Assembly (NCBI GenBank): GCA_021296215.1
Contig: JAGWBA010000008.1
Span: forward strand, 1,422 to 65,421
DNA: 64,000 bases
Reading direction: 5' to 3'
Source of the DNA: Flavobacteriales bacterium
GTDB lineage: Bacteria; Bacteroidota; Bacteroidia; Flavobacteriales; ECT2AJA-044
Shown: positions 1 to 64,000 of the stretch, in pieces
Numbering within the stretch: the first letter of the stretch is position 1
Layout: every line of letters starts with the position of its first letter
Position numbers and translations under genes: made by a program
Notes under the pieces: generated by a model
The model's input: only the letters and a program-made list of their open reading frames with translations
What the model was told of the DNA's origin: nothing
Database searches by the model: none

Positions 1-123
1 GCTTGAGCAGCCTCTGAGAAAATAAAAAGCATCGGAGATGACGCGTTGATGATTCTTTGAATGCCACCCCGTCGGATCAAGCCGCGCATGCGGCGCAGTC
101 TCAAGCACTATCTCTTAGCTTTA

Positions 124-495
124 GCTAGTTTAAAGTCTAGAGCGTAAACCTTAAAGCTTCTTCTCGCCGCAGGCGAATATCCTCAAGCTTGGCTTGAATG
201 TCCATGCGTTTAGCATATATCCTTCGAAGAAATAGTATGTCCTTGGGCGCAGCCCGAACACCCTTTCCTGAGCAAAATACCCTTGCGCGCAGCGCAAACA
301 CACTTCGAAGAAAGAACACGCCCTTCGGGCTGCGCCCGAAGGATCTCAAGCTCTGCTTGAATTTACTCGCGTTTCGAAAATGTCCTTCGAAGAAAGAACA
401 CGTCCTCGGGCGCAGCCTGAATACCCTCAAGCTTTGCTTGAATAACTATGCGTTAAGCATATGTCCTTCGAAGAAATAGTACGTCTTTCGAAGAA
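124..495. repeat. Tandem array of ~20-bp palindromic units (array 1) with leader
   Basis: A leader at about 128-157 (reads GTTTAAAGTCTAGAGCG, then AAACCTTAAAGC) is followed by about 17 units of 19-21 bp to the flotillin stop codon. Each unit opens with CCT or ACT, carries a short hairpin and closes with AATAT/AACAC-like bases. Examples are TCAAGCTTTGCTTGA, TCGGGCGCAGCCTGA, TTGCGCGCAGCGCAA and the palindrome CTTCGAAG. Stems differ from unit to unit while spacing is kept. Bases 1-123 hold no gene I can support. Both strands are open over much of the array, which I take as a by-product of the 21-bp (seven-codon) period. Confidence 0.85.
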
Positions 496-500
496 ACCCT

Positions 501-2102
501 TTATTCTTCTCCCGATTTCTCGGGCAATTCAGGAGTCGTGTCGTTGTCGGCCTTCGTCTTTTTCTTGACATCTTCGGCCATGGCCTCGATTTCTTCAGGA
601 GTCTTTCCTTTCAAGAACTCGGGGAGGTCCATGCCGGCCATATTGAACATTTCCTGAAGGGGCGGAACCGATTTATAGAGTCCGGAAATAAAGTTCGCTG
701 TGGACGTTTTATCGCCATCGCCGGAACCGGAGTCCCAAACGGTGATCTTGTCGATCTCGATGTTCTTGATCGCTTCGGCCTGCAAACGCACCAGTTCGGG
801 CAGCTTGTCGGCAACCATCAACAATACGGCACCGCGGGTATCGTCACCAGCGGCCTGAACGATCTGTCTCAATCCTCGGGCCTGCTTGGTGAGGATCTCG
901 TAAATACCTTTTGCTTCGGCTTCTTTGCGATACCAGATGGCATCGGCTTCACGTCGTGCGATCCTGCGGAGTTGCTCGGCATCGGCTTCCGCATTGATCT
1001 CAACGCGCTCCTTGTCGATGCTCGCCGGGACGAGAATATCGGCCTGTTAAGCTGCTTTGTCGCGCAGTGCACGAGCTTCTTCCGCCGCTTTCTCGGCGGC
1101 GTAAGACTCTTCAAGTGCCTTAGCTTGTTTTACCTTTTCAGCGGCAATGGCTTTACGCAAAGCTTCTGCTTCTTGCGCACGGCGCGTTGCCTCTGAATTC
1201 GCGATATCGATCTTGGCCAAGTTCTCACCTTCTACGGCACGGGCATTGGCTTCAGATACTTTGATACGCTGTTCTCGTTGGGCTTCGGCTTCTCCGGTCT
1301 TGGCCTTGGCATCGGCATCGGCCTCACCGATCTGCGCCTGAGCATTGGCCTCGGAGATCTGAATACGTTCGATACGAGCGGCGTTAGCTTCCCCGATCTT
1401 TGCTTTGGCAATGGCATCGGCCACCTGAACGCGCTGATCTTGAACGGCGTTGGCCTCACCGATATATCCGTCGCGGTCTTTTTCCGCTACCGATTTCTTG
1501 GCGTCGTTGATCGCCGTAGCAACAGCTTCCTTACCCAAAGCTTCGATATAGCCCGACTCATCCTTGATGTCGGTCACGTTTACGTTGATCAGCTTCAGGC
1601 CGATCTTTTTCAATTCGGCTTCTACGTTTGATGCAACGTTCGCCAAAAACTTATCGCGATTGCTGTTGATCTCTTCGATATCCATGGTCGCTACCACCAA
1701 GCGCAACTGTCCAAAGATGATGTCCTTAGCCAAGTCCTGGATGTTTTGCTGCGACTGTCCGAGCAAACGCTCAGCAGCGTTGTTCATGATGCCCGGTTCG
1801 GTGGATGCCCCAACGGTGAATCGCGATGGCACATCAACGCGAATGTTCTGACGCGAAAGTGCGTTGGTCAATCCTGCTTCGATCGAGATCGGCGTAAGGT
1901 CCAAGAACCCATAGTCTTGAAACACCGGCCAAACAAAGGCCGCCCCACCGTGGATACAGTTTGCCGATCCGCCTCCTACTCGTCCATATACCACGAGGAT
2001 TCGATCCGACGGACAACGTTTGTACCTTCTGAAGAAGGTGACTAGGATCAGGAATACGAATAATGCAGCTACACCTAAAATAGGAAGCGTAAATACACTC
2101 AT
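501..2102 (-). pseudogene. Flotillin-like SPFH-domain membrane scaffold protein, interrupted by an in-frame TAA
   Basis: Read through, this encodes a 533-residue flotillin. It has an N-terminal membrane segment (residues 5-22), an SPFH domain to about residue 200, then a long Ala/Glu/Lys coiled coil with repeated GEANA-like motifs typical of flotillins (FloA/YqiK type). A TAA at 1047-1049 splits it between KAA and QADILVPASID. The frame is unchanged on both sides, so this is a nonsense change (for example from GAA), not an indel. The downstream part is clearly the usual flotillin C-terminus ending SGEE. The start ATG overlaps the stop of the NfeD-like gene upstream (TAATG), the usual flotillin/NfeD pairing. 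Flotillins organise membrane microdomains. Whether the stop is real or a base error is undecided. Confidence 0.85.
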
Positions 2103-2700
2103 TATTTCTTGCTTTTAGTAACGATTAATATGTTGTTGTTGCTAGTAGTTCCGGTAACTTCGACCACGTTTCCCGGATGAAGATGCTCGTCGTCATCGGT
2201 GAGCGCTTCCAGAGTGCGCATGGATCCCTGAATGGTCACCTGCACCTTTCCGATGTTTCCGCGCTGCGGCAAGATCTCCATATACACTTCTCCGACGGCA
2301 CCCGGGGCATTCTTCATGTTCAAGGTGCCACTCTCCACGGCCCTGCTCAGGAAATAGAAAATGGAGGCCATGATCAGGATCATCGCTAACCCAGCCGCAG
2401 TGGAAATCCCCAACGAAAGTCCTCTCGACAAGCCCGAGTCCAAACACGCAATACCCGTCCAGGAGAAAATAGTGAAGAAAGCGATCAGGTTCTTTAATGT
2501 TAAGAACTGAAAATCGATTCCGCCATCCGACTCAATATCGGTATCCACATCTGCATCCGAAGGCATATCGCCAAAAACGAAGGTCATGAGGATCTGGATC
2601 AAGAAGAAGACCTACGCCGGGATCGCAATGATCCAGTACATACGCTCTAATGTCTCCAGCGCCTCCCACCAGGCCGTAAAATCAAAGGCTAAAAAGTCAT
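2102..2700 (-). pseudogene. NfeD-like membrane partner of flotillin, damaged 5' end
   Basis: The conserved part has two membrane segments (around FLTLKNLIAFFTIFSW and a second glycine/alanine-rich stretch) followed by an OB-fold-like C-terminus (GEVYMEILPQRGNIGKVQV). This matches the NfeD-like proteins encoded next to flotillins in Bacteroidota. Upstream the same protein continues as LAFDFTAWWEALETLERMYW, then IIAIPA, but there is a TAG at 2612-2614. The likely ATG (2698-2700) is also out of frame by one base at an A5 run on the plus strand (T5 on the coding strand; T6 would restore MTFLAFDF). Two lesions in one short gene, next to the broken flotillin, suggest either a poor-quality patch of sequence or decay of the whole pair. 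A shorter product could only start at a TTG near 2602. Confidence 0.65.
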
Positions 2701-2825
2701 GGTAAATCAGCTATTGGTCGAAAGGGAAGATAGGAAGAAAATAGTTTCGCATTTTTTGCAAAAAAAGATTTTCCGAACTTTTTTCTCCGTCGATATCAAG
2801 TAGAATTTAATGGGAGTTCTTCGCA

Positions 2826-2950
2826 GGTTCAAAGTCTAGAGTCCAAAGCTCAAAGCATAAAGCAAGTCATACTCGGGCGCAGTCCGAATATCCTCAAGCT
2901 TTGCTTGAATGTACTTGCGATTCGCAAATACCCTTCGAAGAAATACAGCG
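2826..2950. repeat. Palindromic array 2 with leader
   Basis: The leader (GGTTCAAAGTCTAGAGTCC and following AAAGCTCAAAGCATAAAGCA, 2826-2864) is nearly the same as those of arrays 1 and 3. Four units follow: a TCGGGC-type hairpin with one mismatch, TCAAGCTTTGCTTGA, TTGCGATTCGCAA and the CTTCGAAG unit. The array lies between the NfeD-like gene start and the 3' end of higA. I see nothing else in 2701-2825 or 2951-2997. Confidence 0.8.
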
Positions 2951-2997
2951 TCATTTACGCGGCCGCTACCGAACTACGCTAGACACCTGATTTTAAT

Positions 2998-3298
2998 CTA
3001 CTTCCGGATGCGGATCTCCAACGTAGCTCCTAAGCCTTCGTTAATAATGCGTTGAAGTGTGGAAAATCGAATGTCTTTCAGATTTCTCTCCAATCGCGAA
3101 ATATAAGCCTTGTTAGTCCCCGCTAAATCCGCGAGTTGTTGCTGCGTTAGCCCTTTTTGTTCTCGTATGTTCTGAATCAACACCCGAGTTTATAGGTGTC
3201 GAATTCCTTCTCAAAGGATTCTCTATCAACGGATCCCTTTGGTCCGATGTGTTCGTCGACGAACTCGTCCAGGGAAGTCAGATTATTTTTTTCTTCAT
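2998..3298 (-). CDS. HigA-type XRE antitoxin, frame broken by two homopolymer indels
   Basis: The C-terminal 60 residues are a textbook XRE helix-turn-helix (IREQKGLTQQQLADLAGTNK, then YISRLERN). The N-terminal half (LTSLDEFVDEHIGPKGSVDR, then ESFEKEFDTYKLG) is typical of HigA partners of Gp49-like HigB toxins but sits in another frame. Adding one A to the A7 run just after the ATG (CAT at 3296-3298) and one G to GGG near 3187-3190 gives a continuous protein of about 100 residues starting MKKKNNLTSLDEF. The ATG overlaps the 3' end of the toxin gene, the usual HigB-HigA order. Known role: binds and neutralises the toxin and represses the operon. As written, the sequence would not make the full antitoxin. 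Confidence 0.75.
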
Positions 3299-3619
3299 AG
3301 TATTCTCTTTGATTCGAAGCGCCCTTTGAAGCTCTGTTTTAGCCGTACGGCGCGATTTCTTCTGAAATCCCGATCCAATGACCACGAGGTGACCTTCATC
3401 AAACCAGCAAAACATCCGATAGATCTTACGGCCCTGCTGAAACCTCAGTTCGTAAAGACCGAATGTTCCCGTAATATGTTTGAGGTACTGTTCTGGGATT
3501 TGATCCAGCTCCTCCAACAACCTCAAGGTCCATAAGGCCTTCTTTTGACTTTTTCTATCTAATGCTCGATAGAAGGATTCAAAGTACTTCTTGAAGAAAA
3601 CGACTCTTCGCTCCTTCAT
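3283..3619 (-). CDS. HigB/RelE-type toxin (Gp49-like mRNA interferase)
   Basis: This protein of about 110 residues has the HigB/Gp49 (DUF891) pattern: KKYFESFYRALDRKSQKKAL, LEELDQIPEQYLKHI, GLYELRFQQGRKIYRMFCWF and GSGFQKKSRRTAKTELQRAL. The family consists of ribosome-dependent endoribonucleases. As written, the last residues are IKENTMKKKII. A one-base gain in the AAA run at 3308-3310 restores the family ending IKREYYEEKK with TAA at 3283-3285, and an A8 instead of A7 repairs toxin and antitoxin together. That double effect argues strongly for missing homopolymer bases. The gene is transcribed ahead of and overlaps higA. Confidence 0.8.
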
Positions 3620-3774
3620 ATCTCAAAAATACGACTTGTTGTCCGATAAGACAACATATTTGAACGAAACCCCTGCTTATTCATGACGGTAAGCTAAGAG
3701 GAACGGGGGACAGCTTGAGGTGCTATGGCCAATGCCGAATACATTATTCGTTTCATTACTATTGGTGTCGAAAA

Positions 3775-4115
3775 GAGCAGTGGGCAGTGAGCTTTGGGCA
3801 GTGAGCAAGGGGTTGGATCTTAGCAGGTTCAAAGTCCGGAGTCCATAGTTCAGAGCGCAAAGCATAAAGTAACTCATGCTCGGGCGTAGCCCGAACTTCC
3901 TCTGCGCGGCAGAACACTCTTGCGTTCAACGCAAACAGCCTTCGAAGATAGTACACGTACTCGGGCGCGGCCCGAATATCTTCAAGCCTTGCTTGAATAT
4001 ACCTTCGCTTCGTAAATGTCCTTCGAAGAAAGAACACGTCCTCTGTGAAGCAGAACACCCTTGGGAGAACCCGAATCACCCTTTACGAAATAAAACAACC
4101 TCGCCGAAGGCGAAT
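3775..4115. repeat. Palindromic array 3 with leader and GGGCAGTGAGC repeats
   Basis: Short repeats of the type GGGCAGTGAGC (3779-3812) precede the leader (3825-3872, like those of arrays 1 and 2). About twelve units follow from 3880, for example TCGGGCGTAGCCCGA, TTGCGTTCAACGCAA, TCAAGCCTTGCTTGA, several CTTCGAAG units and a final TCGCCGAAGGCGA. The last unit ends four bases before the promoter box of the next gene. In 3620-3774 I see no gene. Confidence 0.85.
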
Positions 4116-4119
4116 TATT

Positions 4120-4127
4120 TATCTTTG
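4120..4127 (+). promoter_or_regulatory. Bacteroidota -7 box TATCTTTG
   Basis: TATCTTTG matches the Bacteroidota -7 consensus TAnnTTTG and lies only five bases before the ATG at 4133. Transcription would therefore start at or very near the start codon. No clear -33 TTG is visible; that position is occupied by the last palindrome of array 3. Confidence 0.6.
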
Positions 4128-4132
4128 CCGCT

Positions 4133-5416
4133 ATGCAGCGCACAATCCTATTTTTCGCCAAAACGGTCATCGTACTCTTTTTGCTTTCAGCCTTCGGCTG
4201 GATGGTCAAGCACGCCGTCCAAGGCAATCTGGGTTGGGGGCCAAAGATCAATAAAGGCCTGTTGACCTTCGTGAGTTTCTTCGACCTGTTCGAGCAATCG
4301 GTCGAAGAGGTGCGCGAACTGCCCAAGACCTTTGTGCCGACTCCGTCCGATTTTACCCCCGTGAACGAACTTAAAAACGACGTTTGGGGGCTCGTAACCT
4401 ACAGCACCCGAGACTTCGAGCGAAAGGTCGACCTACTCAATTTCCGGAACGATTCCATCGGACATTCCTGGACCATCGACAACATCGAGCGTGCACAAAA
4501 TCGGATCATTCACCCGATCATGACCGCCGATCGCGACCTTGTTTACTCGCTCAATGGGGTTACCGGTCTCTTCGCTATCGATGCCCATGGCAAGCAGCTC
4601 TGGAAACAAGATACCATTGCCCACCACCACGGGCTCAACTTCGATGCGGACAGCAACATCTGGGCCTGCACGTACGACCGAGAACCCAAGGGATTCATCA
4701 TCTACCGAGGGCTCATCGAGGTCGATGGACGCCCACTCAACTACATCGACAACACCGTCACCCAACTCGATCCGGCTACCGGACATATTCTCTACCACAA
4801 ATCGCTCACCGACATCCTAGTCGAAAACGACCTCACCCACCTGTTCCTGAAAACCGGCCAGGCCCGGGATCCACTCCACCTCAACGATGTGGAGCCGGTG
4901 CTGGCGGACGGACCCTACTGGAAAAAGGGAGATATCTTCTTGAGTATGTGCAGTATCAGCACCGTATTGCAGTTCAGACCCGGCACGGGTGAAGTGATCC
5001 GCGTGATCGACGGCCCCTTCTACGCGCAGCACGATGTCGACATTCTGAACGACTCCACCCTCAGCATCTTCAACAACAACGCCCACGTGGTGTGGCAGAA
5101 GGCCAAAACCGATCTGCCCATCGGTAACGAGCGCAAGGAAGCCGGCGATCATTACTCCAACATCGTATTCTACCACATGGAGAACGATTCGGTCGAATTC
5201 GTCGCAAAGCAAACCTTTGTCGATAACCGCATTTACTCGACCTCCGAAAGCTTGGCCGATTGGCTGCCCGACGGATCCGTTTTCGTTGAAGAACAAAATA
5301 CCGGCGTCCTCTGGGTGTTGAAAGACGGCGAGGTATTGTATAAAAACGTACTTTCTTCGCAGCACGAAGGCTATCACCATTTGTCGAACTGGACGCGAAT
5401 CATTCAGCAACCATGA
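4133..5416 (+). CDS. Arylsulfotransferase-like beta-propeller protein, membrane-anchored
   Basis: 427 residues. One N-terminal membrane segment (about residues 5-26) is followed by a propeller-type domain with the histidine-rich signature of arylsulfotransferase/ASST-like proteins: TIAHHHGLNFDADSNIWACT, RDPLHLNDVEPVLADGPYWK and QHDVDILNDSTLSIFNNN. Classical ASST moves sulfate between phenols in the periplasm without PAPS. Many family relatives have no proven activity, so the reaction is open. The stop overlaps the start of a 48-residue membrane peptide (ATGA) that in turn abuts a sulfotransferase gene, suggesting a three-gene unit. The N-terminal segment contains a CAGCC-TTC-GGCTG palindrome. 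Confidence 0.75.
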   Translation: MQRTILFFAKTVIVLFLLSAFGWMVKHAVQGNLGWGPKINKGLLTFVSFFDLFEQSVEEVRELPKTFVPTPSDFTPVNELKNDVWGLVTYSTRDFERKVDLLNFRNDSIGHSWTIDNIERAQNRIIHPIMTADRDLVYSLNGVTGLFAIDAHGKQLWKQDTIAHHHGLNFDADSNIWACTYDREPKGFIIYRGLIEVDGRPLNYIDNTVTQLDPATGHILYHKSLTDILVENDLTHLFLKTGQARDPLHLNDVEPVLADGPYWKKGDIFLSMCSISTVLQFRPGTGEVIRVIDGPFYAQHDVDILNDSTLSIFNNNAHVVWQKAKTDLPIGNERKEAGDHYSNIVFYHMENDSVEFVAKQTFVDNRIYSTSESLADWLPDGSVFVEEQNTGVLWVLKDGEVLYKNVLSSQHEGYHHLSNWTRIIQQP

Positions 5417-5559
5417 GCACACCATATCTGTACATCGGGCCGGGACTCGGCGTAGGCACTGTAGTGCTGATACTCATCATCGGTGGAATCGTACTGTTCT
5501 CCTTCGGATACATCATCTGGATCCGCATCAAGCGCCGCTTCCGCAAGAAAGACGACTAA
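5413..5559 (+). CDS. Small 48-aa single-span membrane peptide
   Basis: The product begins MSTPYLYIGPGLGVGTVVLI, continues through a hydrophobic span of about 22 residues (TVVLILIIGGIVLFSFGYII) and ends in a basic tail, RIKRRFRKKDD. The start overlaps the previous stop by four bases and the TAA is one base before the next start, so translational coupling is likely. The Y-x-G-P-G-L-G motif before the span looks conserved, but I cannot assign a function. Possible roles are a membrane scaffold or chaperone for one of its neighbours. Confidence 0.7.
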   Translation: MSTPYLYIGPGLGVGTVVLILIIGGIVLFSFGYIIWIRIKRRFRKKDD

Positions 5560-5560
5560 G

Positions 5561-6961
5561 GTGGATTACCTCGTCATCGCATTTGTCGGAGCCGTTTTCA
5601 TGACGATCTTGATCGTTTGCTCGAAATGGTTCTTTTCCCTCGCACAGTCCAGCGTTAACCTGCTCGATACCTTCCTGGCCCCCGGCTCCGAAGACGACAA
5701 ACTACCCCTCATCGAAAAACGCACCAAAAGGCTCACGCGCGACCTATTGCTCGTAGTGGCCCTACTGATCGTAGCCTTTGCGATCGCGGCCTTTATCCCC
5801 AAACTCTACACCCGCTTCGTTGTGACGGGCCGCCCCTTCGCCCTGAACGAGGTGTGGAACATCGTAGCCTTATCGGTCGGAGCCACCTTGCCGCTGTTCG
5901 TGCCGCGAGGCACCAAGAATAAATCGGCTTACACGCCCCTCGCGCAGCTGCTTCACCACCTCGCGCTCGATAATCCGAATGTGGGTTTGCGCCTCCAACG
6001 GCGCGATGTGAAAGCCGCGGAAAAATTGGGCATCGAGCAAAAGAACGAATTCGTGATCATTACCGGCCTGGCCCGCTCGGGCACTACGAGTCTGCTCAAT
6101 ACCCTAGCACCGCTGGGTCCGTTCGCCTCACTCAATTACGCCAACATGCCTTTTGTGCTGGCGCCGCGCACTTGGGCGCGGGTGTATCGCCCAAAAGATG
6201 CTGCCGTAAAGGAACGCAGTCATGGCGATGGGGTCATGGTGGGGCTCAACACCAACGAGGCTCTCGAAGAGGTTTTCTTTAAGGCGATCACCGAGGATTC
6301 CTATATCGGTGCAGACTGTGTGCAAGAACATGAACTCACCGTCGAGCAGTACGAACGGTATCTCGATTACCAGCGGGTGGTGCGCCGGAGCAACGACGAC
6401 ATTTACATTGCCAAGAACAACAATTTCTTACTTAGGTATCGATCGGTCCGCGAGCACAACCCCGATTTCACGGCGATCATTTTGTTCCGCGAGCCCCTGC
6501 ACCACGCCTTTTCGCTGCTCGAAAAACACCTTCAGTACGTCGAGATGCAGGAGCACGATCCCTTCGTATTGGAGTATATGAACTGGCTGGCCCATCACGA
6601 ATTCGGATGGGGACGCAAGGGCTTTTGTTTTGACGAAACACACGAATGGGCCCAGAAGGCCGAACTGTGGCCGAAAGAACATATAAACCACTGGCTGGCT
6701 TTGTGGATCGCGGTTTATGCCTATGGCGTGGAGATCGACGATACTAACACACACTTTGTATCGTACGGGGAATTTTGTTCCGAGCCGACCGAGGTAGTGA
6801 ATCGAATCTTGCGAAGTACCGCATCGGGCCGAGAGGCCCAGAACATACCAAGTCACCGCAATGAGCGAACGGTGGAACACGATGCCGACGCCGATTTGCT
6901 GGCCGAAGCCGAGCGCGTATACGCCCGATTGCTGCGTAAAGCGAACAATGAACGGGAGTAA
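5561..6961 (+). CDS. Membrane-anchored PAPS-type sulfotransferase family protein
   Basis: GTG at 5561 is preferred because it follows the previous stop by one base and begins at the first membrane helix; a longer open frame upstream overlaps the 48-aa gene. 466 residues: membrane segments at about 4-24, 61-80 and 98-114, then a cytosolic domain with a 5'-phosphosulfate-binding P-loop (VIITGLARSGTTSLL, 166-179) and downstream FLLRYRSVREHNPDFTAIIL, resembling the 3'-phosphate-binding region. In this family sulfate from PAPS goes to carbohydrate or lipid hydroxyls; the acceptor is unknown here. Near the C-terminus (TASGREAQN) the DNA contains one of the scattered CATCG palindromes. Confidence 0.7.
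   Translation: MDYLVIAFVGAVFMTILIVCSKWFFSLAQSSVNLLDTFLAPGSEDDKLPLIEKRTKRLTRDLLLVVALLIVAFAIAAFIPKLYTRFVVTGRPFALNEVWNIVALSVGATLPLFVPRGTKNKSAYTPLAQLLHHLALDNPNVGLRLQRRDVKAAEKLGIEQKNEFVIITGLARSGTTSLLNTLAPLGPFASLNYANMPFVLAPRTWARVYRPKDAAVKERSHGDGVMVGLNTNEALEEVFFKAITEDSYIGADCVQEHELTVEQYERYLDYQRVVRRSNDDIYIAKNNNFLLRYRSVREHNPDFTAIILFREPLHHAFSLLEKHLQYVEMQEHDPFVLEYMNWLAHHEFGWGRKGFCFDETHEWAQKAELWPKEHINHWLALWIAVYAYGVEIDDTNTHFVSYGEFCSEPTEVVNRILRSTASGREAQNIPSHRNERTVEHDADADLLAEAERVYARLLRKANNERE
6822..6839. repeat. Scattered CATCG palindrome (GAGA loop)
   Basis: CATCGGGCCGAGAGGCCC inside the sulfotransferase gene. The stem GGGCC/GGCCC encloses GAGA. In frame it encodes ASGREAQ, the same peptide as the copy in kdsB. 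Confidence 0.75.
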
Positions 6962-7006
6962 GGCCTTGTTTATTTAATGCAATAAACTTCGTCGGTTTCG
7001 CAATAC

Positions 7007-8325
7007 GTGCTTACGCTGTTGGAGCATCAGATACGCAGCCGATTATTCGCGACCTTGCTGCTTTTTGCGGTGGTGATCGTGGCGCTGGTATGGGCCAACA
7101 GCCCGTGGTCGCACTTCTATTTTGAGCTGTGGCATACGCATCTCTCGATCGAGATTGGCAGCTTCGAACTCAGCAAAACCCTGCACCACCGGATCAACGA
7201 CGGACTCATGTCGGTCTTCTTTTTCCTGATCGGACTCGAGATCCGCAAGGAACTCATCCACGGCGACCTGAACGATCCCAAAAGCGCCTTGGTTCCGATA
7301 CTTGCCGCCTGCGGCGGGATGATCATCCCCGCGCTTTTGTACGTCGCCATAAATTGGGATTCGCACAGCGTCAATACCTGGGGAATTCCTATGGCTACCG
7401 ACATTGCCTTTGCACTGGGGACCATCACCTTCATCAGAAAACGGATCGTTCCGTCGCTCATCATCTTCCTTTCGGCCTTTGCCATCGTCGACGATATTGG
7501 CACCGTGGCCGTGACCGCCATCGTGTATACGCCGGACATCGTGCTGTTGGCCCTGTTGATCGCGGGGGGGCTTTTTGCTCGTGATGTACGAAGCCGGCCG
7601 CTTTGGGGGTGCGGTCGACGTGGTTTTACTTTATCATCGGACTGTTTGGCGTTTGGACGGCCATCAACTTAAGCGGAATCCACGCCACCTTGGCCGGAGT
7701 GCTCGCCGCTTTTACCATTCCGTCGAAGCCGCGTATGACGAGTGGGAATTTCCTGACCAAGATGGGCTTGTTGCGCAAGGAGTTCGACAAGGCAGACAAG
7801 CTGCCCGAAAGTCAGCTGTTGTCCGATGACCGGGTCGAGGTGATCGAAGAAATGAAGATGGTGACCAAGCGGGCCGAAGCGCCTTTACAGCGCATGGAAG
7901 AGTACTTGGATCCGGTGGTATCGATCTTTGTGTTGCCCTTGTTTGCTCTGGCCAATGCGGGAGTCCCCCTGGGCAAATTGAGTCTGGAATCGCTAACACA
8001 TCCCGTGTTTCTCGGGGTATTCGTGGGCTTGTTCGCAGGGAAGTTGCTTGGAATTTTCGGTATCACGCGATTGGCCACGGGCATCGGCTGGGGTAAGAAG
8101 CCCGAAGGAGCCTCTTGGTCACAGGTGGCCGGCATTGCCTGGCTGGGCGGAATAGGCTTTACGATGTCGCTGTTCATCGCCGAACTCGCCCTGACCGATG
8201 AGGCGGAGGTCAATGCCGCAAAACCGGGAATTCTCGTTGCCTCGTTCTTGTCGGCCTTGGCGGGTATTGCCCTCGCTAATTCTAAGAAAAAGCGCGAAAA
8301 GTCCAAACGGGTTACTTCACCTTGA
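7007..8325 (+). CDS. Na+/H+ antiporter NhaA (two apparent +1 homopolymer errors)
   Basis: NhaA exchanges two protons for one sodium ion across the inner membrane. The hallmarks are present: DGLMSVFFFLIGLEIRKELI, the ion-site segments PMATDIAFALGTI and SAFAIVDDIGTVAV with the paired aspartates, and MSLFIAELA near the end. The frame changes twice: an extra G in the G run at 7564-7570 and another in GGGGG at 7604-7608. Removing both gives AGGFLLVMYEAGRFGVRSTW and a continuous protein of 438 residues, normal for the family. Two inserted Gs in G runs 40 bases apart look like base-calling errors. The start is a GTG. The 3' end overlaps the convergent phytase gene by 14 bases. Confidence 0.85.
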
Positions 8326-9418
8326 GCGCAGGTTCGAACGATTGCGCGATGTGGTCCCAACGGATCATTTTGAAGTTCTGCGCTTGAACGGATCCATTTT
8401 CTCGGTTTTCGCCGTCTTGAACGACGAATACGCCTTTTGGATAGAGGTCACCCAGCGCCTGACTACTGACGTCGATTCCATCCGTTTCCTGCGTACCATC
8501 AATTGCACCGTCGACCACCTCGAAACTTCCGAGGTAGTTGAAATTTCCGCTGCGTTCGAATACCGCATAGGTGTTATTGCCTTGACTGCTGGCGATGAGG
8601 TATCCTTTGGAGTCGTTGAGGTAGTAAATGGTGAGTCCTTCCACATCGTATTGGATCGCGGAATTGTCTTCTCCGGAAAGCTCCGGGTATGATCCTTGAA
8701 TGGGGTCATTCGGTTCAGCACCGAAATGGTAGATACCTTCGTTTTCGACACCGACGAAAAGGTTGCCCGGATGGTCATCGGTGACCATGCCTTCAACTTG
8801 GCCGGGGAGTTGAAGTGCGCGTACCTTGGTGGCGGTGAGGGAATCTCCTTCACTACCGAGCAGCCATTGTTCTACTTTGCCGGTTTTACTGTTGACAAAG
8901 GCGTAGACGGAGTTGTCGGCCGGACTCTTATAAAGGCAAAACCTGTAGACATCGGGCAGGTCCGATGCTATGGATCCGGGAGTCAGGTATTCCAAAGAGA
9001 GGGAGTCGGGGTGTATGCGCCAAAAGTCCATTCCAACGTTGTCGCGGTTACTTCCGCCCGCGAGGGCGATATCCACACCATTAAAGGAATAGTTGTTGCG
9101 TACGTCGACGTTGTTGATACGCCCCACAGAGTCGGTGGTAATGCGCGTGCCGTCGAGGTTGAAAACATCGAACCCCAGGGTTTTATCGGACCCTAGAATG
9201 AGGCTGTTGGCGGGGTCGGATTCGTTGAACCAGATGGCGGGGTCGGCGGCGGCATCGGCATTCGGGTTTGCCGAAACGGATTCCGTTTGTGCGGTAGCCG
9301 TTACCTGGTTGAGGGTGGTGTCGGGGTATGCGTTGCTTTCGGCCGGGTTATCCGCTGGCTCTGACTTACACGAGGCGAGCAGGGCGGTGGCGGCGAGTAT
9401 GGGGAGGAGATTTTTCAT
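8312..9418 (-). CDS. Beta-propeller (BPP) 3-phytase lipoprotein
   Basis: 368 residues with a lipobox (LLASC), so probably a surface or periplasmic lipoprotein. The BPP signature is clear: DAAADPAIWFNESDPANSLI, LGSDKTLGFDVFNLDG, NNVDVRNNYSFNGVDIALAG, GQVEGMVTDDHPGNLFVGVE and YDVEGLTIYY. The acidic residues are those that bind calcium in this six-bladed propeller. The enzyme removes phosphate from phytate. It lies just downstream of and on the same strand as a TonB receptor, an arrangement known for BPP phytases, so the product may be inositol phosphate or phosphate scavenging. Confidence 0.88.
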   Translation of the reverse strand: MKNLLPILAATALLASCKSEPADNPAESNAYPDTTLNQVTATAQTESVSANPNADAAADPAIWFNESDPANSLILGSDKTLGFDVFNLDGTRITTDSVGRINNVDVRNNYSFNGVDIALAGGSNRDNVGMDFWRIHPDSLSLEYLTPGSIASDLPDVYRFCLYKSPADNSVYAFVNSKTGKVEQWLLGSEGDSLTATKVRALQLPGQVEGMVTDDHPGNLFVGVENEGIYHFGAEPNDPIQGSYPELSGEDNSAIQYDVEGLTIYYLNDSKGYLIASSQGNNTYAVFERSGNFNYLGSFEVVDGAIDGTQETDGIDVSSQALGDLYPKGVFVVQDGENRENGSVQAQNFKMIRWDHIAQSFEPALKVK

Positions 9419-9420
9419 GA

Positions 9421-12112
9421 CTAAAAGATCAATCGGACACCGAGTCGGGCCCAGTAAGAGTCATATTCGGTTTGAATGATGCGGCGATTTTCGGGCGGAC
9501 CTAAGTAAAAGCGCAGCGGCGCATTGGTCACGTTTCGGACGTCGTAGAAGATTTGAACAACATCGTTGACTTGGTAGTAGCCATTGAAATCGACTCGCCA
9601 CTGGGCACCGTAGTATTCGTCGAGATCGGGATCCACTCCAAGGGTGTGCAAGTAGGTGTCGGAGTAGTGCGCGCTGACTTTGAGGTAGAACTTTGGGGAA
9701 TCGAAGAACAAGGCGAGATTAAGGGCATGAGGTGCTTGTCCGGGTAATGGAAGGGTTTCTGTTTCTTCCGGGTCGAAGAATTCGCTGTAATCACCGCCGA
9801 TCTCCACCACATTGATGTTGTCGTTGGCCGGATAGCGTTTGGCGATGACTCCTTCTGAAAAGGTGAAGGTGTAGTTCGATTTGTACTTTACTGTAATTCG
9901 ACTGCGTGGGGTCTCCTTCGTAACCGAAGACTTGGTAATTGAAGATGAAGTCGTCGATCTCCTTGTAGAAGATTCCCCCGCTGATCATATTGCGACCCTT
10001 CCAGTATCGCTCGACGAGGAAATCGAGGTTCATGGCGTAGGGATATCGAATGTTGGGGTTACCGAAAGTGACCTCAGTGCGTTCATTTTGAACGCCGTAG
10101 GGAATGACATCGCGGAAGTTGGGGCGGGCGTACGAATAGGTGATCGCGGCGCGCACATTGAAGTCGGGGGTTATGCTGTATTTAAACTGCAAGTTGGGCA
10201 ACAAGAACTGTTGTACGCGATCATCCGTAACCGTATCCATTTCCGAAAAATACCCGGATGATGTTTTAAATATTTGGTAGCCCTCTTAAGTGATGTTGGT
10301 CCGCTCAAAGCGAACTCCACCCGGCACCATGAGGTTTCTCCGGTTATGTGACGCCATTCCGTAGTAGGCTTGAACATCCTCGGTCGCTGTATAATCTTGA
10401 GCATAGGTTCGTTCTAGGGACTCTGTGATTCCTTGGTCGCCATAAACGAACAGAGTCGGATAGCGTTCGTAGAAGGCCCGCATCTCGTCTGGGTCGGGCA
10501 AATATTCCATTACATAACCTCGGTTGAGTAAGTTGTCCGTATAAAATTCACCATGGACGGTGGCAACGCTCAACTCCGGTCCCGGTAAAGGGTAGAGGTT
10601 CGATTGTGGGAAGTAAGCACCGAAGCTGTGTGCTTTGATGTCTCGGGATTTATCCTTTGCGCGGAGTAGGGTTCCGAACTTCACGTAGCCGTGATTGTCG
10701 CTGGTACCGTAGGGTATCTCCCAATCGAGCCGGCCGATGATGTTGCGGTCCTGGGCCTTGTGGTTTTCGAAAAGGAGCTGATCCATTTCGTAGTTTTCGT
10801 AGTCGTAGGCATTGGCGGCGTTATCGGGATCGGGAAAGCGCACCACCGGAAAATTTGGATCCGACCGGTCCCATTTCATCGTGATGGCTTGTCCGGGGTT
10901 GTCGAAAACCACTTCCATGCGGTCGGGCTGATTTTCGCGGGCTTCGGACCATGCCACTTCGTATTTCAAGGTAGACCAGTTCCAATGGTGTTCTGCTCCG
11001 AGGCTCATCGTCGAAATGTTCTGGATCTTTTCGCGATCTTTGAGATCGTGGTCTATACCTCCGTATAAATAGGTCGATTCCGATATGGCATCATCGAGGG
11101 TATAGACCTTTCGTCGGCGCGTCTCTTGGTCCGAGAAGCGGTTGTACATTCCGTTGACATAGATGATTTTGTTTTCGTCGAGGTAATAATCGAGCGTTGC
11201 CGAGAGCCCGGTTCGGCGTCGGGTAATATCGTAGTGTCGAAGTTGAACTTTGGTGTATTGAATATGGTAGTTGTCGCTACCCGATTGACCGAAAAATACG
11301 CCTTTTTCGTACTTGAACTCCATGTTGTCGGCCCCTTGGCGCGGCTCATTGTAGTTGGCATTGAGGAGGAACCCGATCCGTCCTTTGCGTTGTGAAAAGG
11401 TGAATTGCAATTCACCGTTGGGCGTGTTGCGCAAAGCGTTGATTCCGCCCGCAAGCGTCACATTGAAAATAGGCTCCGTGCTCTCTGCTCTTTTGGTAAT
11501 CAGGTTCACGGTACCACCGATAGCGTCTCCGTTCATGTCGGGCCGCAGGACTTTGGCCACTTCAATGGTTTGGATCTGGCTGGCATTGATCACATCCATT
11601 CCGACCGTTCGGATCGAACTTTCAGGCGAGGGAAGTTGAATTCCATTAACGTTGAAGTTGGTGAATTCGGGAGGAGTTCCACGGAGCTGAACGTACTTGC
11701 CTTCGCCTTGATCCTTTTGTAAGGTGATGCCCGAAACCCGTTGAATGGCGTCGGCCGCACTGAGGTCCGGAAAAGAAATGATCTGTTCTTACGAAACCAA
11801 GGTCACGATTTTCTCGACCTCCTTTTGCTCGCGAAGCGTGCGTACTTGTCCGGCGGCTCGCTCATTCACCACTACTTCATTCAAGGCCAGGCTGCTGATA
11901 GCCAACAATACGTCTTTGGTATACGCGACTTTTCCGGACATTTCGATGGTAAACTGTTGTTGTTGAAAGCCTATAAAGCTCACCTGAAAGGTGTGTCGGC
12001 CCGCGGGAAGGTCTTCTATTGTATAGAACCCATTCATATCGGTAGTCGTTCCGATACCGTTGTCCTTCCAAACAACGGTGGCACCCGGAAGGGTCTCACC
12101 CGTTCTGGGTCA
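9421..12112 (-). pseudogene. TonB-dependent receptor of the phytase locus, multiply broken
   Basis: Joining the pieces gives a receptor of nearly 900 residues. It begins in a carboxypeptidase-regulatory-like domain (ETLPGATVVWKDNGIGTTTD), continues through a plug (SAADAIQRVSGITLQKDQGE, then GKYVQLRG) and ends in a barrel with terminal RLGVRLIF. The lesions are an in-frame TAA at 11789-11791 (VS before, EQIISF after), an in-frame TAA at 10286-10288 (NIT before, EGYQIF after) and a frameshift near 9895-9905. The signal peptide and start are missing because the 5' end runs directly into the tail of the upstream T9SS gene at about 12108-12112. It is almost certainly co-transcribed with the phytase and would import its product or a related ligand if intact. 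Confidence 0.8.
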
Positions 12113-13002
12113 AGTGAACCAAGTACATTCCGGGAGCCAAATTGCTCACGTCAACGGAGTTGTACTGGTTTTCTATAGTGTACGTGTGTACGGCCTGACC
12201 GGCGACGTTTACTGTGTTCACCGTGGCCGGACTCGTCTCGTTCAACTCGATCTTCAGCGCTCCGTTAGATACCGGGTTTGGGAAGATGTTGAACAAGTTT
12301 GCGCGGTTCTCTTCAATGCTTGCAGGTGCTTGGTGATAGATCTGCAAGTAAGGACGACGCTCTGGGTGGTTGGTTCCGTCTCCGGGATTTCCCTGTGGGT
12401 CTACATCGTCCGGATCGGCGATGTCTTGAAAGAGGTGAACTCACGAGCGTTCTCAACCGTACTAGGCCCCTGGTCTTCCGGCAAAAAGATCAATGCGATA
12501 GCGTTGTTCCACTGCCAATTCGGTCGGTCAACAAGTAATTTTCGTTGAATCCGCTCGCTTCGTCGAAAGTGGTCGCGTTGTCGGTGGCTTCACCTACGAT
12601 GGTGAGCATAGCAACGTCGGCCGCGGTCTTTCCTTCATGAGCGTGGAACACAACAAAAGCTGAATCGATGGTCGTTCCTTGAGGAACTTCGATTCCGGTA
12701 AAGCGAAGACCCAAGGTCAATAGGTTTTGGTCAGAGGGATCACTTTCCCGGCCTGCGTCGAGGTCATCGTCGTAGTAGCTGTCCGGTTCATCGTTTTCCT
12801 GCTCAACATCATCAGTTGAGAGGTCCAAAGTAACTACAGTACCATTGTCCAAGGTGTCGTTGATGGTTCCGCCGGTACCTTGAATATAGCGCTCGAAATA
12901 AGTGGATTGTGCACTGGCGCCGAAAGCAAGGACAAAGACCAGAATAAAAGAGAATAGAGCTGTCATCATAAGATGGATTTTAGCTTTTCGACTAAATTCC
13001 AA
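12096..13002 (-). CDS. Secreted T9SS protein with beta-sandwich domain (frameshifted, 3' end fused)
   Basis: It has a signal peptide (residues 12-32, ending GASAQ), then a domain with LGLRFTGIEVPQGTTIDSAF, a pattern seen beside phosphatases and other secreted Bacteroidota proteins. The C-terminal sorting domain contains NIFPNPVSNGALKIEL, VAGQAVHTY and LAPGMYLVHLTQNG. The frame changes twice: one base lost near 12523 (restores LLTDPNWQWNNAIALIFLPE) and one near 12426 (restores FKDIADPDDVDPQ). The usual last residues of the sorting domain are absent because the reading frame meets the TonB receptor domain at about 12110. Function unknown; the neighbours suggest phosphate or phytate acquisition. 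Confidence 0.65.
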
Positions 13003-13147
13003 AACCCGCGTAGCTTAGAGATTACCCTAAGATTACTGCCTAAAGAAGAAGTTGTGACCTCAATGTAAAGTCACGGCGAGCACCTTTTTTTCGATTTGGG
13101 AAATCCAAAACATCCATTGTGTCGTAGGTATGCCAAAACCAATCACA

Positions 13148-13549
13148 ATGAAGAAGTTTATTATACAATCGGCCTGGGTGCTCTTTGGTATCGTCCTGTT
13201 GGGCGGAGGAGCCTTGGCAATCCATCTCTTGACCCTCGAACCCGAGGACTATTCACAACACGGCGATTGGCAACTCGCTCGGATCGACATCGAAGCCGAC
13301 CCCAATTCATCGGACCTCCGGTTGGCTAAACGAACGGTAATGCAACAATCGGGTGTGAAGCACGCCTTCGTAAATGCCGAGGCCAAGACCTTGGTCTACG
13401 GATTCGAAAACGGTGCCGTTGACACCGAAGAAGTTGTGAAGCTAGTACAGCGGGCCGGAGTTAAAGCCACCGCCTATGTAGTATCAGTAGAAGCCATTCG
13501 CTCCGGCGGATGCGTCCATAATCCTTTTAATAATTCAAAAACCAAATGA
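13148..13549 (+). CDS. Membrane-anchored HMA-like small protein
   Basis: I chose ATG 13148 (MKKFIIQSAWVLFGIVLLGG) over 13130 because it opens directly on the membrane anchor. 133 residues: one membrane segment, then a domain whose end (VKHAFVNAEAKTLVYGFENG, then AVDTEEVVKLVQRAGVKATA) has the beta-alpha-beta spacing of heavy-metal-associated domains. It lacks the CxxC metal site, so metal binding is doubtful; a single Cys lies near the C-terminus (GGCVHNPF). The stop overlaps the next start (ATGA), so it forms an operon with the globin-like gene. Confidence 0.6.
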   Translation: MKKFIIQSAWVLFGIVLLGGGALAIHLLTLEPEDYSQHGDWQLARIDIEADPNSSDLRLAKRTVMQQSGVKHAFVNAEAKTLVYGFENGAVDTEEVVKLVQRAGVKATAYVVSVEAIRSGGCVHNPFNNSKTK

Positions 13550-14112
13550 TGAAGTACACAGCGCGACTACTCGCTGTACTTTTCGCCGCGTCCACGATAT
13601 TGGTGGCGTGCGATAAGGACGACGACATGAACGACATGAATCCCGACGAACCGACGCTTTACGAGCGCGTAGGCGGTGATGCCATGGTACAAGACCCCAA
13701 TAATCCGGGGCAGCAAATCGAACAAGGATATTTGACCTTGCGCGCGGTGGTAGATTCGGCCATTTTCGTGATCGCTGCGGATCCTCAATTGCAGCCTTAT
13801 TTCGAGACCTTACTTATGGAAGTAGGAAATGGAAACTTGACGGGCTTTACGATCCTCAGCAAGAACTTGACCGATTTCTTTGCCGTCGCTACCGGTTCTG
13901 AAAGCTACAACTACACAGGTTTGAGCATGAAAGATGCGCACGACCCGGCGCAGAATCCGCGTATGGCCATGAAATCCAACGATGCCGACTTCGATCAATT
14001 CATTGCCGATGTCGCGGTATCACTCGATCAAAATGGGGTAACCGATCAAGAGCTAATTGGCGACCTGATCGCATTGATCGAAACCATACACGCCGACGTA
14101 GTACAGCGATAA
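13546..14112 (+). CDS. Truncated-haemoglobin-like lipoprotein
   Basis: 188 residues. The signal peptide has a lipobox (STILVAC) and an acidic spacer. Then comes a domain matching group 1 truncated globins in order: TLYERVGGDAMV (pre-A/A helix), DPQLQPYFETLL, NLTDFFAVATGSESYNYTGL, SMKDAHDPAQNPRMAM with a candidate proximal His, and FDQFIADVAVSLDQNGV. An insertion after the GG motif and another after AHD make it longer than typical globins. Secreted globin lipoproteins are uncommon; haem or oxygen/NO handling in the periplasm would fit the adjacent HmuY-like gene. No operon link to the next gene is clear because a promoter lies between them. Confidence 0.65.
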   Translation: MMKYTARLLAVLFAASTILVACDKDDDMNDMNPDEPTLYERVGGDAMVQDPNNPGQQIEQGYLTLRAVVDSAIFVIAADPQLQPYFETLLMEVGNGNLTGFTILSKNLTDFFAVATGSESYNYTGLSMKDAHDPAQNPRMAMKSNDADFDQFIADVAVSLDQNGVTDQELIGDLIALIETIHADVVQR

Positions 14113-14168
14113 ACGATCGCCGGACCAGAATTTACGGGTAAAACCTGACAAAAATCTGGTTTTCAAAG

Positions 14169-14199
14169 TTGTGACACCCCTTGAACGGAAGTATCTTTG
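14169..14199 (+). promoter_or_regulatory. Predicted promoter for the HmuY operon
   Basis: TTG (14169-14171), 20 bases, then TATCTTTG (14192-14199). This matches the Bacteroidota -33/-7 promoter and is the best-formed one in the window. It leaves a leader of about 100 bases before the ATG at 14305. Confidence 0.65.
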
Positions 14200-14210
14200 C
14201 AGCGTTATAA

Positions 14211-14300
14211 AGAACGATTCCAAATAAAGGGGTGTTTTTATTGCACGCTACTCGATTGGCACGTACATTTGCTCCGCTATTAAGAACCATTCTAAATAAA
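14211..14300 (+). promoter_or_regulatory. Imperfect duplicated leader motif upstream of HmuY
   Basis: AGAACGATTCCAAATAAA (from 14211) recurs as AGAACCATTCTAAATAAA (from 14283), about 72 bases apart, in the leader between promoter and ATG. The second copy ends four bases before the start codon. It could be a paired regulator site or a small duplication. Confidence 0.4.
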
Positions 14301-14304
14301 AAAC

Positions 14305-15564
14305 ATGAATCGATCAGTACTTTTTCTCCTCCTCTTTGTAGGTACGGTCAGCATGGCACAGCAGATTCGCCAGGTATCGGTGGGTCCGGGTTATGCGAAT
14401 CAAACCTATTTCTCCCTCTCGGGAGGAAGTACATCTTCCTCGCTCATTGAAGATTGGGACATCGCTTTCAACATGAACCCCATGGATGCGAGTATCTTCG
14501 TTAACGAAGGAGTCGCCTCAGGAGCTTCAGCACAAGGAGCACTCAGCCTTTGGGTCACTCCATCGACCGATTTCAGCACCGTAACGCTGAACGACACCAC
14601 CGGGTTCTTGCGCAATCCCGATGTGTCTTGGTCCGAAGGAGCCTTCAATACACCTGCAGTTGCCGGAAACCCACTCGATTTCGGGTGGGGAACCTACGAC
14701 TTCACTACTCATGAAGTCACCGGAAGCCGCGTCTTCATCATTGAATTGCGCAACGGCCTATTCAAAAAACTCATGATCGAGTCACTCATCAATGGTACTT
14801 ATACCTTTAAGTGGGCCGATATGGATGGCGGAAACCTCACGACACAAACGCTGGATCAGACCGCTTATAACAAAGACCTCGTGTTTTTCTCGCTCGAGGA
14901 TAACATGGTCATCGATGTTGAGCCCAATAGCTGGGACATGCTTTTTACGCGCTACTCTGAACTGCTCGACGCCGGTGACGGAACGTTCTTGGAGTACAAC
15001 GTAGGTGGTGCCCTCATCGCTCCAGGAGTATTGGTGGCGCAAGCCAACGGCGTGAATCCGACCACGGTGAACTTTGCCAATCACGAAGCAAACTTGACAG
15101 ATAGCGTGAACGTCATCGGTCAAGATTGGCGCTATTTCGATTTGGGGTCTTTCAGCTGGATCACCCTGGATGATCGCGTTTACTTCGTAAAAACGGCCAA
15201 CGACAGCTTATTCCAGATGACCTTCCTCGATTTCGAAGGCTCGTCGACCGGAATCGTAACCTTCGAAACCGAGTACCTCGGACAGTACGTGAGCACGAAC
15301 GAATACGAGGAGTTGGCCGGATTCGCCATGTATCCAAATCCGGCCGTAGGCCGCATTAATCTTACCCTCGATTGGCAAGATGGTGCTACCGAAGCCGCTT
15401 ATCGCATTATGGACCTTCAGGGTCGTGTAGTTGCCGAGCGCACTTTCGAAGTGGCTCCGGGATTCAACCGCGAAACCGTGGAACTCAATGCAGTGCCGGG
15501 AATGTACGTTGTAGATATCGTTGCGGGCAATGCGCGCACAACGGAACGTTTGATCATTCAGTAA
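14305..15564 (+). CDS. HmuY-like haem-binding protein with T9SS sorting domain
   Basis: 419 residues. Signal peptide MNRSVLFLLLFVGTVSMAQQ. The middle matches the HmuY family: YANQTYFSLSGG, EDWDIAFNM, FIIELRNGLFKKLMIESLIN and WDMLFTRYSEL. HmuY takes haem and passes it to its outer-membrane receptor; here it precedes a TonB receptor by three bases. Unlike classical HmuY lipoproteins it has no lipobox and instead ends in a T9SS domain (FAMYPNPAVGRINLTLDW, DLQGRVVAE, VPGMYVVDI, ERLIIQ), so it is probably exported and attached by T9SS. Ligand residues cannot be fixed by eye. Confidence 0.8.
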   Translation: MNRSVLFLLLFVGTVSMAQQIRQVSVGPGYANQTYFSLSGGSTSSSLIEDWDIAFNMNPMDASIFVNEGVASGASAQGALSLWVTPSTDFSTVTLNDTTGFLRNPDVSWSEGAFNTPAVAGNPLDFGWGTYDFTTHEVTGSRVFIIELRNGLFKKLMIESLINGTYTFKWADMDGGNLTTQTLDQTAYNKDLVFFSLEDNMVIDVEPNSWDMLFTRYSELLDAGDGTFLEYNVGGALIAPGVLVAQANGVNPTTVNFANHEANLTDSVNVIGQDWRYFDLGSFSWITLDDRVYFVKTANDSLFQMTFLDFEGSSTGIVTFETEYLGQYVSTNEYEELAGFAMYPNPAVGRINLTLDWQDGATEAAYRIMDLQGRVVAERTFEVAPGFNRETVELNAVPGMYVVDIVAGNARTTERLIIQ

Positions 15565-15567
15565 GCC

Positions 15568-17610
15568 CTGAAGAATTTAGCCCTCATAGGACTGTTTTTG
15601 TGCCTTGCGGCACGATTTGCAACCGCTCAGGTAGTAGAAGAGCCGGATACAAATGATCCTGTTCGGCAATACGAGCTGCCCGATGTAGTGGTTACCGGTG
15701 AGTTTGAGCCTACGACGCCCGAAAAGGCCGTTCACGAGATCAAGGTCATTGACGCGGAGCAAATTCAAACCATGGGATTTCAGCAGCTCGATGAGGTGCT
15801 TGAACAACAATTGAACTTGCGCGTGAGTCGGGATCCTTCGCTGGGGGCCGGACTTACCATGCAAGGAATTGATGGCAACAACATACAGATCATGATCGAC
15901 GGGGTTCCCGTGATCGGTCGGCTCGATGGTAACATCGACCTGTCGCAGTTACCGCTGTACAATGTCGAACGCGTTGAGATCGTGCAGGGAGCCATGAGCA
16001 ACCGCTACGTAACCAACGCCGCCGGTGGGGTAGTGAACCTCATTACTAAAAAGAAAGACGGGGCCTCTTGGTCGGTGACTTCTCAGAATCAATGGGAGAA
16101 TGTCGGCCTTATGAGCAACACGCTTGGAGTATCGGGCCGCTTAGGCCGAGTGATGCTTTCGGGTAGCGTTTTCCGATACCAGTCGCAGCTCTACTCCGAC
16201 GACAGTCTGCGTGCATCGCAAAGCAGCTGGAACCCGAAGGAACAACTGGGAGGCGATGCCCAGATCAAGTACTACGGTAAAAAGAGCTTGGAACTCGGGC
16301 TTTCGCTCCGCTATTTCGACGAATTGGTTCGCGATCTGGGAGAGGTGAAGCGCCCTCAATTTAAGCCGTATTCCTTCGACCAGTACTTCTATACTCGACG
16401 GATCGACCCTCGGTTCAATGTGAAGTTCGATATGGGGCGAAACCACAAGTTCAACAGCGTTTCGGCCTTAAACATCTACGACCGTGTGAGTGAAGATCGA
16501 AGGCTCGACTTCGAGAACGATTCGAATTACGTGATCGAAAACGGACAAGACACCTCGCGATTCAACACCTTCCTCAATAGAACCGTCGTTACGGCTAAGT
16601 ACGGTGCTCGCTGGAAAGCCGAGTATGGACTGGAAGCCCGGTACGAAACCGGATCGGGTGAGCGCATCGTGGACAGCTCGAGCACGCCGATCAACCAAAC
16701 GCAAATGACCACCGTGGCCGGATGGGCAGGAGCGCAGTACCTTCCCACCGAGCGACTCACCATTCAACCCGGAGTTCGTATCGGATGGAACAGCAATTTC
16801 GATCATCCAATTCTGCCCTCCGTTAAGGCCGTTTATCGGGGCGATAAGAACTTGATTCTGCGCGCTGGATACGCCCGTGGGTTCAGAGCCCCGGACCTGA
16901 AAGAACAGTATCTCGAATTCGTCGCTGGGAACCACAATATACACGGTAACCCCAACCTCGAAGCCGAGAATTCGCACAACGCCTACATCGCCGCCGAGCG
17001 CGAACTCCTTACCAACGAAGCCCACCGAGCGCTAATTCGTGGTCGGGTGTTCTACAACTACATCGAAAACCAAATCACCCGGGCCCAAACCAGCCCGCTG
17101 TACTATGAGTACATCAACGTCGGCCGCCTATGGACAGATGGGGTCAATGCGGAACTCGATTATAAACTTTATGACGACCTCACCTTCGTATTTGGCGCAG
17201 GGTACACGCGCGCAAAATCTTATTCGGAGGAGCTTGCAGAGCTTACCGATTACATCGGAACGTTCGACATGAACCTCCAAGTGACCTATATCGTACCGAA
17301 GATCGATACGCGCGTGAACTTGAATTTCAGATACTACGGCAAGCAGGGATGGTACTCTCTCAGCGGCGAGGTGCTTACGTTGAACGAGCAGGGGCCCCAT
17401 AACATGACTCACTTGAGCTTGGCCCGAGGGTTCTGGAACGATCGTATTTTCCTCTCGGCCGGTGTCAAGAACCTATTCGATATCGAAACCGTTGAAGGGA
17501 GTCGTGTGAGTAATTCACCTCATTCCCCTTCCGGAGCTCAGCCCATCAGTTGGGGCCGTAGTTACTTCGCGAAGCTCAATGTGAGCCTAGGTCCCGAGTA
17601 TCGCAAGTAA
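15568..17610 (+). CDS. TonB-dependent receptor, HmuR-like, apparent CTG start
   Basis: The signal peptide KNLALIGLFLCLAARFATAQ begins right after a CTG at 15568, where ATG is expected; a TTG at 15598 would cut into the signal peptide. The receptor of about 680 residues has a TonB box region (YELPDVVVTGEF), a plug (IDGNNIQIMIDGVPVIGRLD, then VERVEIVQGAMSNRYVTNAA) and a TonB-type barrel whose FRAPDLKEQYLEF lies in a loop region typical of haem and siderophore receptors. It follows the HmuY-like gene by three bases, so haem uptake is the best guess. Its end overlaps the next ATG (TAATG). Confidence 0.8.
   Translation: MKNLALIGLFLCLAARFATAQVVEEPDTNDPVRQYELPDVVVTGEFEPTTPEKAVHEIKVIDAEQIQTMGFQQLDEVLEQQLNLRVSRDPSLGAGLTMQGIDGNNIQIMIDGVPVIGRLDGNIDLSQLPLYNVERVEIVQGAMSNRYVTNAAGGVVNLITKKKDGASWSVTSQNQWENVGLMSNTLGVSGRLGRVMLSGSVFRYQSQLYSDDSLRASQSSWNPKEQLGGDAQIKYYGKKSLELGLSLRYFDELVRDLGEVKRPQFKPYSFDQYFYTRRIDPRFNVKFDMGRNHKFNSVSALNIYDRVSEDRRLDFENDSNYVIENGQDTSRFNTFLNRTVVTAKYGARWKAEYGLEARYETGSGERIVDSSSTPINQTQMTTVAGWAGAQYLPTERLTIQPGVRIGWNSNFDHPILPSVKAVYRGDKNLILRAGYARGFRAPDLKEQYLEFVAGNHNIHGNPNLEAENSHNAYIAAERELLTNEAHRALIRGRVFYNYIENQITRAQTSPLYYEYINVGRLWTDGVNAELDYKLYDDLTFVFGAGYTRAKSYSEELAELTDYIGTFDMNLQVTYIVPKIDTRVNLNFRYYGKQGWYSLSGEVLTLNEQGPHNMTHLSLARGFWNDRIFLSAGVKNLFDIETVEGSRVSNSPHSPSGAQPISWGRSYFAKLNVSLGPEYRK
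15600..15616. repeat. Scattered palindrome (GCAA loop), copy A
   Basis: GTGCCTTGCGGCACGAT; the other strand reads ATCG, then TGCC-GCAA-GGCA. It lies in the signal-peptide codons of the haem receptor. The same 17 bases recur at 19678-19694. Confidence 0.75.
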
Positions 17611-18065
17611 TGAACGTTCCCTTTCAAAAGGACGATGTTCGTCAAGCCTGTTTACTTTTTGTGAAAGAACGCCTCAGTGCTCTTCAGTCGGAACTCGATG
17701 AGTTGAAAAACGATCTGACCAGTGAATCTAAAAGTAGCGCCGGCGACAATCACGAAACGGGTCGCGCCATGATACAGCTCGAGCAAGAGTGCCTTGGAGG
17801 GCAATACTCCGCGGTTCGAAAGCAATTTGAGCTTCTCCAACGATTGGGAAACCAAGAGTGCAAGAACATCGTGCTGGGTTCACTAGCCAAGATCAACGAG
17901 CAATGGTATTACTTCGCCACCGGTATCGGGACTGTGGAAGTAAAGGGCGTTTCTGTCATAGCGGTCGGACTCACCAGCCCGCCGGCTCAAGCCGTAAAGG
18001 GAATGGCCCTGGGTAGCTCTACGCAGTTCCGCGATCAGCTCTACCGAATCGAAGAGATATACTGA
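17610..18065 (+). CDS. GreA/GreB-like C-terminal domain protein
   Basis: 151 residues. The N-terminal helical region holds SESKSSAGDNHETGRAMIQL, strongly conserved in a Bacteroidota family with a GreA/GreB-like layout (coiled coil followed by an FKBP-like domain, here ATGIGTVEVKGVSVIAVGLT through ALGSSTQFRDQLYRIEEIY). GreA/GreB rescue backtracked RNA polymerase. This family is often mislabelled in databases, and whether the coiled coil keeps the acidic tip is unclear. It overlaps the receptor stop by one base, so it is co-expressed, but nothing suggests a haem role. Confidence 0.6.
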   Translation: MNVPFQKDDVRQACLLFVKERLSALQSELDELKNDLTSESKSSAGDNHETGRAMIQLEQECLGGQYSAVRKQFELLQRLGNQECKNIVLGSLAKINEQWYYFATGIGTVEVKGVSVIAVGLTSPPAQAVKGMALGSSTQFRDQLYRIEEIY

Positions 18066-18090
18066 AAGTTCTTAGTGTTGAGGTTTTAGT

Positions 18091-18120
18091 GGGCAATGGG
18101 CAATGGGCAATGGGCAGTTG
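18091..18120. repeat. Short tandem GGGCAAT repeat
   Basis: The 7-bp unit GGGCAAT is repeated three times and followed by GGGCAGT. Related GGGCAGTGAGC-type text recurs at 3779-3812 and 18574-18610, each time near a palindrome array. Confidence 0.75.
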
Positions 18121-18135
18121 GCCAAGAGCCGTGAA

Positions 18136-18495
18136 CTATGAACCGTGAACCAGACCAATTAAGAATTCAGAACTCCTTCGTTTTTCCTTGATCAACTCAT
18201 TCACTACCAGCGTATCGCCATTCATTGCACGAGTCGCTTCAAAAAGAAGCACCTTCGGCGCCATGAATTTTTGGCCTTTGGGGTAGTGGTAGAATTTTTG
18301 TCCGACCGCGACCTCAACACCGCTATGGCTGAAAGGAGAAAGGTTGGGATTCATGACGCCCGGAATGTGCAACGGAATACTTGTAGCGGTCTTGTTACGC
18401 AGGGTCAGAGTTACCGTTTCGGACTTTCCATCCGACTGAGTTGCGGTGGTAAGGGAGGCGGCCATAAAGGCAAGGGACAACAATAAGGCTTTCAT
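18136..18495 (-). CDS. Small secreted protein of unknown function
   Basis: ATG at 18493-18495 is preferred because it opens a signal peptide (MKALLLSLAFMAASLTTATQ). The frame is open further upstream, but that part is repeat-derived sequence. The mature part of about 100 residues is a likely beta-sandwich: ETVTLTLRNKTATSIPLHIP, GVMNPNLSPFSHSGVEVAVG, QKFYHYPKGQKFMAPKVLLF. This resembles small Bacteroidota secreted proteins of unknown role. It converges on the GreA-like gene. Confidence 0.6.
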   Translation of the reverse strand: MKALLLSLAFMAASLTTATQSDGKSETVTLTLRNKTATSIPLHIPGVMNPNLSPFSHSGVEVAVGQKFYHYPKGQKFMAPKVLLFEATRAMNGDTLVVNELIKEKRRSSEFLIGLVHGS

Positions 18496-18573
18496 TTTCA
18501 GAAGTATTGGTTCGCATTGATAACTCGATTTCGGCTCTCGGTATTCATAAGGAGATGTTAACGGCAGTTCCAA

Positions 18574-18806
18574 GGGGGCAGTGGGCAATGAGCGGTGGGC
18601 GGTGGGCCAGTTCATTTGCTTTGCATGTGGGTTTCAGCCTTGCTGAAGTCAATTCGCTCCGCGATCTAGTATAATGGGTTTCACTCCGTAAGGAATGTTC
18701 TCGGGCGAAGCCCGAATTTACTCCGGCCATGCCGGAAGATCCTTCGGCTTCGCTGAAATGTACACGTCTACGGCTTACGGCCTATGGCCTACAGCCTTAC
18801 GAGTGA
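18574..18806. repeat. Palindromic array 4
   Basis: GGGCAGTGGGCAATGAGC-type repeats (18574-18610) lead into hairpin units of about 20 bp: TTCAGCCTTGCTGAA, an ACTCCGTAAGGA-type unit, TCGGGCGAAGCCCGA, TCCGGCCATGCCGGA, TTCGGCTTCGCTGAA and two GGC-TTAC/TAT-GGC units. Units start with ACTC or CTC and end GAAT. Confidence 0.75.
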
Positions 18807-18850
18807 CTTGATTTTTCGGTTCGTTTTTGATCAAGCAATAATGAACGAAT
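18807..18850. repeat. CTTGA...TCAAG dispersed element, copy 1
   Basis: CTTGA and TCAAG arms enclose a T-rich core with GGTTCGTTTTTG, followed by GCAATAATGAACGAA. A very similar sequence lies inverted at 28151-28197, so it is a second repeat family distinct from the arrays. Bases 18851-18940 show nothing else. Confidence 0.7.
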
Positions 18851-18940
18851 AGAAAAGAAGTTTTAGGGAAAATGGTTGACCTCTTAAATAAGATGGCTTA
18901 CAGCAAATGAAGCATTATTCGCTTTGGGCGATTTGAACAG

Positions 18941-19061
18941 ATTTAACTCCGTAAGGAGTACCCTCGGGCGAAGCCCGAATTCAAACTGATTTTTCAGAGC
19001 AAACCCGATCGCGCACAGCGCGACCTGATTCGAAGAACTCGTATTCGGCCTTCGGACGAAT
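18941..19061. repeat. Palindromic array 5
   Basis: The units are ACTCCGTAAGGAGT, TCGGGCGAAGCCCGA, a GATCGCGCACAGCGCGAC unit and ATTCGGCCTTCGGACGAAT. The last CGAAT (19057-19061) is four bases before the promoter box of rbfA, the same distance as at 4111-4120. Confidence 0.75.
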
Positions 19062-19065
19062 ACCT

Positions 19066-19073
19066 TATCTTTG
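19066..19073 (+). promoter_or_regulatory. Bacteroidota -7 box TATCTTTG for rbfA
   Basis: TATCTTTG lies four bases upstream of the rbfA ATG, so the mRNA would be leaderless or almost so. It is identical in sequence and geometry to the box at 4120. Confidence 0.6.
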
Positions 19074-19077
19074 CGTT

Positions 19078-19437
19078 ATGGAAAGCCAGCGATTGAAGAA
19101 AGTAAACAGCGTATTGCAACAGGACCTCGGCGAACTGCTCGATGCCTTCGCGCGAGATCATTTTCGCGGTACACTCGTAAGTGTAAGTGAAGTGCGTGTG
19201 GCTCCCGATTTGAGCTATGCCAAAGTGTTCGTAAGTGTATTCCCCACCGATCGCCAAGGTGCCGTTATGAAGCAGGTAGGTGACGCCACCGGTCATCTGC
19301 GCCATCAACTCGGACAGCGTATCCGCAACCAAATGCGCGTAGTGCCCGATCTCGATTTTCGCCTCGACACTACACTCGACGAACGCGATAAAGTGGACCA
19401 GGCCCTGAAAGGAAAAGGCGAGAACCCGATCAAGTGA
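19078..19437 (+). CDS. 30S ribosome-binding factor RbfA
   Basis: 119 residues with the single KH-like domain of RbfA: ESQRLKKVNSVLQQDLGELL at the N-terminus, VSVSEVRVAPDLSYAKVFVS in the centre, and the conserved RIRNQMRVVPDLDFRLDTTL, then DERDKVDQAL. It acts late in maturation of the 30S subunit, near the 5' helix of 16S rRNA. The stop overlaps the GTG start of the FtsX-type permease gene; this rbfA-permease order is seen in Flavobacteriia. Confidence 0.92.
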   Translation: MESQRLKKVNSVLQQDLGELLDAFARDHFRGTLVSVSEVRVAPDLSYAKVFVSVFPTDRQGAVMKQVGDATGHLRHQLGQRIRNQMRVVPDLDFRLDTTLDERDKVDQALKGKGENPIK

Positions 19438-20648
19438 ACCTCTCGTGGTACATCGCACGGCGCTACCTCGTTTCTAAAAAGCGCACCAACGCCGTAAACT
19501 GGATCACCCGCATCTCCATGCTCGGCGTGGCCGTTTGTACCGCAGCCCTCTTCATCATCCTCAGTGTTTTCAACGGCTTCGAAGGCCTTCTGCTCGATCT
19601 TTACGGCGCCTTCGACCCCGATATTCGCATACGCCCTGCCATCGGAAAGATCTTCTCCACCGACAGTCTTGATTTGGGTGCCTTGCGGCACGATGATCGC
19701 GTAGCGCACTATTCCGAAGTCCTCGAGGAAAAAGCAATACTGAGGTATCGCCAACGAGAGTATGTGGCCACCATTCGCGGAGTCGATACGAGCTTTAGAT
19801 CATTAACCGGTCTCGACAGCCTGATGTGGCAAGGTCGTTTCTTCACCGCGGACGATGATCAAGACCTAGCTGTGCTCGGTAAAGGGGTCTCGTACTACCT
19901 CGGAATGGGACTGCAGGATATGTACAATCCGCTTTATCTCTACATCCCAAAACCGGGTGCCACCATGAGTACCCGCCCCGAAGACGCCTTCCGCATCAGT
20001 GGACTCTTTCCCATAGGTATCTTTTCCGTACAAGCCGATTTCGACGGCGAATACGTGCTGGTGCCCATTTCATTCATGCGGGGGGTACTCCAAGCCGATC
20101 CGCCCGAAGTATCCGCGCTCGAGTTCCGATGCACATCGGACCGTGCTATGGAAGAGCTCAGCGATGAATGGGCCCAACTCCTCGGCGATGATTACATCGT
20201 TGAGAATCGCTTTGAACTGCACTCGGTATTCTACAAGGTCATGCAGACCGAAAAATGGGCCGTATTTGGCATCTTCACCTTTATCGTGCTCATCGCCACC
20301 TTCAACCTCATAGGCTCCATCACGATGCTCATGCTCGAGAAAAAGCAGGATATCGCCACCTTCCGCAGCATGGGCGTCCAAGGTTCAACCATTCGGCGGA
20401 TATTTTTCGCGGAGGGACTCCTCATCAATGGTCTCGGTGCCGCGATCGGTTTAACTCTCGGAATACTCTTGTGCTGGGGTCAAATAACCTTCGGATGGGT
20501 GCGTCTTGGGGCTTCGGGCGCGTTCATCATTGACGCATATCCGGTTCATATGAGTGGAATGGACGCCTTGGTTACCGTGGCCATGGTGTTGGTCATCGGT
20601 TCTATTGCCTCGTACCTTCCCGTTAGGCAGCTCGCGAAGAATTCTTGA
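19434..20648 (+). CDS. FtsX/LolE-family ABC transporter permease
   Basis: 404 residues starting at GTG 19434, overlapping rbfA by four bases. An N-terminal helix (VNWITRISMLGVAVCTAALF), a large periplasmic MacB-like domain (about residues 45-270) and three C-terminal helices give the four-helix type-VII ABC permease plan. The coupling region LEKKQDIATFRSMGVQGSTI is diagnostic for LolC/LolE-like proteins that extract lipoproteins. No ATPase gene is next to it. The codons GALRH contain the 17-bp palindrome shared with the haem receptor. Confidence 0.85.
   Translation: MNLSWYIARRYLVSKKRTNAVNWITRISMLGVAVCTAALFIILSVFNGFEGLLLDLYGAFDPDIRIRPAIGKIFSTDSLDLGALRHDDRVAHYSEVLEEKAILRYRQREYVATIRGVDTSFRSLTGLDSLMWQGRFFTADDDQDLAVLGKGVSYYLGMGLQDMYNPLYLYIPKPGATMSTRPEDAFRISGLFPIGIFSVQADFDGEYVLVPISFMRGVLQADPPEVSALEFRCTSDRAMEELSDEWAQLLGDDYIVENRFELHSVFYKVMQTEKWAVFGIFTFIVLIATFNLIGSITMLMLEKKQDIATFRSMGVQGSTIRRIFFAEGLLINGLGAAIGLTLGILLCWGQITFGWVRLGASGAFIIDAYPVHMSGMDALVTVAMVLVIGSIASYLPVRQLAKNS
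19678..19694. repeat. Scattered palindrome (GCAA loop), copy B
   Basis: GTGCCTTGCGGCACGAT, identical to 15600-15616 and in the same orientation, but here encoding GALRHD in another protein. Confidence 0.75.
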
Positions 20649-21513
20649 TCAACCACAGATTGAATCCGACCAAGAGGGCACTGATCACGGCCATAAAAAA
20701 GCCCGACTCCGGCGTTCCGACCTGATTCACCGCCTCTTCGCCAATGCCATTACGCTGAAGAATAAAGGTAAAGATGAGCAGTAGACTGTTGTTGGTGTAG
20801 TGCGCCAGTATGGGCAACCAAAGTGAACCACTCCAATAGCGAAGATAGCCCAGTATTCCGCCCAACAAGGTCAGTGGAATCAAGTTCACTAGGTTCTGGT
20901 GCATTAGCCCAAAGAGTAACGCCGAGATCCAAATAGCGAGGTGGATGTTCATTCGACGAGCTAGGGAGGGTTGAATGACCCCTCGGAACAGCATTTCTTC
21001 GCCCAGCGCGGGAAGTATGGCCATCACGAACAGGTTTACGGCCAAATCGCCAAAGCCATTCATGTCGAGAAAGAGCTCCAACAAACCGGTGTTCCTTTCG
21101 CCCGCATCGATCCACCACTGCAACCAACTCGGGTAATGGAGCGAATTGCAAAAGTAGATCAGCGCATTGAGCATCGGAATGGCCACGATCATGAGCAGGA
21201 TTCCCTGCGATACTAATCGGCCCGAGAGGGCCTTATCCAAAGCTAGTTCCGGGCGTACTCCACTCCGCCGCCACGACCACATGATCGCCGGGAAAGCAAA
21301 TATGCCAATGCTCGTGAGCGATTGTGAAAGTATGAGGGCCCTGCGGGCCGATGGGGTGCCCGAAAACAGGGCTTGAGGGTCTTGCAAAAGAGGCACATCG
21401 TAGAGGAATTGAGCCGTGACGACCCCGAGTAAACTAAAGAATAGCAGGCCTATCAGCACCCAGAACAAGAGTTCGACGAGATCCGTTCTTACTCTACTTA
21501 TGGGGGTATTCAT
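20623..21513 (-). CDS. CPBP-family intramembrane metalloprotease
   Basis: 296 residues and about eight membrane helices. The family motifs are EEMLFRGVIQP (residues 172-182, catalytic glutamates), FGLMHQN (His) and the last helix with LGYLRYWSGSLWLPILAHYT, then NN. CPBP (Abi/CAAX-like) proteins cleave membrane-bound substrates or process prenylated or bacteriocin-related peptides; the substrate is unknown. The gene converges with and overlaps the permease by 26 bases and diverges from dusB. Codons 54-60 (PSARRAL) carry a scattered palindrome. Confidence 0.85.
   Translation of the reverse strand: MNTPISRVRTDLVELLFWVLIGLLFFSLLGVVTAQFLYDVPLLQDPQALFSGTPSARRALILSQSLTSIGIFAFPAIMWSWRRSGVRPELALDKALSGRLVSQGILLMIVAIPMLNALIYFCNSLHYPSWLQWWIDAGERNTGLLELFLDMNGFGDLAVNLFVMAILPALGEEMLFRGVIQPSLARRMNIHLAIWISALLFGLMHQNLVNLIPLTLLGGILGYLRYWSGSLWLPILAHYTNNSLLLIFTFILQRNGIGEEAVNQVGTPESGFFMAVISALLVGFNLWLIKNSSRAA
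21336..21353. repeat. Scattered CATCG palindrome (GCA loop)
   Basis: On the minus strand CATCGGCCCGCAGGGCCC, within the CPBP protease gene (SARRAL). A shorter relative is in the glycosyltransferase gene at 27318-27332. Confidence 0.65.
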
Positions 21514-21533
21514 CTGATTCGCAGCTTAATTCG

Positions 21534-21541
21534 TAATTTTG
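21534..21541 (+). promoter_or_regulatory. Candidate -7 box TAATTTTG for dusB
   Basis: TAATTTTG matches TAnnTTTG and lies 27 bases upstream of the chosen ATG (21569), between divergent genes. No convincing -33 TTG is seen. Confidence 0.45.
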
Positions 21542-21568
21542 CACCCCAAAGATACGCTTCGGACAGAG

Positions 21569-22561
21569 ATGGTAAAGATCGCTGACATAAAATTAGGGGA
21601 TTTCCCGCTGTTGCTCGCTCCCATGGAGGACGTGAGTGACCCGCCCTTTCGCGAGTTGTGTAAGGAGCAGGGAGCCGATCTCATGTACACGGAATTCATT
21701 TCGTCCGAAGGGCTTATTCGCGATGCGGCGAAGAGTCGCATGAAGCTCGATATTTTCGAGTATGAGCGTCCGGTCGGGATTCAGATCTTCGGAAACGAGA
21801 TCGAATCGATGAAGGAATCAGCGGCCATTTGCGCTGAAGCGGGGCCCGATATCATCGACATCAACTACGGCTGCCCTGTCAAGAAGGTGGCGTGCAAAGG
21901 TGCCGGTGCGGGGATCTTACAAGATATCCCGAAGATGGTGCGCATGACCGAAGAGATCGTGAAGTCGACCGACTTGCCGGTAACCGTGAAGACCCGCCTC
22001 GGGTGGGATGAGAATTCAAAGCACATCGTCGAGGTGGCAGAGCGTTTGCAAGACGTGGGAATCAAGGCTATTTCGATCCATGGGCGCACGCGAAAGCAGA
22101 TGTATAAAGGAGAGGCCGATTGGACCTTGATCGGCGCGGTAAAGGAAAACCCTCGCATGCATATTCCCGTATTCGGCAATGGAGATATCGATACACCGGA
22201 GAAGGCAGTAGAATGGAAGAATAAGTACGGCGTCGATGGCGTCATGATCGGTCGGGCGAGTATTGGTAACCCGTGGATCTTCCGCGACATCAAGCACTAT
22301 ATCGCCACTGGTGAGCTCCTGGATCCTCCCACCATTGAGGAGTGCTCCGAAATGGCGCGTAGACTACTTCAGAAGGCCGTTCAGTGGAAGGGAGAGCGTT
22401 TGGGTATCGTTGAGACTCGACGACACTACACGAACTATTTCAAGGGTATTCCCAACTTCAAAGACACTCGCTTGGCACTTTGCACTAGTGAGAGCTACGA
22501 TGAGCTTATGGGCTTATTCGATCAGATTCCAGCCGAATTCGGCCAACACAGCTTCGCCTAA
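21569..22561 (+). CDS. tRNA-dihydrouridine synthase DusB
   Basis: 330 residues from ATG 21569; the frame is open upstream, but this start opens with the family N-terminus IADIKLGDFPLLLAPMEDVS. It is a TIM-barrel flavoenzyme reducing uridine in tRNA. The signatures are DIIDINYGCPVKKVACKGAG (with the catalytic Cys), TVKTRLGWDEN, ISIHGRTRKQMYKGEADW, VFGNGDIDTPEKA, GVMIGRASIGNPWIF and the C-terminal helical domain RRHYTNYFKGIPNFKDTR. The gene is complete and clean. It is followed by a hairpin shared with the convergent exbD operon. Confidence 0.93.
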   Translation: MVKIADIKLGDFPLLLAPMEDVSDPPFRELCKEQGADLMYTEFISSEGLIRDAAKSRMKLDIFEYERPVGIQIFGNEIESMKESAAICAEAGPDIIDINYGCPVKKVACKGAGAGILQDIPKMVRMTEEIVKSTDLPVTVKTRLGWDENSKHIVEVAERLQDVGIKAISIHGRTRKQMYKGEADWTLIGAVKENPRMHIPVFGNGDIDTPEKAVEWKNKYGVDGVMIGRASIGNPWIFRDIKHYIATGELLDPPTIEECSEMARRLLQKAVQWKGERLGIVETRRHYTNYFKGIPNFKDTRLALCTSESYDELMGLFDQIPAEFGQHSFA

Positions 22562-22584
22562 GACTACATTTTAGGACAAAAAAA

Positions 22585-22607
22585 TCCCCGCACGTTCGTG
22601 CGAGGAC
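22585..22607. terminator. Hairpin terminator between dusB and the exbD operon
   Basis: TCCCCGCAC-GTTC-GTGCGAGGA, a nine-pair stem with one mismatch, flanked by an A7 run on the left and CTTTC on the right. On the minus strand it is followed by a T run, so it best suits the exbD operon and may serve both directions. Confidence 0.65.
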
Positions 22608-22633
22608 TTTCGAATATTATAAAAGACGCAGAT

Positions 22634-23101
22634 CTATTCTAGCGTACGGCGAGTAGCGTAGTTGATCTTGTAAGACTGAGCCTTACGCAATTCTTGCTTG
22701 ATGTCCGTAATGATACCCATCTTTACATCGATATCCGCTTTAATGGAATTCACCAATCGCTTGGCTTCTTGCTCGGAGCGCGCTTCGCGTTCCTGAGCAA
22801 CGAATTCCTGGATGTCGTCTACAGAAGCAAAAGCATCGTTGAGCTGAATGCGTGGCTCTTTACCGTACGTGGCGCGGATGCCCTGTAAGGGTTTACCCAC
22901 GTAGATATAGCTAACGAGGCTCTTTTTCTGGATCTTTTGCACTTCTCCAGCTTCGGGCAGACTCACTTCGACAACGAGTTTTACCTCGCGCATAACCGTG
23001 GTTACCATGAAAAAGAAGAGCAGCATGAAAACGATATCCGGAAGGGATGCTGTTGAGATCCCGGGACTCTCTTTCGATTTTTGATCTTTAAACTTTGACA
23101 T
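22634..23101 (-). CDS. ExbD/TolR-family biopolymer transport protein (second copy)
   Basis: 155 residues. A short cytoplasmic N-terminus (MSKFKDQKSKESPGISTASL), one membrane helix with the proton-path aspartate (LPDIVFMLLFFFMVTTVMRE) and a periplasmic domain with MGIITDIKQELRKAQSYKIN at the end. It partners the TolQ/ExbB channel to energise TonB or Tol. It is the last gene of the four-gene operon at 22.6-25.0 kb; paired different ExbD proteins are common in Bacteroidota. Confidence 0.88.
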   Translation of the reverse strand: MSKFKDQKSKESPGISTASLPDIVFMLLFFFMVTTVMREVKLVVEVSLPEAGEVQKIQKKSLVSYIYVGKPLQGIRATYGKEPRIQLNDAFASVDDIQEFVAQEREARSEQEAKRLVNSIKADIDVKMGIITDIKQELRKAQSYKINYATRRTLE

Positions 23102-23111
23102 CTTCTAATGA

Positions 23112-23690
23112 TTAGGATTCACCAACGTCTTTGGGTTCTGCTTCGGAGATCAATTTCGGATACATATCGTTGATCTCGTCTTGCTGTACATCGTTAAGGT
23201 CACCATATACCGCTCCGAACTTTTCCATACTCGCACGATCTCTCAACTCAGTATACGCTTGGGCCAATTGGTCCTGAACGGTAATATACATTTCGTATGA
23301 GGTTCCGCGGTCGTTTTGAAGCGAAACGATGGCCTTGCTGGGGTTATCCGATTTTTTCGGATTCCGAGCTCCTTGACAGTAGGTACAAGATCCATCGCCG
23401 TTATTGTCGATGAATTGCTTGGCCTTCTCTTTCAAGTTGTCGATATCAGTGGGCTCTTCATTGACCAATAATTGATCGTAAGCGTTCACCAACACGATGA
23501 AAAGGTTACGTTTATTCGCTTGGTCGAAGGGCGGAGGGGTGTTTTCGTCCGGCATTGGAGGCAGCTCACGGATGATACCCGTATCCACGTCCATTCTCGT
23601 CGTTACCAGGAAGAAGATCAACAGCAGAAAGGCGATGTCGGCCATCGATCCTGCGTTGATTTCAGGTACTCCTCTTTTCTTACGAGCCAT
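23112..23690 (-). CDS. ExbD/TolR-family protein with CxxC-containing insert
   Basis: 192 residues. The N-terminus RKKRGVPEINAGSMADIAFL, then LLIFFLVTTRMDVDTG, holds the conserved membrane Asp. The periplasmic domain is longer than usual and contains NNGDGSCTYCQGARNPKKSD (around residues 92-115), an insert with a CxxC pair before the canonical strand KAIVSLQNDRGTSYEMYITV. In the oxidising periplasm the two Cys may form a disulfide or bind metal; this is inference. The gene is ten bases from the next exbD. Confidence 0.85.
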   Translation of the reverse strand: MARKKRGVPEINAGSMADIAFLLLIFFLVTTRMDVDTGIIRELPPMPDENTPPPFDQANKRNLFIVLVNAYDQLLVNEEPTDIDNLKEKAKQFIDNNGDGSCTYCQGARNPKKSDNPSKAIVSLQNDRGTSYEMYITVQDQLAQAYTELRDRASMEKFGAVYGDLNDVQQDEINDMYPKLISEAEPKDVGES

Positions 23691-23700
23691 AGTGCTTTAA

Positions 23701-24144
23701 TTAACGGCGTACTATTGTTTTAAACGAAGAAATGACTACCGCAAGTACTGCGATACCCACAAGCAAGTAGAAAGTGATCAATCCCATACCTACTCGTTTA
23801 GAAGTAGTTTCGGTTACGCCCCCCACTTTGGTCATGGCCTCTGTCACGTTTCCGGAAGCCAATACATAGCCAATACCGAAGACAACGACCAAGGCGCCGA
23901 TTCCGATGAGGGAATTCTTGGCCTTTTCAGGATGCGTAATCAAAAAGTAAACGGCAAAAATTACGGTGAGCAACGAGGCCAAACCTGCCGCGAAATATGC
24001 AATGTACATGAACGGATCGATCACGGCTGCCTGAATAGAGGCATCGTTATCGATGGCGTCATTTCCGTTGACCAAAGCCATGACAAAGAAGATGGCCGCC
24101 CCGACCATGAACACGTAACTTAAAATCTTTCCAACCTTTTCCAT
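23701..24144 (-). CDS. Four-helix membrane protein of the TolQ/ExbD operon
   Basis: 147 residues with four predicted membrane helices: ILSYVFMVGAAIFFVMALVN, the stretch around MYIAYFAAGLASLLTVIFAV, SLIGIGALVVVFGIGYVLAS and MGLITFYLLVGIAVLAVVIS. No known catalytic motif. A small multispan protein between exbB and exbD recurs in Flavobacteriia, so an accessory role in the proton channel complex is plausible. Confidence 0.7.
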   Translation of the reverse strand: MEKVGKILSYVFMVGAAIFFVMALVNGNDAIDNDASIQAAVIDPFMYIAYFAAGLASLLTVIFAVYFLITHPEKAKNSLIGIGALVVVFGIGYVLASGNVTEAMTKVGGVTETTSKRVGMGLITFYLLVGIAVLAVVISSFKTIVRR

Positions 24145-24152
24145 GGTGGATC

Positions 24153-25007
24153 TTATTTGGAGTTCTTCACTAGGATGTCGACCAAGCTGATAGAAGCATC
24201 TTCCATGCTGTTCACCAAGCTATCGACTTTGGCAACGATAATGTTGTAGAAAATCTGCAAGATGATCGCCGTGATCAAACCGAATACCGTGGTCAAAAGG
24301 GCCACTTTAATACCACGTGCAACGAGTGATGGTGAAATATCTCCGGCAGCTTCGATCGAGTCAAAGGCTTCGATCATACCGATTACCGTTCCCATGAACC
24401 CGAGCATCGGAGCCAGGGCGATAAAGAGAGAGATCCAAGAAATACCGCGCTCCAATAGACCCATCTGAACAGACCCGTAAGAGATCACAGACTTCTCGAC
24501 CATGTCGATTCCTTCGTCGGAACGCTCCAAACCTTGGTAGAAGATACTTGCTACAGGGCCGCGAGTATTACGGCAAACTTCTTTCGCAGCTTCAACACCA
24601 CCGCTTTTCAAAGCTTCCTCAACATCGGTAAGCAATTTGTTGGTGTTGGTAGTCGCAAGGTTCAAGTAGATGATACGCTCAATGGCGATCGCCAAACCGA
24701 GGATCAAACAAACCAAAACAATACCCATGAAAGTGGCACGACCCTCGATGAACTTTTGTTTAACAACTTGGTGGAATCCACGATCTTCTGCTGCGGCTTC
24801 CATCATTTCCTCATCTTGAGAGGCCTCTCCAGTTGCAGGAGCTTCTTCTTCTGCTTCTTCTTCCATCGCAGCAACTGAATCGGTGGCAGCAGAATCTGCC
24901 ATCATTTCAGTGTTTTCGGTAGCAGTGCTGTCTTCTTGCGCATAAACGCCCACGGCGCCAAAGCTCAACAAACCTGCAATTGCCAGAAGTGATAACGCTT
25001 TTTTCAT
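24153..25007 (-). CDS. MotA/TolQ/ExbB-family proton channel protein
   Basis: 284 residues. A cleavable-looking N-terminal signal (MKKALSLLAIAGLLSFGAVG) and a strongly acidic, Ala/Glu-rich periplasmic linker (about 25-75) precede the standard three-helix core: FMGIVLVCLILGLAIAIERI, then SWISLFIALAPMLGFMGTVI, then GIKVALLTTVFGLITAIILQ. This extended N-terminus is typical of Bacteroidota ExbB. With the two ExbDs it should energise outer-membrane TonB receptors such as the four in this window. It is the first gene of its operon; a tRNA-Ser gene lies upstream. Confidence 0.88.
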   Translation of the reverse strand: MKKALSLLAIAGLLSFGAVGVYAQEDSTATENTEMMADSAATDSVAAMEEEAEEEAPATGEASQDEEMMEAAAEDRGFHQVVKQKFIEGRATFMGIVLVCLILGLAIAIERIIYLNLATTNTNKLLTDVEEALKSGGVEAAKEVCRNTRGPVASIFYQGLERSDEGIDMVEKSVISYGSVQMGLLERGISWISLFIALAPMLGFMGTVIGMIEAFDSIEAAGDISPSLVARGIKVALLTTVFGLITAIILQIFYNIIVAKVDSLVNSMEDASISLVDILVKNSK

Positions 25008-25070
25008 TTTGGCTTTTTGTTGGTTAGAAATATTAGGTTTCTAGTTTAAAAAATTACTTACTCATCTCAG

Positions 25071-25158
25071 CGGAGAGAGGGGGATTCGAACCCCCGATAC
25101 TCGGTTAGAGTATACACACTTTCCAGGCGTGCGCCTTCAGCCACTCGGCCACCTCTCC
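25071..25158 (-). tRNA. tRNA-Ser (anticodon GGA)
   Basis: The minus strand folds as an 88-nt class II tRNA: acceptor GGAGAGG/TCTCTCC with discriminator G, D-arm GCCGAGTGGCTGAAGGC, anticodon loop CTGGAAA (GGA), a long variable arm (TACTC/GAGTA) and T-arm GGGGGTTCGAATCCCCC. The long variable arm and GGA anticodon make it serine, reading UCC and UCU. CCA is not encoded. Confidence 0.95.
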
Positions 25159-25296
25159 TTGCACTGGCGTATTGCCCTTCTCCGTAGAGGTCGCCAAAAT
25201 ACAAAAAAATGGTTACTGCGAAAATTATCAAAAGGTTAACAGGGTGCTGAAAACCCGTATGACTATTGACACTGCGAATTCAGCTCCTCCTTTCGA

Positions 25297-26328
25297 TCAG
25301 TCCGTCAGTTCGCCTCGAAGGCTTTTTTCAAATCGCTTCTTGAACGATCGTCCGTCCCAACCCTGTCCTAAAAGGTACATCGCCTTGGTGACAGCCGCTT
25401 CAAAAGTGAGATCCTTACCCGTTACCATTCCCAGGTCCAGCAAGGCCTCGCTCGATTCGTACCGCCCCATTTGCACGCGTCCACGAAGGCACTGTGTCAC
25501 ATTAACGAGATGCACGCCGTTTTCTTGTGCTTCGCGCAATGATTCAATAAATGGCTCCGCCGTTGGCGCATTTCCCGAACCAAAAGTTTCGATCACCGCG
25601 CACTTAAGTCCCGGGGTGTCCAGCATGTGCTTCAAATGCTTGGCCTGCATGCCCGGAAATAATTTTATTCCGATCACATTCGTGTCGAGATCGGTATGTA
25701 AATGCACCGGCAGTTTCGGTGCTTTCATCAAGTAGTTCTCCTCGAACTTGAGGTCGACCCCCGCTTCAGCCAAGGCCGGATAATTGGGCGAGTCGAAGGC
25801 CTCGAATCGCGATGCACTCTGTTTGGTAGTGCGGTTACCGCGGTATAAATGATACTCGAAGTAAATACATACCTCTTGAACCAATGGCTTTCCGCGAAAC
25901 CCTTTCGCCGCTGCGATCTCAATACTCGTGATCAGGTTTTCCTTGGCATCGGTTCTGGTGATCCCTATAGGAAGCTGACTTCCGGTAAATACCGCGGGCT
26001 TGTTCAGGTGCTCGAACATAAAGCTCAATGCACTGGCGGTATACGCCATGGTATCCGATCCGTGCAACACCACGAACCCGTCGTAGTCATCGAGCCTATT
26101 GTAGATATCGATGGCCAATCGCGCCCAAACGGCAGGTTGCATGTTCGAAGAGTCGATGATCGGATCAAGCACCTCAAAATCGATGCTGCAACCAATGTGC
26201 TCCAGCTCCGGCAAGATCGCTTCCAAATCGCCAAAGTCGAAAGGCATCAACGCGGGCGAATTCGGACTCTTCACCATGCCAATGGTGCCGCCCGTGTAAA
26301 ACAAGAGTATGCGCGGAGTCCTGCTCAT
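25297..26328 (-). CDS. Type I (cytoplasmic) L-asparaginase
   Basis: 343 residues and no signal peptide. Catalytic motifs are TGGTIGMV near residue 13 and YDGFVVLHGSDTMAYTASAL around residue 90. The hinge GSQLPIGITRTDAKENLITS matches AnsA-type enzymes. It hydrolyses asparagine to aspartate and ammonia and in some bacteria also acts on isoaspartyl peptides. Its start overlaps the stop of the TatD-like gene by four bases, so the two are co-translated. Confidence 0.9.
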   Translation of the reverse strand: MSRTPRILLFYTGGTIGMVKSPNSPALMPFDFGDLEAILPELEHIGCSIDFEVLDPIIDSSNMQPAVWARLAIDIYNRLDDYDGFVVLHGSDTMAYTASALSFMFEHLNKPAVFTGSQLPIGITRTDAKENLITSIEIAAAKGFRGKPLVQEVCIYFEYHLYRGNRTTKQSASRFEAFDSPNYPALAEAGVDLKFEENYLMKAPKLPVHLHTDLDTNVIGIKLFPGMQAKHLKHMLDTPGLKCAVIETFGSGNAPTAEPFIESLREAQENGVHLVNVTQCLRGRVQMGRYESSEALLDLGMVTGKDLTFEAAVTKAMYLLGQGWDGRSFKKRFEKSLRGELTD

Positions 26329-27095
26329 ACGCCGAATAATCGTTTACTGTTTTCCGTGGTGACCTCGGTCACTTCGCTCAAAGTTAGACCTTTTACTTCA
26401 GCCAATTTCTCCGCTACCAAAGCTACATAGGCCGATTCGTTCCGCTTGCCTCGATGCGGCGTCGGTGCTAAATACGGACTGTCGGTCTCCAAAACGATGT
26501 GCCCCATGGGTATTGCGCCTACGGCTTTGTCTACCCCGCTGTTCTTAAAGGTCAGCACCCCGCCCAAACCGAGCATCATGCCAAGTTCAACCGTCCGTTC
26601 GGCTTGTTCTTCGTTTCCCGTAAAGCAGTGCAAAACGCCGCGCAGCGTGCCGTCCTGAGTCTCTGCGAGCACCTCGAAGATCTCGTCGAACGAATCGCGA
26701 CAGTGGATCACGATCGGCAAATCCAACTCCTTGGCCCAGCCGATTTGCCGTTTAAAGGCCTCTACCTGCCACGGCAAGGCGCTCTTGTTCCAGTACAAGT
26801 CAATGCCAATTTCACCGACCGCCACATACTTCGTATCGCCCCGCAATTCCTCTTCAATGGCATCGAGCGTTTCGCTCCAATTTTCCTGAACACTGCACGG
26901 GTGGAGTCCCATCATCGGCCATACCCGGGTTGGCCATCGGGCCGCGAGGCCCTTAACCGCATCTATAGAGGAGAGGTCGATATTCGGTAGAAAAAGGCGC
27001 TCAACCCCGGCGTCGATGGCGCGCTGCATCATGGCGTCGCGGTCGTCGTCGAAGACATCCAAATAAATATGCGTGTGCGTGTCGGTCAATGTCAT
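26325..27095 (-). CDS. TatD-family metal-dependent deoxyribonuclease
   Basis: 256 residues: DTHTHIYLDVFDDDRDAMMQ (HxH metal site), PMMGLHPCSVQENW, VAVGEIGIDLYWNKS, LPIVIHCRDSFDEIFEVLAE, GVLHCFTGNEEQA, and DSPYLAPTPHRGKRNESAYV. Members are amidohydrolase-fold 3'-5' DNases or related hydrolases. The gene is complete and of normal length. Its segment GLAARWP is encoded by a scattered palindrome yet the length agrees with the family, so the element has not lengthened the protein. Confidence 0.9.
   Translation of the reverse strand: MTLTDTHTHIYLDVFDDDRDAMMQRAIDAGVERLFLPNIDLSSIDAVKGLAARWPTRVWPMMGLHPCSVQENWSETLDAIEEELRGDTKYVAVGEIGIDLYWNKSALPWQVEAFKRQIGWAKELDLPIVIHCRDSFDEIFEVLAETQDGTLRGVLHCFTGNEEQAERTVELGMMLGLGGVLTFKNSGVDKAVGAIPMGHIVLETDSPYLAPTPHRGKRNESAYVALVAEKLAEVKGLTLSEVTEVTTENSKRLFGV
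26935..26952. repeat. Scattered CATCG palindrome (GCGA loop), tatD copy
   Basis: CATCGGGCCGCGAGGCCC; GGGCC and GGCCC pair around a GNRA-type GCGA loop. The same 18 bases occur at 36567-36584 and inverted at 30849-30866. Confidence 0.85.
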
Positions 27096-27123
27096 GCCCC
27101 AAAATTAAGGTAAATTGGTCCCC

Positions 27124-28107
27124 GTGAAAATCCTCGTGGTCCGTTTTAGCAGTATCGGCGACATTGTCCTCACAACGCCGGTGATCCGCGCGCTCAAAAA
27201 GCAGCTCGGCGCCGAGGTGCATTACCTCACCAAAAAGGCCTTTACCCCCGTTTTGGTTGACAACCCGTACATCGATAAGCTCTGGACCATCGAAAAGGGT
27301 ATCGATGAGGTGACTCAGGCCCTGCGGGCCGAAGCGTTCGATCGCGTCGTTGATCTTCACCACAATCTGCGTACGGCTCGGTTCAAAAAAGCGCTGGGCG
27401 TGCCGTCCACGGCCTTTAAGAAACACAACATCGAAAAGTGGCTTTACGTCAATTTTAAGTGGAACCTCATGCCCTGCGTGCACATCGTGGATCGGTATCT
27501 AGATGCCGCGAAACCGCTCGGAGTAAAAGATGACGGCCAGGGGCTCGATTATTTTCTCGGTCCCGATGACGCCCCCGATCGATCGCGCATTCCCGAAAGT
27601 CACCACTACGGATACATCGCCTTTGTGATCGGTGGTCAACACCCCGGCAAAATGCTGCCCGAACACAAGATCGCAGAGATTTGCCGAGGCGTAGAGCAGC
27701 CGGTGATGCTCTTGGGCGGACCCGAAGATGCCGACAAAGGCGAACGCATAGCCACCGAAGTGGGTGAGCAGGTTTTCAACGCGGCCGGAAAATTCAAGCT
27801 TAACGAGAGTGCTGCTTTGGTGCGCGATGCCGATGCCGTGATAACGCACGATACCGGGCTCATGCACATCGCTGCCGCCTTTCAAAAAAAGATCATCAGT
27901 ATTTGGGGCGCTACGGTTCCCGAATTCGGGATGTATCCGTTTCGACCAGGAGCCGGAAGCGCACAAATCGAGCCGAAAGGCTCCCGGGATCGGCCGCATT
28001 CCAAGCTAGGCGACAATAAGTGGTATAAGCCCAATTTTAGGGGGATGGAGAAAGTATCGGTGGATGAAGTCTTAGCGGCTGTTCATGAACAGTCTAATGC
28101 TTATTGA
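27124..28107 (+). CDS. Glycosyltransferase family 9 (heptosyltransferase-like)
   Basis: 327 residues. I prefer GTG 27124 because it opens directly with KILVVRFSSIGDIVLTTPVI, the diagnostic N-terminus of ADP-heptose:LPS heptosyltransferases; a TTG nine bases earlier adds only three residues. Further motifs are FDRVVDLHHNLRTARFK, VIGGQHPGKMLPEHKIAEIC, PVMLLGGPEDADKGERIA and AVITHDTGLMHIAAAFQKKI. It likely adds a sugar to the lipopolysaccharide core; the exact donor is unknown. It diverges from tatD. Confidence 0.88.
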   Translation: MKILVVRFSSIGDIVLTTPVIRALKKQLGAEVHYLTKKAFTPVLVDNPYIDKLWTIEKGIDEVTQALRAEAFDRVVDLHHNLRTARFKKALGVPSTAFKKHNIEKWLYVNFKWNLMPCVHIVDRYLDAAKPLGVKDDGQGLDYFLGPDDAPDRSRIPESHHYGYIAFVIGGQHPGKMLPEHKIAEICRGVEQPVMLLGGPEDADKGERIATEVGEQVFNAAGKFKLNESAALVRDADAVITHDTGLMHIAAAFQKKIISIWGATVPEFGMYPFRPGAGSAQIEPKGSRDRPHSKLGDNKWYKPNFRGMEKVSVDEVLAAVHEQSNAY

Positions 28108-28150
28108 GCGAACCTCAATAGGCATAGCTTTTCTCGTTATTTCCAAACCG

Positions 28151-28197
28151 GTTTTCGTTCATTTTTGCTTGACCAAAAACGAACCAAAAAGTCAAGT
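28151..28197. repeat. CTTGA...TCAAG dispersed element, copy 2
   Basis: On the minus strand CTTGAC, T-rich core with GGTTCGTTTTTG, GTCAAG, then CAAAAATGAACGAA. It matches the copy at 18807-18850 over most of its length. The next 120 bases contain hairpins such as TTCGCATTCGCGAA and TTCGCTTCGCGAA. Confidence 0.7.
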
Positions 28198-28403
28198 TGT
28201 CCCGCTATGCCGATTTCGCATTCGCGAAACCGCTCGTCATTTCGCTTCATGCTTTTATTCGCTTCGCGAATCGCAATTCCGCTACAAAAAGCTACTTTGA
28301 TACATTGATCTTGAAACCACGGGGCGTGGCTGATCAAATCGAGGTTAATGGCAATTAAAGTCCCCCGCTGGCCTTAATCATAGTTATCGGGGGTTGGGGG
28401 TGC

Positions 28404-28668
28404 TATCCGAATCGCGCTACGCGCGAGTCAAGAACCATCAACTCCTTCAGGAAGTCACTCGCGACTGTGCCGCGAATTCACGTTGCTCAGGCAAAATCAA
28501 CTCCTCTGATACCACCTTTAGCGGGTATCACTGCATTAGACATAAAACGATACCTCTTCTGCTGCACCGAAGTCCATTCGCTCTGCGAGCGAATAAAAGG
28601 CCATTGACTCTGACCGGAATTCACTCGCGGCATTGCCGCGAATTCACTCTGCGAAGTTTAGTTCACTT
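28404..28668. repeat. Palindromic array 6
   Basis: About ten degenerate units starting ACTC/ATTC and ending GAAT or AAAT: CGCGCTACGCGCG, CTCCTTCAGGAAG, TCGCGACTGTGCCGCGAA, TTCGCTCTGCGAGCGAA and TCGCGGCATTGCCGCGA. It is more worn than arrays 1 and 3. Apart from this array and the element at 28151, the interval 28108-28687 has no gene I can support. Confidence 0.65.
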
Positions 28669-28687
28669 CCTTAGCTAAAGCAGGCCA

Positions 28688-29215
28688 TTAAGAATTCCCC
28701 TCTGGTAAAAAGAGTGCTTTGAGCTCAGTTGCCTCCTCCGGATTCATTTTACCGCTCAAGATCAAACTCAACTGACGGCGGCGCAGGGCCCCATCGAAGC
28801 GCTGCTTTTCGATCTCGTTTTCGGGCTCCAACGGCGGAACTTGAATGGGGTTACCCAATTGATCCACGGCCACAAAGGTGTAAATGGCCTCATTGGCCTT
28901 GGTCTTTTTATCGGGGTTGTTGTTGTCCTCGACCCACACGTCGCAAAAGACCTCCATGGAGGAGCTGAATGCACGGCTCACCTTGGCCTCGAGGGTCACG
29001 ATCGACCCCTGTGGAATGGCCATATTGAACGATACGTTGTTCACCGAAGCCGTCACCACGATGCGCTTGCAGTGGCGATGGGCCGAAATAGCACAGGCGA
29101 TGTCCATCCAATGCAACAAGCGACCTCCCATCAAATTGTTGAGATTGTTGGTGTCGTTCGGAAGAACGATCTCGGTCAAAATAGCTAGGGAATCTTGCGG
29201 CGATCTGGCCTTCAT
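28688..29215 (-). CDS. Acyl-CoA thioesterase (hotdog fold, YciA/ACOT type)
   Basis: 175 residues. Family features are VLPNDTNNLNNLMGGRLLHW, then MDIACAISAHRHCKRIVVTA, with the N-x-x-G-x-x-x-x-x-x-D hotdog active-site pattern, and SVNNVSFNMAIPQGSIVTLE. The C-terminal tail is charged. It hydrolyses acyl-CoA to free acid and CoA. Standalone gene upstream of palindrome array 6. Confidence 0.85.
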   Translation of the reverse strand: MKARSPQDSLAILTEIVLPNDTNNLNNLMGGRLLHWMDIACAISAHRHCKRIVVTASVNNVSFNMAIPQGSIVTLEAKVSRAFSSSMEVFCDVWVEDNNNPDKKTKANEAIYTFVAVDQLGNPIQVPPLEPENEIEKQRFDGALRRRQLSLILSGKMNPEEATELKALFLPEGNS

Positions 29216-29260
29216 AGCGTACGTGTTTCGGGCGCTCCGTTGCGCACCGCAAAAGTACGG

Positions 29261-30301
29261 CTATTTTTTCAGGAGCCAAGCCTCCGCACTGTGTTCGCGC
29301 TTGATGCGGGCTAGGGCTTCCAGCGCCTCGCGGCGCGATGCAAAACTCTCGTACGTCACAATGTGCAAGCCCGTGGCGGTGGTCCCAATGCGTTCCGCAG
29401 GAACTCCTTCAGCTCTCAATCGATGTAGTAGCTTTTCGGCATTCGATTCGTTCGAGAAACAGCCGGCAATAACGTGGAATGAAGAAGTGTTAGCAGTGTT
29501 ATGAGTGCTAGCAGTGTTATTAGTGTTGGCTGTGGTATTGGTGGTTGAACGCTCTACCGGGTTAGGCACTTCGGGTTTTGGCTGGGCGTTTTCGTGCGCA
29601 ATGGCCCACCAGTCGTCGGCCTTTGACTCTTCTAATGGAAGCAACACCTCTTCTTCGGTGCGCGGTTCGTAGAGTTCGGGTCCGGTCGCGGTAAAATTCA
29701 AGATTCCTGCATGTACACCTTCGGTTACAGCATCGCGCTGCCACCAACTCAGGGCTGCAATTCCGACCAAGGGAACCAAAACCGCCGCCGCTCGCCACCA
29801 TCCGCGACGCGATGTCGACTGTGCAGAAGCCGGCAATACAGAATCTTCTTTATCCAAGGTCACCACCTTACGCTCCTGCCGCTGAATGGCCGGAGATCGC
29901 AAGACACTTAAACCGAACGAGTCGACCAAGTAGTTGATTTCGTTATGCGCTTTAAAGAGGATCTTGCCCTCCTCGCCCAATTGAAAAATACCAATGTGCT
30001 CCCAGTCCACGGCATGATGCAATTCGAGCTCACCACGCATTTCGCGGACGTTTTGCTCGATCAAGGTCAAGGCTTCATCGTAGCTGCAGCTTTCGCCAGC
30101 CGCTACCTCGTTGGCCAACAAGCCGTCGTTTTTGGTCAGCAGTTGATTGAAGGAGAGTGCCTTTGCGGGCGGATTCATAATATGCGTTACGGGGTGAATC
30201 CTGGCCGGGCGGTACGAACTCACCAACCCTCCCCATCCGGGAACGATGACACAGTCGAACCGATACAACAATTTACCTACGTAATCTTCTACCTTCATCA
30301 A
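29261..30301 (-). CDS. HU-domain (CCDC81-type) and SPOR-domain membrane protein
   Basis: 346 residues. Residues 1-75 match the Bacteroidota CCDC81-like HU domain (MMKVEDYVGKLLYRFDCVIV, PGWGGLVSSYRPARIHP, KALSFNQLLTKNDGLLANEV). A second HU-like part follows to about 130. One membrane helix (WWRAAAVLVPLVGIAALSWW) precedes a linker with NTT/NTA/NTN repeats and a SPOR domain (SFHVIAGCFSNESNAEKLLH, then RLRAEGVPAER) that binds denuded peptidoglycan at division sites. It thus links a cytosolic nucleic-acid-binding-type domain to the cell wall. Directly downstream of kdsB. Confidence 0.8.
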   Translation of the reverse strand: MMKVEDYVGKLLYRFDCVIVPGWGGLVSSYRPARIHPVTHIMNPPAKALSFNQLLTKNDGLLANEVAAGESCSYDEALTLIEQNVREMRGELELHHAVDWEHIGIFQLGEEGKILFKAHNEINYLVDSFGLSVLRSPAIQRQERKVVTLDKEDSVLPASAQSTSRRGWWRAAAVLVPLVGIAALSWWQRDAVTEGVHAGILNFTATGPELYEPRTEEEVLLPLEESKADDWWAIAHENAQPKPEVPNPVERSTTNTTANTNNTASTHNTANTSSFHVIAGCFSNESNAEKLLHRLRAEGVPAERIGTTATGLHIVTYESFASRREALEALARIKREHSAEAWLLKK

Positions 30302-30309
30302 GTACTAAA

Positions 30310-31041
30310 TTAAGCTTTTTCGCCAAAATGGGCTTCGACCCTCGCCAAGTCTTCCGGCGTATCGATCGCCCAAGTCTCTTGATCGGTCTCCGCGCAGTAG
30401 ATCCGATAGCCATTCTCGAGCCAGCGAAGCTGCTCCAGACTCTCGGCCCGCTCTAACGGCGAGGGCGGCAAAGCTACCAGTTTTTCTAAAACGCGCAAAC
30501 GATAGGCGTACAAGCCCACGTGTTGCCAGTGGTCCACCGACTCATTCGCATTCCGAATGAACGGGATACACGAACGGCTGAAATAGAGGGCTTCACCACT
30601 CAGCGCCCGCGCTACTTTAGGCGTATTCGGATTATCTAGAACTGAAGGATTCGTAACCCGACGCACCAGCGTTCCGATCTCCACTGACTCGTCTTCAAAA
30701 AGGTTGAGCACGGCTTCGATCTGCTCCGGCGCAATGAACGGCTCGTCGACCTGCACATTGATGACCACGTCTGGCGGAGCCAAGTTCAAACCCCGAACGG
30801 CCTCGCCAATGCGATCCGTGCCGCTCGTATGTTCTTCGGAAGTCATTTGGGCCTCGCGGCCCGATGCGCGAACAGCCTCGTAAATTCGGCTGTCGTCCGT
30901 GGCGACCAACACGTGGGGAACGGCCAACAGAGCCTGTTCCACGACCCTCAGGATCATGGCCTTTCCGAGCACATTGGCCAGGGGCTTTCCCGGAAATCTG
31001 GAGCTCTCATATCGGGCAGGGATAACGACTACGGCACGCAT
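30310..31041 (-). CDS. 3-deoxy-manno-octulosonate cytidylyltransferase KdsB
   Basis: 243 residues with all hallmarks: VVIPARYESSRFPGKPLANV, VLVATDDSRIYEAV, TSEEHTSGTDRIGEAV, VINVQVDEPFI, RSCIPFIRN and HVGLYAYRL. It activates Kdo with CTP for lipid A-core assembly, consistent with the nearby heptosyltransferase-like gene. Codons for ASGREAQ carry the GCGA palindrome, in a surface segment variable in the family. Eight bases separate it from the HU/SPOR gene. Confidence 0.93.
   Translation of the reverse strand: MRAVVVIPARYESSRFPGKPLANVLGKAMILRVVEQALLAVPHVLVATDDSRIYEAVRASGREAQMTSEEHTSGTDRIGEAVRGLNLAPPDVVINVQVDEPFIAPEQIEAVLNLFEDESVEIGTLVRRVTNPSVLDNPNTPKVARALSGEALYFSRSCIPFIRNANESVDHWQHVGLYAYRLRVLEKLVALPPSPLERAESLEQLRWLENGYRIYCAETDQETWAIDTPEDLARVEAHFGEKA
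30849..30866. repeat. Scattered CATCG palindrome (GCGA loop), kdsB copy
   Basis: The minus strand reads CATCGGGCCGCGAGGCCC, identical to the copies at 26935 and 36567. It encodes ASGREA in the kdsB frame. Confidence 0.85.
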
Positions 31042-31057
31042 GGTGCTAAGTTACATT

Positions 31058-32452
31058 TTACAGTCGATAGGAAACACCAGCCGCGAGTCCGACCGAGTAA
31101 GGCTTGAAATAAGTGTTGTCGATGGCCGATTGAAGCCCGTACCGCACTTGGGGTCCGGCGGTTAGACTCACATTCGAACTCAATTGATAAGCGAGCTCGA
31201 CACCTCCGACGGCACTCCATATAAAGTCGCGCGCACCTTCCGTAGTTCCGATCACCACGTCGTTATTGGAGGCGGAATATACCTGATTGTTCGTCAAAAA
31301 GTTTCCGGCGACACCGCCTTCGATACCGACCTTGAACTTTCCGTTACCGATGAGGTAGGTAGCCGTGAGCGGTACTTCGAGGTAGTTGAATTGCTGGTCT
31401 ACCGGCGATTTGATCACTTCACCGTCAACGGTTTCGAATGATGTGCTTTCCGACAACGACCCGGCATCGATCAATGTCGTGGCAATTTCTCCGGCGGTGG
31501 ACGAAACTATAAGCGTGGGCGTTGAGTTCGTAGCTACCGGACTCGAATAGCGGAAACTAGCATCGGCCTGCTGACCCATTTGGTGGTAGTTGATCCCCGA
31601 GGCAAATTGCCACCTGGGGTTGTTTTGATACGCGATCTCTATTCCACCCGACCATCCCCACAAAGGAGCGTCGGTGGTCGATTCGGCATTGGATGCCGTG
31701 GCCGGTGTATTGCCTGGTATCGGCGAAGGACTAGCATCACGAGCTTCCCTGAAGGCGATCACAGGGGCGCCTTCAACCGCGATGCTCCACGGCGAGCAGC
31801 CTTTGCATTTAATGGGACCGAGTTGATCCGGAATTGCCGGCTCCAATCGGGCCACTTGAACCCGCTCGAGAAGGATAGGGGATTCCTCTCCAATTTCATC
31901 TAGATCGGTCGGCAAAACGACCGAATTCGCAGCCAATACCTTGGATGCGTCGTTGTTCCATTCGGGCTGCAAGCGCACCTCGTTCGATTTTGTACCACTT
32001 ACGACACTTTCTTCATACTGACTCGCCGCAGGCGAATTCACTTGGCCTTTGGCCAACAATATATTGCTCGCCGTAGGCGAATTGTCTCGGACTCCGTCCG
32101 AATTGTCTTGGCCTTTGGCCAAACCGACTCCGGCCTCGCCGGAACTTCCTCGGCCCTCGGTCGAATTGACTCCGTCTTCGCTGGAACTGCCTCGGCCCTC
32201 GGCCGAATTGCCGTAGTTTTCAGCCAACGCTCCCGGGGCCTCAGAATGGTTCCCGAAGTAATAGCCCGTTCCGAAGGCCGAGACCACGATCGCCACACTG
32301 GCTGCAATGCGCATCCGGAAGGCGGTTTTACGGCGGCTCGATCGGTCGAGACCGGCATCCAAAGCATCCCACATTCCTTCGGGGGCCTTAGAAGTATACT
32401 GGCGGGCCGATTCGCCAAACAATTCGTCTATGTTGTAATCGTAGTTAGCCAT
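31058..32452 (-). CDS. Inner-membrane-anchored protein with heptad-repeat linker and outer-membrane-type beta barrel
   Basis: 464 residues. A cytosolic N-terminus (KAPEGMWDALDAGLDR), a membrane helix at about 48-67, a low-complexity linker, then a porin-like C-terminal barrel (WSGGIEIAYQNNPRWQFASG through VGLAAGVSYRL). Such proteins sit next to ECF sigma genes in Bacteroidota; the start overlaps the sigma stop by eight bases, so an anti-sigma or signal-transducing role is plausible. Residues 82-144 are nine heptapeptides, including NSAEGRG, SSSEDGV, NSTEGRG, SSGEAGV, GLAKGQD, NSDGVRD and NSPTASN, encoded by a 21-bp palindrome array. This region would span the periplasm. Confidence 0.7.
   Translation of the reverse strand: MANYDYNIDELFGESARQYTSKAPEGMWDALDAGLDRSSRRKTAFRMRIAASVAIVVSAFGTGYYFGNHSEAPGALAENYGNSAEGRGSSSEDGVNSTEGRGSSGEAGVGLAKGQDNSDGVRDNSPTASNILLAKGQVNSPAASQYEESVVSGTKSNEVRLQPEWNNDASKVLAANSVVLPTDLDEIGEESPILLERVQVARLEPAIPDQLGPIKCKGCSPWSIAVEGAPVIAFREARDASPSPIPGNTPATASNAESTTDAPLWGWSGGIEIAYQNNPRWQFASGINYHQMGQQADASFRYSSPVATNSTPTLIVSSTAGEIATTLIDAGSLSESTSFETVDGEVIKSPVDQQFNYLEVPLTATYLIGNGKFKVGIEGGVAGNFLTNNQVYSASNNDVVIGTTEGARDFIWSAVGGVELAYQLSSNVSLTAGPQVRYGLQSAIDNTYFKPYSVGLAAGVSYRL
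32021..32210. repeat. Palindromic array 7, inside a coding sequence
   Basis: Nine units of 21 bp in frame: TCGCCGCAGGCGA, TTGGCCTTTGGCCAA, TCGCCGTAGGCGA, TCGGACTCCGTCCGA, TTGGCCTTTGGCCAA, TCCGGCCTCGCCGGA, TCGGCCCTCGGTCGA, a TCCGTCTTCGCTGGA unit and TCGGCCCTCGGCCGA. Each opens ACT or TCT and closes GAATT/GAACT as in the intergenic arrays. Period, loop and flanks match arrays 1-5. Confidence 0.85.
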
Positions 32453-32996
32453 TACTCCAGATTTTGGTGCCGTACCGAGCCAATACCTTTTCCTGTAGAA
32501 TGGCCCGCGCGCGGGAGAGGTTCGATTTGCTCGTTCCGGTGCTGATGCCGAGCAAGTCCGCGATCTCTTTGTGTTTGTAGCCTTCTATCGCGTAGAGATT
32601 AAAAATCATCCGATACTGGGGGGGCAACTCGTGCACCAAGGCCAGTAGTTCATCTGCATCGATCTGTGGCGATATATTATCGTGTGACAACCTTTCATTA
32701 TATAAATGGCCGTCGTTCACATCGAAGGTCCAGCGGCGACGGCGGTGGCGTTCAAGGGCCAGATTGATGAAGATCCGGCGCATCCATCCTTCGCATTTTT
32801 CGTGATCCGACAGCAGATCGATCTTTTTGAATACGATCATGAACCCCTCTTGAAGAATATCCTCCGCCTCGTGCACATCCGATGCGTAGTACCGGCAAGT
32901 ACCCATCATGCTGTCCGCAAAGCGCATATACAGAGCTTTTTGAGCTCCGCGCTTTTTCTTCTTACAGGCGCGCACTATGGATACGAGTTCGGTCAC
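32445..32996 (-). CDS. ECF RNA polymerase sigma factor
   Basis: 183 residues. Region 2 is RFADSMMGTCRYYASDVHEA, then EDILQEGFMIVFKKIDLL; region 4 is ELPPQYRMIFNLYAIEGYKH, then KEIADLLGISTGTSKSNLSR. It directs RNA polymerase to extracytoplasmic-function promoters. It precedes and overlaps the barrel/linker gene and diverges from a secreted-protein gene; both directions have matching ECF-like promoter elements in the 90-bp gap. Confidence 0.9.
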   Translation of the reverse strand: MTELVSIVRACKKKKRGAQKALYMRFADSMMGTCRYYASDVHEAEDILQEGFMIVFKKIDLLSDHEKCEGWMRRIFINLALERHRRRRWTFDVNDGHLYNERLSHDNISPQIDADELLALVHELPPQYRMIFNLYAIEGYKHKEIADLLGISTGTSKSNLSRARAILQEKVLARYGTKIWSNG

Positions 32997-33008
32997 TATT
33001 ACTAATAC

Positions 33009-33037
33009 TAAGACGGTTGTTTTTATGAAATGGTTGC
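33009..33037 (-). promoter_or_regulatory. Candidate ECF-type promoter of the sigma operon
   Basis: Minus strand: GCAACC (33037-33032), 16 bases, CGTCTTA (33015-33009). It resembles ECF promoters with an AAC-containing -35 and a CGTC -10 and lies just upstream of the sigma gene, suggesting autoregulation. Confidence 0.6.
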
Positions 33038-33049
33038 TTCGGTATTAAC

Positions 33050-33075
33050 GCAACCTTTCACTTTGTTCTTTCATC
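33050..33075 (+). promoter_or_regulatory. Candidate ECF-type promoter of the divergent secreted-protein gene
   Basis: Plus strand: GCAACC (33050-33055), 16 bases, CATC followed by CTTA. The -35 element and spacing equal those of the divergent sigma promoter. It ends 11 bases before the ATG at 33087. Confidence 0.55.
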
Positions 33076-33086
33076 CTTAAGATATC

Positions 33087-34892
33087 ATGAAAAGAATTCT
33101 CTACTCATTTATTCTCTTGTTCTCCGTCTCGGCCGTCTTTGCCCAGGCAAACTTGTACGAGCAGCTGCTTGAAGTCAATGCCGAATGGCAGCATCGTCCC
33201 GTTGCTCAAGAGCTCTACGAAGCACAAGCACCGGAGCAGCTCAATGATCGTGAGGCGATCGCCCGACACCTCGAGGCCATTCAAGGGTTTCTACTTACAC
33301 ATCGGCCCGTAGGGCTAAATCCACAACAATTGGAACGTAGAGAGGCCTTACTCGAGACCTTGACGCCATATTACACCGAGGATTGGTTCCCGGTGAATGA
33401 CGTGCTGCCCATGCGACGACCCATATTTATTGATCAATACGATCACTTTTGTGCGGTGGGTTACCTCATGAAAGAAAGTGGTTACGAGTCATTGGCGCGT
33501 CGCATTTCCGAAGAAATGAATTACGCTTACGTGCGTGAGATGGAATGGCCGGAGATCGGGGAATGGGCCGAGTGGGCCGGATTCACGCCCGAAGAGCTCG
33601 CCTGGATACAGCCCCCGTATCCGCCTACGGGATACTTCATTAGCTCCTTGGGTCAAGGCACCAACGGGAATGTGCTTGCTATTGAAGAAACTGATGCGGG
33701 CGGAGTTATGGTCGGCGGTAGCTTCACTCAAGTCGACGGTTCCATTTCGGCCAACTACATAGCCGAATGGCGTCCCGGATTCGCCGGCTTCCACTGGGTT
33801 GATTTGCAGTGCCCGCTGAACAGTCCGGTGAAGGATATTCTTCGGGTGGGAACTACTTACTACGTGGCCGGGGACTTCTCGATGCACGGAAATTCGAGCT
33901 CGGTATATATGTACAGTGAAAATAATGGCTGGGAACCCTTTGGTCAACTCAATGGCCAGGTGGAGCAGCTGATCGAGTACCAGGATACCTTGTACGCGGT
34001 CGGACTCTTCGGTTGGTCGCCCCTAGGTATTTCGTATGGCGTGGCCGTTTGGATCGGCAACGGCTGGATGATGATAGGCGGTGTACACGGAAAGGTGAAT
34101 GCCGCCGTTGAGTTCAACGATGAGCTATACATTGGAGTAGATTTCAACGATGCCGGGAGCCATGTAAAGAAGTACGACGGAATACAATTTTCGATTCCGG
34201 GAAATACCCCCATTGCCGCTCCGGTGAACGATTTTGCCGTGTACGGCGGTCAACTGTATGCCGCGGGTGATTTCTTTGACCCGTATACGGCCGATACCTT
34301 TGGGATTGCCCGATGGAGCAATGGTGATTGGGAAAACCTCTTTTGGGCGACCAACTTCGTCGCCGAGGGCAACGACTCTTCGTTTTACGAGTTAGAGGTC
34401 TTTCACGACCATTTGGTTTTGGGCGGGTCGTTCAACTACAACCCTATCGTGGGCATCTTAGGGCGAAATCTGGCCGTGTTCAATGACGATTTCGACAGCT
34501 TCAGCGGCTTGTCACTGGTGAATGAACCGGTTTACGCACTGAAGGAAACATTTAACACCTCGCTTTATTTCGGCGGTGAATTTACCATGGCCAATAGCTC
34601 GAACATCAACCACATTGGAGTGAGTGATTTCGGGTTGGTCGGGATCGACGAGAACGAACGGGTTCAACTGACCTTGTATCCGAATCCGACCGCGGAGTCG
34701 CTCCGCATCGATTGGCCCGAAGCGATCAGGTCAGCCGAGGTGCTTATACGCGATATTCAGGGAAAAGTGGTGATGCGGACCAAGCTGGATCGCGATCAGA
34801 CCTTGTCGGTGGCGAATTTGGCCAGCGGGAGCTACACACTCGAATTCAGGTCCGATAATGGCGGCTGGAACGGAACCTTTGTTAAACGGTAA
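33087..34892 (+). CDS. Secreted T9SS protein with N-terminal CAVGYLM domain and propeller-like repeats
   Basis: 601 residues. Signal peptide ending VSAVFAQ. Residues about 25-175 form a helical domain with PIFIDQYDHFCAVGYLMKES and WAEWAGFTPEELAWIQPPYP, a pattern found in secreted Bacteroidota proteins. Residues 180-520 hold repeated strands (VMVGGSFTQVDGSISANYIA, YYVAGDFSMHG, LYAAGDFFDPY, LVLGGSFNYNP, LYFGGEFTMAN), each around a G-G/D-F motif, most likely a propeller. The C-terminus (LTLYPNPTAESLRIDWPEAI, RDIQGKVVM, LASGSYTLEF) is a T9SS sorting domain. Function unknown; probable target of the divergent sigma factor. Confidence 0.75.
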   Translation: MKRILYSFILLFSVSAVFAQANLYEQLLEVNAEWQHRPVAQELYEAQAPEQLNDREAIARHLEAIQGFLLTHRPVGLNPQQLERREALLETLTPYYTEDWFPVNDVLPMRRPIFIDQYDHFCAVGYLMKESGYESLARRISEEMNYAYVREMEWPEIGEWAEWAGFTPEELAWIQPPYPPTGYFISSLGQGTNGNVLAIEETDAGGVMVGGSFTQVDGSISANYIAEWRPGFAGFHWVDLQCPLNSPVKDILRVGTTYYVAGDFSMHGNSSSVYMYSENNGWEPFGQLNGQVEQLIEYQDTLYAVGLFGWSPLGISYGVAVWIGNGWMMIGGVHGKVNAAVEFNDELYIGVDFNDAGSHVKKYDGIQFSIPGNTPIAAPVNDFAVYGGQLYAAGDFFDPYTADTFGIARWSNGDWENLFWATNFVAEGNDSSFYELEVFHDHLVLGGSFNYNPIVGILGRNLAVFNDDFDSFSGLSLVNEPVYALKETFNTSLYFGGEFTMANSSNINHIGVSDFGLVGIDENERVQLTLYPNPTAESLRIDWPEAIRSAEVLIRDIQGKVVMRTKLDRDQTLSVANLASGSYTLEFRSDNGGWNGTFVKR

Positions 34893-34908
34893 ACAGATCA
34901 ATGCGAAG

Positions 34909-35526
34909 ATGAAAAAACTAATGATCGCGGCAGTCGCGCTTCTTGCCGCAGGCAATAGCTACGCTCAAACTGAATGGACGGTCGGACTTCAGAACCGATT
35001 TAATTTTGCGAAGTCGCAGGGTTACTGGGAAGAACAGAAGCTCAGGCTCGAGTCGGTCGATACTTGGGTCTTCGGCGAGTTAAAGACCAACGGACTGCGT
35101 TTTCGACTAGGTCCGAGTTATATGCGGACCGACATGGGTGAGCAGTTGTTCGGGTTTTGTGCAACGCGGCCGCTCACCACGTACACCATGATCGATCACC
35201 GGCTCGGGTACCGGTTGGCCGCCGGTCGGGAATTCTCGCTCGGGAAGGCCGGGTCGCTCACTTTGTGGGCCGAGATGCAGCAGTACTGGTTGGTCGATGT
35301 GCCGAGTCCGTACGGAAATGACGTGATCATGATCATGATCTTGCCTGAAGACCCCACGCAGCAGACTTATTTTGGCACTTCGATCGGCGTCGAATACAAC
35401 AAGGTCTTCTTTGAGCACTTGCTCATTGGGGCGGGAGTTAACGGGACCTATGTACATAGCCCAACCGATGGGCGAATGAGTCCGTTCAAAATTGGGGGGT
35501 CACTCGCAATAAGTTACAGATTTTAG
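34909..35526 (+). CDS. Predicted outer-membrane beta-barrel protein
   Basis: ATG 34909 is preferred since it opens the signal peptide MKKLMIAAVALLAAGNSYAQ; the upstream extension is out of character. 205 residues of alternating aromatic strands (TEWTVGLQNRFNFAKSQGYW, FRLGPSYMRTDMG, GYRLAAGREFSLGKAGSLTL, IGVEYNKVFFEHLLIGAGVN, GGSLAISYRF) end in the typical barrel-terminal Phe. Function unknown. It starts 17 bases after the T9SS gene, so it is likely co-transcribed. Confidence 0.65.
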   Translation: MKKLMIAAVALLAAGNSYAQTEWTVGLQNRFNFAKSQGYWEEQKLRLESVDTWVFGELKTNGLRFRLGPSYMRTDMGEQLFGFCATRPLTTYTMIDHRLGYRLAAGREFSLGKAGSLTLWAEMQQYWLVDVPSPYGNDVIMIMILPEDPTQQTYFGTSIGVEYNKVFFEHLLIGAGVNGTYVHSPTDGRMSPFKIGGSLAISYRF

Positions 35527-35562
35527 CGTTTAATGGTGTAATTTCGAATCAAATTTTAAACC

Positions 35563-36339
35563 ATGAAGAAAGGTTTTTTCACGCTAGTGCTCTTTGTTTC
35601 GGCCACGGCGTTTTCGGTTGCTCAAGATGTGCTCGTTCTCGAGGATGGCAATCGATTGGAAGTTATTCTGGAGATCATTACGGACGATGAGATCCGCTAC
35701 CGCCGGTTCGAGAATCCGGCCGGGCCGCTTTTTACCAAGAGCCGCAAATCCGTGACCCGGATCGAGTATGAAAATGGCACGGTTGAGCAGTACGGTACTT
35801 CAAAGGCCGTGCTCGAGATCACGCAGCGCAACTTGGTTGGATACAACTATTTTGACTTGGTGACCTTGAATTTTTCGATGGCTTATGAGCGCTTGCTCGG
35901 TGAAGACCAGAACGTTTCGCTCTACGTTCCTGTTCGCGTCGGTTTCGCCCAAGGAGCCAGCTATGTGGAAGATCCGAACGTATTCGGCATTGGTGCCGGA
36001 TTCATGGTTTATCCATTTGGTCAGCGTAAGATCTCGTATTACACCGGGCCGCTCGTGACCTACAGCATCCGCGATACCTACGTATACATGTACTACGACG
36101 ACGAGGCAACGGAGTCGTGGATCAATAAGTCGTACAACGAGAACCACAACTTTTTCGGTACCTATGTCGTCAACGGCATGAAACTGAATTTCAACGACCG
36201 TCTCGGCTTGAACTTCAACTTAGGCCTCGGATTCTTGATGGACATGGACTACGAACAGCCCGAGAACTATTACGATTACTGGAGCTACGAAACGCGCTTC
36301 CACGGCAACGGCGAAATCAGCCTGTTCTATCGATTCTAA
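35563..36339 (+). CDS. Predicted exported barrel protein of unknown function
   Basis: 258 residues with signal peptide KKGFFTLVLFVSATAFSVAQ. A small N-terminal domain (LVLEDGNRLEVILEIITDDE, then IRYRRFENPAGPLFTKSRKS and VTRIEYENGTVEQY) is the SH3-like module that often precedes barrels in Bacteroidota. It is followed by YDLVTLNFSMAYERL-like strands and a final ISLFYRF typical of an outer-membrane barrel. It ends two bases before the convergent LamG gene. Confidence 0.65.
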   Translation: MKKGFFTLVLFVSATAFSVAQDVLVLEDGNRLEVILEIITDDEIRYRRFENPAGPLFTKSRKSVTRIEYENGTVEQYGTSKAVLEITQRNLVGYNYFDLVTLNFSMAYERLLGEDQNVSLYVPVRVGFAQGASYVEDPNVFGIGAGFMVYPFGQRKISYYTGPLVTYSIRDTYVYMYYDDEATESWINKSYNENHNFFGTYVVNGMKLNFNDRLGLNFNLGLGFLMDMDYEQPENYYDYWSYETRFHGNGEISLFYRF

Positions 36340-36340
36340 G

Positions 36341-37684
36341 CTATTTCACGATCCATTTTATGGCCCTACGGGCCGATGCACTACGCACGTCGACCAAGTA
36401 GATCCCGGCTGGCAATTCGCCAGGAAGGGTCATTTGGTCGATTTGTTGTATTTGGGTGCTATACATGATGCATCCTTGTAGGTCGACCACGCGTACCACG
36501 GCCTTTTCAACCGTGCTGCCGAAGTTCAACACGGCACCGTGTTGAGATGGATTCGGCGATACCGACCATCGGGCCGCGAGGCCCTCATCCAGACCAAAAC
36601 CCGTAACCGTAACACACGCCGTAGTATCCTGGCAACCATCGTCCGTAATGATGCAGGCGTAGTCGCCGGATTGTGCCGGCGTGTAGCTTTGCCCCGTACC
36701 GAGCTGCTGGCCCGTGGTACAGTTGATCCATTGGTACAACAATGCACCGCTGTGCGCGCAGGTGAGCTGGGTGCCCGATTGATTCACCGTTAGGTCAAAA
36801 TCGATGATGGTGAGTTCGAGTGACACGATACTGTCGCATCCCGCATTGGAATTTAGCGAATCGGTATAGGTTCCGGACGCCGTGTATGTTTGTCCGCCCG
36901 CGGTTGTATAGGTAAAGCAGGCCTCAACGGTATCGGCTGCGTACGTGGCTCCGTTTCCGGTTACGAAATTCGACGCCGTTCCGGTCATTGAAAATCCGCT
37001 GTACGTTCCGTTTTGATTTCCTTTGCTGTCGATCGCCGTAGTGATGGAGGTGTTCGACTGGCCGGGGGTGCCCTCCTCGAATTCGTATAGGAGCTCCAAG
37101 TTGGGGGAGTTGATATCGACTTGACAGTTACCGTAAAGAGCGGCTACTTCGGCGGCCGTAAGTGCGCGACTCCAAAGTGCGGCATCATCGAATTTCCCGA
37201 CGGTCCAAAAGGGCGGTCCGAATTGCGTTTTTCCGATCTCAAAGGCCACGTTTGCGTTGGAAATGGTTCCGGAAGCGGGGGTGGTACCCACGCTAACGCC
37301 GTTATGGAATACTTCCGTTTGGCTCCCATTGAAGGTAAAAACGAAATGGTTCCAGGCGTTCATCACCAGGCCGTTATACACGATGTCGTAATTGATACCG
37401 CTGTTGTTTCGAAAACGGCACTCGACATTGGTTGCGGTGAGTTGAAGCAAGTAGAAATCGAAGGTCGACTCGGATCGAAATCCCGCGAATCCGTCGAAAT
37501 CGGGAAATCCGGGATTCGGATTGGTCGGGTATACCCAGAACGACATCGAAATATTTTGCCCGACGAAGTGGGCCGAGGCGTTGGGTACGGTCATCACGTC
37601 ATCGGTACCGTCACAGGCGATACCGGTTTGTGCGTACGTCGAAAGAGAAACGACTACGACAAGGGAGAGTAAAATTTTCTTCAT
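36341..37684 (-). CDS. LamG-domain secreted protein with T9SS sorting domain
   Basis: 447 residues. Signal peptide ending STYAQ. Residues about 22-190 are a LamG/concanavalin-like jelly roll (DDVMTVPNASAHFVGQNISM, SFWVYPTNPN, NAWNHFVFTFNGSQTEVFHN, WTVGKFDDAALWSRALTAAE). A Cys-rich region (SNAGCDSIVSLELT, DGCQDTTACVTV) with Ig-like spacing follows, then the sorting domain (SVSPNPSQHGAVLNFG, DLQGCIMYST, LPAGIYLVDV). LamG domains bind glycans or calcium. Two scattered palindromes lie in this one gene, at 36362 and 36567, both near the 3' end. Confidence 0.8.
   Translation of the reverse strand: MKKILLSLVVVVSLSTYAQTGIACDGTDDVMTVPNASAHFVGQNISMSFWVYPTNPNPGFPDFDGFAGFRSESTFDFYLLQLTATNVECRFRNNSGINYDIVYNGLVMNAWNHFVFTFNGSQTEVFHNGVSVGTTPASGTISNANVAFEIGKTQFGPPFWTVGKFDDAALWSRALTAAEVAALYGNCQVDINSPNLELLYEFEEGTPGQSNTSITTAIDSKGNQNGTYSGFSMTGTASNFVTGNGATYAADTVEACFTYTTAGGQTYTASGTYTDSLNSNAGCDSIVSLELTIIDFDLTVNQSGTQLTCAHSGALLYQWINCTTGQQLGTGQSYTPAQSGDYACIITDDGCQDTTACVTVTGFGLDEGLAARWSVSPNPSQHGAVLNFGSTVEKAVVRVVDLQGCIMYSTQIQQIDQMTLPGELPAGIYLVDVRSASARRAIKWIVK
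36357..36377. repeat. Scattered CATCG palindrome (GTA loop) near the LamG gene end
   Basis: Minus strand CATCGGCCCGTAGGGCC followed by ATAAAA, within codons for SARRAIK. The same bases, including ATAAAA, recur in the intergenic space at 41108-41130. Confidence 0.85.
36567..36584. repeat. Scattered CATCG palindrome (GCGA loop) in the LamG gene
   Basis: CATCGGGCCGCGAGGCCC, as at 26935. On the gene strand it encodes GLAARW, the same peptide as in TatD. Confidence 0.85.
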
Positions 37685-37732
37685 GGTTAATGCTTAGGTT
37701 CGGTCAAGGTAAGAATTAATTATTTTCGTCGT

Positions 37733-38342
37733 ATGTCCGACCCCTCTTTTCAGGACCTATGGCCGCGCATCCAGCAGGGTGACGAATCGGCATTTGAAAC
37801 GGTTTTCCGCACTCACTATGCGGACTTGTGCCGTTTTGCTCATCGCTACACGCGGGATACGGACCAGAGTGAGGATTTGGTTCAGGATGTGTTCTTCAAG
37901 GTTTGGAAATCGGCTTCGAGCATAGAGCTTCGCACGGCCATTAAACCGTATTTGTATCAATCGGTCCGCAACGCATGTCTGAATCACATCAAGCACATGA
38001 ACGTTCGCGCGGCTTATGCCGATACGCATCCGGCCATTGAAGGAGAGGAAGATCATTCAGCTGAAGTGAATGAACTGGAGTGCCGAATTGACGGAGCCAT
38101 CTCCAAGCTTCCGGAAAAATGTAGAGAAGTTTTTGAGTTGAGTCGATTTGGAGGGTTAAAGTACCAGCAGATCGCCGAGGAGCTCGGAATTTCGGTCAAA
38201 ACCGTTGAAAATCAGATGGGAAGGCCTTCGTGTTTTGCGCGAAGAGCTGTCCGATTGTATGCCGCTGTTGCTCGTTGGAGCGACCGGGGTCATCTATTTG
38301 ATCGTTCAGATAGGGGTAGAAGTTCACCGGGTTGTCATATAA
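37733..38342 (+). CDS. ECF sigma factor of a FecR system (frameshifted near the 3' end)
   Basis: Region 2 is FETVFRTHYADLCRFAHRYT, then RDTDQSEDLVQDVFFKVWKS; region 4 is ISKLPEKCREVFELSRFGGL, then KYQQIAEELGISVKTVENQM. After QMG the frame fails at 38219-38223 (GGAAGG). The right frame continues LRVLREELSDCMPLLLLVGA and ends with TAA at 38340-38342, giving about 202 residues. Two extra As (or one base fewer) would repair it. It is followed by FecR, the classic sigma/anti-sigma order. Confidence 0.8.
38310..38339 (+). promoter_or_regulatory. Candidate sigma-specific promoter before fecR
   Basis: ATAGGGGTAGAA (38310-38321), nine bases, GTTGTC (38331-38336), then ATA. It sits in the last codons of the sigma gene, just before fecR. 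The identical 12-mer, spacing and 6-mer recur at 41143-41169 before the TonB receptor. Confidence 0.6.
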
Positions 38343-38348
38343 GTGAAG

Positions 38349-39377
38349 ATGTCGCACGAAGGAGCTGAAAATATCATGTACGATCTCGTGGCCAAGCAAT
38401 TGGCGGGCGAGACCACCGGTGCCGAAGATCGGGAGATCGCGTTGTGGGTGGAGGTCTCGGAGGAAAATGTCCGAGCCTACGAGCATTTTCGGCAGATGTG
38501 GGATGCTTCGAAAACAAGTGATTGGCAACCCAATGTTGATAGGGCCTGGGCTCGAATGAGAACTCGGATGCACAGCGATGAGCCTCCGGTGATCAAGATC
38601 GAGCGCCGAAGTAACAAGGTGAGGACCTTGCCGATGTGGCGTATTGCCGCGGCGGTAGTGGTACTTTTTGCTACGGTTTGGTTCGTACGCGACGCATTGC
38701 GGAGCCGGCCTGCCGATTATCACGACTGGTCCAAGCAGGTGTCCGCAGTGGACTCGGTACGATTTGAGTCGTTGAAAGACGGTTCGGAGATGGCGATGAA
38801 ACCATCGGCAAAATTGTATGTGGCCAATGATTTTGGCCGCCGAGAACGCGCAGTGGTCCTCGAAGGAGAGGCTCGTTTTACGGTAGCGAAGAATCCGGAA
38901 AAGCCATTCCGCGTTCAGGCTGCTGAGCTGACCATTGAAGTGTTGGGGACGGAGTTCATCGTGAATTCTTATCCCGACTCGAGCTTTGTGTCGGTGGCGG
39001 TCTCCGAGGGATTGGTTGCTGTGATGAGTTCGCGTGACACGCTCCGGTTGACCCCTGGAGATGCCGTGCGATTCGATCGTGGTACCGGGGTTATTGTGCC
39101 TCAGCGGCAGAAGCCCGATGCCTTCTTCCGGAGTAACCGCTCACTTGATTTTCGACGTACACCACTCGATGAGGTCGTTGCGACCCTTAATCGCAATTAT
39201 CAATCGAACCTCGTTTTGGCGAATCCGCTGCTGGCCAATTGCCGACTCACTGCGAATTTCAACGATCAACAGATCGCAGATATCGTAGAAGTATTAGCAG
39301 CTACGCTAAATCTCGAGGTGCGCAAAGAAACGACAACATGGATCATCGAAGGAGCGGGTTGCTCGCCGGAATTGTAA
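38349..39377 (+). CDS. FecR-family anti-sigma factor
   Basis: 342 residues from ATG 38349 (a GTG six bases earlier is also possible). Residues 1-60 are the cytosolic sigma-binding part (MYDLVAKQLAGETTGAEDRE, IALWVEVSEENVRAYEHFRQ), followed by a membrane helix (MWRIAAAVVVLFATVWFV). The periplasmic FecR domain has FESLKDGSEMAMKPSAKLYV, VLEGEARFTVAKNPEKPFRV and ELTIEVLGTEFIVNSYPDSS, then DUF4974 (FRRTPLDEVVATLNRNYQSN). It holds the sigma factor until an outer-membrane signal arrives. The gene overlaps the next one by about 40 bases. Confidence 0.88.
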   Translation: MSHEGAENIMYDLVAKQLAGETTGAEDREIALWVEVSEENVRAYEHFRQMWDASKTSDWQPNVDRAWARMRTRMHSDEPPVIKIERRSNKVRTLPMWRIAAAVVVLFATVWFVRDALRSRPADYHDWSKQVSAVDSVRFESLKDGSEMAMKPSAKLYVANDFGRRERAVVLEGEARFTVAKNPEKPFRVQAAELTIEVLGTEFIVNSYPDSSFVSVAVSEGLVAVMSSRDTLRLTPGDAVRFDRGTGVIVPQRQKPDAFFRSNRSLDFRRTPLDEVVATLNRNYQSNLVLANPLLANCRLTANFNDQQIADIVEVLAATLNLEVRKETTTWIIEGAGCSPEL

Positions 39378-41106
39378 TTGGACTACTATTTGTAGTTTTT
39401 TTACTAGATCAGCTTTTGGGCAGGATTTGCTCAACAAAAGGGTGAGCGTTCGGTACGAGAATGTGGTACTGGAAAACGCCCTCGACAATTTGAGTCAGGA
39501 AGTTGATTTCAGACTCTCCTATAGTCCTTCCCGGGTCGATGTCGACCGAGTGATCACCTATTCGGCTTATGAAGAGCGGCTGAAAGTGGTTATCCGGGAT
39601 ATGGTCGGACGCGAATACGAAGTTCTGCGTCGCGGAAGGTTCGTAGTGATCGTACCGGCGAGTGAGGCGCCCATAGCTTCCGCTGTAGCAATCGATGGTC
39701 AAATCGTGGATGCCTCGACGGGGCAAGCACTTACCGGAGCCACGATCTACCGGGTCGATGATCTGCGCAATGTGGCTGCCTCGAGTGGCGACGGAACCTA
39801 TGCATTGAACGTAGACTCACCCGACAGCACCGTTTTTGTGGCGGTGAGCAAGCGGAACTATCGCGATACCGTGATCGCGGTAAATGTACGTGAACTGCAG
39901 ACCTTGAACGTATCACTGACTCCGGACAGTGCTCAGCCCGTAACCTACTCACGGGTCGATAGCATGGAGTTGGTGAAGTGGTTTAGACCTGCGATCGACT
40001 GGAGTTTTCTGGAGAACGTGAACTTCGATCAGATCCAAACGGCACAACGCTCCTTTGTACCGGGGCTCAGTACCAACGGTCGTTTGAGTGGCGAGATCGT
40101 AAATAACCTCAGTTTTAACGTGTTGGCAGGATACACGGGCGGTACTCGAGGGTTTGAGTTGGGAGGATTGCTCAATATTAATCGGCACGATATGTACGGG
40201 GCGCAAATTAGCGGTATCGGCAACGTGGTCGGCAACAGAACTACGGGTGTTCAGATCGGTGGCATCTACAACCGGACGGATAGCCTAAGTGGTGTTCAGG
40301 TAGGAGGGATCTTCAACAAGGTGGATCATGCCTTGGCTTTTCAGGTTGGAGGTATTGCCAACGTTACCGAAGACTTTATGGGGCTTCAAATCGGAGGAAT
40401 CTCGAAAGTATCTAAAGAGGTCAGGGGAGCGCAGATCTCCGGGATCTCCAACATGAGCTACAACAAAATGCACGGAGTTCAGATCGCGGGAATCGTGAAC
40501 CAAACCTATGGCGAGTTCAAAGGAGCTCAGATCGGCCTGGTGAATGTGTCGGAGAATTTGACCGGTTTTCAGCTTGGCTTGGTGAACGTTGTCAACAGTC
40601 TCCACAGCGGTGCGGCCTTTGGCCTGTTCACCTTCATCAAGAACGGCATTCACACCCTCGATGTCCAGTACAACGAATGGAATCAGCTCGGGGTGCGATT
40701 CGTTACGGGAACCAAACCCCTTTACAACATCTTCAGATTGGGCTACCGGCTCAATGGTCAGCAACCGCAGTGGACTGTTGGATATGGTTTGGGGAGCCAG
40801 TGGCATTTCAACGATTGGGTATTCATCAATTTCGAAGCCGTGGGTAACGCCATGACTACGAATAACCGTTGGAGCGGAAACATCAACGCCATGGGCGATT
40901 TCAGTATAAACCTGGGCGTGGAATTCGCAGACCACCTGAGCATTTACGGCGGTCCGGTGCTCCATACCTACGTGACCGATTATCTGAATCACGAAACGGG
41001 TGAATACGGGAACCCGGAAGTCCCCAGCAACGCGATATTTGAATACAACGGTCAGGGAATCGTGACCACCGGCTGGATCGGTTGGAACGTGGGCGTGCGG
41101 TTTTGA
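39338..41106 (+). CDS. STN-domain protein with carboxypeptidase-like domain and LA_2272-type surface repeats (one-base frameshift)
   Basis: The start ATG 39338 gives a signal segment; at the T7 run 39396-39402 one T is missing, and T8 restores FGQDLLNKRVSVRYENVVLE. The repaired protein is about 589 residues: an STN domain (LENALDNLSQEVDFRLSYSP, about 35-105), a carboxypeptidase-regulatory-like domain (IDGQIVDASTGQALTGATIY) and some eight repeats of the type GVQIGGIYN, GVQVGGIFN, GLQIGGIS, GAQISGISN, GVQIAGIVN, GAQIGLVN. A barrel-like end follows (GWIGWNVGVRF). STN normally sits on the TonB receptor and contacts FecR; here it is a separate protein between FecR and the receptor. Confidence 0.75.
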
Positions 41107-41107
41107 C

Positions 41108-41130
41108 CATCGGCCCGTAGGGCCATAAAA
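41108..41130. repeat. Scattered CATCG palindrome (GTA loop), intergenic copy
   Basis: CATCGGCCCGTAGGGCC followed by ATAAAA, four bases after the stop of the STN protein gene. It matches, inverted, the copy inside the LamG gene (36357-36377). Confidence 0.85.
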
Positions 41131-41142
41131 AACCAACCGGGC

Positions 41143-41172
41143 ATAGGGGTAGAACGCCGCGAGGTTGTCCTA
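41143..41172 (+). promoter_or_regulatory. Candidate sigma-specific promoter before the TonB receptor
   Basis: ATAGGGGTAGAA (41143-41154), nine bases, GTTGTC (41164-41169), then CTA. It is the same architecture as at 38310. Placement 30 bases before the receptor ATG suits a promoter of the upstream sigma factor. Confidence 0.65.
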
Positions 41173-41197
41173 GCTATAGAAAACCAAAAACTATAGC
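41173..41197 (+). promoter_or_regulatory. Perfect inverted repeat in the receptor leader
   Basis: GCTATAG (41173-41179), an 11-base A-rich loop, CTATAGC (41191-41197), ending three bases before the ATG at 41201. It could be an operator or a hairpin masking translation initiation. Confidence 0.5.
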
Positions 41198-41200
41198 GCA

Positions 41201-43551
41201 ATGACAACAAAGAAACACTTAACGCTTGCCTTTTTCATTTTATTGATTTTTTCGGCCTACGGCCAGATGGTCACCCAACAGATCGTAGGGACCGTCACGG
41301 ACCCCGGCGCACAACAGCCCCTTGTAGGCGCCAATGTGGTGCTGACGTCGGTGGATCCACCGCGCGGTGCGGTGACCGATGCATCGGGCCGTTTTACCTT
41401 GGCTGATGTACCCGTGGGTCGCCATACCGTCGAGATCTCCTTTATCGGATATGGAACCAAGGTGGTTCCGAATGTGATCGTGACTTCCGGAAACGCGGTT
41501 CGTTTAGATGTTGCGCTGGTCGAGTCGGCCGAGGTATTGGGAGAGGTTGAACTGACCACCCGGACCTCGGCTGAACGGCCTACCGATGAAATGGTCATGG
41601 TGAGTGGCCGGGTCATTACTGTTGAGGAAACGAAACGAATTGCGGGAGCCATCGACGATTCGGCTCGGATGGTCACATCTTTCGCGGGGGTCACTTCGGG
41701 TGCCGAGGGTAACAACGACATCATAGTGAGAGGGAATTCACCAAAGGGAGTCTTGTGGCGTCTTGAAGGTGTGGAGATCTTTAATCCGAATCACTTCGCC
41801 GACGAGGGGTATACTGGCGGGCCCATCAACGCTTTGAATAGTCAGGTGCTCGGAACGTCCAATTTTTACACAGGGGCATTTGCGCCGCGGTACGGAAATG
41901 CCCTGAGTGGGGTCATGGACATGACACTGAGGAATCCGACCGTGGAAGACCGCCAGTATTCGGCCACCTTGAGTGTGTTGGGTACGGATTTGACCGCTGA
42001 GGGTCCTTTTAACATGGGTGGACAGGCGAGTTACTTGGTCAATTATCGTTATTCGACCTTGGCTTTGATCAGCAATTTAGGATTCCTGGATTTTGGAGGA
42101 ATTCCCGAGTATCAGGATGCTGCCTTCAAAGTGAACTTGCCTTTGAATGAGCATCATGCCGTGAGTTTGTTTGGTATGGGTGGTTACAGTCACATTGAGC
42201 AACTTGGATATTCCGATGAAGCTGAGACTGAGGAGTCTTGGAGTTCGTACATGACCTCCAAGATGAGGGTAATAGGTGTTAACCATACGTGGGTTACCGG
42301 AGATCGCGGATATTTTAAGAACACTTTGGCGGTAACCGGTCGTGAACAGTCCGACGACTATCAGGAGCAATGGGACGATATTTACGGATTGGACCTGCTT
42401 TACCAGAGCGAAATACACAAGTACAACATCATTGGCCAAAGTATTTACCATCACAAGTTCGATGCCGGCAGCAAATTACAGGACGGGGCTAGGTATACTA
42501 AGATGCACTACGGTTTGCCGTCCGACTATTTTGATGAGGACACCGATCTGCTCGAGCCGACATTGAGGTCGAATGGTGAATCGGCTTCTATGCAGGCCTT
42601 TGTGGGTTGGAAAAAGCAATGGGGAGCACGTTGGGAGACTGTAGTTGGCATGCATGCTTTGTACTTCGATTTGAACCAGTCTATTTCTCCTGAACCTCGT
42701 GCAAGTGTATCGTACCTCGAGAATGACAATCGCCAATGGAGTTTTGGCGCCGGGGTACACTCGCGTTTGGAGACCGTGAGCATGTATTTAGCGGAGGAAG
42801 TGCAGCCAGATGGCAGTACGGTAAGGCCAATGAAAACTTGAAGCCGACCAAAAGTGCACATTTCGTTTTGGGTTTGGAGCAACGTTTGGGCGACCATTCG
42901 CATCTTACTGCTGAAGTGTATTACCAGAATCTATTTGAAGTGCCCGGTGGAGGGGCCGATGATCCGGAGTATTCCTTGTTGAACAGTTGGGGGTGGTTTT
43001 CGATCGTTGACATGGAGAACAACGGTACGGGGCGCAACTACGGTCTCGACGTTAGTTTGCGACGTGATTTCGTTGGCGATTACTACTACATGGCTACTGC
43101 TTCGCTTTATCGATCCTTTTTTACGCCGTTTGATGGTGTTGAACGGAATACGGTCTTCGATGGACAGTTCACTTTTAATGTGTTGGGTGGAAAGGAATTG
43201 CGATTGGACAAAGAAGAGAAGCACCGCACGCTATTCGTGAATACGAAGATCGCCTTGACGGGAGGTCAGTGGTATAAACCGGTCGATTTGGAGGCGAGCA
43301 TCGCAGAGGATGGAACGGTTTGGTCGGATGATGACTACAGTGCTAAAGGAGATGCCGTATTCAAATGGGATTTGGCCGTGGGTGTTCGCCGGTCGTATGC
43401 GAAGTGGAGTTCAGAGTTCAAGATCGATGTGCAGAACGTGACTGCAAATGAAGCGGTCGTCTACGAATACTACAACAGCGATACGCAAAGTATAGAGTAT
43501 GGGTACCAATTTCCGTTGTTGCCCGTTGTTTCATATAAAGTCAGTTGGTAA
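41201..43551 (+). CDS. TonB-dependent receptor of the FecR system (one-base frameshift)
   Basis: 783 residues when repaired. Signal peptide KKHLTLAFFILLIFSAYGQ; carboxypeptidase-regulatory-like domain (QPLVGANVVLTSVDPPRGAV, then TDASGRFTLADVPVGRHTVE); a plug with MVTSFAGVTSGAEGNNDIIV, then RGNSPKGVLWRLEG and FYTGAFAPRYGNALSG; a barrel ending PLLPVVSYKVSW. The frame breaks at 42818-42821 (GGCAGTACGG): one missing base separates MYLAEEVQPDGS from YGKANENLKPTKSAHFVLGL. No STN domain is present. Likely regulated by the sigma/FecR pair upstream; ligand unknown. Confidence 0.82.
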
Positions 43552-43655
43552 TGGAAAACTACATGAAAACCGCGCGCTTTCAATGGTGCGCACCTGAATT
43601 CGAATCGGAGTTAGAAGAATACGCGGCATCGGACGATGTTGAGATAGAAGAATAA
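43551..43655 (+). CDS. 34-residue acidic peptide at the operon end
   Basis: The ATG overlaps the receptor stop (TAATG). The product starts MENYMKTARFQWCAPEFESE and ends in a run of acidic residues (LEEYAASDDVEIEE). It is followed by a strong terminator two bases after its stop. A single Cys and the acidic tail are notable. It may be a translated tail with no function, or a small partner of the receptor system. No family recognised. Confidence 0.4.
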   Translation: MENYMKTARFQWCAPEFESELEEYAASDDVEIEE

Positions 43656-43656
43656 C

Positions 43657-43687
43657 ACAAAGGCCCGGCTGATAGCCGGGCCTTTGT
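43657..43687. terminator. Perfect bidirectional terminator
   Basis: ACAAAGGCCCGGCT-GAT-AGCCGGGCCTTTGT: a perfect 14-bp stem with a 3-base loop and A/T ends on both sides. It closes the sigma-FecR-receptor operon and may also serve the convergent T9SS gene. Confidence 0.9.
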
Positions 43688-43722
43688 TCAGAAACTCTAC
43701 ACTAAGTCTGGGTCTATGACTT

Positions 43723-46629
43723 TTACTCCTGAATGATAAGTTGCTCAACTTGGTAGTCTGAAGCAGATTCGATCGCTACAGTGTACCATCCGGCCGTGAG
43801 GCCGTAAACATCCAAAGTTACCTCGGTGTCGTTCGCTGAGGTAGTCCACACCTGAACGATACGGCCTTGGGCATCAATGATTCGGATCGTGCGTTCTGCT
43901 GCCGAATTCCAAGTCAAGGTCACTTGATCCTTGGTTGGGTTCGGGAACATATTGAATGCACCCTCCTCTTCTTCGAGTCCGATAAAACATGCGCCACATT
44001 CATTCCAGCAAACTACTGGCATGGTCATGTCCGCTGAAGGTAATTCGAGCATACGGTTGATGAAGGTGTTTCCACCGTCTATCGTCGTCAAGGTACAAGG
44101 AGCACCATCGGTCAAACTTTCCTGATCTGTCCAACCGTCAACGGTGTATTTCCACTCGATAGTATCGCCAGGAATGATGCTCGTGAACGAAACGGTGATC
44201 TCGTAAACGTTATCATTATTAGCATCGGTCATGGTTGCACAACCTCCGCACCATCCGTTGAAGGTACCGTTGATATTTACATCAGTATATGCACCTCCTG
44301 TATAACCGTCCATATCGACCCGGAAGGTGATATCAACGTTAATCGGGTTAGCTGGGCAGGCAGAACAGCTTGCATAGCAAACAACCGGAATGATTTGGTC
44401 ACCCTGTACATCGAGATAGCGGTTAGTGAAACCACCGTTGGTTACCACACATGACATACCTGGGGTAAGAGTCTCATCCGTAGCCCAGTTGTCGATGCTG
44501 TATTTGAATTCGATAGGTCCGTTAGGAATATCAGTTATGGTCAACTCCCAAACGCCATCTCCATTCGAGTCAGACATTTGCGCGCAATCACCACACCAGT
44601 TATTGAAGGTACCGCTTACGTTCACGTACCCGAACGCAGAGCCGTAGGCGTTCATATCGACTTGGAAGGTAATATCGCTTGTCAATGCGCCTACGTCAAC
44701 AGTTACATCGTCGATGGCAACACCGTCCGCCCAGTTTCCCGGACCACTGTCGTCGTGCTTGAAGACGAATACCACAGAATCTGATCCGGCCGTGGCACTT
44801 ACGTCCAGGGACATGCTTTCCCATGCACCTGATGTAAGGGTCTCTGACATGGAGTCGAGGAACATGAGCGGGCCTCCGTTCATCGAATACCAGACAGTAC
44901 CGTACGAGCCGTACTCTTGGTTGTTGAAGTATTCAAAGCTCAATTCGAGTGATTGTCCTGCGTAATTCGTTAAATCGAATTGTGGAGTGCGCAAGAGGTC
45001 GTTGCTCATGTCGCAGTTACACGCATTGTCATTGCTAGCCATGAAGTTCGTGTGGGCCGGGAAGGTCAAGAACGCAGAGCTCAAGGAGGTGGCATCACCG
45101 TGGAGGAATCCGACCGATCCGGCATTTTGTGTGGTATCCCAACACGCCGGGAAACCATTTTCAAAGTCTTCTGTAAATGGAAGCATGCTGATCACACAAG
45201 GATTCGCGAGGCAGCTGCTCGTGTGCATTCCATAGTCGGTATATGTGTCTTGTGGATAAACATCCCACTGAGTCGCGCCTACGGCCCAGTCAGTTTCGCC
45301 CATATCGACACTTGTCATACGCACGAGCGTGTGGTTGGCGGTACTTCCCGACCCAACAGGCCAATCGCTTCCGGGGTCTACCATGGGTACACCGATGATA
45401 TCAAGTGTATCGGATCCTTTGACGAGCAAAACAGCATCATCACCATTGAAGTGAACTACGCTTGGAAAAGCGAGTAAAGTGTCGGCTACGCCGGTAAGTG
45501 CAGCCACTGCTTGGTCGTTCACCATATTGTACGTCCCGTTAGCTGGGATCATTCCGGTTGGCTGGAAAGGGTTGATAAATGATCCACCATTCGTGATTTG
45601 GTAGACCATGTAGTTCGAGAGGTCTATAGGACTTCCCGTAGGATTATAAATCTCCAGAGCTTTGTTGTTACTCGAACCCTCTATGTATTCAGAGAAGAAC
45701 AAGTCGCCACAAGGTGAAGGCGTATAAGGTGGAGCCGCCATCATGACATTATCACAGTAGTACGTCTTATCGCCTGCGGTAGCGCCGTCTACTCCAAAGT
45801 TGAAGAAGATCGAAAGCTTGTCGTAGGTATTGTTGTAATCAATGGCTGCCGTACCCGATGATTGGTTGGTAAAATCGAAAGTCAGGGTTTCCCATGCGTT
45901 GGAAGTAGTCGTCATTGCATCTGTTTCAACGCTGATTCCAGCATTAGAAGCATCCTCAGCTTTTAGTCGAACCACGATACCTGAATCAGGGGAATAGACC
46001 ATTGCGGTCATTTCACTCGTTGCTGGTGTGAAAGGGACAGGGTTTGCAAAGCCACCCGGGTCACCAAAAGTAACACCGGCCCACAACTGCGATCCGACTG
46101 GTTTATTTGCCATCAACACCATGTTAGAACCTCCCGCAGGATCAGCAACAACTGAAGTTAATAGTCCTCCAAACGGTGTGACGATATTGCTCACCATCGG
46201 ATCGTCAAGTGTAACCGGAAGGTCTATTTGATCTTGGATAGGGCTTGGGCACGCCGAACATGAATTGTAGCAGACAACATCCAAGACAGTATCGACCGCA
46301 GAAATCAGGCTTCTGTTCGTAAAACCACTATTTGTAACTGTACACGGTTCGCCCGGAGGAAATTCTTCTTGGAAGGTCCAGCCGTCCAAGGTGAATTTAT
46401 ACTCAATAGTGTCATCTGCAATCGGGAGAACAGCTTCCCAAATTCCATCACCATTTGTATCAGAAAGCGGATTTGCCGTTCCCGCCCAAAAATTAAACGT
46501 ACCGTTTACATATACGGTGCCATACGCCCCGTAGTACTGATTCATATCTACCTTAAACGTCACGTTGTGTGTCGTTTGAGCTAGAAGTAAACCAGGAACG
46601 AAAAGGACAAAAAGTAGTATTCTCTTCAT
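43723..46629 (-). CDS. Large T9SS protein with three starch-binding-like domains and a lamin-tail domain
   Basis: 968 residues; signal peptide to LLLAQ. One Ig/CBM-like domain lies near the N-terminus (HNVTFKVDMNQYYGAYGTVY, then VNGTFNFWAG, ending VCYNSCSACP), and two more near residues 650-870 (VDMNAYGSAFGYVNVSGTFN; VDMDGYTGGAYTDVNINGTF). These resemble CBM20/48-type E-set modules. Between them are a jelly-roll region, a lamin-tail domain (FFSEYIEGSSNNKALEIYNP) and a Cys-rich MAM-like part. The sorting domain is FNMFPNPTKDQVTLTWN to VEQLIIQE. It faces the glucan operon, so a surface glucan-binding role is attractive but unproven. Confidence 0.75.
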   Translation of the reverse strand: MKRILLFVLFVPGLLLAQTTHNVTFKVDMNQYYGAYGTVYVNGTFNFWAGTANPLSDTNGDGIWEAVLPIADDTIEYKFTLDGWTFQEEFPPGEPCTVTNSGFTNRSLISAVDTVLDVVCYNSCSACPSPIQDQIDLPVTLDDPMVSNIVTPFGGLLTSVVADPAGGSNMVLMANKPVGSQLWAGVTFGDPGGFANPVPFTPATSEMTAMVYSPDSGIVVRLKAEDASNAGISVETDAMTTTSNAWETLTFDFTNQSSGTAAIDYNNTYDKLSIFFNFGVDGATAGDKTYYCDNVMMAAPPYTPSPCGDLFFSEYIEGSSNNKALEIYNPTGSPIDLSNYMVYQITNGGSFINPFQPTGMIPANGTYNMVNDQAVAALTGVADTLLAFPSVVHFNGDDAVLLVKGSDTLDIIGVPMVDPGSDWPVGSGSTANHTLVRMTSVDMGETDWAVGATQWDVYPQDTYTDYGMHTSSCLANPCVISMLPFTEDFENGFPACWDTTQNAGSVGFLHGDATSLSSAFLTFPAHTNFMASNDNACNCDMSNDLLRTPQFDLTNYAGQSLELSFEYFNNQEYGSYGTVWYSMNGGPLMFLDSMSETLTSGAWESMSLDVSATAGSDSVVFVFKHDDSGPGNWADGVAIDDVTVDVGALTSDITFQVDMNAYGSAFGYVNVSGTFNNWCGDCAQMSDSNGDGVWELTITDIPNGPIEFKYSIDNWATDETLTPGMSCVVTNGGFTNRYLDVQGDQIIPVVCYASCSACPANPINVDITFRVDMDGYTGGAYTDVNINGTFNGWCGGCATMTDANNDNVYEITVSFTSIIPGDTIEWKYTVDGWTDQESLTDGAPCTLTTIDGGNTFINRMLELPSADMTMPVVCWNECGACFIGLEEEEGAFNMFPNPTKDQVTLTWNSAAERTIRIIDAQGRIVQVWTTSANDTEVTLDVYGLTAGWYTVAIESASDYQVEQLIIQE
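43787..43804. repeat. Scattered palindrome variant (GTGA loop)
   Basis: CATCCGGCCGTGAGGCCG within the sorting-domain codons GLTAGW of the large T9SS protein. It keeps CAT, the GGCC stem and a GNRA-type loop. Confidence 0.6.
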
Positions 46630-46750
46630 AAGATTTAGGTTTTCAATTACTTACTCAGTGGGTGTTAGGGATAGTGAATTTATAAAAACTTATGGTATTA
46701 TTCACCAAAAGTTCCTACATTTCCAACTCCATTCGATTTTTTTTACCCCC

Positions 46751-46773
46751 TTAAGATAGTGTTCTTTAAGATA
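46751..46773 (+). promoter_or_regulatory. Direct repeat TTAAGATA x2 before the Nudix regulator
   Basis: TTAAGATA at 46751-46758 and 46766-46773, 15 bases apart and seven bases before the GTG start. It is a possible operator for the sugar regulator, which could act on itself. Confidence 0.35.
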
Positions 46774-46779
46774 TAAAGT

Positions 46780-47547
46780 GTGTCTGATACAATTAAAAAA
46801 AGCGATGCTATCGCAAACGTAGGCCCCAAAAAAATACTTGAGGAGTATAATATTTACTCCATACCGATTGAGGACTTCTTTCAAACTGCGTTTTCTGTTG
46901 ATTGTGCGGTATACGGATTTGACAACGAAGACCTTAAAGTGTTGCTCATTCAGCGTGATGCCGAACCCTATAAGGATGCATGGGCGCTTCCGGGGGATCT
47001 CGTTTATCCGAATGAGGATCTGGGTGCCGGTGCGAATAGAGTATTGAGTGATCTAACAGGACTCCGTAATATTTATATGGAGCAAGCACGTACCTTCGGT
47101 CAGCTGAATCGCCATCCGCTTGGCCGAGTGATCACGATTGCGTATTACGCCCTTGTGAACATAAATTACTACAACCCAAAGAGTTCATCTTGGGCAAAGA
47201 ACGCGCATTGGCATTCGCTTGAAGATCTACCTCAACTCGCCTTTGACCATGGAGAGATCATTTGTAAAACCCTAGAGACATTAAGAGCCAAGGTGAGGCA
47301 TCAGCCTGTGGGCTTTGAATTATTGCCACGTACTTTTCCTTTAGGAGCTTTGCAAAGGCTATATGAAGTTTTGCTGAACAAGAAATTCGATAAAGCAAAC
47401 TTTCGCAAGAAGATTCTTTCGATGAATCTGCTCGTAGATACTGGGAAAACGGAGCAAGATGTTCCTCATCGTCCGGGCCGCTTGTACTCTTTTGACAAGG
47501 AACGTTACGACGAGCTCATTGCGAAGGGCTTTTCATTCGAGTTATAA
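46780..47547 (+). CDS. NrtR-type Nudix-fold transcriptional regulator of sugar use
   Basis: 255 residues, GTG start. A Nudix-like domain (FSVDCAVYGFDNEDLKVLLI, WALPGDLVYPNEDLGAGANR) is followed by a winged helix (LLPRTFPLGALQRLYEVLLN, then KKFDKANFRKKILSMNLLVD). The Nudix box should read GxxxxxExxxxxxxREUxEE; here the RE and EE catalytic residues are replaced (AGANRVLSDLTG), so it is probably a sensor without hydrolase activity, as in sugar regulators such as Bacteroidetes AraR. First gene of a tightly packed operon, so it likely controls the glucan genes behind it. Confidence 0.8.
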   Translation: MSDTIKKSDAIANVGPKKILEEYNIYSIPIEDFFQTAFSVDCAVYGFDNEDLKVLLIQRDAEPYKDAWALPGDLVYPNEDLGAGANRVLSDLTGLRNIYMEQARTFGQLNRHPLGRVITIAYYALVNINYYNPKSSSWAKNAHWHSLEDLPQLAFDHGEIICKTLETLRAKVRHQPVGFELLPRTFPLGALQRLYEVLLNKKFDKANFRKKILSMNLLVDTGKTEQDVPHRPGRLYSFDKERYDELIAKGFSFEL

Positions 47548-47552
47548 GGAGG
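47546..47552 (+). promoter_or_regulatory. Strong Shine-Dalgarno AAGGAGG
   Basis: AAGGAGG, four bases before the ATG at 47557. Perfect anti-16S matches are unusual in Bacteroidota and I see no comparable site at other genes in this window. Confidence 0.6.
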
Positions 47553-47556
47553 CTAT

Positions 47557-49179
47557 ATGGGGGCGAACTTTAATGCATACGACTATTCTGTACTTGCCGC
47601 CTATTTCTTACTCATATTTGGCATATTCCTATTTCTTTATTTGAAGGATCGTAAACGCGGTTTGGACTCTGATAGTAATGCCTATTTTCTCGGAGGTCGC
47701 GATTTATCCTGGTTCATCGTAGGCGCATCGCTTTTTGCTTCGAACATTGGGTCCGAGCATTTGGTAGGATTAGCAGGCGCGGGGGCTTCTGGTGATTTTC
47801 CCGTGGCCCAGTTTGAACTGCTCGCTTCTTTTATGCTCCTGATACTTGCTTGGGTGTTTGTTCCTATTTATCTCCGTACAGGGATCTTCACAATGCCCCA
47901 ATTTTTGGAGAAGCGGTATAACTCTTGGGCTCGGTCTTATCTCACCTGGATTTCGATAATCGGCTACGTTCTGACCAAGATCGCGTTGACCATTATGGCA
48001 GGCGGTATAATATTCAAGGCCTTGTTGGATATTGATTTTTGGTTCGGGGCGATCATCGTGGTTATAGCCACGGGGATATACACGCTTTTTGGCGGATTAA
48101 AAGCGGTGGTATATACCGACATGGTTCAGATGTTCATTCTTTTGGGTAGCTCTATTGCGATCACATTCATTGGGTTGGACAAGCTAGGGGGTTGGGAAAA
48201 CCTGGTGTCAACAGCAGAACCGGGGTATCTGAACTTATGGCGATCAATGGATCACCCCGATTTTCCTTGGACTGGAATCATTTTTGGAGCTCCTATTCTG
48301 GGTATTTGGTATTGGTGTACGGATCAGTTTATTGTACAGCGCGTCCTCGCGGCCCGTAATCTTGATCACGCCCGAAAGGGAAGCATATTTGCTGCCTATT
48401 TAAAAGTTCTACCCTTGTTTTTATTCGTAGTTCCAGGTGTAATCGCGTATCAATTATCTATTGGTCCGAATGCTATCATTCAATTTCCCATAGAGGACGG
48501 TAAGCCGGTTTACGATGCTGCACTACCGCTTTTAACCATGCAGCTTTTGCCGACCGGTCTCCGCGGACTTGTGGTTGCAGGATTATTAGCAGCCCTTATG
48601 AGTTCGTTGAGTTCGGTTTTCAATTCTTGCTCTACTCTGATCACACTGGATGTATACCAGCGTCGTTTTCCCGAGGCAACAGAGAGGCGTTTGGTTGCCG
48701 TAGGTCGATGGTCTACGGCCGGACTAGTAATTTTAGGTATAGCGTGGATCCCGGTTTTACAGCTACTGGAAGGAGGCTTGTTTCAAAAACTTCAAAGCTT
48801 GCAGTCCTATATTTCTCCGCCCATTGCATCGGTCTTCTTGCTTGGTGTTTTCTGGAAGAGGTTGAATGCCAGGGGGGCAAAGTATGCCCTGTTGACTGGA
48901 GCGGTGCTAGGAGCGTTGCGCTTAATTTTGGAGTTGAGCAAAAAAAATTGGTCAGGATTGGTTCAATGGTTCGTTGAGATCAATTTTTTGCTTTTCGCTC
49001 TATTGCTCTTCTTGATCTCGAGCGCAGTACTGGTTCTTGTTAGCTATCGTACTTTTCCTGAAGAAGATAGAATAGGCCCTATTTCTACAACATCCAAACA
49101 AAGCAAATCGCTATCCCACATTATTCACACTGTACTAGTAGTCATCCTGGTATTCGCACTATGGTGGTACTTTTCTTAA
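47557..49179 (+). CDS. Sodium:solute symporter (SSS/SGLT family), sugar type
   Basis: 540 residues and about 14 helices. Family motifs are FLGGRDLSWFIVGASLFASN, then IGSEHLVGLAGAGASGDFPV, the SGLT signature region GGLKAVVYTDMVQMFILLGS, and the sugar-SGLT segment GIWYWCTDQFIVQRVLAARN. It couples Na+ entry to uptake of a sugar. In this operon glucose, laminaribiose or short beta-glucan oligomers are likely. Nine bases follow the regulator stop. Confidence 0.88.
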   Translation: MGANFNAYDYSVLAAYFLLIFGIFLFLYLKDRKRGLDSDSNAYFLGGRDLSWFIVGASLFASNIGSEHLVGLAGAGASGDFPVAQFELLASFMLLILAWVFVPIYLRTGIFTMPQFLEKRYNSWARSYLTWISIIGYVLTKIALTIMAGGIIFKALLDIDFWFGAIIVVIATGIYTLFGGLKAVVYTDMVQMFILLGSSIAITFIGLDKLGGWENLVSTAEPGYLNLWRSMDHPDFPWTGIIFGAPILGIWYWCTDQFIVQRVLAARNLDHARKGSIFAAYLKVLPLFLFVVPGVIAYQLSIGPNAIIQFPIEDGKPVYDAALPLLTMQLLPTGLRGLVVAGLLAALMSSLSSVFNSCSTLITLDVYQRRFPEATERRLVAVGRWSTAGLVILGIAWIPVLQLLEGGLFQKLQSLQSYISPPIASVFLLGVFWKRLNARGAKYALLTGAVLGALRLILELSKKNWSGLVQWFVEINFLLFALLLFLISSAVLVLVSYRTFPEEDRIGPISTTSKQSKSLSHIIHTVLVVILVFALWWYFS

Positions 49180-49188
49180 CTCTTGATT

Positions 49189-50742
49189 ATGAAGAATAGA
49201 GCAATTATGTCCATCGCCCTTATCGTAGCCCTCGGGGGGCTTTTGATGGGATTTGATGCCTCGGTCATTTCCGGGGTTGTGAAGTTCATTGAACCCGAGT
49301 TCGAACTCACAAAGCTCGAGCTTGGGTGGTCGGTAGCTTCATTGACTTTGACCTCAACGTTGGCTATGATGATCGCAGGACCTATTAGCGATAAGCATGG
49401 TAGAAGAACTGTATTGAGGTGGGCAGCAATACTATACGCAATCTCGGCGATAGGTTCGGCTTTGGCTCCAACCTTCCTACTTCTTGTCATTGCTCGAATG
49501 ATCGGTGGTTTTGGAGTAGGCGCTTCCTTAATATTGGCACCAATGTATATAGCCGAGATCTCACCAAAAGAATTGCGAGGTCGATTAGTGTCCTTTAATC
49601 AGCTCAACATTGTCATTGGAATTTCTCTGGCCTTCTTTACCAACTATGCCATACTTCAATATGCTCAAACCGATTACTCCTGGGCAAAGAGTTTGGGGAT
49701 CGATCAACACCAGTGGCGATGGATGCTGGGCTTAGAAACGATTCCTGCAGTTCTTTACTATTTGGGATTATTCTTTGTTCCCAGAAGTCCGCGTTGGTGC
49801 TTGATGCATGAGAATATCAGTGAGGCGGAGGCTGTTTTAGCGCGATTCAATGAGCCAGAAAAAGCGCGAAATGAAATTGACCGCATTACCAAGGCAATTT
49901 CCGAAGATGTGGATAAATCTGAAGGGAGCTTCAAGGACCTCTTTAAACCGGCTATGCGTCTTGTGATCACCATAGGAATTGTTGTTGCGATCCTTCAGCA
50001 GATCACGGGAATAAACTCGGTCTTCTTCTATGCTCCTATGATTTTTGAGCAAAGCGGATTGGGTACAGACACATCTTTCATGCAGGCTATTCTGGTAGGG
50101 TTGGTAAACTTACTCTTTACCATTCTAGCCATACTTTTCATAGATAGACTTGGCCGGAAACCCCTGTTGACTTTTGGGGTTGCCGGAATCGTACTTTCGA
50201 TGTTCGTTCTAGCATACGGTTTCAGCTCCGCAACATATAGCCTGGATTCATCTGACTTAGCCATCTTTGAAGAAGCTCTGCCCGCACTATATGATTTGGA
50301 AGGGCAGATCTTCAATTCTGAGGCAAGCTTTCAAAGTGCAGTTGAAGCTCTAGAAAACGGAGCATCGTTTTTTACAGAGCAAAAACCGGCTCTCCTTAAG
50401 GCGAGTATTAACTTGAATACAATTCTAATACTTGCAGCGATATTGGCCTTCGTAGCCTCATTCGCGATCTCTATAGGACCGGTAATGTGGGTGTTATTCT
50501 CAGAGCTATTCCCAAATAAAATTCGAGGAATAGCCATTTCCTTCGTTGGCCTGATCAATTCGGCTGTAAGTTTCTTGGTTCAGTGGATATTCCCATGGGA
50601 GCTTGAAGTTCTAGGAAGCTCTATGACCTTTTTTATTTATGGCCTTTTCGCTTTGGCCGGATTAATATTCATAGTTCGAGTTATCCCGGAGACCAAAGGC
50701 GTGTCTTTGGAAGAGCTTGAGAAGAAGCTGGTAAAATCATGA
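49189..50742 (+). CDS. MFS sugar porter
   Basis: ATG 49189 chosen over the in-frame TTG 49183. About 517 residues, 12 helices: GGLLMGFDASVISGVVKFIE, DKHGRRTVLRWAAILYAISA, RMIGGFGVGASLILAPMYIA, PRSPRWCLM, QQITGINSVFFYAPMIFEQS, DRLGRKPLL and the C-terminal PETKGVSLEELEKKL. These are the sugar porter (SP) signatures; xylose/glucose H+ symporters are close relatives. A second sugar carrier besides the SSS protein suggests two transported products. The loop between helices 9 and 10 is unusually long (EEALPALYDLEGQIFNSEAS). Confidence 0.9.
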   Translation: MKNRAIMSIALIVALGGLLMGFDASVISGVVKFIEPEFELTKLELGWSVASLTLTSTLAMMIAGPISDKHGRRTVLRWAAILYAISAIGSALAPTFLLLVIARMIGGFGVGASLILAPMYIAEISPKELRGRLVSFNQLNIVIGISLAFFTNYAILQYAQTDYSWAKSLGIDQHQWRWMLGLETIPAVLYYLGLFFVPRSPRWCLMHENISEAEAVLARFNEPEKARNEIDRITKAISEDVDKSEGSFKDLFKPAMRLVITIGIVVAILQQITGINSVFFYAPMIFEQSGLGTDTSFMQAILVGLVNLLFTILAILFIDRLGRKPLLTFGVAGIVLSMFVLAYGFSSATYSLDSSDLAIFEEALPALYDLEGQIFNSEASFQSAVEALENGASFFTEQKPALLKASINLNTILILAAILAFVASFAISIGPVMWVLFSELFPNKIRGIAISFVGLINSAVSFLVQWIFPWELEVLGSSMTFFIYGLFALAGLIFIVRVIPETKGVSLEELEKKLVKS

Positions 50743-51977
50743 GAAGGGATAGGGTATTATTATGGGTCGGTTTGACGATCCTTACGGCTTGTCAATCACC
50801 TACTTCGAAAGAAGTATCAATAGAGGTAGACGATAATGTGAAGGCTTGGAGCTTAGGCGCCTCAGACATACGAAATGAATTGGGAGACTCGGTTATCAGT
50901 TTAAACGCAGGGGAAGACCTAGAATTTGAGTTTACCGTTCCCGTATCGGGTCGTTATCGTATTTCATTTGATGTGTCTGGAACGGATAGCTCTCGTTTCT
51001 GGTTAGAAGATTATATCTACAATATTGATGGCCGGTCATATAACATTACCGGTAGTATAAAACCCGGGCAATGGGACATCCCTGTGCTTGTTGATGGCTG
51101 TCCCTTAGATACCGGCGCACATCAGGTTCGATTGCATATTGAAGGAGGAGATGTTCAATTGAGATCCATAGGATTCGAACTTATTCAAGAACGAATGGAT
51201 AGCCCTTCAATTCTTACTCAGAGTATGGAAGGTGAAAAATGGAAACTCGTGTGGAGCGATGAGTTTGATGGTGATGGCCTCCCGGATACAAGTAAATGGT
51301 CCTACAATATTGGAAACTGGGGTTGGGGGAATAATGAACCTCAGTACTATACGGCTGACCGCATACAAAACGCACGCCAGGAGGATGGCGTTCTTGTCAT
51401 CGAAGCCCATCAAAACGACATGGGGCAGCCTTGGACTTCGGCGAGATTAACGACACAAGGGAAGGTTGCTTTTCAATACGGGAAGGTCGAGTTCAGAGCA
51501 AAAGCGCCACCTGGAGAAGGAACCTGGGCGGCTGGCTGGTTACTTGGCGAAGCATATCGAGATGAAATCTCTTGGCCTTATTGTGGGGAAATTGATGTCC
51601 TTGAATGTGTCGGGTATGAGATTAATGACACAACGGGGAAAGGGTTGAATCATGCGACCTGTCATACACGCGCTTATTACTTCAAACAAGGGAATCAGAT
51701 CGGCTCTGAAATTGAAGTGGACAGCATGTTTCAGGCGTTCCATACTTACACCATTGAATGGCATCCGGATCGAATCGACGCCTATCTTGACGGCGAGTAC
51801 TATTTTACTTACGATAAAAATGCCAACGAATTGGAATGGCCGTTTGATAAGCCGCAGAATATTATAATAAACCTAGCTGTTGGCGGGGGCTGGGGAGGTG
51901 CAAAAGGAATAGATACCTCATGGGACTCTCATCAGTTCATATTGGACTATGTACGGGTCTATCAAAGAGTTGAATAA
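50739..51977 (+). CDS. GH16 endo-beta-1,3-glucanase (laminarinase-like) lipoprotein
   Basis: 412 residues. Lipobox LTAC, so probably surface-exposed. Residues 25-150 form a carbohydrate-binding-like beta sandwich; the GH16 domain starts at WKLVWSDEFDGDGLPDTSKW. The catalytic signature GEIDVLE gives nucleophile E284, helper D286 and acid/base E289; WGWGNNEPQYYT and the C-terminal half (HTYTIEWHPDRIDAYLDGEY) are laminarinase-like. It cuts internal beta-1,3 bonds. The start overlaps the MFS stop (ATGA). Confidence 0.9.
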   Translation: MRRDRVLLWVGLTILTACQSPTSKEVSIEVDDNVKAWSLGASDIRNELGDSVISLNAGEDLEFEFTVPVSGRYRISFDVSGTDSSRFWLEDYIYNIDGRSYNITGSIKPGQWDIPVLVDGCPLDTGAHQVRLHIEGGDVQLRSIGFELIQERMDSPSILTQSMEGEKWKLVWSDEFDGDGLPDTSKWSYNIGNWGWGNNEPQYYTADRIQNARQEDGVLVIEAHQNDMGQPWTSARLTTQGKVAFQYGKVEFRAKAPPGEGTWAAGWLLGEAYRDEISWPYCGEIDVLECVGYEINDTTGKGLNHATCHTRAYYFKQGNQIGSEIEVDSMFQAFHTYTIEWHPDRIDAYLDGEYYFTYDKNANELEWPFDKPQNIIINLAVGGGWGGAKGIDTSWDSHQFILDYVRVYQRVE

Positions 51978-51978
51978 A

Positions 51979-53451
51979 ATGAAGAATATTGGGATCTGGG
52001 GCATATTGGCTTTTGTACTGGCCTCTTGCGAGTCCGAAGACGTGTCATTTGAGTTGTATCGGAGTAGCGCTGCCGGAGAAAGGATGATCGAAGTGCCCAT
52101 TCAAGAATCCTCGGGAGGCTCTAACATCTGGGAAATATATCCGGATTCAAGTTTTCAGATAATCAGAGGCTTTGGAGGAGCTTTCACTGAATCCTCGGCT
52201 CATTTATGGACGCGATTGAACCCAAATCTACAGAGGGAGTTGATCAACGCCTACTTCTCAGATTCAGGAGCGGCCTATAATATGGCACGAACGCACATAA
52301 ATTCATGCGATTTCTCTTTAGGGTCCTACGACTATTTAGACGGTGCAGATTCTAGCTTGGCTAGTTTTGATCTTGGGCCGGACAAAGACGACATTATCCC
52401 TATGATAAAGGCGGCTCTCGAATTTGAAAGCGAACTTCAAATCATTGCCTCTCCTTGGTCCGCTCCACCTTTTATGAAGGATAACAATACTTGGTTCGGC
52501 GGGAAGCTCAAACCCGAGTTTTACGACGCTTGGGCTCAGTACTTCGTTAAATACCATAGAGCGATGGCGCATGAAGGCATCGAGCTCTGGGGATACACGG
52601 TCGAAAATGAACCACTTGGTAATGACGGGAATTGGGAAAGTATGCACTACAGCCCATTTGAGATGGCTGAATTCATTAAAGGTCATTTAGGCCCTAGATT
52701 CGAGCAAAACGAAATTGATGCTTCGATTTTAATATACGATCAGAATAGAGGCGAGGAATTGGAAGAATGGTCGGAAGTCCTACTGAGGGATACTGCTTTA
52801 TCGCCATTCATATACGGTACGGCAGTGCATTGGTACACTTCGACATACGATTGGTTTCCCGCAAGCTTAAATCACGCTCATGAATTGGCTCCTAATAAAG
52901 GAATCATTCAAACGGAAGCGTGTGTGGATGCCGAAGTGCCCCATTGGAATGATGATGTTTGGTACTGGAAAAAGGAAGCTACTGATTGGGGGTATGATTG
53001 GGCCAGGCCGGAACACAAGTATTTGCATCCGAAGTATGTTCCGGTTTTCAGGTACGCTCGCGATATAATTGGATCCATGAATTCTTGGGTGGAGGCATGG
53101 GTCGACTGGAATATGCTTCTCAACCCTCAAGGAGGACCGAATCACGTTGAGAATTGGTGTATCGCACCGGTGCTTGCCGATACTGTCAAGCAAGAGATTT
53201 ATTACACGCCCTTATACGATGTCATGCGACATTTTAGCTCTTTCATTCCGAGGGGATCAGTGCGAATTGCTCATTCCGATCTACCGGATGGAATAATGGC
53301 CTTAACAGTTAAGAGGCCGGACGAGAAGATCGTTGCCGTTTTGCTTAATACCTTACCTGAAAATTATAACCTGAATGTAAGCTTTGCGAATAACGACCTG
53401 AGTTTTACCTTGCCTTCCTCCTCGCTTCAAACATTAGTCGTGAATAAATAA
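51979..53451 (+). CDS. GH30 glucosidase/glucanase lipoprotein
   Basis: 490 residues from ATG 51979; lipobox LASC. The GH30 core has FQIIRGFGGAFTESSAHLWT, SPWSAPPFMKDNNTWFGGKL, the acid/base in GYTVENEPLGN (E211) and the nucleophile in IIQTEACVD (E313). A short beta-sandwich domain closes the protein. GH30 enzymes of this branch act on beta-1,6-glucan, beta-1,3-glucan or glucosylceramide; with GH16 and GH17 neighbours, the beta-1,6 branches of laminarin are the natural guess. One base after GH16. Confidence 0.9.
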   Translation: MKNIGIWGILAFVLASCESEDVSFELYRSSAAGERMIEVPIQESSGGSNIWEIYPDSSFQIIRGFGGAFTESSAHLWTRLNPNLQRELINAYFSDSGAAYNMARTHINSCDFSLGSYDYLDGADSSLASFDLGPDKDDIIPMIKAALEFESELQIIASPWSAPPFMKDNNTWFGGKLKPEFYDAWAQYFVKYHRAMAHEGIELWGYTVENEPLGNDGNWESMHYSPFEMAEFIKGHLGPRFEQNEIDASILIYDQNRGEELEEWSEVLLRDTALSPFIYGTAVHWYTSTYDWFPASLNHAHELAPNKGIIQTEACVDAEVPHWNDDVWYWKKEATDWGYDWARPEHKYLHPKYVPVFRYARDIIGSMNSWVEAWVDWNMLLNPQGGPNHVENWCIAPVLADTVKQEIYYTPLYDVMRHFSSFIPRGSVRIAHSDLPDGIMALTVKRPDEKIVAVLLNTLPENYNLNVSFANNDLSFTLPSSSLQTLVVNK

Positions 53452-53460
53452 ACTTAGAAT

Positions 53461-56400
53461 ATGAGCAAGGCTATTTACCTCGGTAAACAGGCTTTCCAAT
53501 TTAGTTCCAATGCCGTAGAAGGGTCGTTTATATCTCTTGATAACGAGAGATTTTACAAGATCGCTAACTATCGGGAAATGGATTCTTTCTTCATGTCCTT
53601 GGTCAGCCCATCGGATCATTGGTTATTCGTTTCGAGTAATGGAGGAATAACCGCAGGTAGGGTGAACGCCGAATCTTCACTCTTTCCTTATTACACTGAC
53701 GATAAAATTATCGAAGGCGCGGAGCATACTGGTTCAAAAACATTAGTTCAAGTTAATGAAGGGGACAAGACCTTTCTATGGGAGCCATTCTCAGATTTTT
53801 GCAAAGGCCTCTACAAGATAGAGTCGAACTTGTACAAGAATACTCATGGTAACCGATTGCGCTTTGAGGAGGTCAATCACGATTTGAAGATGCGATTTGC
53901 TTACGAGTGGTCTTTTTCGGATCGCTTCGGGATACTTCGTCAAGCATGGATTGAAAACCTCAGTGACGATAGGCGGTCGATCGTTTTACTTGATGGTGTT
54001 CAGAACATTCTTCCTGCAGGACTAAGCAGCGGTCTTCAAAACAGTAGAAGCACTTTGGTTGACGCCTACAAGAAAAGTGAATTGTTGCCAAAGGGTTTGG
54101 CCGTTTTTGCTCTGAGTGCTCGAATAATCGATCGCGCAGAGCCAAGTGAGGCCTTGATAGCAAACACGGTTTGGTCGGTTGGTTTAGAGGCCCGGAAGTA
54201 TCTGCTTTCGAGCCGACAATTAAACGACTTCAGAAAAGGGCGAGACCTTAAGAATGAGGAAGAGAATAAGGGTTTTAAGGGAGCCTATTTCATTCAAGCT
54301 GAAATTTCCTTGTCTCAAGGTGAATCTATCGACTGGTTCGTGGTTGCGGAGTTAAATCAGTCTACAGCTGAGGTAATGGATTTACAATCCTTTGTAAGCC
54401 AACATTCAAAGGAGCGGCTTAAACAAGAGATCATTGTAGAACGGGATAATGACCAATCTCAGCTGAGGGCAATAGTTGCAAAAGGTGATGGGCTACAATG
54501 CTCAAAGCTCGAAACGGTTACTACTCGGCATTATGGAAATTTGCTTTTCAATTTGGTGCGCGGAGGATTGTTCGAATCCGCTTACATGGTTGATCGAGAC
54601 GATTTTCAGCAATACCTTAACCAGGTAAGTATGCGTACGGCAATGAAGTGGGATGACTTTGTCCGAACATGGCCGGAGGAACTGCATTATGACGACCTAC
54701 TTTCTACCGTGAAGAGGCAGAATGATCCTGACCTTGAACGTATTGCCTTGGAGTATTTGCCGTTGTCATTTAGTCGAAGACATGGAGACCCTAGTCGTCC
54801 GTGGAACATTTTCAATATTCACACCAAGGGGAGAAATGGGAAACGGAACCTATCATACGAAGGAAACTGGAGGGACATATTTCAGAACTGGGAAGCCCTC
54901 GCATATACGTACCCCCGATTCATTCAAGGGATGATCTCCAAGTTCTTGAATGCTTCGACGGTCGATGCCTATAATCCATACCGCATTTCAAAGTCAGGAA
55001 TAGATTGGGAGGTCATAGAGGAGGAGGATCCTTGGGCCTACATTGGTTATTGGGGAGATCACCAAATCATTTATCTACAAAAGCTTTTGGAGCATTGGCA
55101 AAAACACGAGCCACAGTCGATGACGACCGAGTGGAATCGTCGATTATACACTTATGCAAATGTTCCATATAGGATACGCTCTTTCCAGTCAATCCTCGAA
55201 AACCCAAAAGACACCATCGATTTCGATCATAAGTTGGACGCCTCAATTCGGTCCGAGGTTGGGCACTTGGGCAGCGATGCACGTATGATTTGGAAGGATA
55301 ATCAACTATTGAAAGCAACTTTAGGTGAAAAACTGTTGCTTACGGCCCTCACCAAGCTATACAACTTGGTTCCGGATGGAGGTATATGGATGAATACTCA
55401 ACGACCAGAGTGGAATGACGCAAACAATGCACTGGTCGGAAACGGTGTGAGTATGGTAACGCTCTATTACCTACGCAGAAACCTGGCATTCTTGAATGAA
55501 CAATGGCGTGATGTCGATCTCGAAGTTAATGAGGCGGTTAACGAACTTCTGGTGGCCATAAATAGCGGATTAGAGAAGTTCAAACCAATATTAAGGAAGG
55601 GCTTCGATGCGGAATCGAGATTTAAATTTGTCTGTGATTTAGGTCAGGCCGGTGAGCACTATCGAATAAAGGCTTACGGCCATGATTTGGGTTCGAATGT
55701 TCGAATTTCCTCTAGCATGCTTTCATCATTCCTCGACCTGAGTTTAGAATATCTCGACGAGACCATTGAAAACAATCTACGTGAGGACGGTCTTTATCAC
55801 GCGTATAATCTGCTGCAAGTTGGAAAAGGTAAGGTTGCAATTCGCTACCTCTATGAAATGCTGGAAGGTCAAGTGGCCGTATTGAGTTCTGGATATCTAA
55901 ATCCCGAAAAGAGCTTGAGCTTGCTAAACGCTTTAGAAAGGAGCCCGTTGTTCCGAGAAGATCAATACAGCTACCTTCTTTATCCGAATCGACAACTGAC
56001 CACCTTTTCGGGGAAGAACAATATCGCCTTACAATTCGCGGAGAATTCGCGGCTGATACAAGAGCTTGTAGAAAACGAGGATAATGGTATAATAGACCGC
56101 GACAAAAGCGGGAACTATCACTTTGCGAAGGAAATATCCAATGCAGGTGATTTGACGAGGGCTTTAAAGGGTCTAGAGCAAAGTTCTCTAGAAGGTGAAG
56201 TAGAGGATGAGGCAGCTTCTATTTTGGTCGAATTTGAACGGATATTTGACCATCAATCATTCACCGGTAGATCGGGAACCTTCTACGCTTATGAAGGATT
56301 GGGGTCAATTTATTGGCATATGGTTTCTAAGCTTTTGTTAGCCACTAACGAGACTCTAGTTGCAGCTCATAACGATGGGGCAGATCGCGTGATCATAGGT

Positions 56401-56901
56401 AAGCTAATTGATCACTACTACACCATTAGAGCGGGAATTGGTTTGAATAAAGGACCTGAGCTGTACGGTGCCTTTCCATTCGATCCTTATTCACATACTC
56501 CATGGGGACAAGGAGTTCAACAGCCGGGTATGACGGGGCAGGTGAAGGAAGATATATTAAATCGTTGGGCTGAGTTGGGCGTTCACATTACGAACGGAAA
56601 AATCCAGTTCGACCCTTTCTTTTTTGACCGCAAGGAGCTCCTGGATGCCGGGGTATCCTTCGAGTACTATGACCACGAGGGTGTTGGGCGAAAGGTCGAT
56701 CTAGCCTCGGGCGAAATGGCCTTTACATATAACGGAGTCCTCGTTCGTTACCGGAAAGCCGAGGAGGCCAGATTAGAACTTATATCATGGCAGAATGAAA
56801 GTGTTGTGCTGACAGATCTTTCGCTCGATGAAGAGCAGTGCGCAGCACTTTGGTGCAGGAGGCACAATTTTAGAGAGCTTATTTTGAGTTATCCGTTTTA
56901 A
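53461..56901 (+). CDS. Giant beta-glucan phosphorylase-like enzyme (GH94/GH149/GH161 superfamily)
   Basis: 1146 residues, no signal peptide, so cytosolic. N-terminal beta-rich half, then an alpha/alpha barrel region with ERFYKIANYREMDSFFMSLV, TYPRFIQGMISKFLNASTVD, WAYIGYWGDHQIIYLQKLLE and the motif block YGAFPFDPYSHTPWGQGVQQ, then PGMTGQVKEDILNRWAELGV. Length and pattern suggest a beta-1,3-oligoglucan phosphorylase of the GH149 or GH161 type, which splits oligoglucans with phosphate to glucose 1-phosphate. I cannot separate the two families by eye. It would save ATP on sugars brought in by the two carriers. Confidence 0.6.
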   Translation: MSKAIYLGKQAFQFSSNAVEGSFISLDNERFYKIANYREMDSFFMSLVSPSDHWLFVSSNGGITAGRVNAESSLFPYYTDDKIIEGAEHTGSKTLVQVNEGDKTFLWEPFSDFCKGLYKIESNLYKNTHGNRLRFEEVNHDLKMRFAYEWSFSDRFGILRQAWIENLSDDRRSIVLLDGVQNILPAGLSSGLQNSRSTLVDAYKKSELLPKGLAVFALSARIIDRAEPSEALIANTVWSVGLEARKYLLSSRQLNDFRKGRDLKNEEENKGFKGAYFIQAEISLSQGESIDWFVVAELNQSTAEVMDLQSFVSQHSKERLKQEIIVERDNDQSQLRAIVAKGDGLQCSKLETVTTRHYGNLLFNLVRGGLFESAYMVDRDDFQQYLNQVSMRTAMKWDDFVRTWPEELHYDDLLSTVKRQNDPDLERIALEYLPLSFSRRHGDPSRPWNIFNIHTKGRNGKRNLSYEGNWRDIFQNWEALAYTYPRFIQGMISKFLNASTVDAYNPYRISKSGIDWEVIEEEDPWAYIGYWGDHQIIYLQKLLEHWQKHEPQSMTTEWNRRLYTYANVPYRIRSFQSILENPKDTIDFDHKLDASIRSEVGHLGSDARMIWKDNQLLKATLGEKLLLTALTKLYNLVPDGGIWMNTQRPEWNDANNALVGNGVSMVTLYYLRRNLAFLNEQWRDVDLEVNEAVNELLVAINSGLEKFKPILRKGFDAESRFKFVCDLGQAGEHYRIKAYGHDLGSNVRISSSMLSSFLDLSLEYLDETIENNLREDGLYHAYNLLQVGKGKVAIRYLYEMLEGQVAVLSSGYLNPEKSLSLLNALERSPLFREDQYSYLLYPNRQLTTFSGKNNIALQFAENSRLIQELVENEDNGIIDRDKSGNYHFAKEISNAGDLTRALKGLEQSSLEGEVEDEAASILVEFERIFDHQSFTGRSGTFYAYEGLGSIYWHMVSKLLLATNETLVAAHNDGADRVIIGKLIDHYYTIRAGIGLNKGPELYGAFPFDPYSHTPWGQGVQQPGMTGQVKEDILNRWAELGVHITNGKIQFDPFFFDRKELLDAGVSFEYYDHEGVGRKVDLASGEMAFTYNGVLVRYRKAEEARLELISWQNESVVLTDLSLDEEQCAALWCRRHNFRELILSYPF

Positions 56902-56954
56902 GTGATAGCGCAGGCTAGCTTTTGGAATTGATTTCAACCAAATTGGATTTTTAC

Positions 56955-58193
56955 ATGAGAAGACTCGTTGGTTTAGGTCTTGTAGCATTGCTATTTATTA
57001 TTGGTTGTTCAACCGAAAAAAGCAAGTCGGCTAAGTATATCTTGGGTAAGCAGGAATACACGGCCATCGCTTACGGGGGCTATCGAAACCATGATCGTTC
57101 CGTGGCACCTAATGTCGACGAGATCAAGGAAGACCTACGTATCTTGGATGCAATGGGGGTCCGCATAGTAAGGACATATCATGCTCGGTTGTACGGCCAT
57201 ACTCCAAGACTTTTAGCAGCCATTCGTGAAATGAAGATGGCTGACCCCGATTTCGAAATGTATGTTATGCTAGGTGCATGGATGCAATGCGAAAATGCAT
57301 GGACTGCTCATCCGGTTCACGATAAGCCCGATAAATATGAAAATGAGGCTGAAATTATACAGGTCATAAAGTTGGCCAATCAATATCCGGACATTGTAAA
57401 AGTCATTGCTGTTGGTAACGAATCCATGGTGCATTGGGCTGAAAGCTACTATGTTCATCCAAGAATAATCCTGAAAGAAGTTATAAGGCTTCAAAATCTA
57501 AAGTCGAGCGGGGAGATCCCCACTGACTTGTGGATCACGACTTCAGACAATTTCGCTTCCTGGGGTGGCGGAGATGATTCTTATCACTTGCCGGCATTGG
57601 ACTCCTTGATTAGAGCAGTTGACTATTTGAGCGTCCACTCCTACCCCTTTCACGATACGCACTACAATCCGAATTGGTGGTGGTTGCCGAAAGAAGAGGA
57701 ATCCTGGACCAAAGAGCGACAGGTTCGCTCGGCTATTGAAAGAAGTGTTAAGCGAGTATCGAACCAGATTGACTCCGTTCACGCCTACATGCGGAGTATA
57801 GGGGTAGATAAGCCTATTCATATTGGGGAAACAGGCTGGGCGTCCAGTGATAATCACCTCTATGGAGCGGAAGGGTCAGGTGCTGCGGATGAATTCAAAG
57901 AAATGCTGTTTTATCAAAAGATTCGGGCGTTTTCACAATCTAGAGGAATGGCCTGTTTTTATTTTGAAGCTTTTGACGAGCCTTGGAAAGACGGAAAGAA
58001 TCCAGGGGGGAGTGAAAACCACTTTGGGCTGATCACCGTGGATGGAGAGGTGAAAATGCCTCTGTGGGAAGCCTTTGATAAGGGAGTCTTTAATGACCTT
58101 TCGCGTGGAGGTGAGCTTTTGAGAAAGAGTTTGGATGGTAACATGGAGAGAGGTCTCAGTCTTGCATTCTCCCCACCGAACAGTAATGATTAA
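56955..58193 (+). CDS. GH17-type beta-1,3-glucan hydrolase or transglucosylase lipoprotein
   Basis: ATG 56955 opens MRRLVGLGLVALLFIIGC with a lipobox; upstream codons are unlikely. 412 residues. The GH17 acid/base lies in IAVGNESMVHW (E156) and the nucleophile in HIGETGWASSDNHLYG (E292), on a TIM barrel with VRIVRTYHARLYGHTPRLLA. Family members cleave or rearrange beta-1,3-glucans. Last gene of the operon; a hairpin follows about 110 bases later. Confidence 0.85.
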   Translation: MRRLVGLGLVALLFIIGCSTEKSKSAKYILGKQEYTAIAYGGYRNHDRSVAPNVDEIKEDLRILDAMGVRIVRTYHARLYGHTPRLLAAIREMKMADPDFEMYVMLGAWMQCENAWTAHPVHDKPDKYENEAEIIQVIKLANQYPDIVKVIAVGNESMVHWAESYYVHPRIILKEVIRLQNLKSSGEIPTDLWITTSDNFASWGGGDDSYHLPALDSLIRAVDYLSVHSYPFHDTHYNPNWWWLPKEEESWTKERQVRSAIERSVKRVSNQIDSVHAYMRSIGVDKPIHIGETGWASSDNHLYGAEGSGAADEFKEMLFYQKIRAFSQSRGMACFYFEAFDEPWKDGKNPGGSENHFGLITVDGEVKMPLWEAFDKGVFNDLSRGGELLRKSLDGNMERGLSLAFSPPNSND

Positions 58194-58302
58194 GAAGACT
58201 TTTTAAATGGAGAGGATAAGCTGTGACTCAGCTTTAACCGTCGTGCGTAGCTTAATTAGAATCGCGTCCCATTTTAGTGTATTCCCCGATTGATAAAAAA
58301 GA

Positions 58303-58338
58303 AGCGGAGACGAACAATGAGGTTGTCCGTGCTCCGCT
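58303..58338. terminator. Long hairpin terminator between convergent operons
   Basis: AGCGGAG and CTCCGCT form the base; the stem continues with one bulge and one mismatch up to a TGAGG loop. On the minus strand it is followed by CTTCTTTTTT, a good T tract for the DUF4139 gene. The remainder of 58194-58493 shows no gene. Confidence 0.7.
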
Positions 58339-58493
58339 CTGGTCTTAATGAATCGGCATTTTGAAAGCAACTCTTGAATTATTGATTAGCTATGCGATCA
58401 TATCAAGTTGGGTTGACGAAAATCATAGCATTTACAATAAAAGGCGAATGCTTTCAACGTTCCTATTTTGAGTCACCCATCTTCACGCCAAAT

Positions 58494-60521
58494 TCAGAAA
58501 TTGGTCCGTTGCTCGAATCCCAGCTGGCGTTTTTCCAATGAGCCGCCCGGAACTATGAGTTCCCAGGTTACAAATCCAGTTTTATCTTCAAGCTTACCCC
58601 CATCAATATTTAGTATTTCGACATTGGTCCACTGAGCCGTTTCAACGGGTATCTGATCGACAATTGTGATAGATATCGCTTCGCTTTTGGTGTTCCTGAT
58701 GGAAAGATCCCAGAAAACTGATTCAGTCTGCGATTTAGAGAGGATTTTTTTACTATACAGTTTCGTATTCAATTCTCTTGTAACGACAATAGAAGGGTCT
58801 CTCCCAAGGCCGAGTTCCAAAGTGTCTTTTGTACTCTGAGGGTCGATCCATGTTTCACCCCTGAATGTGCCTTGACAATACAAGCTCGCAGATCCTTCGG
58901 ATAAGTCTAACCTGGTCCATTCTGGTATCCCGGCTACCAGGAAAACCCCAGGGTCGGCAATTGGTGCACTGTAGTATTTATAGTCGACACCAATTTCAAC
59001 CTGTTTCAGTCGAACTTCATAGTCACGTCCATCTGATGGCACTGTATAAGGCACGTTTATTTTATATGACACTCCTGTTAAGCGATCTACATCGGTGTTG
59101 GATAAAAGACTCGTATTCTTCAATGGGGCCGCTTTAATGCCTTCGACATAAACTTCCGTGGCATCAGACCTGCTGCCTCTAACGTTAATGCCACTTCCGT
59201 TATCTACTTGATACACGCCAGCCGCAGTGCTAGCAAGGGAGGCAACATCACGTTGTGGGAGATTCTGTATTTCTTCACCTTTAGAAGTCCTTCCCTGCTT
59301 GTCAGGATCAATCAAGGGGGTGGTATACCCAATCACATCAACCGAAACTAAGGTTCCTTTATTCTCATATAGCGTAAAGTTCACCTTCTTTCCATTCAAT
59401 GGTTTCAAATTAACGTTACTATAAGACGTTTCCTCGTAACCGATAAAACTGCATTTAACGGAATAACGACCTTCAGGAATTGGCTTGATCATGTATTTTC
59501 CCATATAGTTTGTAGTAGTTCCATGGATCAATTCCCCACCCGCGTATATTGAGATAGCGGCATATGCAACTGGCTCGCCAATGCTGGCATCTACGACAGT
59601 TCCTTCTATCCACGAACTACCTTCAAAGGACTTTTCTTCAAGCTCGTATTGAGGGATACGTTCTCCGGAATACCATCTCTTGAGTATTGGTCGAGTATTG
59701 TTTTTTCGAGGAACATCTGGAATCAAAGTCATTTGAACTTCTGACCAGTTCTCTCCTGTGCTTTGAAAAACATTTGCGAGATACACTATCGTCAAAGGTT
59801 CATTCGTATTCAAAACCCGAAAATCATACTTTGGAGTCCAGCCCGCGTGATCCACGAAATAGCTCAGTCGTACTGTTACTTCAGTATTCGGACCTTCAGG
59901 TTCAAGACTAACACTGACAATTGATTGAGGCTTGAATCGCTTTGTCTGAAGCCTCTGGATTCTTTTATTAATGACTTCTATTGAGTCGGTGAGACTTTCC
60001 ATCTCATTTCGAATCTTTCGCTTCTCAGTCAAAATGGATTCAATCTTTTGACTATAAAATTCGGCCGCTTGTTGTACCTCAGTTAAGTCGGAGGAGCCGT
60101 CTCTTCTAGTGAAGTCGTTGTTCTTATTCAAAATGTGCCATTCTTGATCAAGTGCTTTTAATCGGATTGAATGAGCGTAACCTACTTCCTCAATTTCATC
60201 AATGATTGCCTCGAGCGACTTTTCTTCCTGAGATTTACTAGCCCCAAGGAATTCTTGTCTTTCGCGTTTAACCCCAATAATTTTGGCGTTTCCATCAATG
60301 TTTACCTGAACACTATTTGAGCGAATGTCTAGTGGTAAATCATCGAATCTAACCAAGATCTTTTTAGAGTTAACGGAAACTGTGACCTCACGTTGAACTT
60401 CGGCGCCTGAGAAGAATAGTGTGACCTTTTCGATTTTGCTTTCTGCGGACAAAGTGTCTTGTCCGTGGGCGGGGCCTATGACCACTAGGTATAGGAATCC
60501 CATCAAGAGTAGATGTTTCAT
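58494..60521 (-). CDS. DUF4139 (MuiA-like) protein with inserted TonB-plug-like module
   Basis: 675 residues with signal peptide to HGQ. N-terminal DUF4140 (KIEKVTLFFSGAEVQREVTV), a coiled coil (about 90-200), and DUF4139 (VRLSYFVDHAGWTPKYDFRV, ENWSEVQMTLI, DPGVFLVAGIPEWTRLDLSE). In the middle of DUF4139 sit a carboxypeptidase-regulatory-like domain (IEGTVVDASIGEPVAYAAIS) and a short plug-like segment (LPQRDVASLASTAAGVYQVD, then GSGINVRGSRSDATEVYVEG). Function unknown; the family is named for a mucoidy inhibitor. The insert looks like receptor architecture without a barrel. Confidence 0.75.
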   Translation of the reverse strand: MKHLLLMGFLYLVVIGPAHGQDTLSAESKIEKVTLFFSGAEVQREVTVSVNSKKILVRFDDLPLDIRSNSVQVNIDGNAKIIGVKRERQEFLGASKSQEEKSLEAIIDEIEEVGYAHSIRLKALDQEWHILNKNNDFTRRDGSSDLTEVQQAAEFYSQKIESILTEKRKIRNEMESLTDSIEVINKRIQRLQTKRFKPQSIVSVSLEPEGPNTEVTVRLSYFVDHAGWTPKYDFRVLNTNEPLTIVYLANVFQSTGENWSEVQMTLIPDVPRKNNTRPILKRWYSGERIPQYELEEKSFEGSSWIEGTVVDASIGEPVAYAAISIYAGGELIHGTTTNYMGKYMIKPIPEGRYSVKCSFIGYEETSYSNVNLKPLNGKKVNFTLYENKGTLVSVDVIGYTTPLIDPDKQGRTSKGEEIQNLPQRDVASLASTAAGVYQVDNGSGINVRGSRSDATEVYVEGIKAAPLKNTSLLSNTDVDRLTGVSYKINVPYTVPSDGRDYEVRLKQVEIGVDYKYYSAPIADPGVFLVAGIPEWTRLDLSEGSASLYCQGTFRGETWIDPQSTKDTLELGLGRDPSIVVTRELNTKLYSKKILSKSQTESVFWDLSIRNTKSEAISITIVDQIPVETAQWTNVEILNIDGGKLEDKTGFVTWELIVPGGSLEKRQLGFEQRTNF

Positions 60522-60772
60522 GACAAGGTAATAAAGGTTAGTACAAAGGAGATCGGAAGAGTTGTAGCAATCCGATATGTGCTAAATACAAAAGAACTGT
60601 GTGATTTACAAGAAGCTAGCCGAAAAAATGCTCCGATGAAGACGTTGAGACCCCGTATTGTGCTCTCTGATGTGGAAAGGGTTACGTAATGAACGTCATC
60701 CTCTGAGATCGAATGAGATTCGAAGCAAGAGAGAGTGATTAGGTTTTACAGTCTATCAATTCTATTTCAATC

Positions 60773-63067
60773 TCAGAACCGAAGCTGTAGCTGAAGTGTG
60801 TATTGTATTGGGGCGCCAATCTTTGCGGGGCGAATGAGGACCTCTCGATTGAAGGCGTTTTCGACGAGTGCTCGGATTTGAATATTCTCATTTATGGTGT
60901 AACCGATCCTGAAATCCCAGATCAAATCGCCTGTGTTTAGTCGAGCTCGACTTTCGGGAATGCCCGGTACTTGAGTTGCAAAGAGGTCGGAAACGAAGAT
61001 CAGATCGATGTTTGCCATGAAGTCGTTCATACGTGTCGAGGCTCCGATCATCCAGGGTTCATGATCAAACTGAATGTCGAGTTTGAAAAGGTGTTGGTAG
61101 CGATATTTTAGTATCCCACTTGGGTCGCTGCTGGTATTGGCGTAAGTCAAAGAATCGGGCCATATGGGTTCTAGGGAATAGGCTGTAGCAAAGACTTCAT
61201 TTGGATCAGCTATTTGGGGGTTCATAAACGTGTACCCTCCCATGACTTGAATCTTGTTTTTTCCGAAATCGTATTGCAGAGCTGTGCTTAGCTCAATCCC
61301 GCGAATGTCAGTGGTTCCGATATTGATGCTTCGGAATCCCAGGCCGAATAGCCTGTTGATGTCGGTCGATTCTTCCCATCGACCGAAGGTGAACTCCATC
61401 ATGTCGTTGTATTGCATCCAGAAACCCGCTATATCGACAAAGCCTTTTAGACGTCCTATACGAAGTCCCTGTTTCACTCCAATTTCTGCACTCCAGCCGC
61501 TTTCGGGCTGAAGGTTTTCATTTGGATATATCCAAATGGCTCCTACACTCGTACGCGTGTACTTTTCGGCAATGGTCGGAAAACGGTACCCTTGCCCAAA
61601 GCTGGCCCGAATGCTCGTAGCCTTCGTTATGGCGTAGTTTATTCCGCTCCGTACAACGGGTTTTGAATAACTGGCTTCATCTAATCTGAAATGCTCGTAA
61701 CGACTTCCTAAAGAGAATTTCAAACGCCCAAATTTCTTATCGACCTGAAGGTATCCTGCCAAATTGTAGCTCGAGTGTTGGCCCTGAAAGAGTGCGGCGT
61801 CGCTATAGGACCACATATTTACCAATCCGCCCGTAAGGGCGATATTCTCACTTAAATAGTACTGACTCTGAAACTCCGTGTAGTTGGTGTAGAACGAGTT
61901 GTCGTAGATATTCGTTTCTGAGCGCGAAGTATTCAAATTAGACATGAAGCGCCCCTTGAATTGATGGGACCAACGGTTCTTTTTCCACGAAAAGAACGGA
62001 TCGATATAGATGAAATTAGCTTCGGTTATCGTTCGGGAACTATCGAGGGGGATATACCCTTCATCTTCGGAATTCCAGATCAAGGCATCTCCGCTCTTGC
62101 GGTAGTTGATGTTCGTGCTGACTCCGTATTCCCATGGAGATTCAACATTGTTGTGGACCCAAGAGCCTTCGATCCTTATCCGGTGATCTTCGACATCGTA
62201 TTCAAATCCATTGTCGCGCAGCGCGTGGCCACCGAGAACGAACCCGTTCGTTCCGGACGACCAACTCGTTCTCCAGTTAAGGCCGGAAACGGTTTGCGTG
62301 CCGCTCCACCATTTGAGCTCTTCCCGCGCAGGAATACCATATGCGCCTGCAAAGAGCGTTAGCTCCGTTATAAGTGTATCGCTCGGTGCTTTAGTGCGTA
62401 CGTTGATGACTCCATTTAAAGCTGAAGAACCGTACAATGCACTGCTTGCTCCTTTGATGACTTCGATTTGCTCGACAAGTTCTGTCGGGACAGACTTCCA
62501 TTGCACTTGACCGGAACCCCCATCGATCACGGGTAAATAATCTATGAGTACTTGGACCCGCGTACCGGCTCCATAGCTCCAACCGCTACCTCCTCGAATG
62601 TTGGCTTGGTCTTCTATGATGCTTATTCCGGAAGATTGTTCGAGGACCTTTTGCACTTCATAGGTGTTCTTTTGTTGGATAAGACGAGGTGTAACGATAT
62701 CCATAGACACGGTGACTTCATCGAGACGCTGATCGAATTTACCGGCGGTCACGGTCACGGCCGATAAGAACTCATTCTGAGGGATGAGTTCAATTTTAAG
62801 TTCTACAGCAGCATTTCCCACTTTTACACCTTCAATGATCATGGGCTCGTAGCCCACAAAAGTGATGTCAAGGTTGTAAACACCCGAAGCAACGTCCAAG
62901 GTAAAGCGACCATTTTCGTTGGTCACCGTGCCAAACTCGAAATCCGGTATTCGAACGTGAGCACCAGCGAGTGGTTCACCAGTAGAAATATCAATAACGG
63001 ATCCGGAAATGGTTTGTGAGAATGCCCAAGAGGGGATGAGGAGGAGCAGGGCGAGAAATCTTGTCAT
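60773..63067 (-). CDS. TonB-dependent receptor
   Basis: 764 residues, complete. Signal peptide MTRFLALLLLIPSWAFSQ; carboxypeptidase-regulatory-like domain (ISGSVIDISTGEPLAGAHVR); plug (VQKVLEQSSGISIIEDQANI, then RGGSGWSYGAGTRVQVLIDY and VEQIEVIKGASSALYGSSAL); barrel with SFGQGYRFPTIAEKYTRTSV and the terminal LQLQLRF. This plan matches receptors for iron chelates or cobalamin-like ligands; the substrate cannot be stated. The 251 bases downstream (60522-60772) show no gene. A palindrome variant lies at 61827. Confidence 0.88.
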   Translation of the reverse strand: MTRFLALLLLIPSWAFSQTISGSVIDISTGEPLAGAHVRIPDFEFGTVTNENGRFTLDVASGVYNLDITFVGYEPMIIEGVKVGNAAVELKIELIPQNEFLSAVTVTAGKFDQRLDEVTVSMDIVTPRLIQQKNTYEVQKVLEQSSGISIIEDQANIRGGSGWSYGAGTRVQVLIDYLPVIDGGSGQVQWKSVPTELVEQIEVIKGASSALYGSSALNGVINVRTKAPSDTLITELTLFAGAYGIPAREELKWWSGTQTVSGLNWRTSWSSGTNGFVLGGHALRDNGFEYDVEDHRIRIEGSWVHNNVESPWEYGVSTNINYRKSGDALIWNSEDEGYIPLDSSRTITEANFIYIDPFFSWKKNRWSHQFKGRFMSNLNTSRSETNIYDNSFYTNYTEFQSQYYLSENIALTGGLVNMWSYSDAALFQGQHSSYNLAGYLQVDKKFGRLKFSLGSRYEHFRLDEASYSKPVVRSGINYAITKATSIRASFGQGYRFPTIAEKYTRTSVGAIWIYPNENLQPESGWSAEIGVKQGLRIGRLKGFVDIAGFWMQYNDMMEFTFGRWEESTDINRLFGLGFRSINIGTTDIRGIELSTALQYDFGKNKIQVMGGYTFMNPQIADPNEVFATAYSLEPIWPDSLTYANTSSDPSGILKYRYQHLFKLDIQFDHEPWMIGASTRMNDFMANIDLIFVSDLFATQVPGIPESRARLNTGDLIWDFRIGYTINENIQIRALVENAFNREVLIRPAKIGAPIQYTLQLQLRF
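61827..61843. repeat. Scattered palindrome variant (GTAA loop)
   Basis: CCGCCCGTAAGGGCGAT: a CGCCC/GGGCG stem around GTAA, ending in CGAT. It is the only member right of 44 kb that I could find, and it lies outside the glucan operon. Confidence 0.5.
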
Positions 63068-63090
63068 GACTGAAAGGTACGAAATGCCAT

Positions 63091-64000
63091 TTATCCAGCA
63101 CGGATGTAGTGATGGGCACCCGTATTGACAATTAGTCCTTCCATTTCAAGCTGAAGCAGCACGGGAAGGGCCTTCGGTAGTTCGCAATTGAGTTGCTTAC
63201 ACAGCGATTCGATGGAGCAGCTTTCTTCAGATCCGATGAGTTTTAAAATGCTATGTTGAAACTCGGAAAGTTCAATAGGGAGCTGGAGCTGAGGTTGATC
63301 GTGAATGCGTTTCCAGCCGAGGAGCTCGGTCAAGTTATTGGGATGTTCGATGAGGTGAGCCTGGTGATTTCTAATAAGGGAGTTGCATCCGGCAGAGAAC
63401 TCATCCGTGACTCTTCCAGGAAGGGCCATGACATCACGACCGTATTCATTGGACAGTTTTGCGGTGATCAGTGCTCCACCTTTCCGAGCGGCTTCAACAA
63501 CGACGCACACATCACAGAGGCCCGCGATGATTCTGTTGCGCTTTGGAAAGTTCTCTTTTTCTGGTCGGGTACGCGGCAGGAATTCCGTGATCCATGCTCC
63601 TTGATCCAGAATGTCACGAGCGACATGTCGATTAGAGAATGGATACATTTTATCGAACCCGTGGGCCAGAACCGCCCAAGTGGGAAGTGCGTATTTTATG
63701 GCGGCCCGGTGCGCCTCGACATCTATTCCGACCGCAAGACCCGACACAATGGCCACGTCGAATGCCGAAAGGTGTTTTACCAGGTCGCGAACGAAACGCC
63801 TGCCGTATTCGCTGGCCTGCCTGGAGCCAACTATGGAAACGACGTGCTTTACCGGACTTAATTTCCCTTTCACGAAGATCCAGGGTGGCGCATCGTGGCA
63901 ATGGCGTAGTCTAAATGGAAATCGTGGGTCCTCGAAAGTCAAGGTGTCGAAAGAGGTTCGCTTTAGTTCGTTTACCATGGTTTGTGCCCATTTGAAACGC
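63091..64000 (-). CDS. DNA processing protein DprA (5' end beyond the window)
   Basis: The Rossmann-like DprA core is present: VVSIVGSRQASEYGRRFVRD, IVSGLAVGIDVEAHRAA, ILDQGAWITEFLPRTRPEKE, NFPKRNRIIAGLCDVCVVVE, AARKGGALITAKLSNEYGRD and the C-terminal winged helix. It loads RecA on incoming single-stranded DNA in natural transformation. An ATG at 63978 exists, but the frame stays open to the window edge (upstream codons RFKWAQT), and the N-terminal SAM-like domain usual in the family must lie beyond 64000, so the gene is partial here. Confidence 0.9.
   Translation of the reverse strand, partial: RFKWAQTMVNELKRTSFDTLTFEDPRFPFRLRHCHDAPPWIFVKGKLSPVKHVVSIVGSRQASEYGRRFVRDLVKHLSAFDVAIVSGLAVGIDVEAHRAAIKYALPTWAVLAHGFDKMYPFSNRHVARDILDQGAWITEFLPRTRPEKENFPKRNRIIAGLCDVCVVVEAARKGGALITAKLSNEYGRDVMALPGRVTDEFSAGCNSLIRNHQAHLIEHPNNLTELLGWKRIHDQPQLQLPIELSEFQHSILKLIGSEESCSIESLCKQLNCELPKALPVLLQLEMEGLIVNTGAHHYIRAG

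Follow-up and report, generated by a model that had tools for sequence, protein, structure and literature searches.

An array of intergenic-type DNA palindromes lies in frame in the tether region of a Dma-like protein gene of a Flavobacteriales bacterium

The window, a 64,000-nucleotide stretch of the genome of a Flavobacteriales bacterium, contains an intact minus-strand gene (31058–32452) for a Dma-like (dual membrane-spanning anti-sigma) protein of 464 amino acids. Just upstream, on the same strand, lies a gene for an ECF sigma factor (32445–32996; Pfam Sigma70_r2 and Sigma70_r4_2), which overlaps the start of the Dma-like gene by 8 bp. The open reading frame, Pfam matches and hydropathy give the protein an N-terminal cytosolic part, one transmembrane helix, a long tether and a C-terminal outer-membrane barrel. 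The helix is predicted at residues 49–67 (32252–32308, minus strand), the top 19-residue hydropathy window of the protein (1.49). The β-barrel domain at residues 259–460 (31073–31678, minus strand) matches PF13568 (OMP_b-brl_2) with 32.2 bits, above the curated Pfam cut-off of 27 bits. The tether of 194 amino acids is of low complexity, hydrophilic and unconserved in sequence. It is presumably disordered and extends through the periplasm, and the protein probably spans both membranes. In the published dual membrane-spanning anti-sigma factors, the middle part is a long intrinsically disordered tether (PMC13088901). The protein described here shares with them the link to a sigma factor gene, the transmembrane helix, the long tether and the C-terminal barrel, and differs in the palindrome array within its tether. 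The N-terminal domain of Dma proteins binds the cognate (ECF21) sigma factor; for the protein described here, the related observation is an N-terminal motif conserved among homologues.

Nine palindromes at 32023–32206 encode residues 82–144 of the protein, between the transmembrane helix and the barrel. The original prediction had placed them in this interval, and the heptapeptides that it quoted are present. Its description of the region as a periplasm-spanning linker agrees with the tether reported as disordered in the Dma family (PMC13088901), the topology being presumed. The whole array (32017–32212) lies in plus-strand family orientation, antisense to the gene. Seven units measure 15 bp (six base pairs around a loop of three bases); the other two, with five pairs, measure 13 bp. 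Unit 1 (TCGCCGCAGGCGA, 13 bp, 32023–32035) encodes SPAAS, and unit 2 (TTGGCCTTTGGCCAA, 32042–32056) encodes LAKGQ. A longer spacer precedes unit 3 (TCGCCGTAGGCGA, 13 bp, 32068–32080, SPTAS), which results in a 24-bp step. Unit 4 (TCGGACTCCGTCCGA, 32087–32101) encodes SDGVR, and unit 5 (TTGGCCTTTGGCCAA, 32108–32122, LAKGQ) has the same letters as unit 2. Units 6 (TCCGGCCTCGCCGGA, 32129–32143, SGEAG) and 7 (TCGGCCCTCGGTCGA, 32150–32164, STEGR) are followed by unit 8 (TCCGTCTTCGCTGGA, 32171–32185, SSEDG), a partly decayed copy of unit 6, and by unit 9 (TCGGCCCTCGGCCGA, 32192–32206, SAEGR). Units 6–7 and units 8–9 form two copies of a 42-bp dimer (32126–32210) with 88% matches, the trace of an in-frame duplication of 14 codons.

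The right ends of successive units are 21, 24, 21, 21, 21, 21, 21 and 21 bp apart, all nine units are in codon phase 0 of the minus-strand gene, and the peptide step is seven residues, once eight. The claim that a 21-bp unit of seven codons keeps the reading frame therefore stands for the steps, all of which are multiples of three, but not for a uniform unit, since two palindromes are 13 rather than 15 bp long and one step is 24 bp. Among intergenic steps of the same family, only 39 of 81 are multiples of three. The seven 15-bp units encode no Cys, Phe or stop, which has a P of about 0.0008 under random draw from intergenic units; this overstates the significance because several units are duplicates, and the corrected value is perhaps 0.02. 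Because of this absence, the array peptide is not wholly free. Stops are expected in about 15% of units, and therefore their absence from the nine units is not significant in itself. The array has the same codon usage as the remainder of the gene, at the 55th percentile among 65-codon windows of other genes. The reading of the gene as a pseudogene was ruled out by this codon usage and the absence of stops. A gene fusion through an intergenic array was also ruled out, as homologues in other families already join the N-terminal part and the barrel in one open reading frame.

The family unit is a 6-3-6 palindrome (T-NNNN-C, loop, G-NNNN-A) with an AT-rich 6-bp spacer, giving a 21-bp step. With the covariance model, intergenic arrays of the family are found in the window at 158–480, 2867–2935 and 3874–4060 (all plus strand), at 18627–18763 with divergent arms (minus, then plus), and at 28382–28647 with divergent arms between convergent genes. 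The covariance model R1 is based on alignment A1 of 21 two-unit intergenic windows, with the array gene left out. A1 has the consensus ATTTAC-T[CGnG]C-GnA-G[CnCG]A-ATnTAC, and nine of its twelve stem pairs show both-sided change; 96.8% of its stem cells pair, a percentage that is inflated because windows and units were partly picked for pairing. Trained without the locus, the model matches the gene at 32081–32128 (42.1 bits, E 4.5e-10), 32165–32212 (32.8 bits) and 32017–32062 (31.1 bits). Therefore, the in-gene array belongs to the family of the intergenic element, as had been proposed, and it shows the outer T:A and inner C:G pairs, the variable middle pairs and the AT-rich spacer of that family.

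Perfect 6-3-6 hairpins in 1.73 Mb of the source genome recur at spacings of 21, 42 and 63 bp in 18, 8 and 5 pairs, compared with 0–3 pairs at most neighbouring spacings; these peaks are absent from 400 kb of the sole available genus mate. The model R1 has 76 matches in the source genome, zero in the genus mate, and one marginal match (E 0.004) in 58 further relatives. When 398 genomes of the order were searched more coarsely, with scoring limited to the 15 best candidates of each genome, the family was located in the source genome only, and exact-pattern scans of DNA and protein in the public collections genome_contigs and viral_contigs returned nothing. As far as tested, the hairpin-array family appears to be private to the source lineage. 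The 44 R1 matches that were placed on the sequence are distributed over 15 tandem, 10 convergent and 3 divergent gaps, 10 contig ends and 6 overlaps with open reading frames. The background comprises 379 tandem, 106 convergent and 169 divergent gaps, and therefore convergent gaps are over-represented among the arrays.

Among the overlaps with open reading frames that were examined, the array of the window is the only one inside a bona fide gene. Candidates at C3:41756 and C60:8564 were ruled out because they lie 5' of the likely true starts, and those at C28:21841 and C61:8337 because their reading frames appear spurious. A secA-like gene and one further long gene have weak matches of two or three units that are chance-like, and single TCGCC palindrome copies in other genes resemble ordinary codons. 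Many arrays consist of two oppositely oriented arms that flank a central stretch with ACTCCGTAAGGAATT or a close variant (L059:3377-3466, L095:15031-15120, window 18627–18763, and others), which suggests a composite element. Arrays are common at contig ends (for example, C6:323, C39:44, C51:271, C56:178, C60:14921 and C91:7235), and therefore they probably break the assembly and are undercounted. A six-unit array at L093:13736-13847, not listed by the covariance model, has some longer stems and steps of 21–23 bp and is a possible second subfamily. Another array, at L083:19292-19369, contains TTCGGC/TTCGCC palindromes with different spacers (acctga) and block repeats, within a 402-bp gap that is absent from the genus mate.

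The gaps between genes were compared where both flanking genes also adjoin in the examined 400 kb of the genus mate. Three array-bearing gaps measure 402 versus about 0, 678 versus 533, and 453 versus 339 bp in the source genome and genus mate, respectively, whereas 59 array-free gaps are of similar length (median 87 versus 81). One array locus has a clean empty site in the genus mate. The difference between the two kinds of gaps indicates that the arrays clearly look like extra DNA gained relative to the genus mate. At the locus of the in-gene array, kdsB and its neighbouring gene are retained in the genus mate, without the array-gene operon; therefore, this genome offers no orthologue close enough for a comparison of unit numbers. 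A BLAST search identified no donor array for the in-gene copy, and the sequence that this copy has in common with any other array is limited to about 23 bp.

Palindromic repeats that are read in frame are already known from Rickettsia palindromic elements (RPE), intragenic REP sequences and PARCEL repeats. RPEs are about 150 bp long, encode a conserved peptide, and occur also inside protein-coding genes (reviewed in PMC10969869). Like them, the family described here lies both between and inside genes, in frame, and adds a peptide to its host protein; it differs in having many 21-bp units with variable self-complementary stems instead of one long element with a conserved peptide. In an RPE-type test, the array is in frame, the orthologous tethers cannot be aligned, and the genus mate has no gene at the operon site. 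Intragenic clusters of GTAG/CGTC REPs can encode 43–82 amino acids (PMC3733652), and REPs resemble the present units in being small palindromes mostly located downstream of genes and sometimes within them. The differences are that stem sequences are not conserved here and that no RAYT-type transposase was found.

The array could have been inserted as a palindromic element that is mobilized by a transposase, similar to REPs or RPEs. The dispersal of the family, the empty sites in the genus mate, the precedents for in-frame insertion of both RPEs and REPs, and the bias towards convergent gaps, which resembles that described for REPs (PMC3733652), are consistent with such an origin. However, the Y1 tyrosine (RAYT) transposase PF01797 has no matches in the source genome, which is 97% complete, or in the genus mate, and positive control genomes were matched. 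A REP family can outlive its own transposase. The consensus also carries neither of the tags GTAG and CGTC at its stem foot, and neighbouring stems differ from one another, unlike copies of a single element, so we consider such an insertion unlikely. What is new here is the tandem form with variable stems, apparently without a RAYT-type transposase.

PARCEL repeats resemble the in-gene array in being tandem coding repeats with dyad symmetry of the DNA, many of them in membrane-targeted proteins. They are made of a 25-residue unit with conserved hydrophobic residues and occur sporadically across clades, whereas the array has a seven-residue step, no conserved amphipathic pattern and a mostly intergenic family in one lineage. 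The 25-residue amphipathic motif was not found in the array, with its step of seven (once eight) residues and peptides such as SAEGR, SGEAG, LAKGQ and SPTAS. Coding palindromes of nematomorph mitochondria are up to 284 bp long and lie in conserved protein regions under amino-acid selection (PMC6649704); they share with the array the retention of inverted repeats in coding DNA, but here the units are short and the tether is unconserved.

Homologues of the array gene (E ≤1e-8) are present in 56 of the 398 genomes of the order, including the source genome. The 32 extracted Flavobacteriales homologues have in common the N-terminal motif and the helix, followed by a long linker of low complexity and a barrel at the C-terminus. 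Their tethers, of 177–375 amino acids, are unrelated in sequence, and none of the 32 contains a hairpin array. Orthologues with the same peptide linker and no palindromic DNA, which would have counted against the original prediction, were not among them: the tethers consist of different peptides and lack palindromes. Two other sigma-linked proteins of the source genome (L044 126-1475, and L047 on contig C30) have a helix, a linker and a barrel-like C-terminus, without hairpin arrays. The idea that the array supplies length needed by the tether was dropped because the tethers of other Dma-like paralogues of the genome are hairpin-free, one of them being about 145 amino acids long by eye.

The same comparison bears on the possibility that the array is a selected contingency module, in which gain or loss of seven-codon units changes the length of the tether and hence anti-sigma signalling. 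The 21-bp step, in frame throughout, and the location in the tether agree with this explanation, and the 42-bp internal duplication of 88% identity is the sole hint of a change in unit number. Nevertheless, homologous tethers vary in length without repeats, the other Dma-like paralogues do without arrays, and the units are probably too diverged for efficient slippage. A contingency function is thus quite improbable.

A second repeat is located in linkers of the source genome. A CACTnnTAn repeat with a 9-bp period occupies 29486–29543 of a SPOR-domain gene (29261–30301, minus strand) and recurs in the linker of another sigma-linked protein (L042 ORF 2016-2771, contig C3). It is in frame inside both linkers and is also found between genes, and the genus-mate orthologues of both genes have different linkers without the repeat. 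These two further repeat-bearing linkers, free of the repeat in the genus mate, suggest that the source genome may habitually acquire, in its disordered linkers, repeat DNA whose period is a multiple of three.

The stems of the array provide evidence of what maintains the palindromes. The outer T:A and inner C:G pairs are invariant across the seven in-gene units of 15 bp; of the four middle pairs, three show both-sided change and the fourth is either G:C or G:T. Both-sided changes were counted in 6 cells, compared with 0 of 500 shuffles and 0 in slid controls. For example, the paired change of TCCGGC to TCGGCC turns SGEAG into SAEGR. Since such paired changes in both arms alter two amino acids at once, the symmetry is held at the DNA level, and the peptide follows the DNA. 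The 114 intergenic units contain 21 G.T and 22 A.C among their non-Watson–Crick stem pairs, and single-mismatch units alone contain 15 and 7, respectively. Selection for an RNA hairpin would predict mostly G.U on the transcribed strand, and therefore the overall equality argues against it. The lead of G.T in single-mismatch units may reflect some RNA selection. The mismatch pattern as a whole fits a strand-symmetric DNA process. In hairpins, template switching is documented to produce both perfect stems and paired changes (PMC8794818), and arm-to-arm copying by this process combined with tandem duplication is the simplest candidate cause, as read from the pattern and not from ancestral states.

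It is very unlikely that the pairing was selected because the hairpins function in the gene, as mRNA or antisense-RNA structure, in transcription pausing, or in cruciform binding. The pairing is high, with 49 of the 52 possible stem pairs formed in the in-gene array, and folding compared with shuffles gave a z of -4.2 for the plus DNA strand and a weaker z of -2.8 for the mRNA. However, neither G.T nor A.C predominates among all stem mismatches. In units 7 and 8, the G.T pairs belong to the antisense strand and correspond to A.C in the mRNA, and the hypervariable stems disfavour sequence-specific binding to them.

The in-gene array is neither a chance nor a codon effect. In 20,000 synonymous recodings of its peptide with local codon usage, the mean was 24.7 stem pairs and the maximum 37, and codon shuffles reached 27 at most. 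When 1.53 Mb of the genome was scanned for palindrome arrays, the in-gene array had the highest score of 24.3, and no order-2 Markov sequence scored above 10. A peptide repeat with palindromes as a by-product of codon choice or chance, although compatible with the shared codon usage of array and gene, is refuted, because the observed pairing was never reached by recoding and the array is matched by the model from intergenic arrays.

Based on the stems, the distribution of the family and the homologous tethers, we consider it probable that the array is an in-frame member of a lineage-private, almost wholly intergenic hairpin-array family, tolerated in a Dma-like disordered tether. The array would have come to rest in the periplasmic tether of the anti-sigma/outer-membrane-barrel protein and would be neutral there because its units keep the frame and are read as small, mostly hydrophilic peptides. 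It may have grown or rearranged in place by steps of 3-bp multiples. Its palindromy would be kept by copying between arms during template switching in replication and by tandem duplication, without upkeep through peptide or RNA selection. We more tentatively speculate that a mutational process of the lineage writes and re-perfects short tandem palindromes of changing sequence, so that the amino acids of the tether are set by the matching of arms and not by peptide selection.

Whether paired stem changes reflect selection for structure or errors of copying between arms is an old problem, because both causes predict the same pattern in RNA genes. A coding array with hypervariable self-complementary stems separates the two, since here a paired change can come at the price of two amino acids, with no evident RNA that benefits. 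Intergenic repeat DNA can turn into protein where the protein is indifferent to sequence. The array is a rare case in which part of a protein seems to owe its sequence to the dynamics of repeats at the DNA level and not to the function of the protein, which here probably connects a sigma factor with both membranes.
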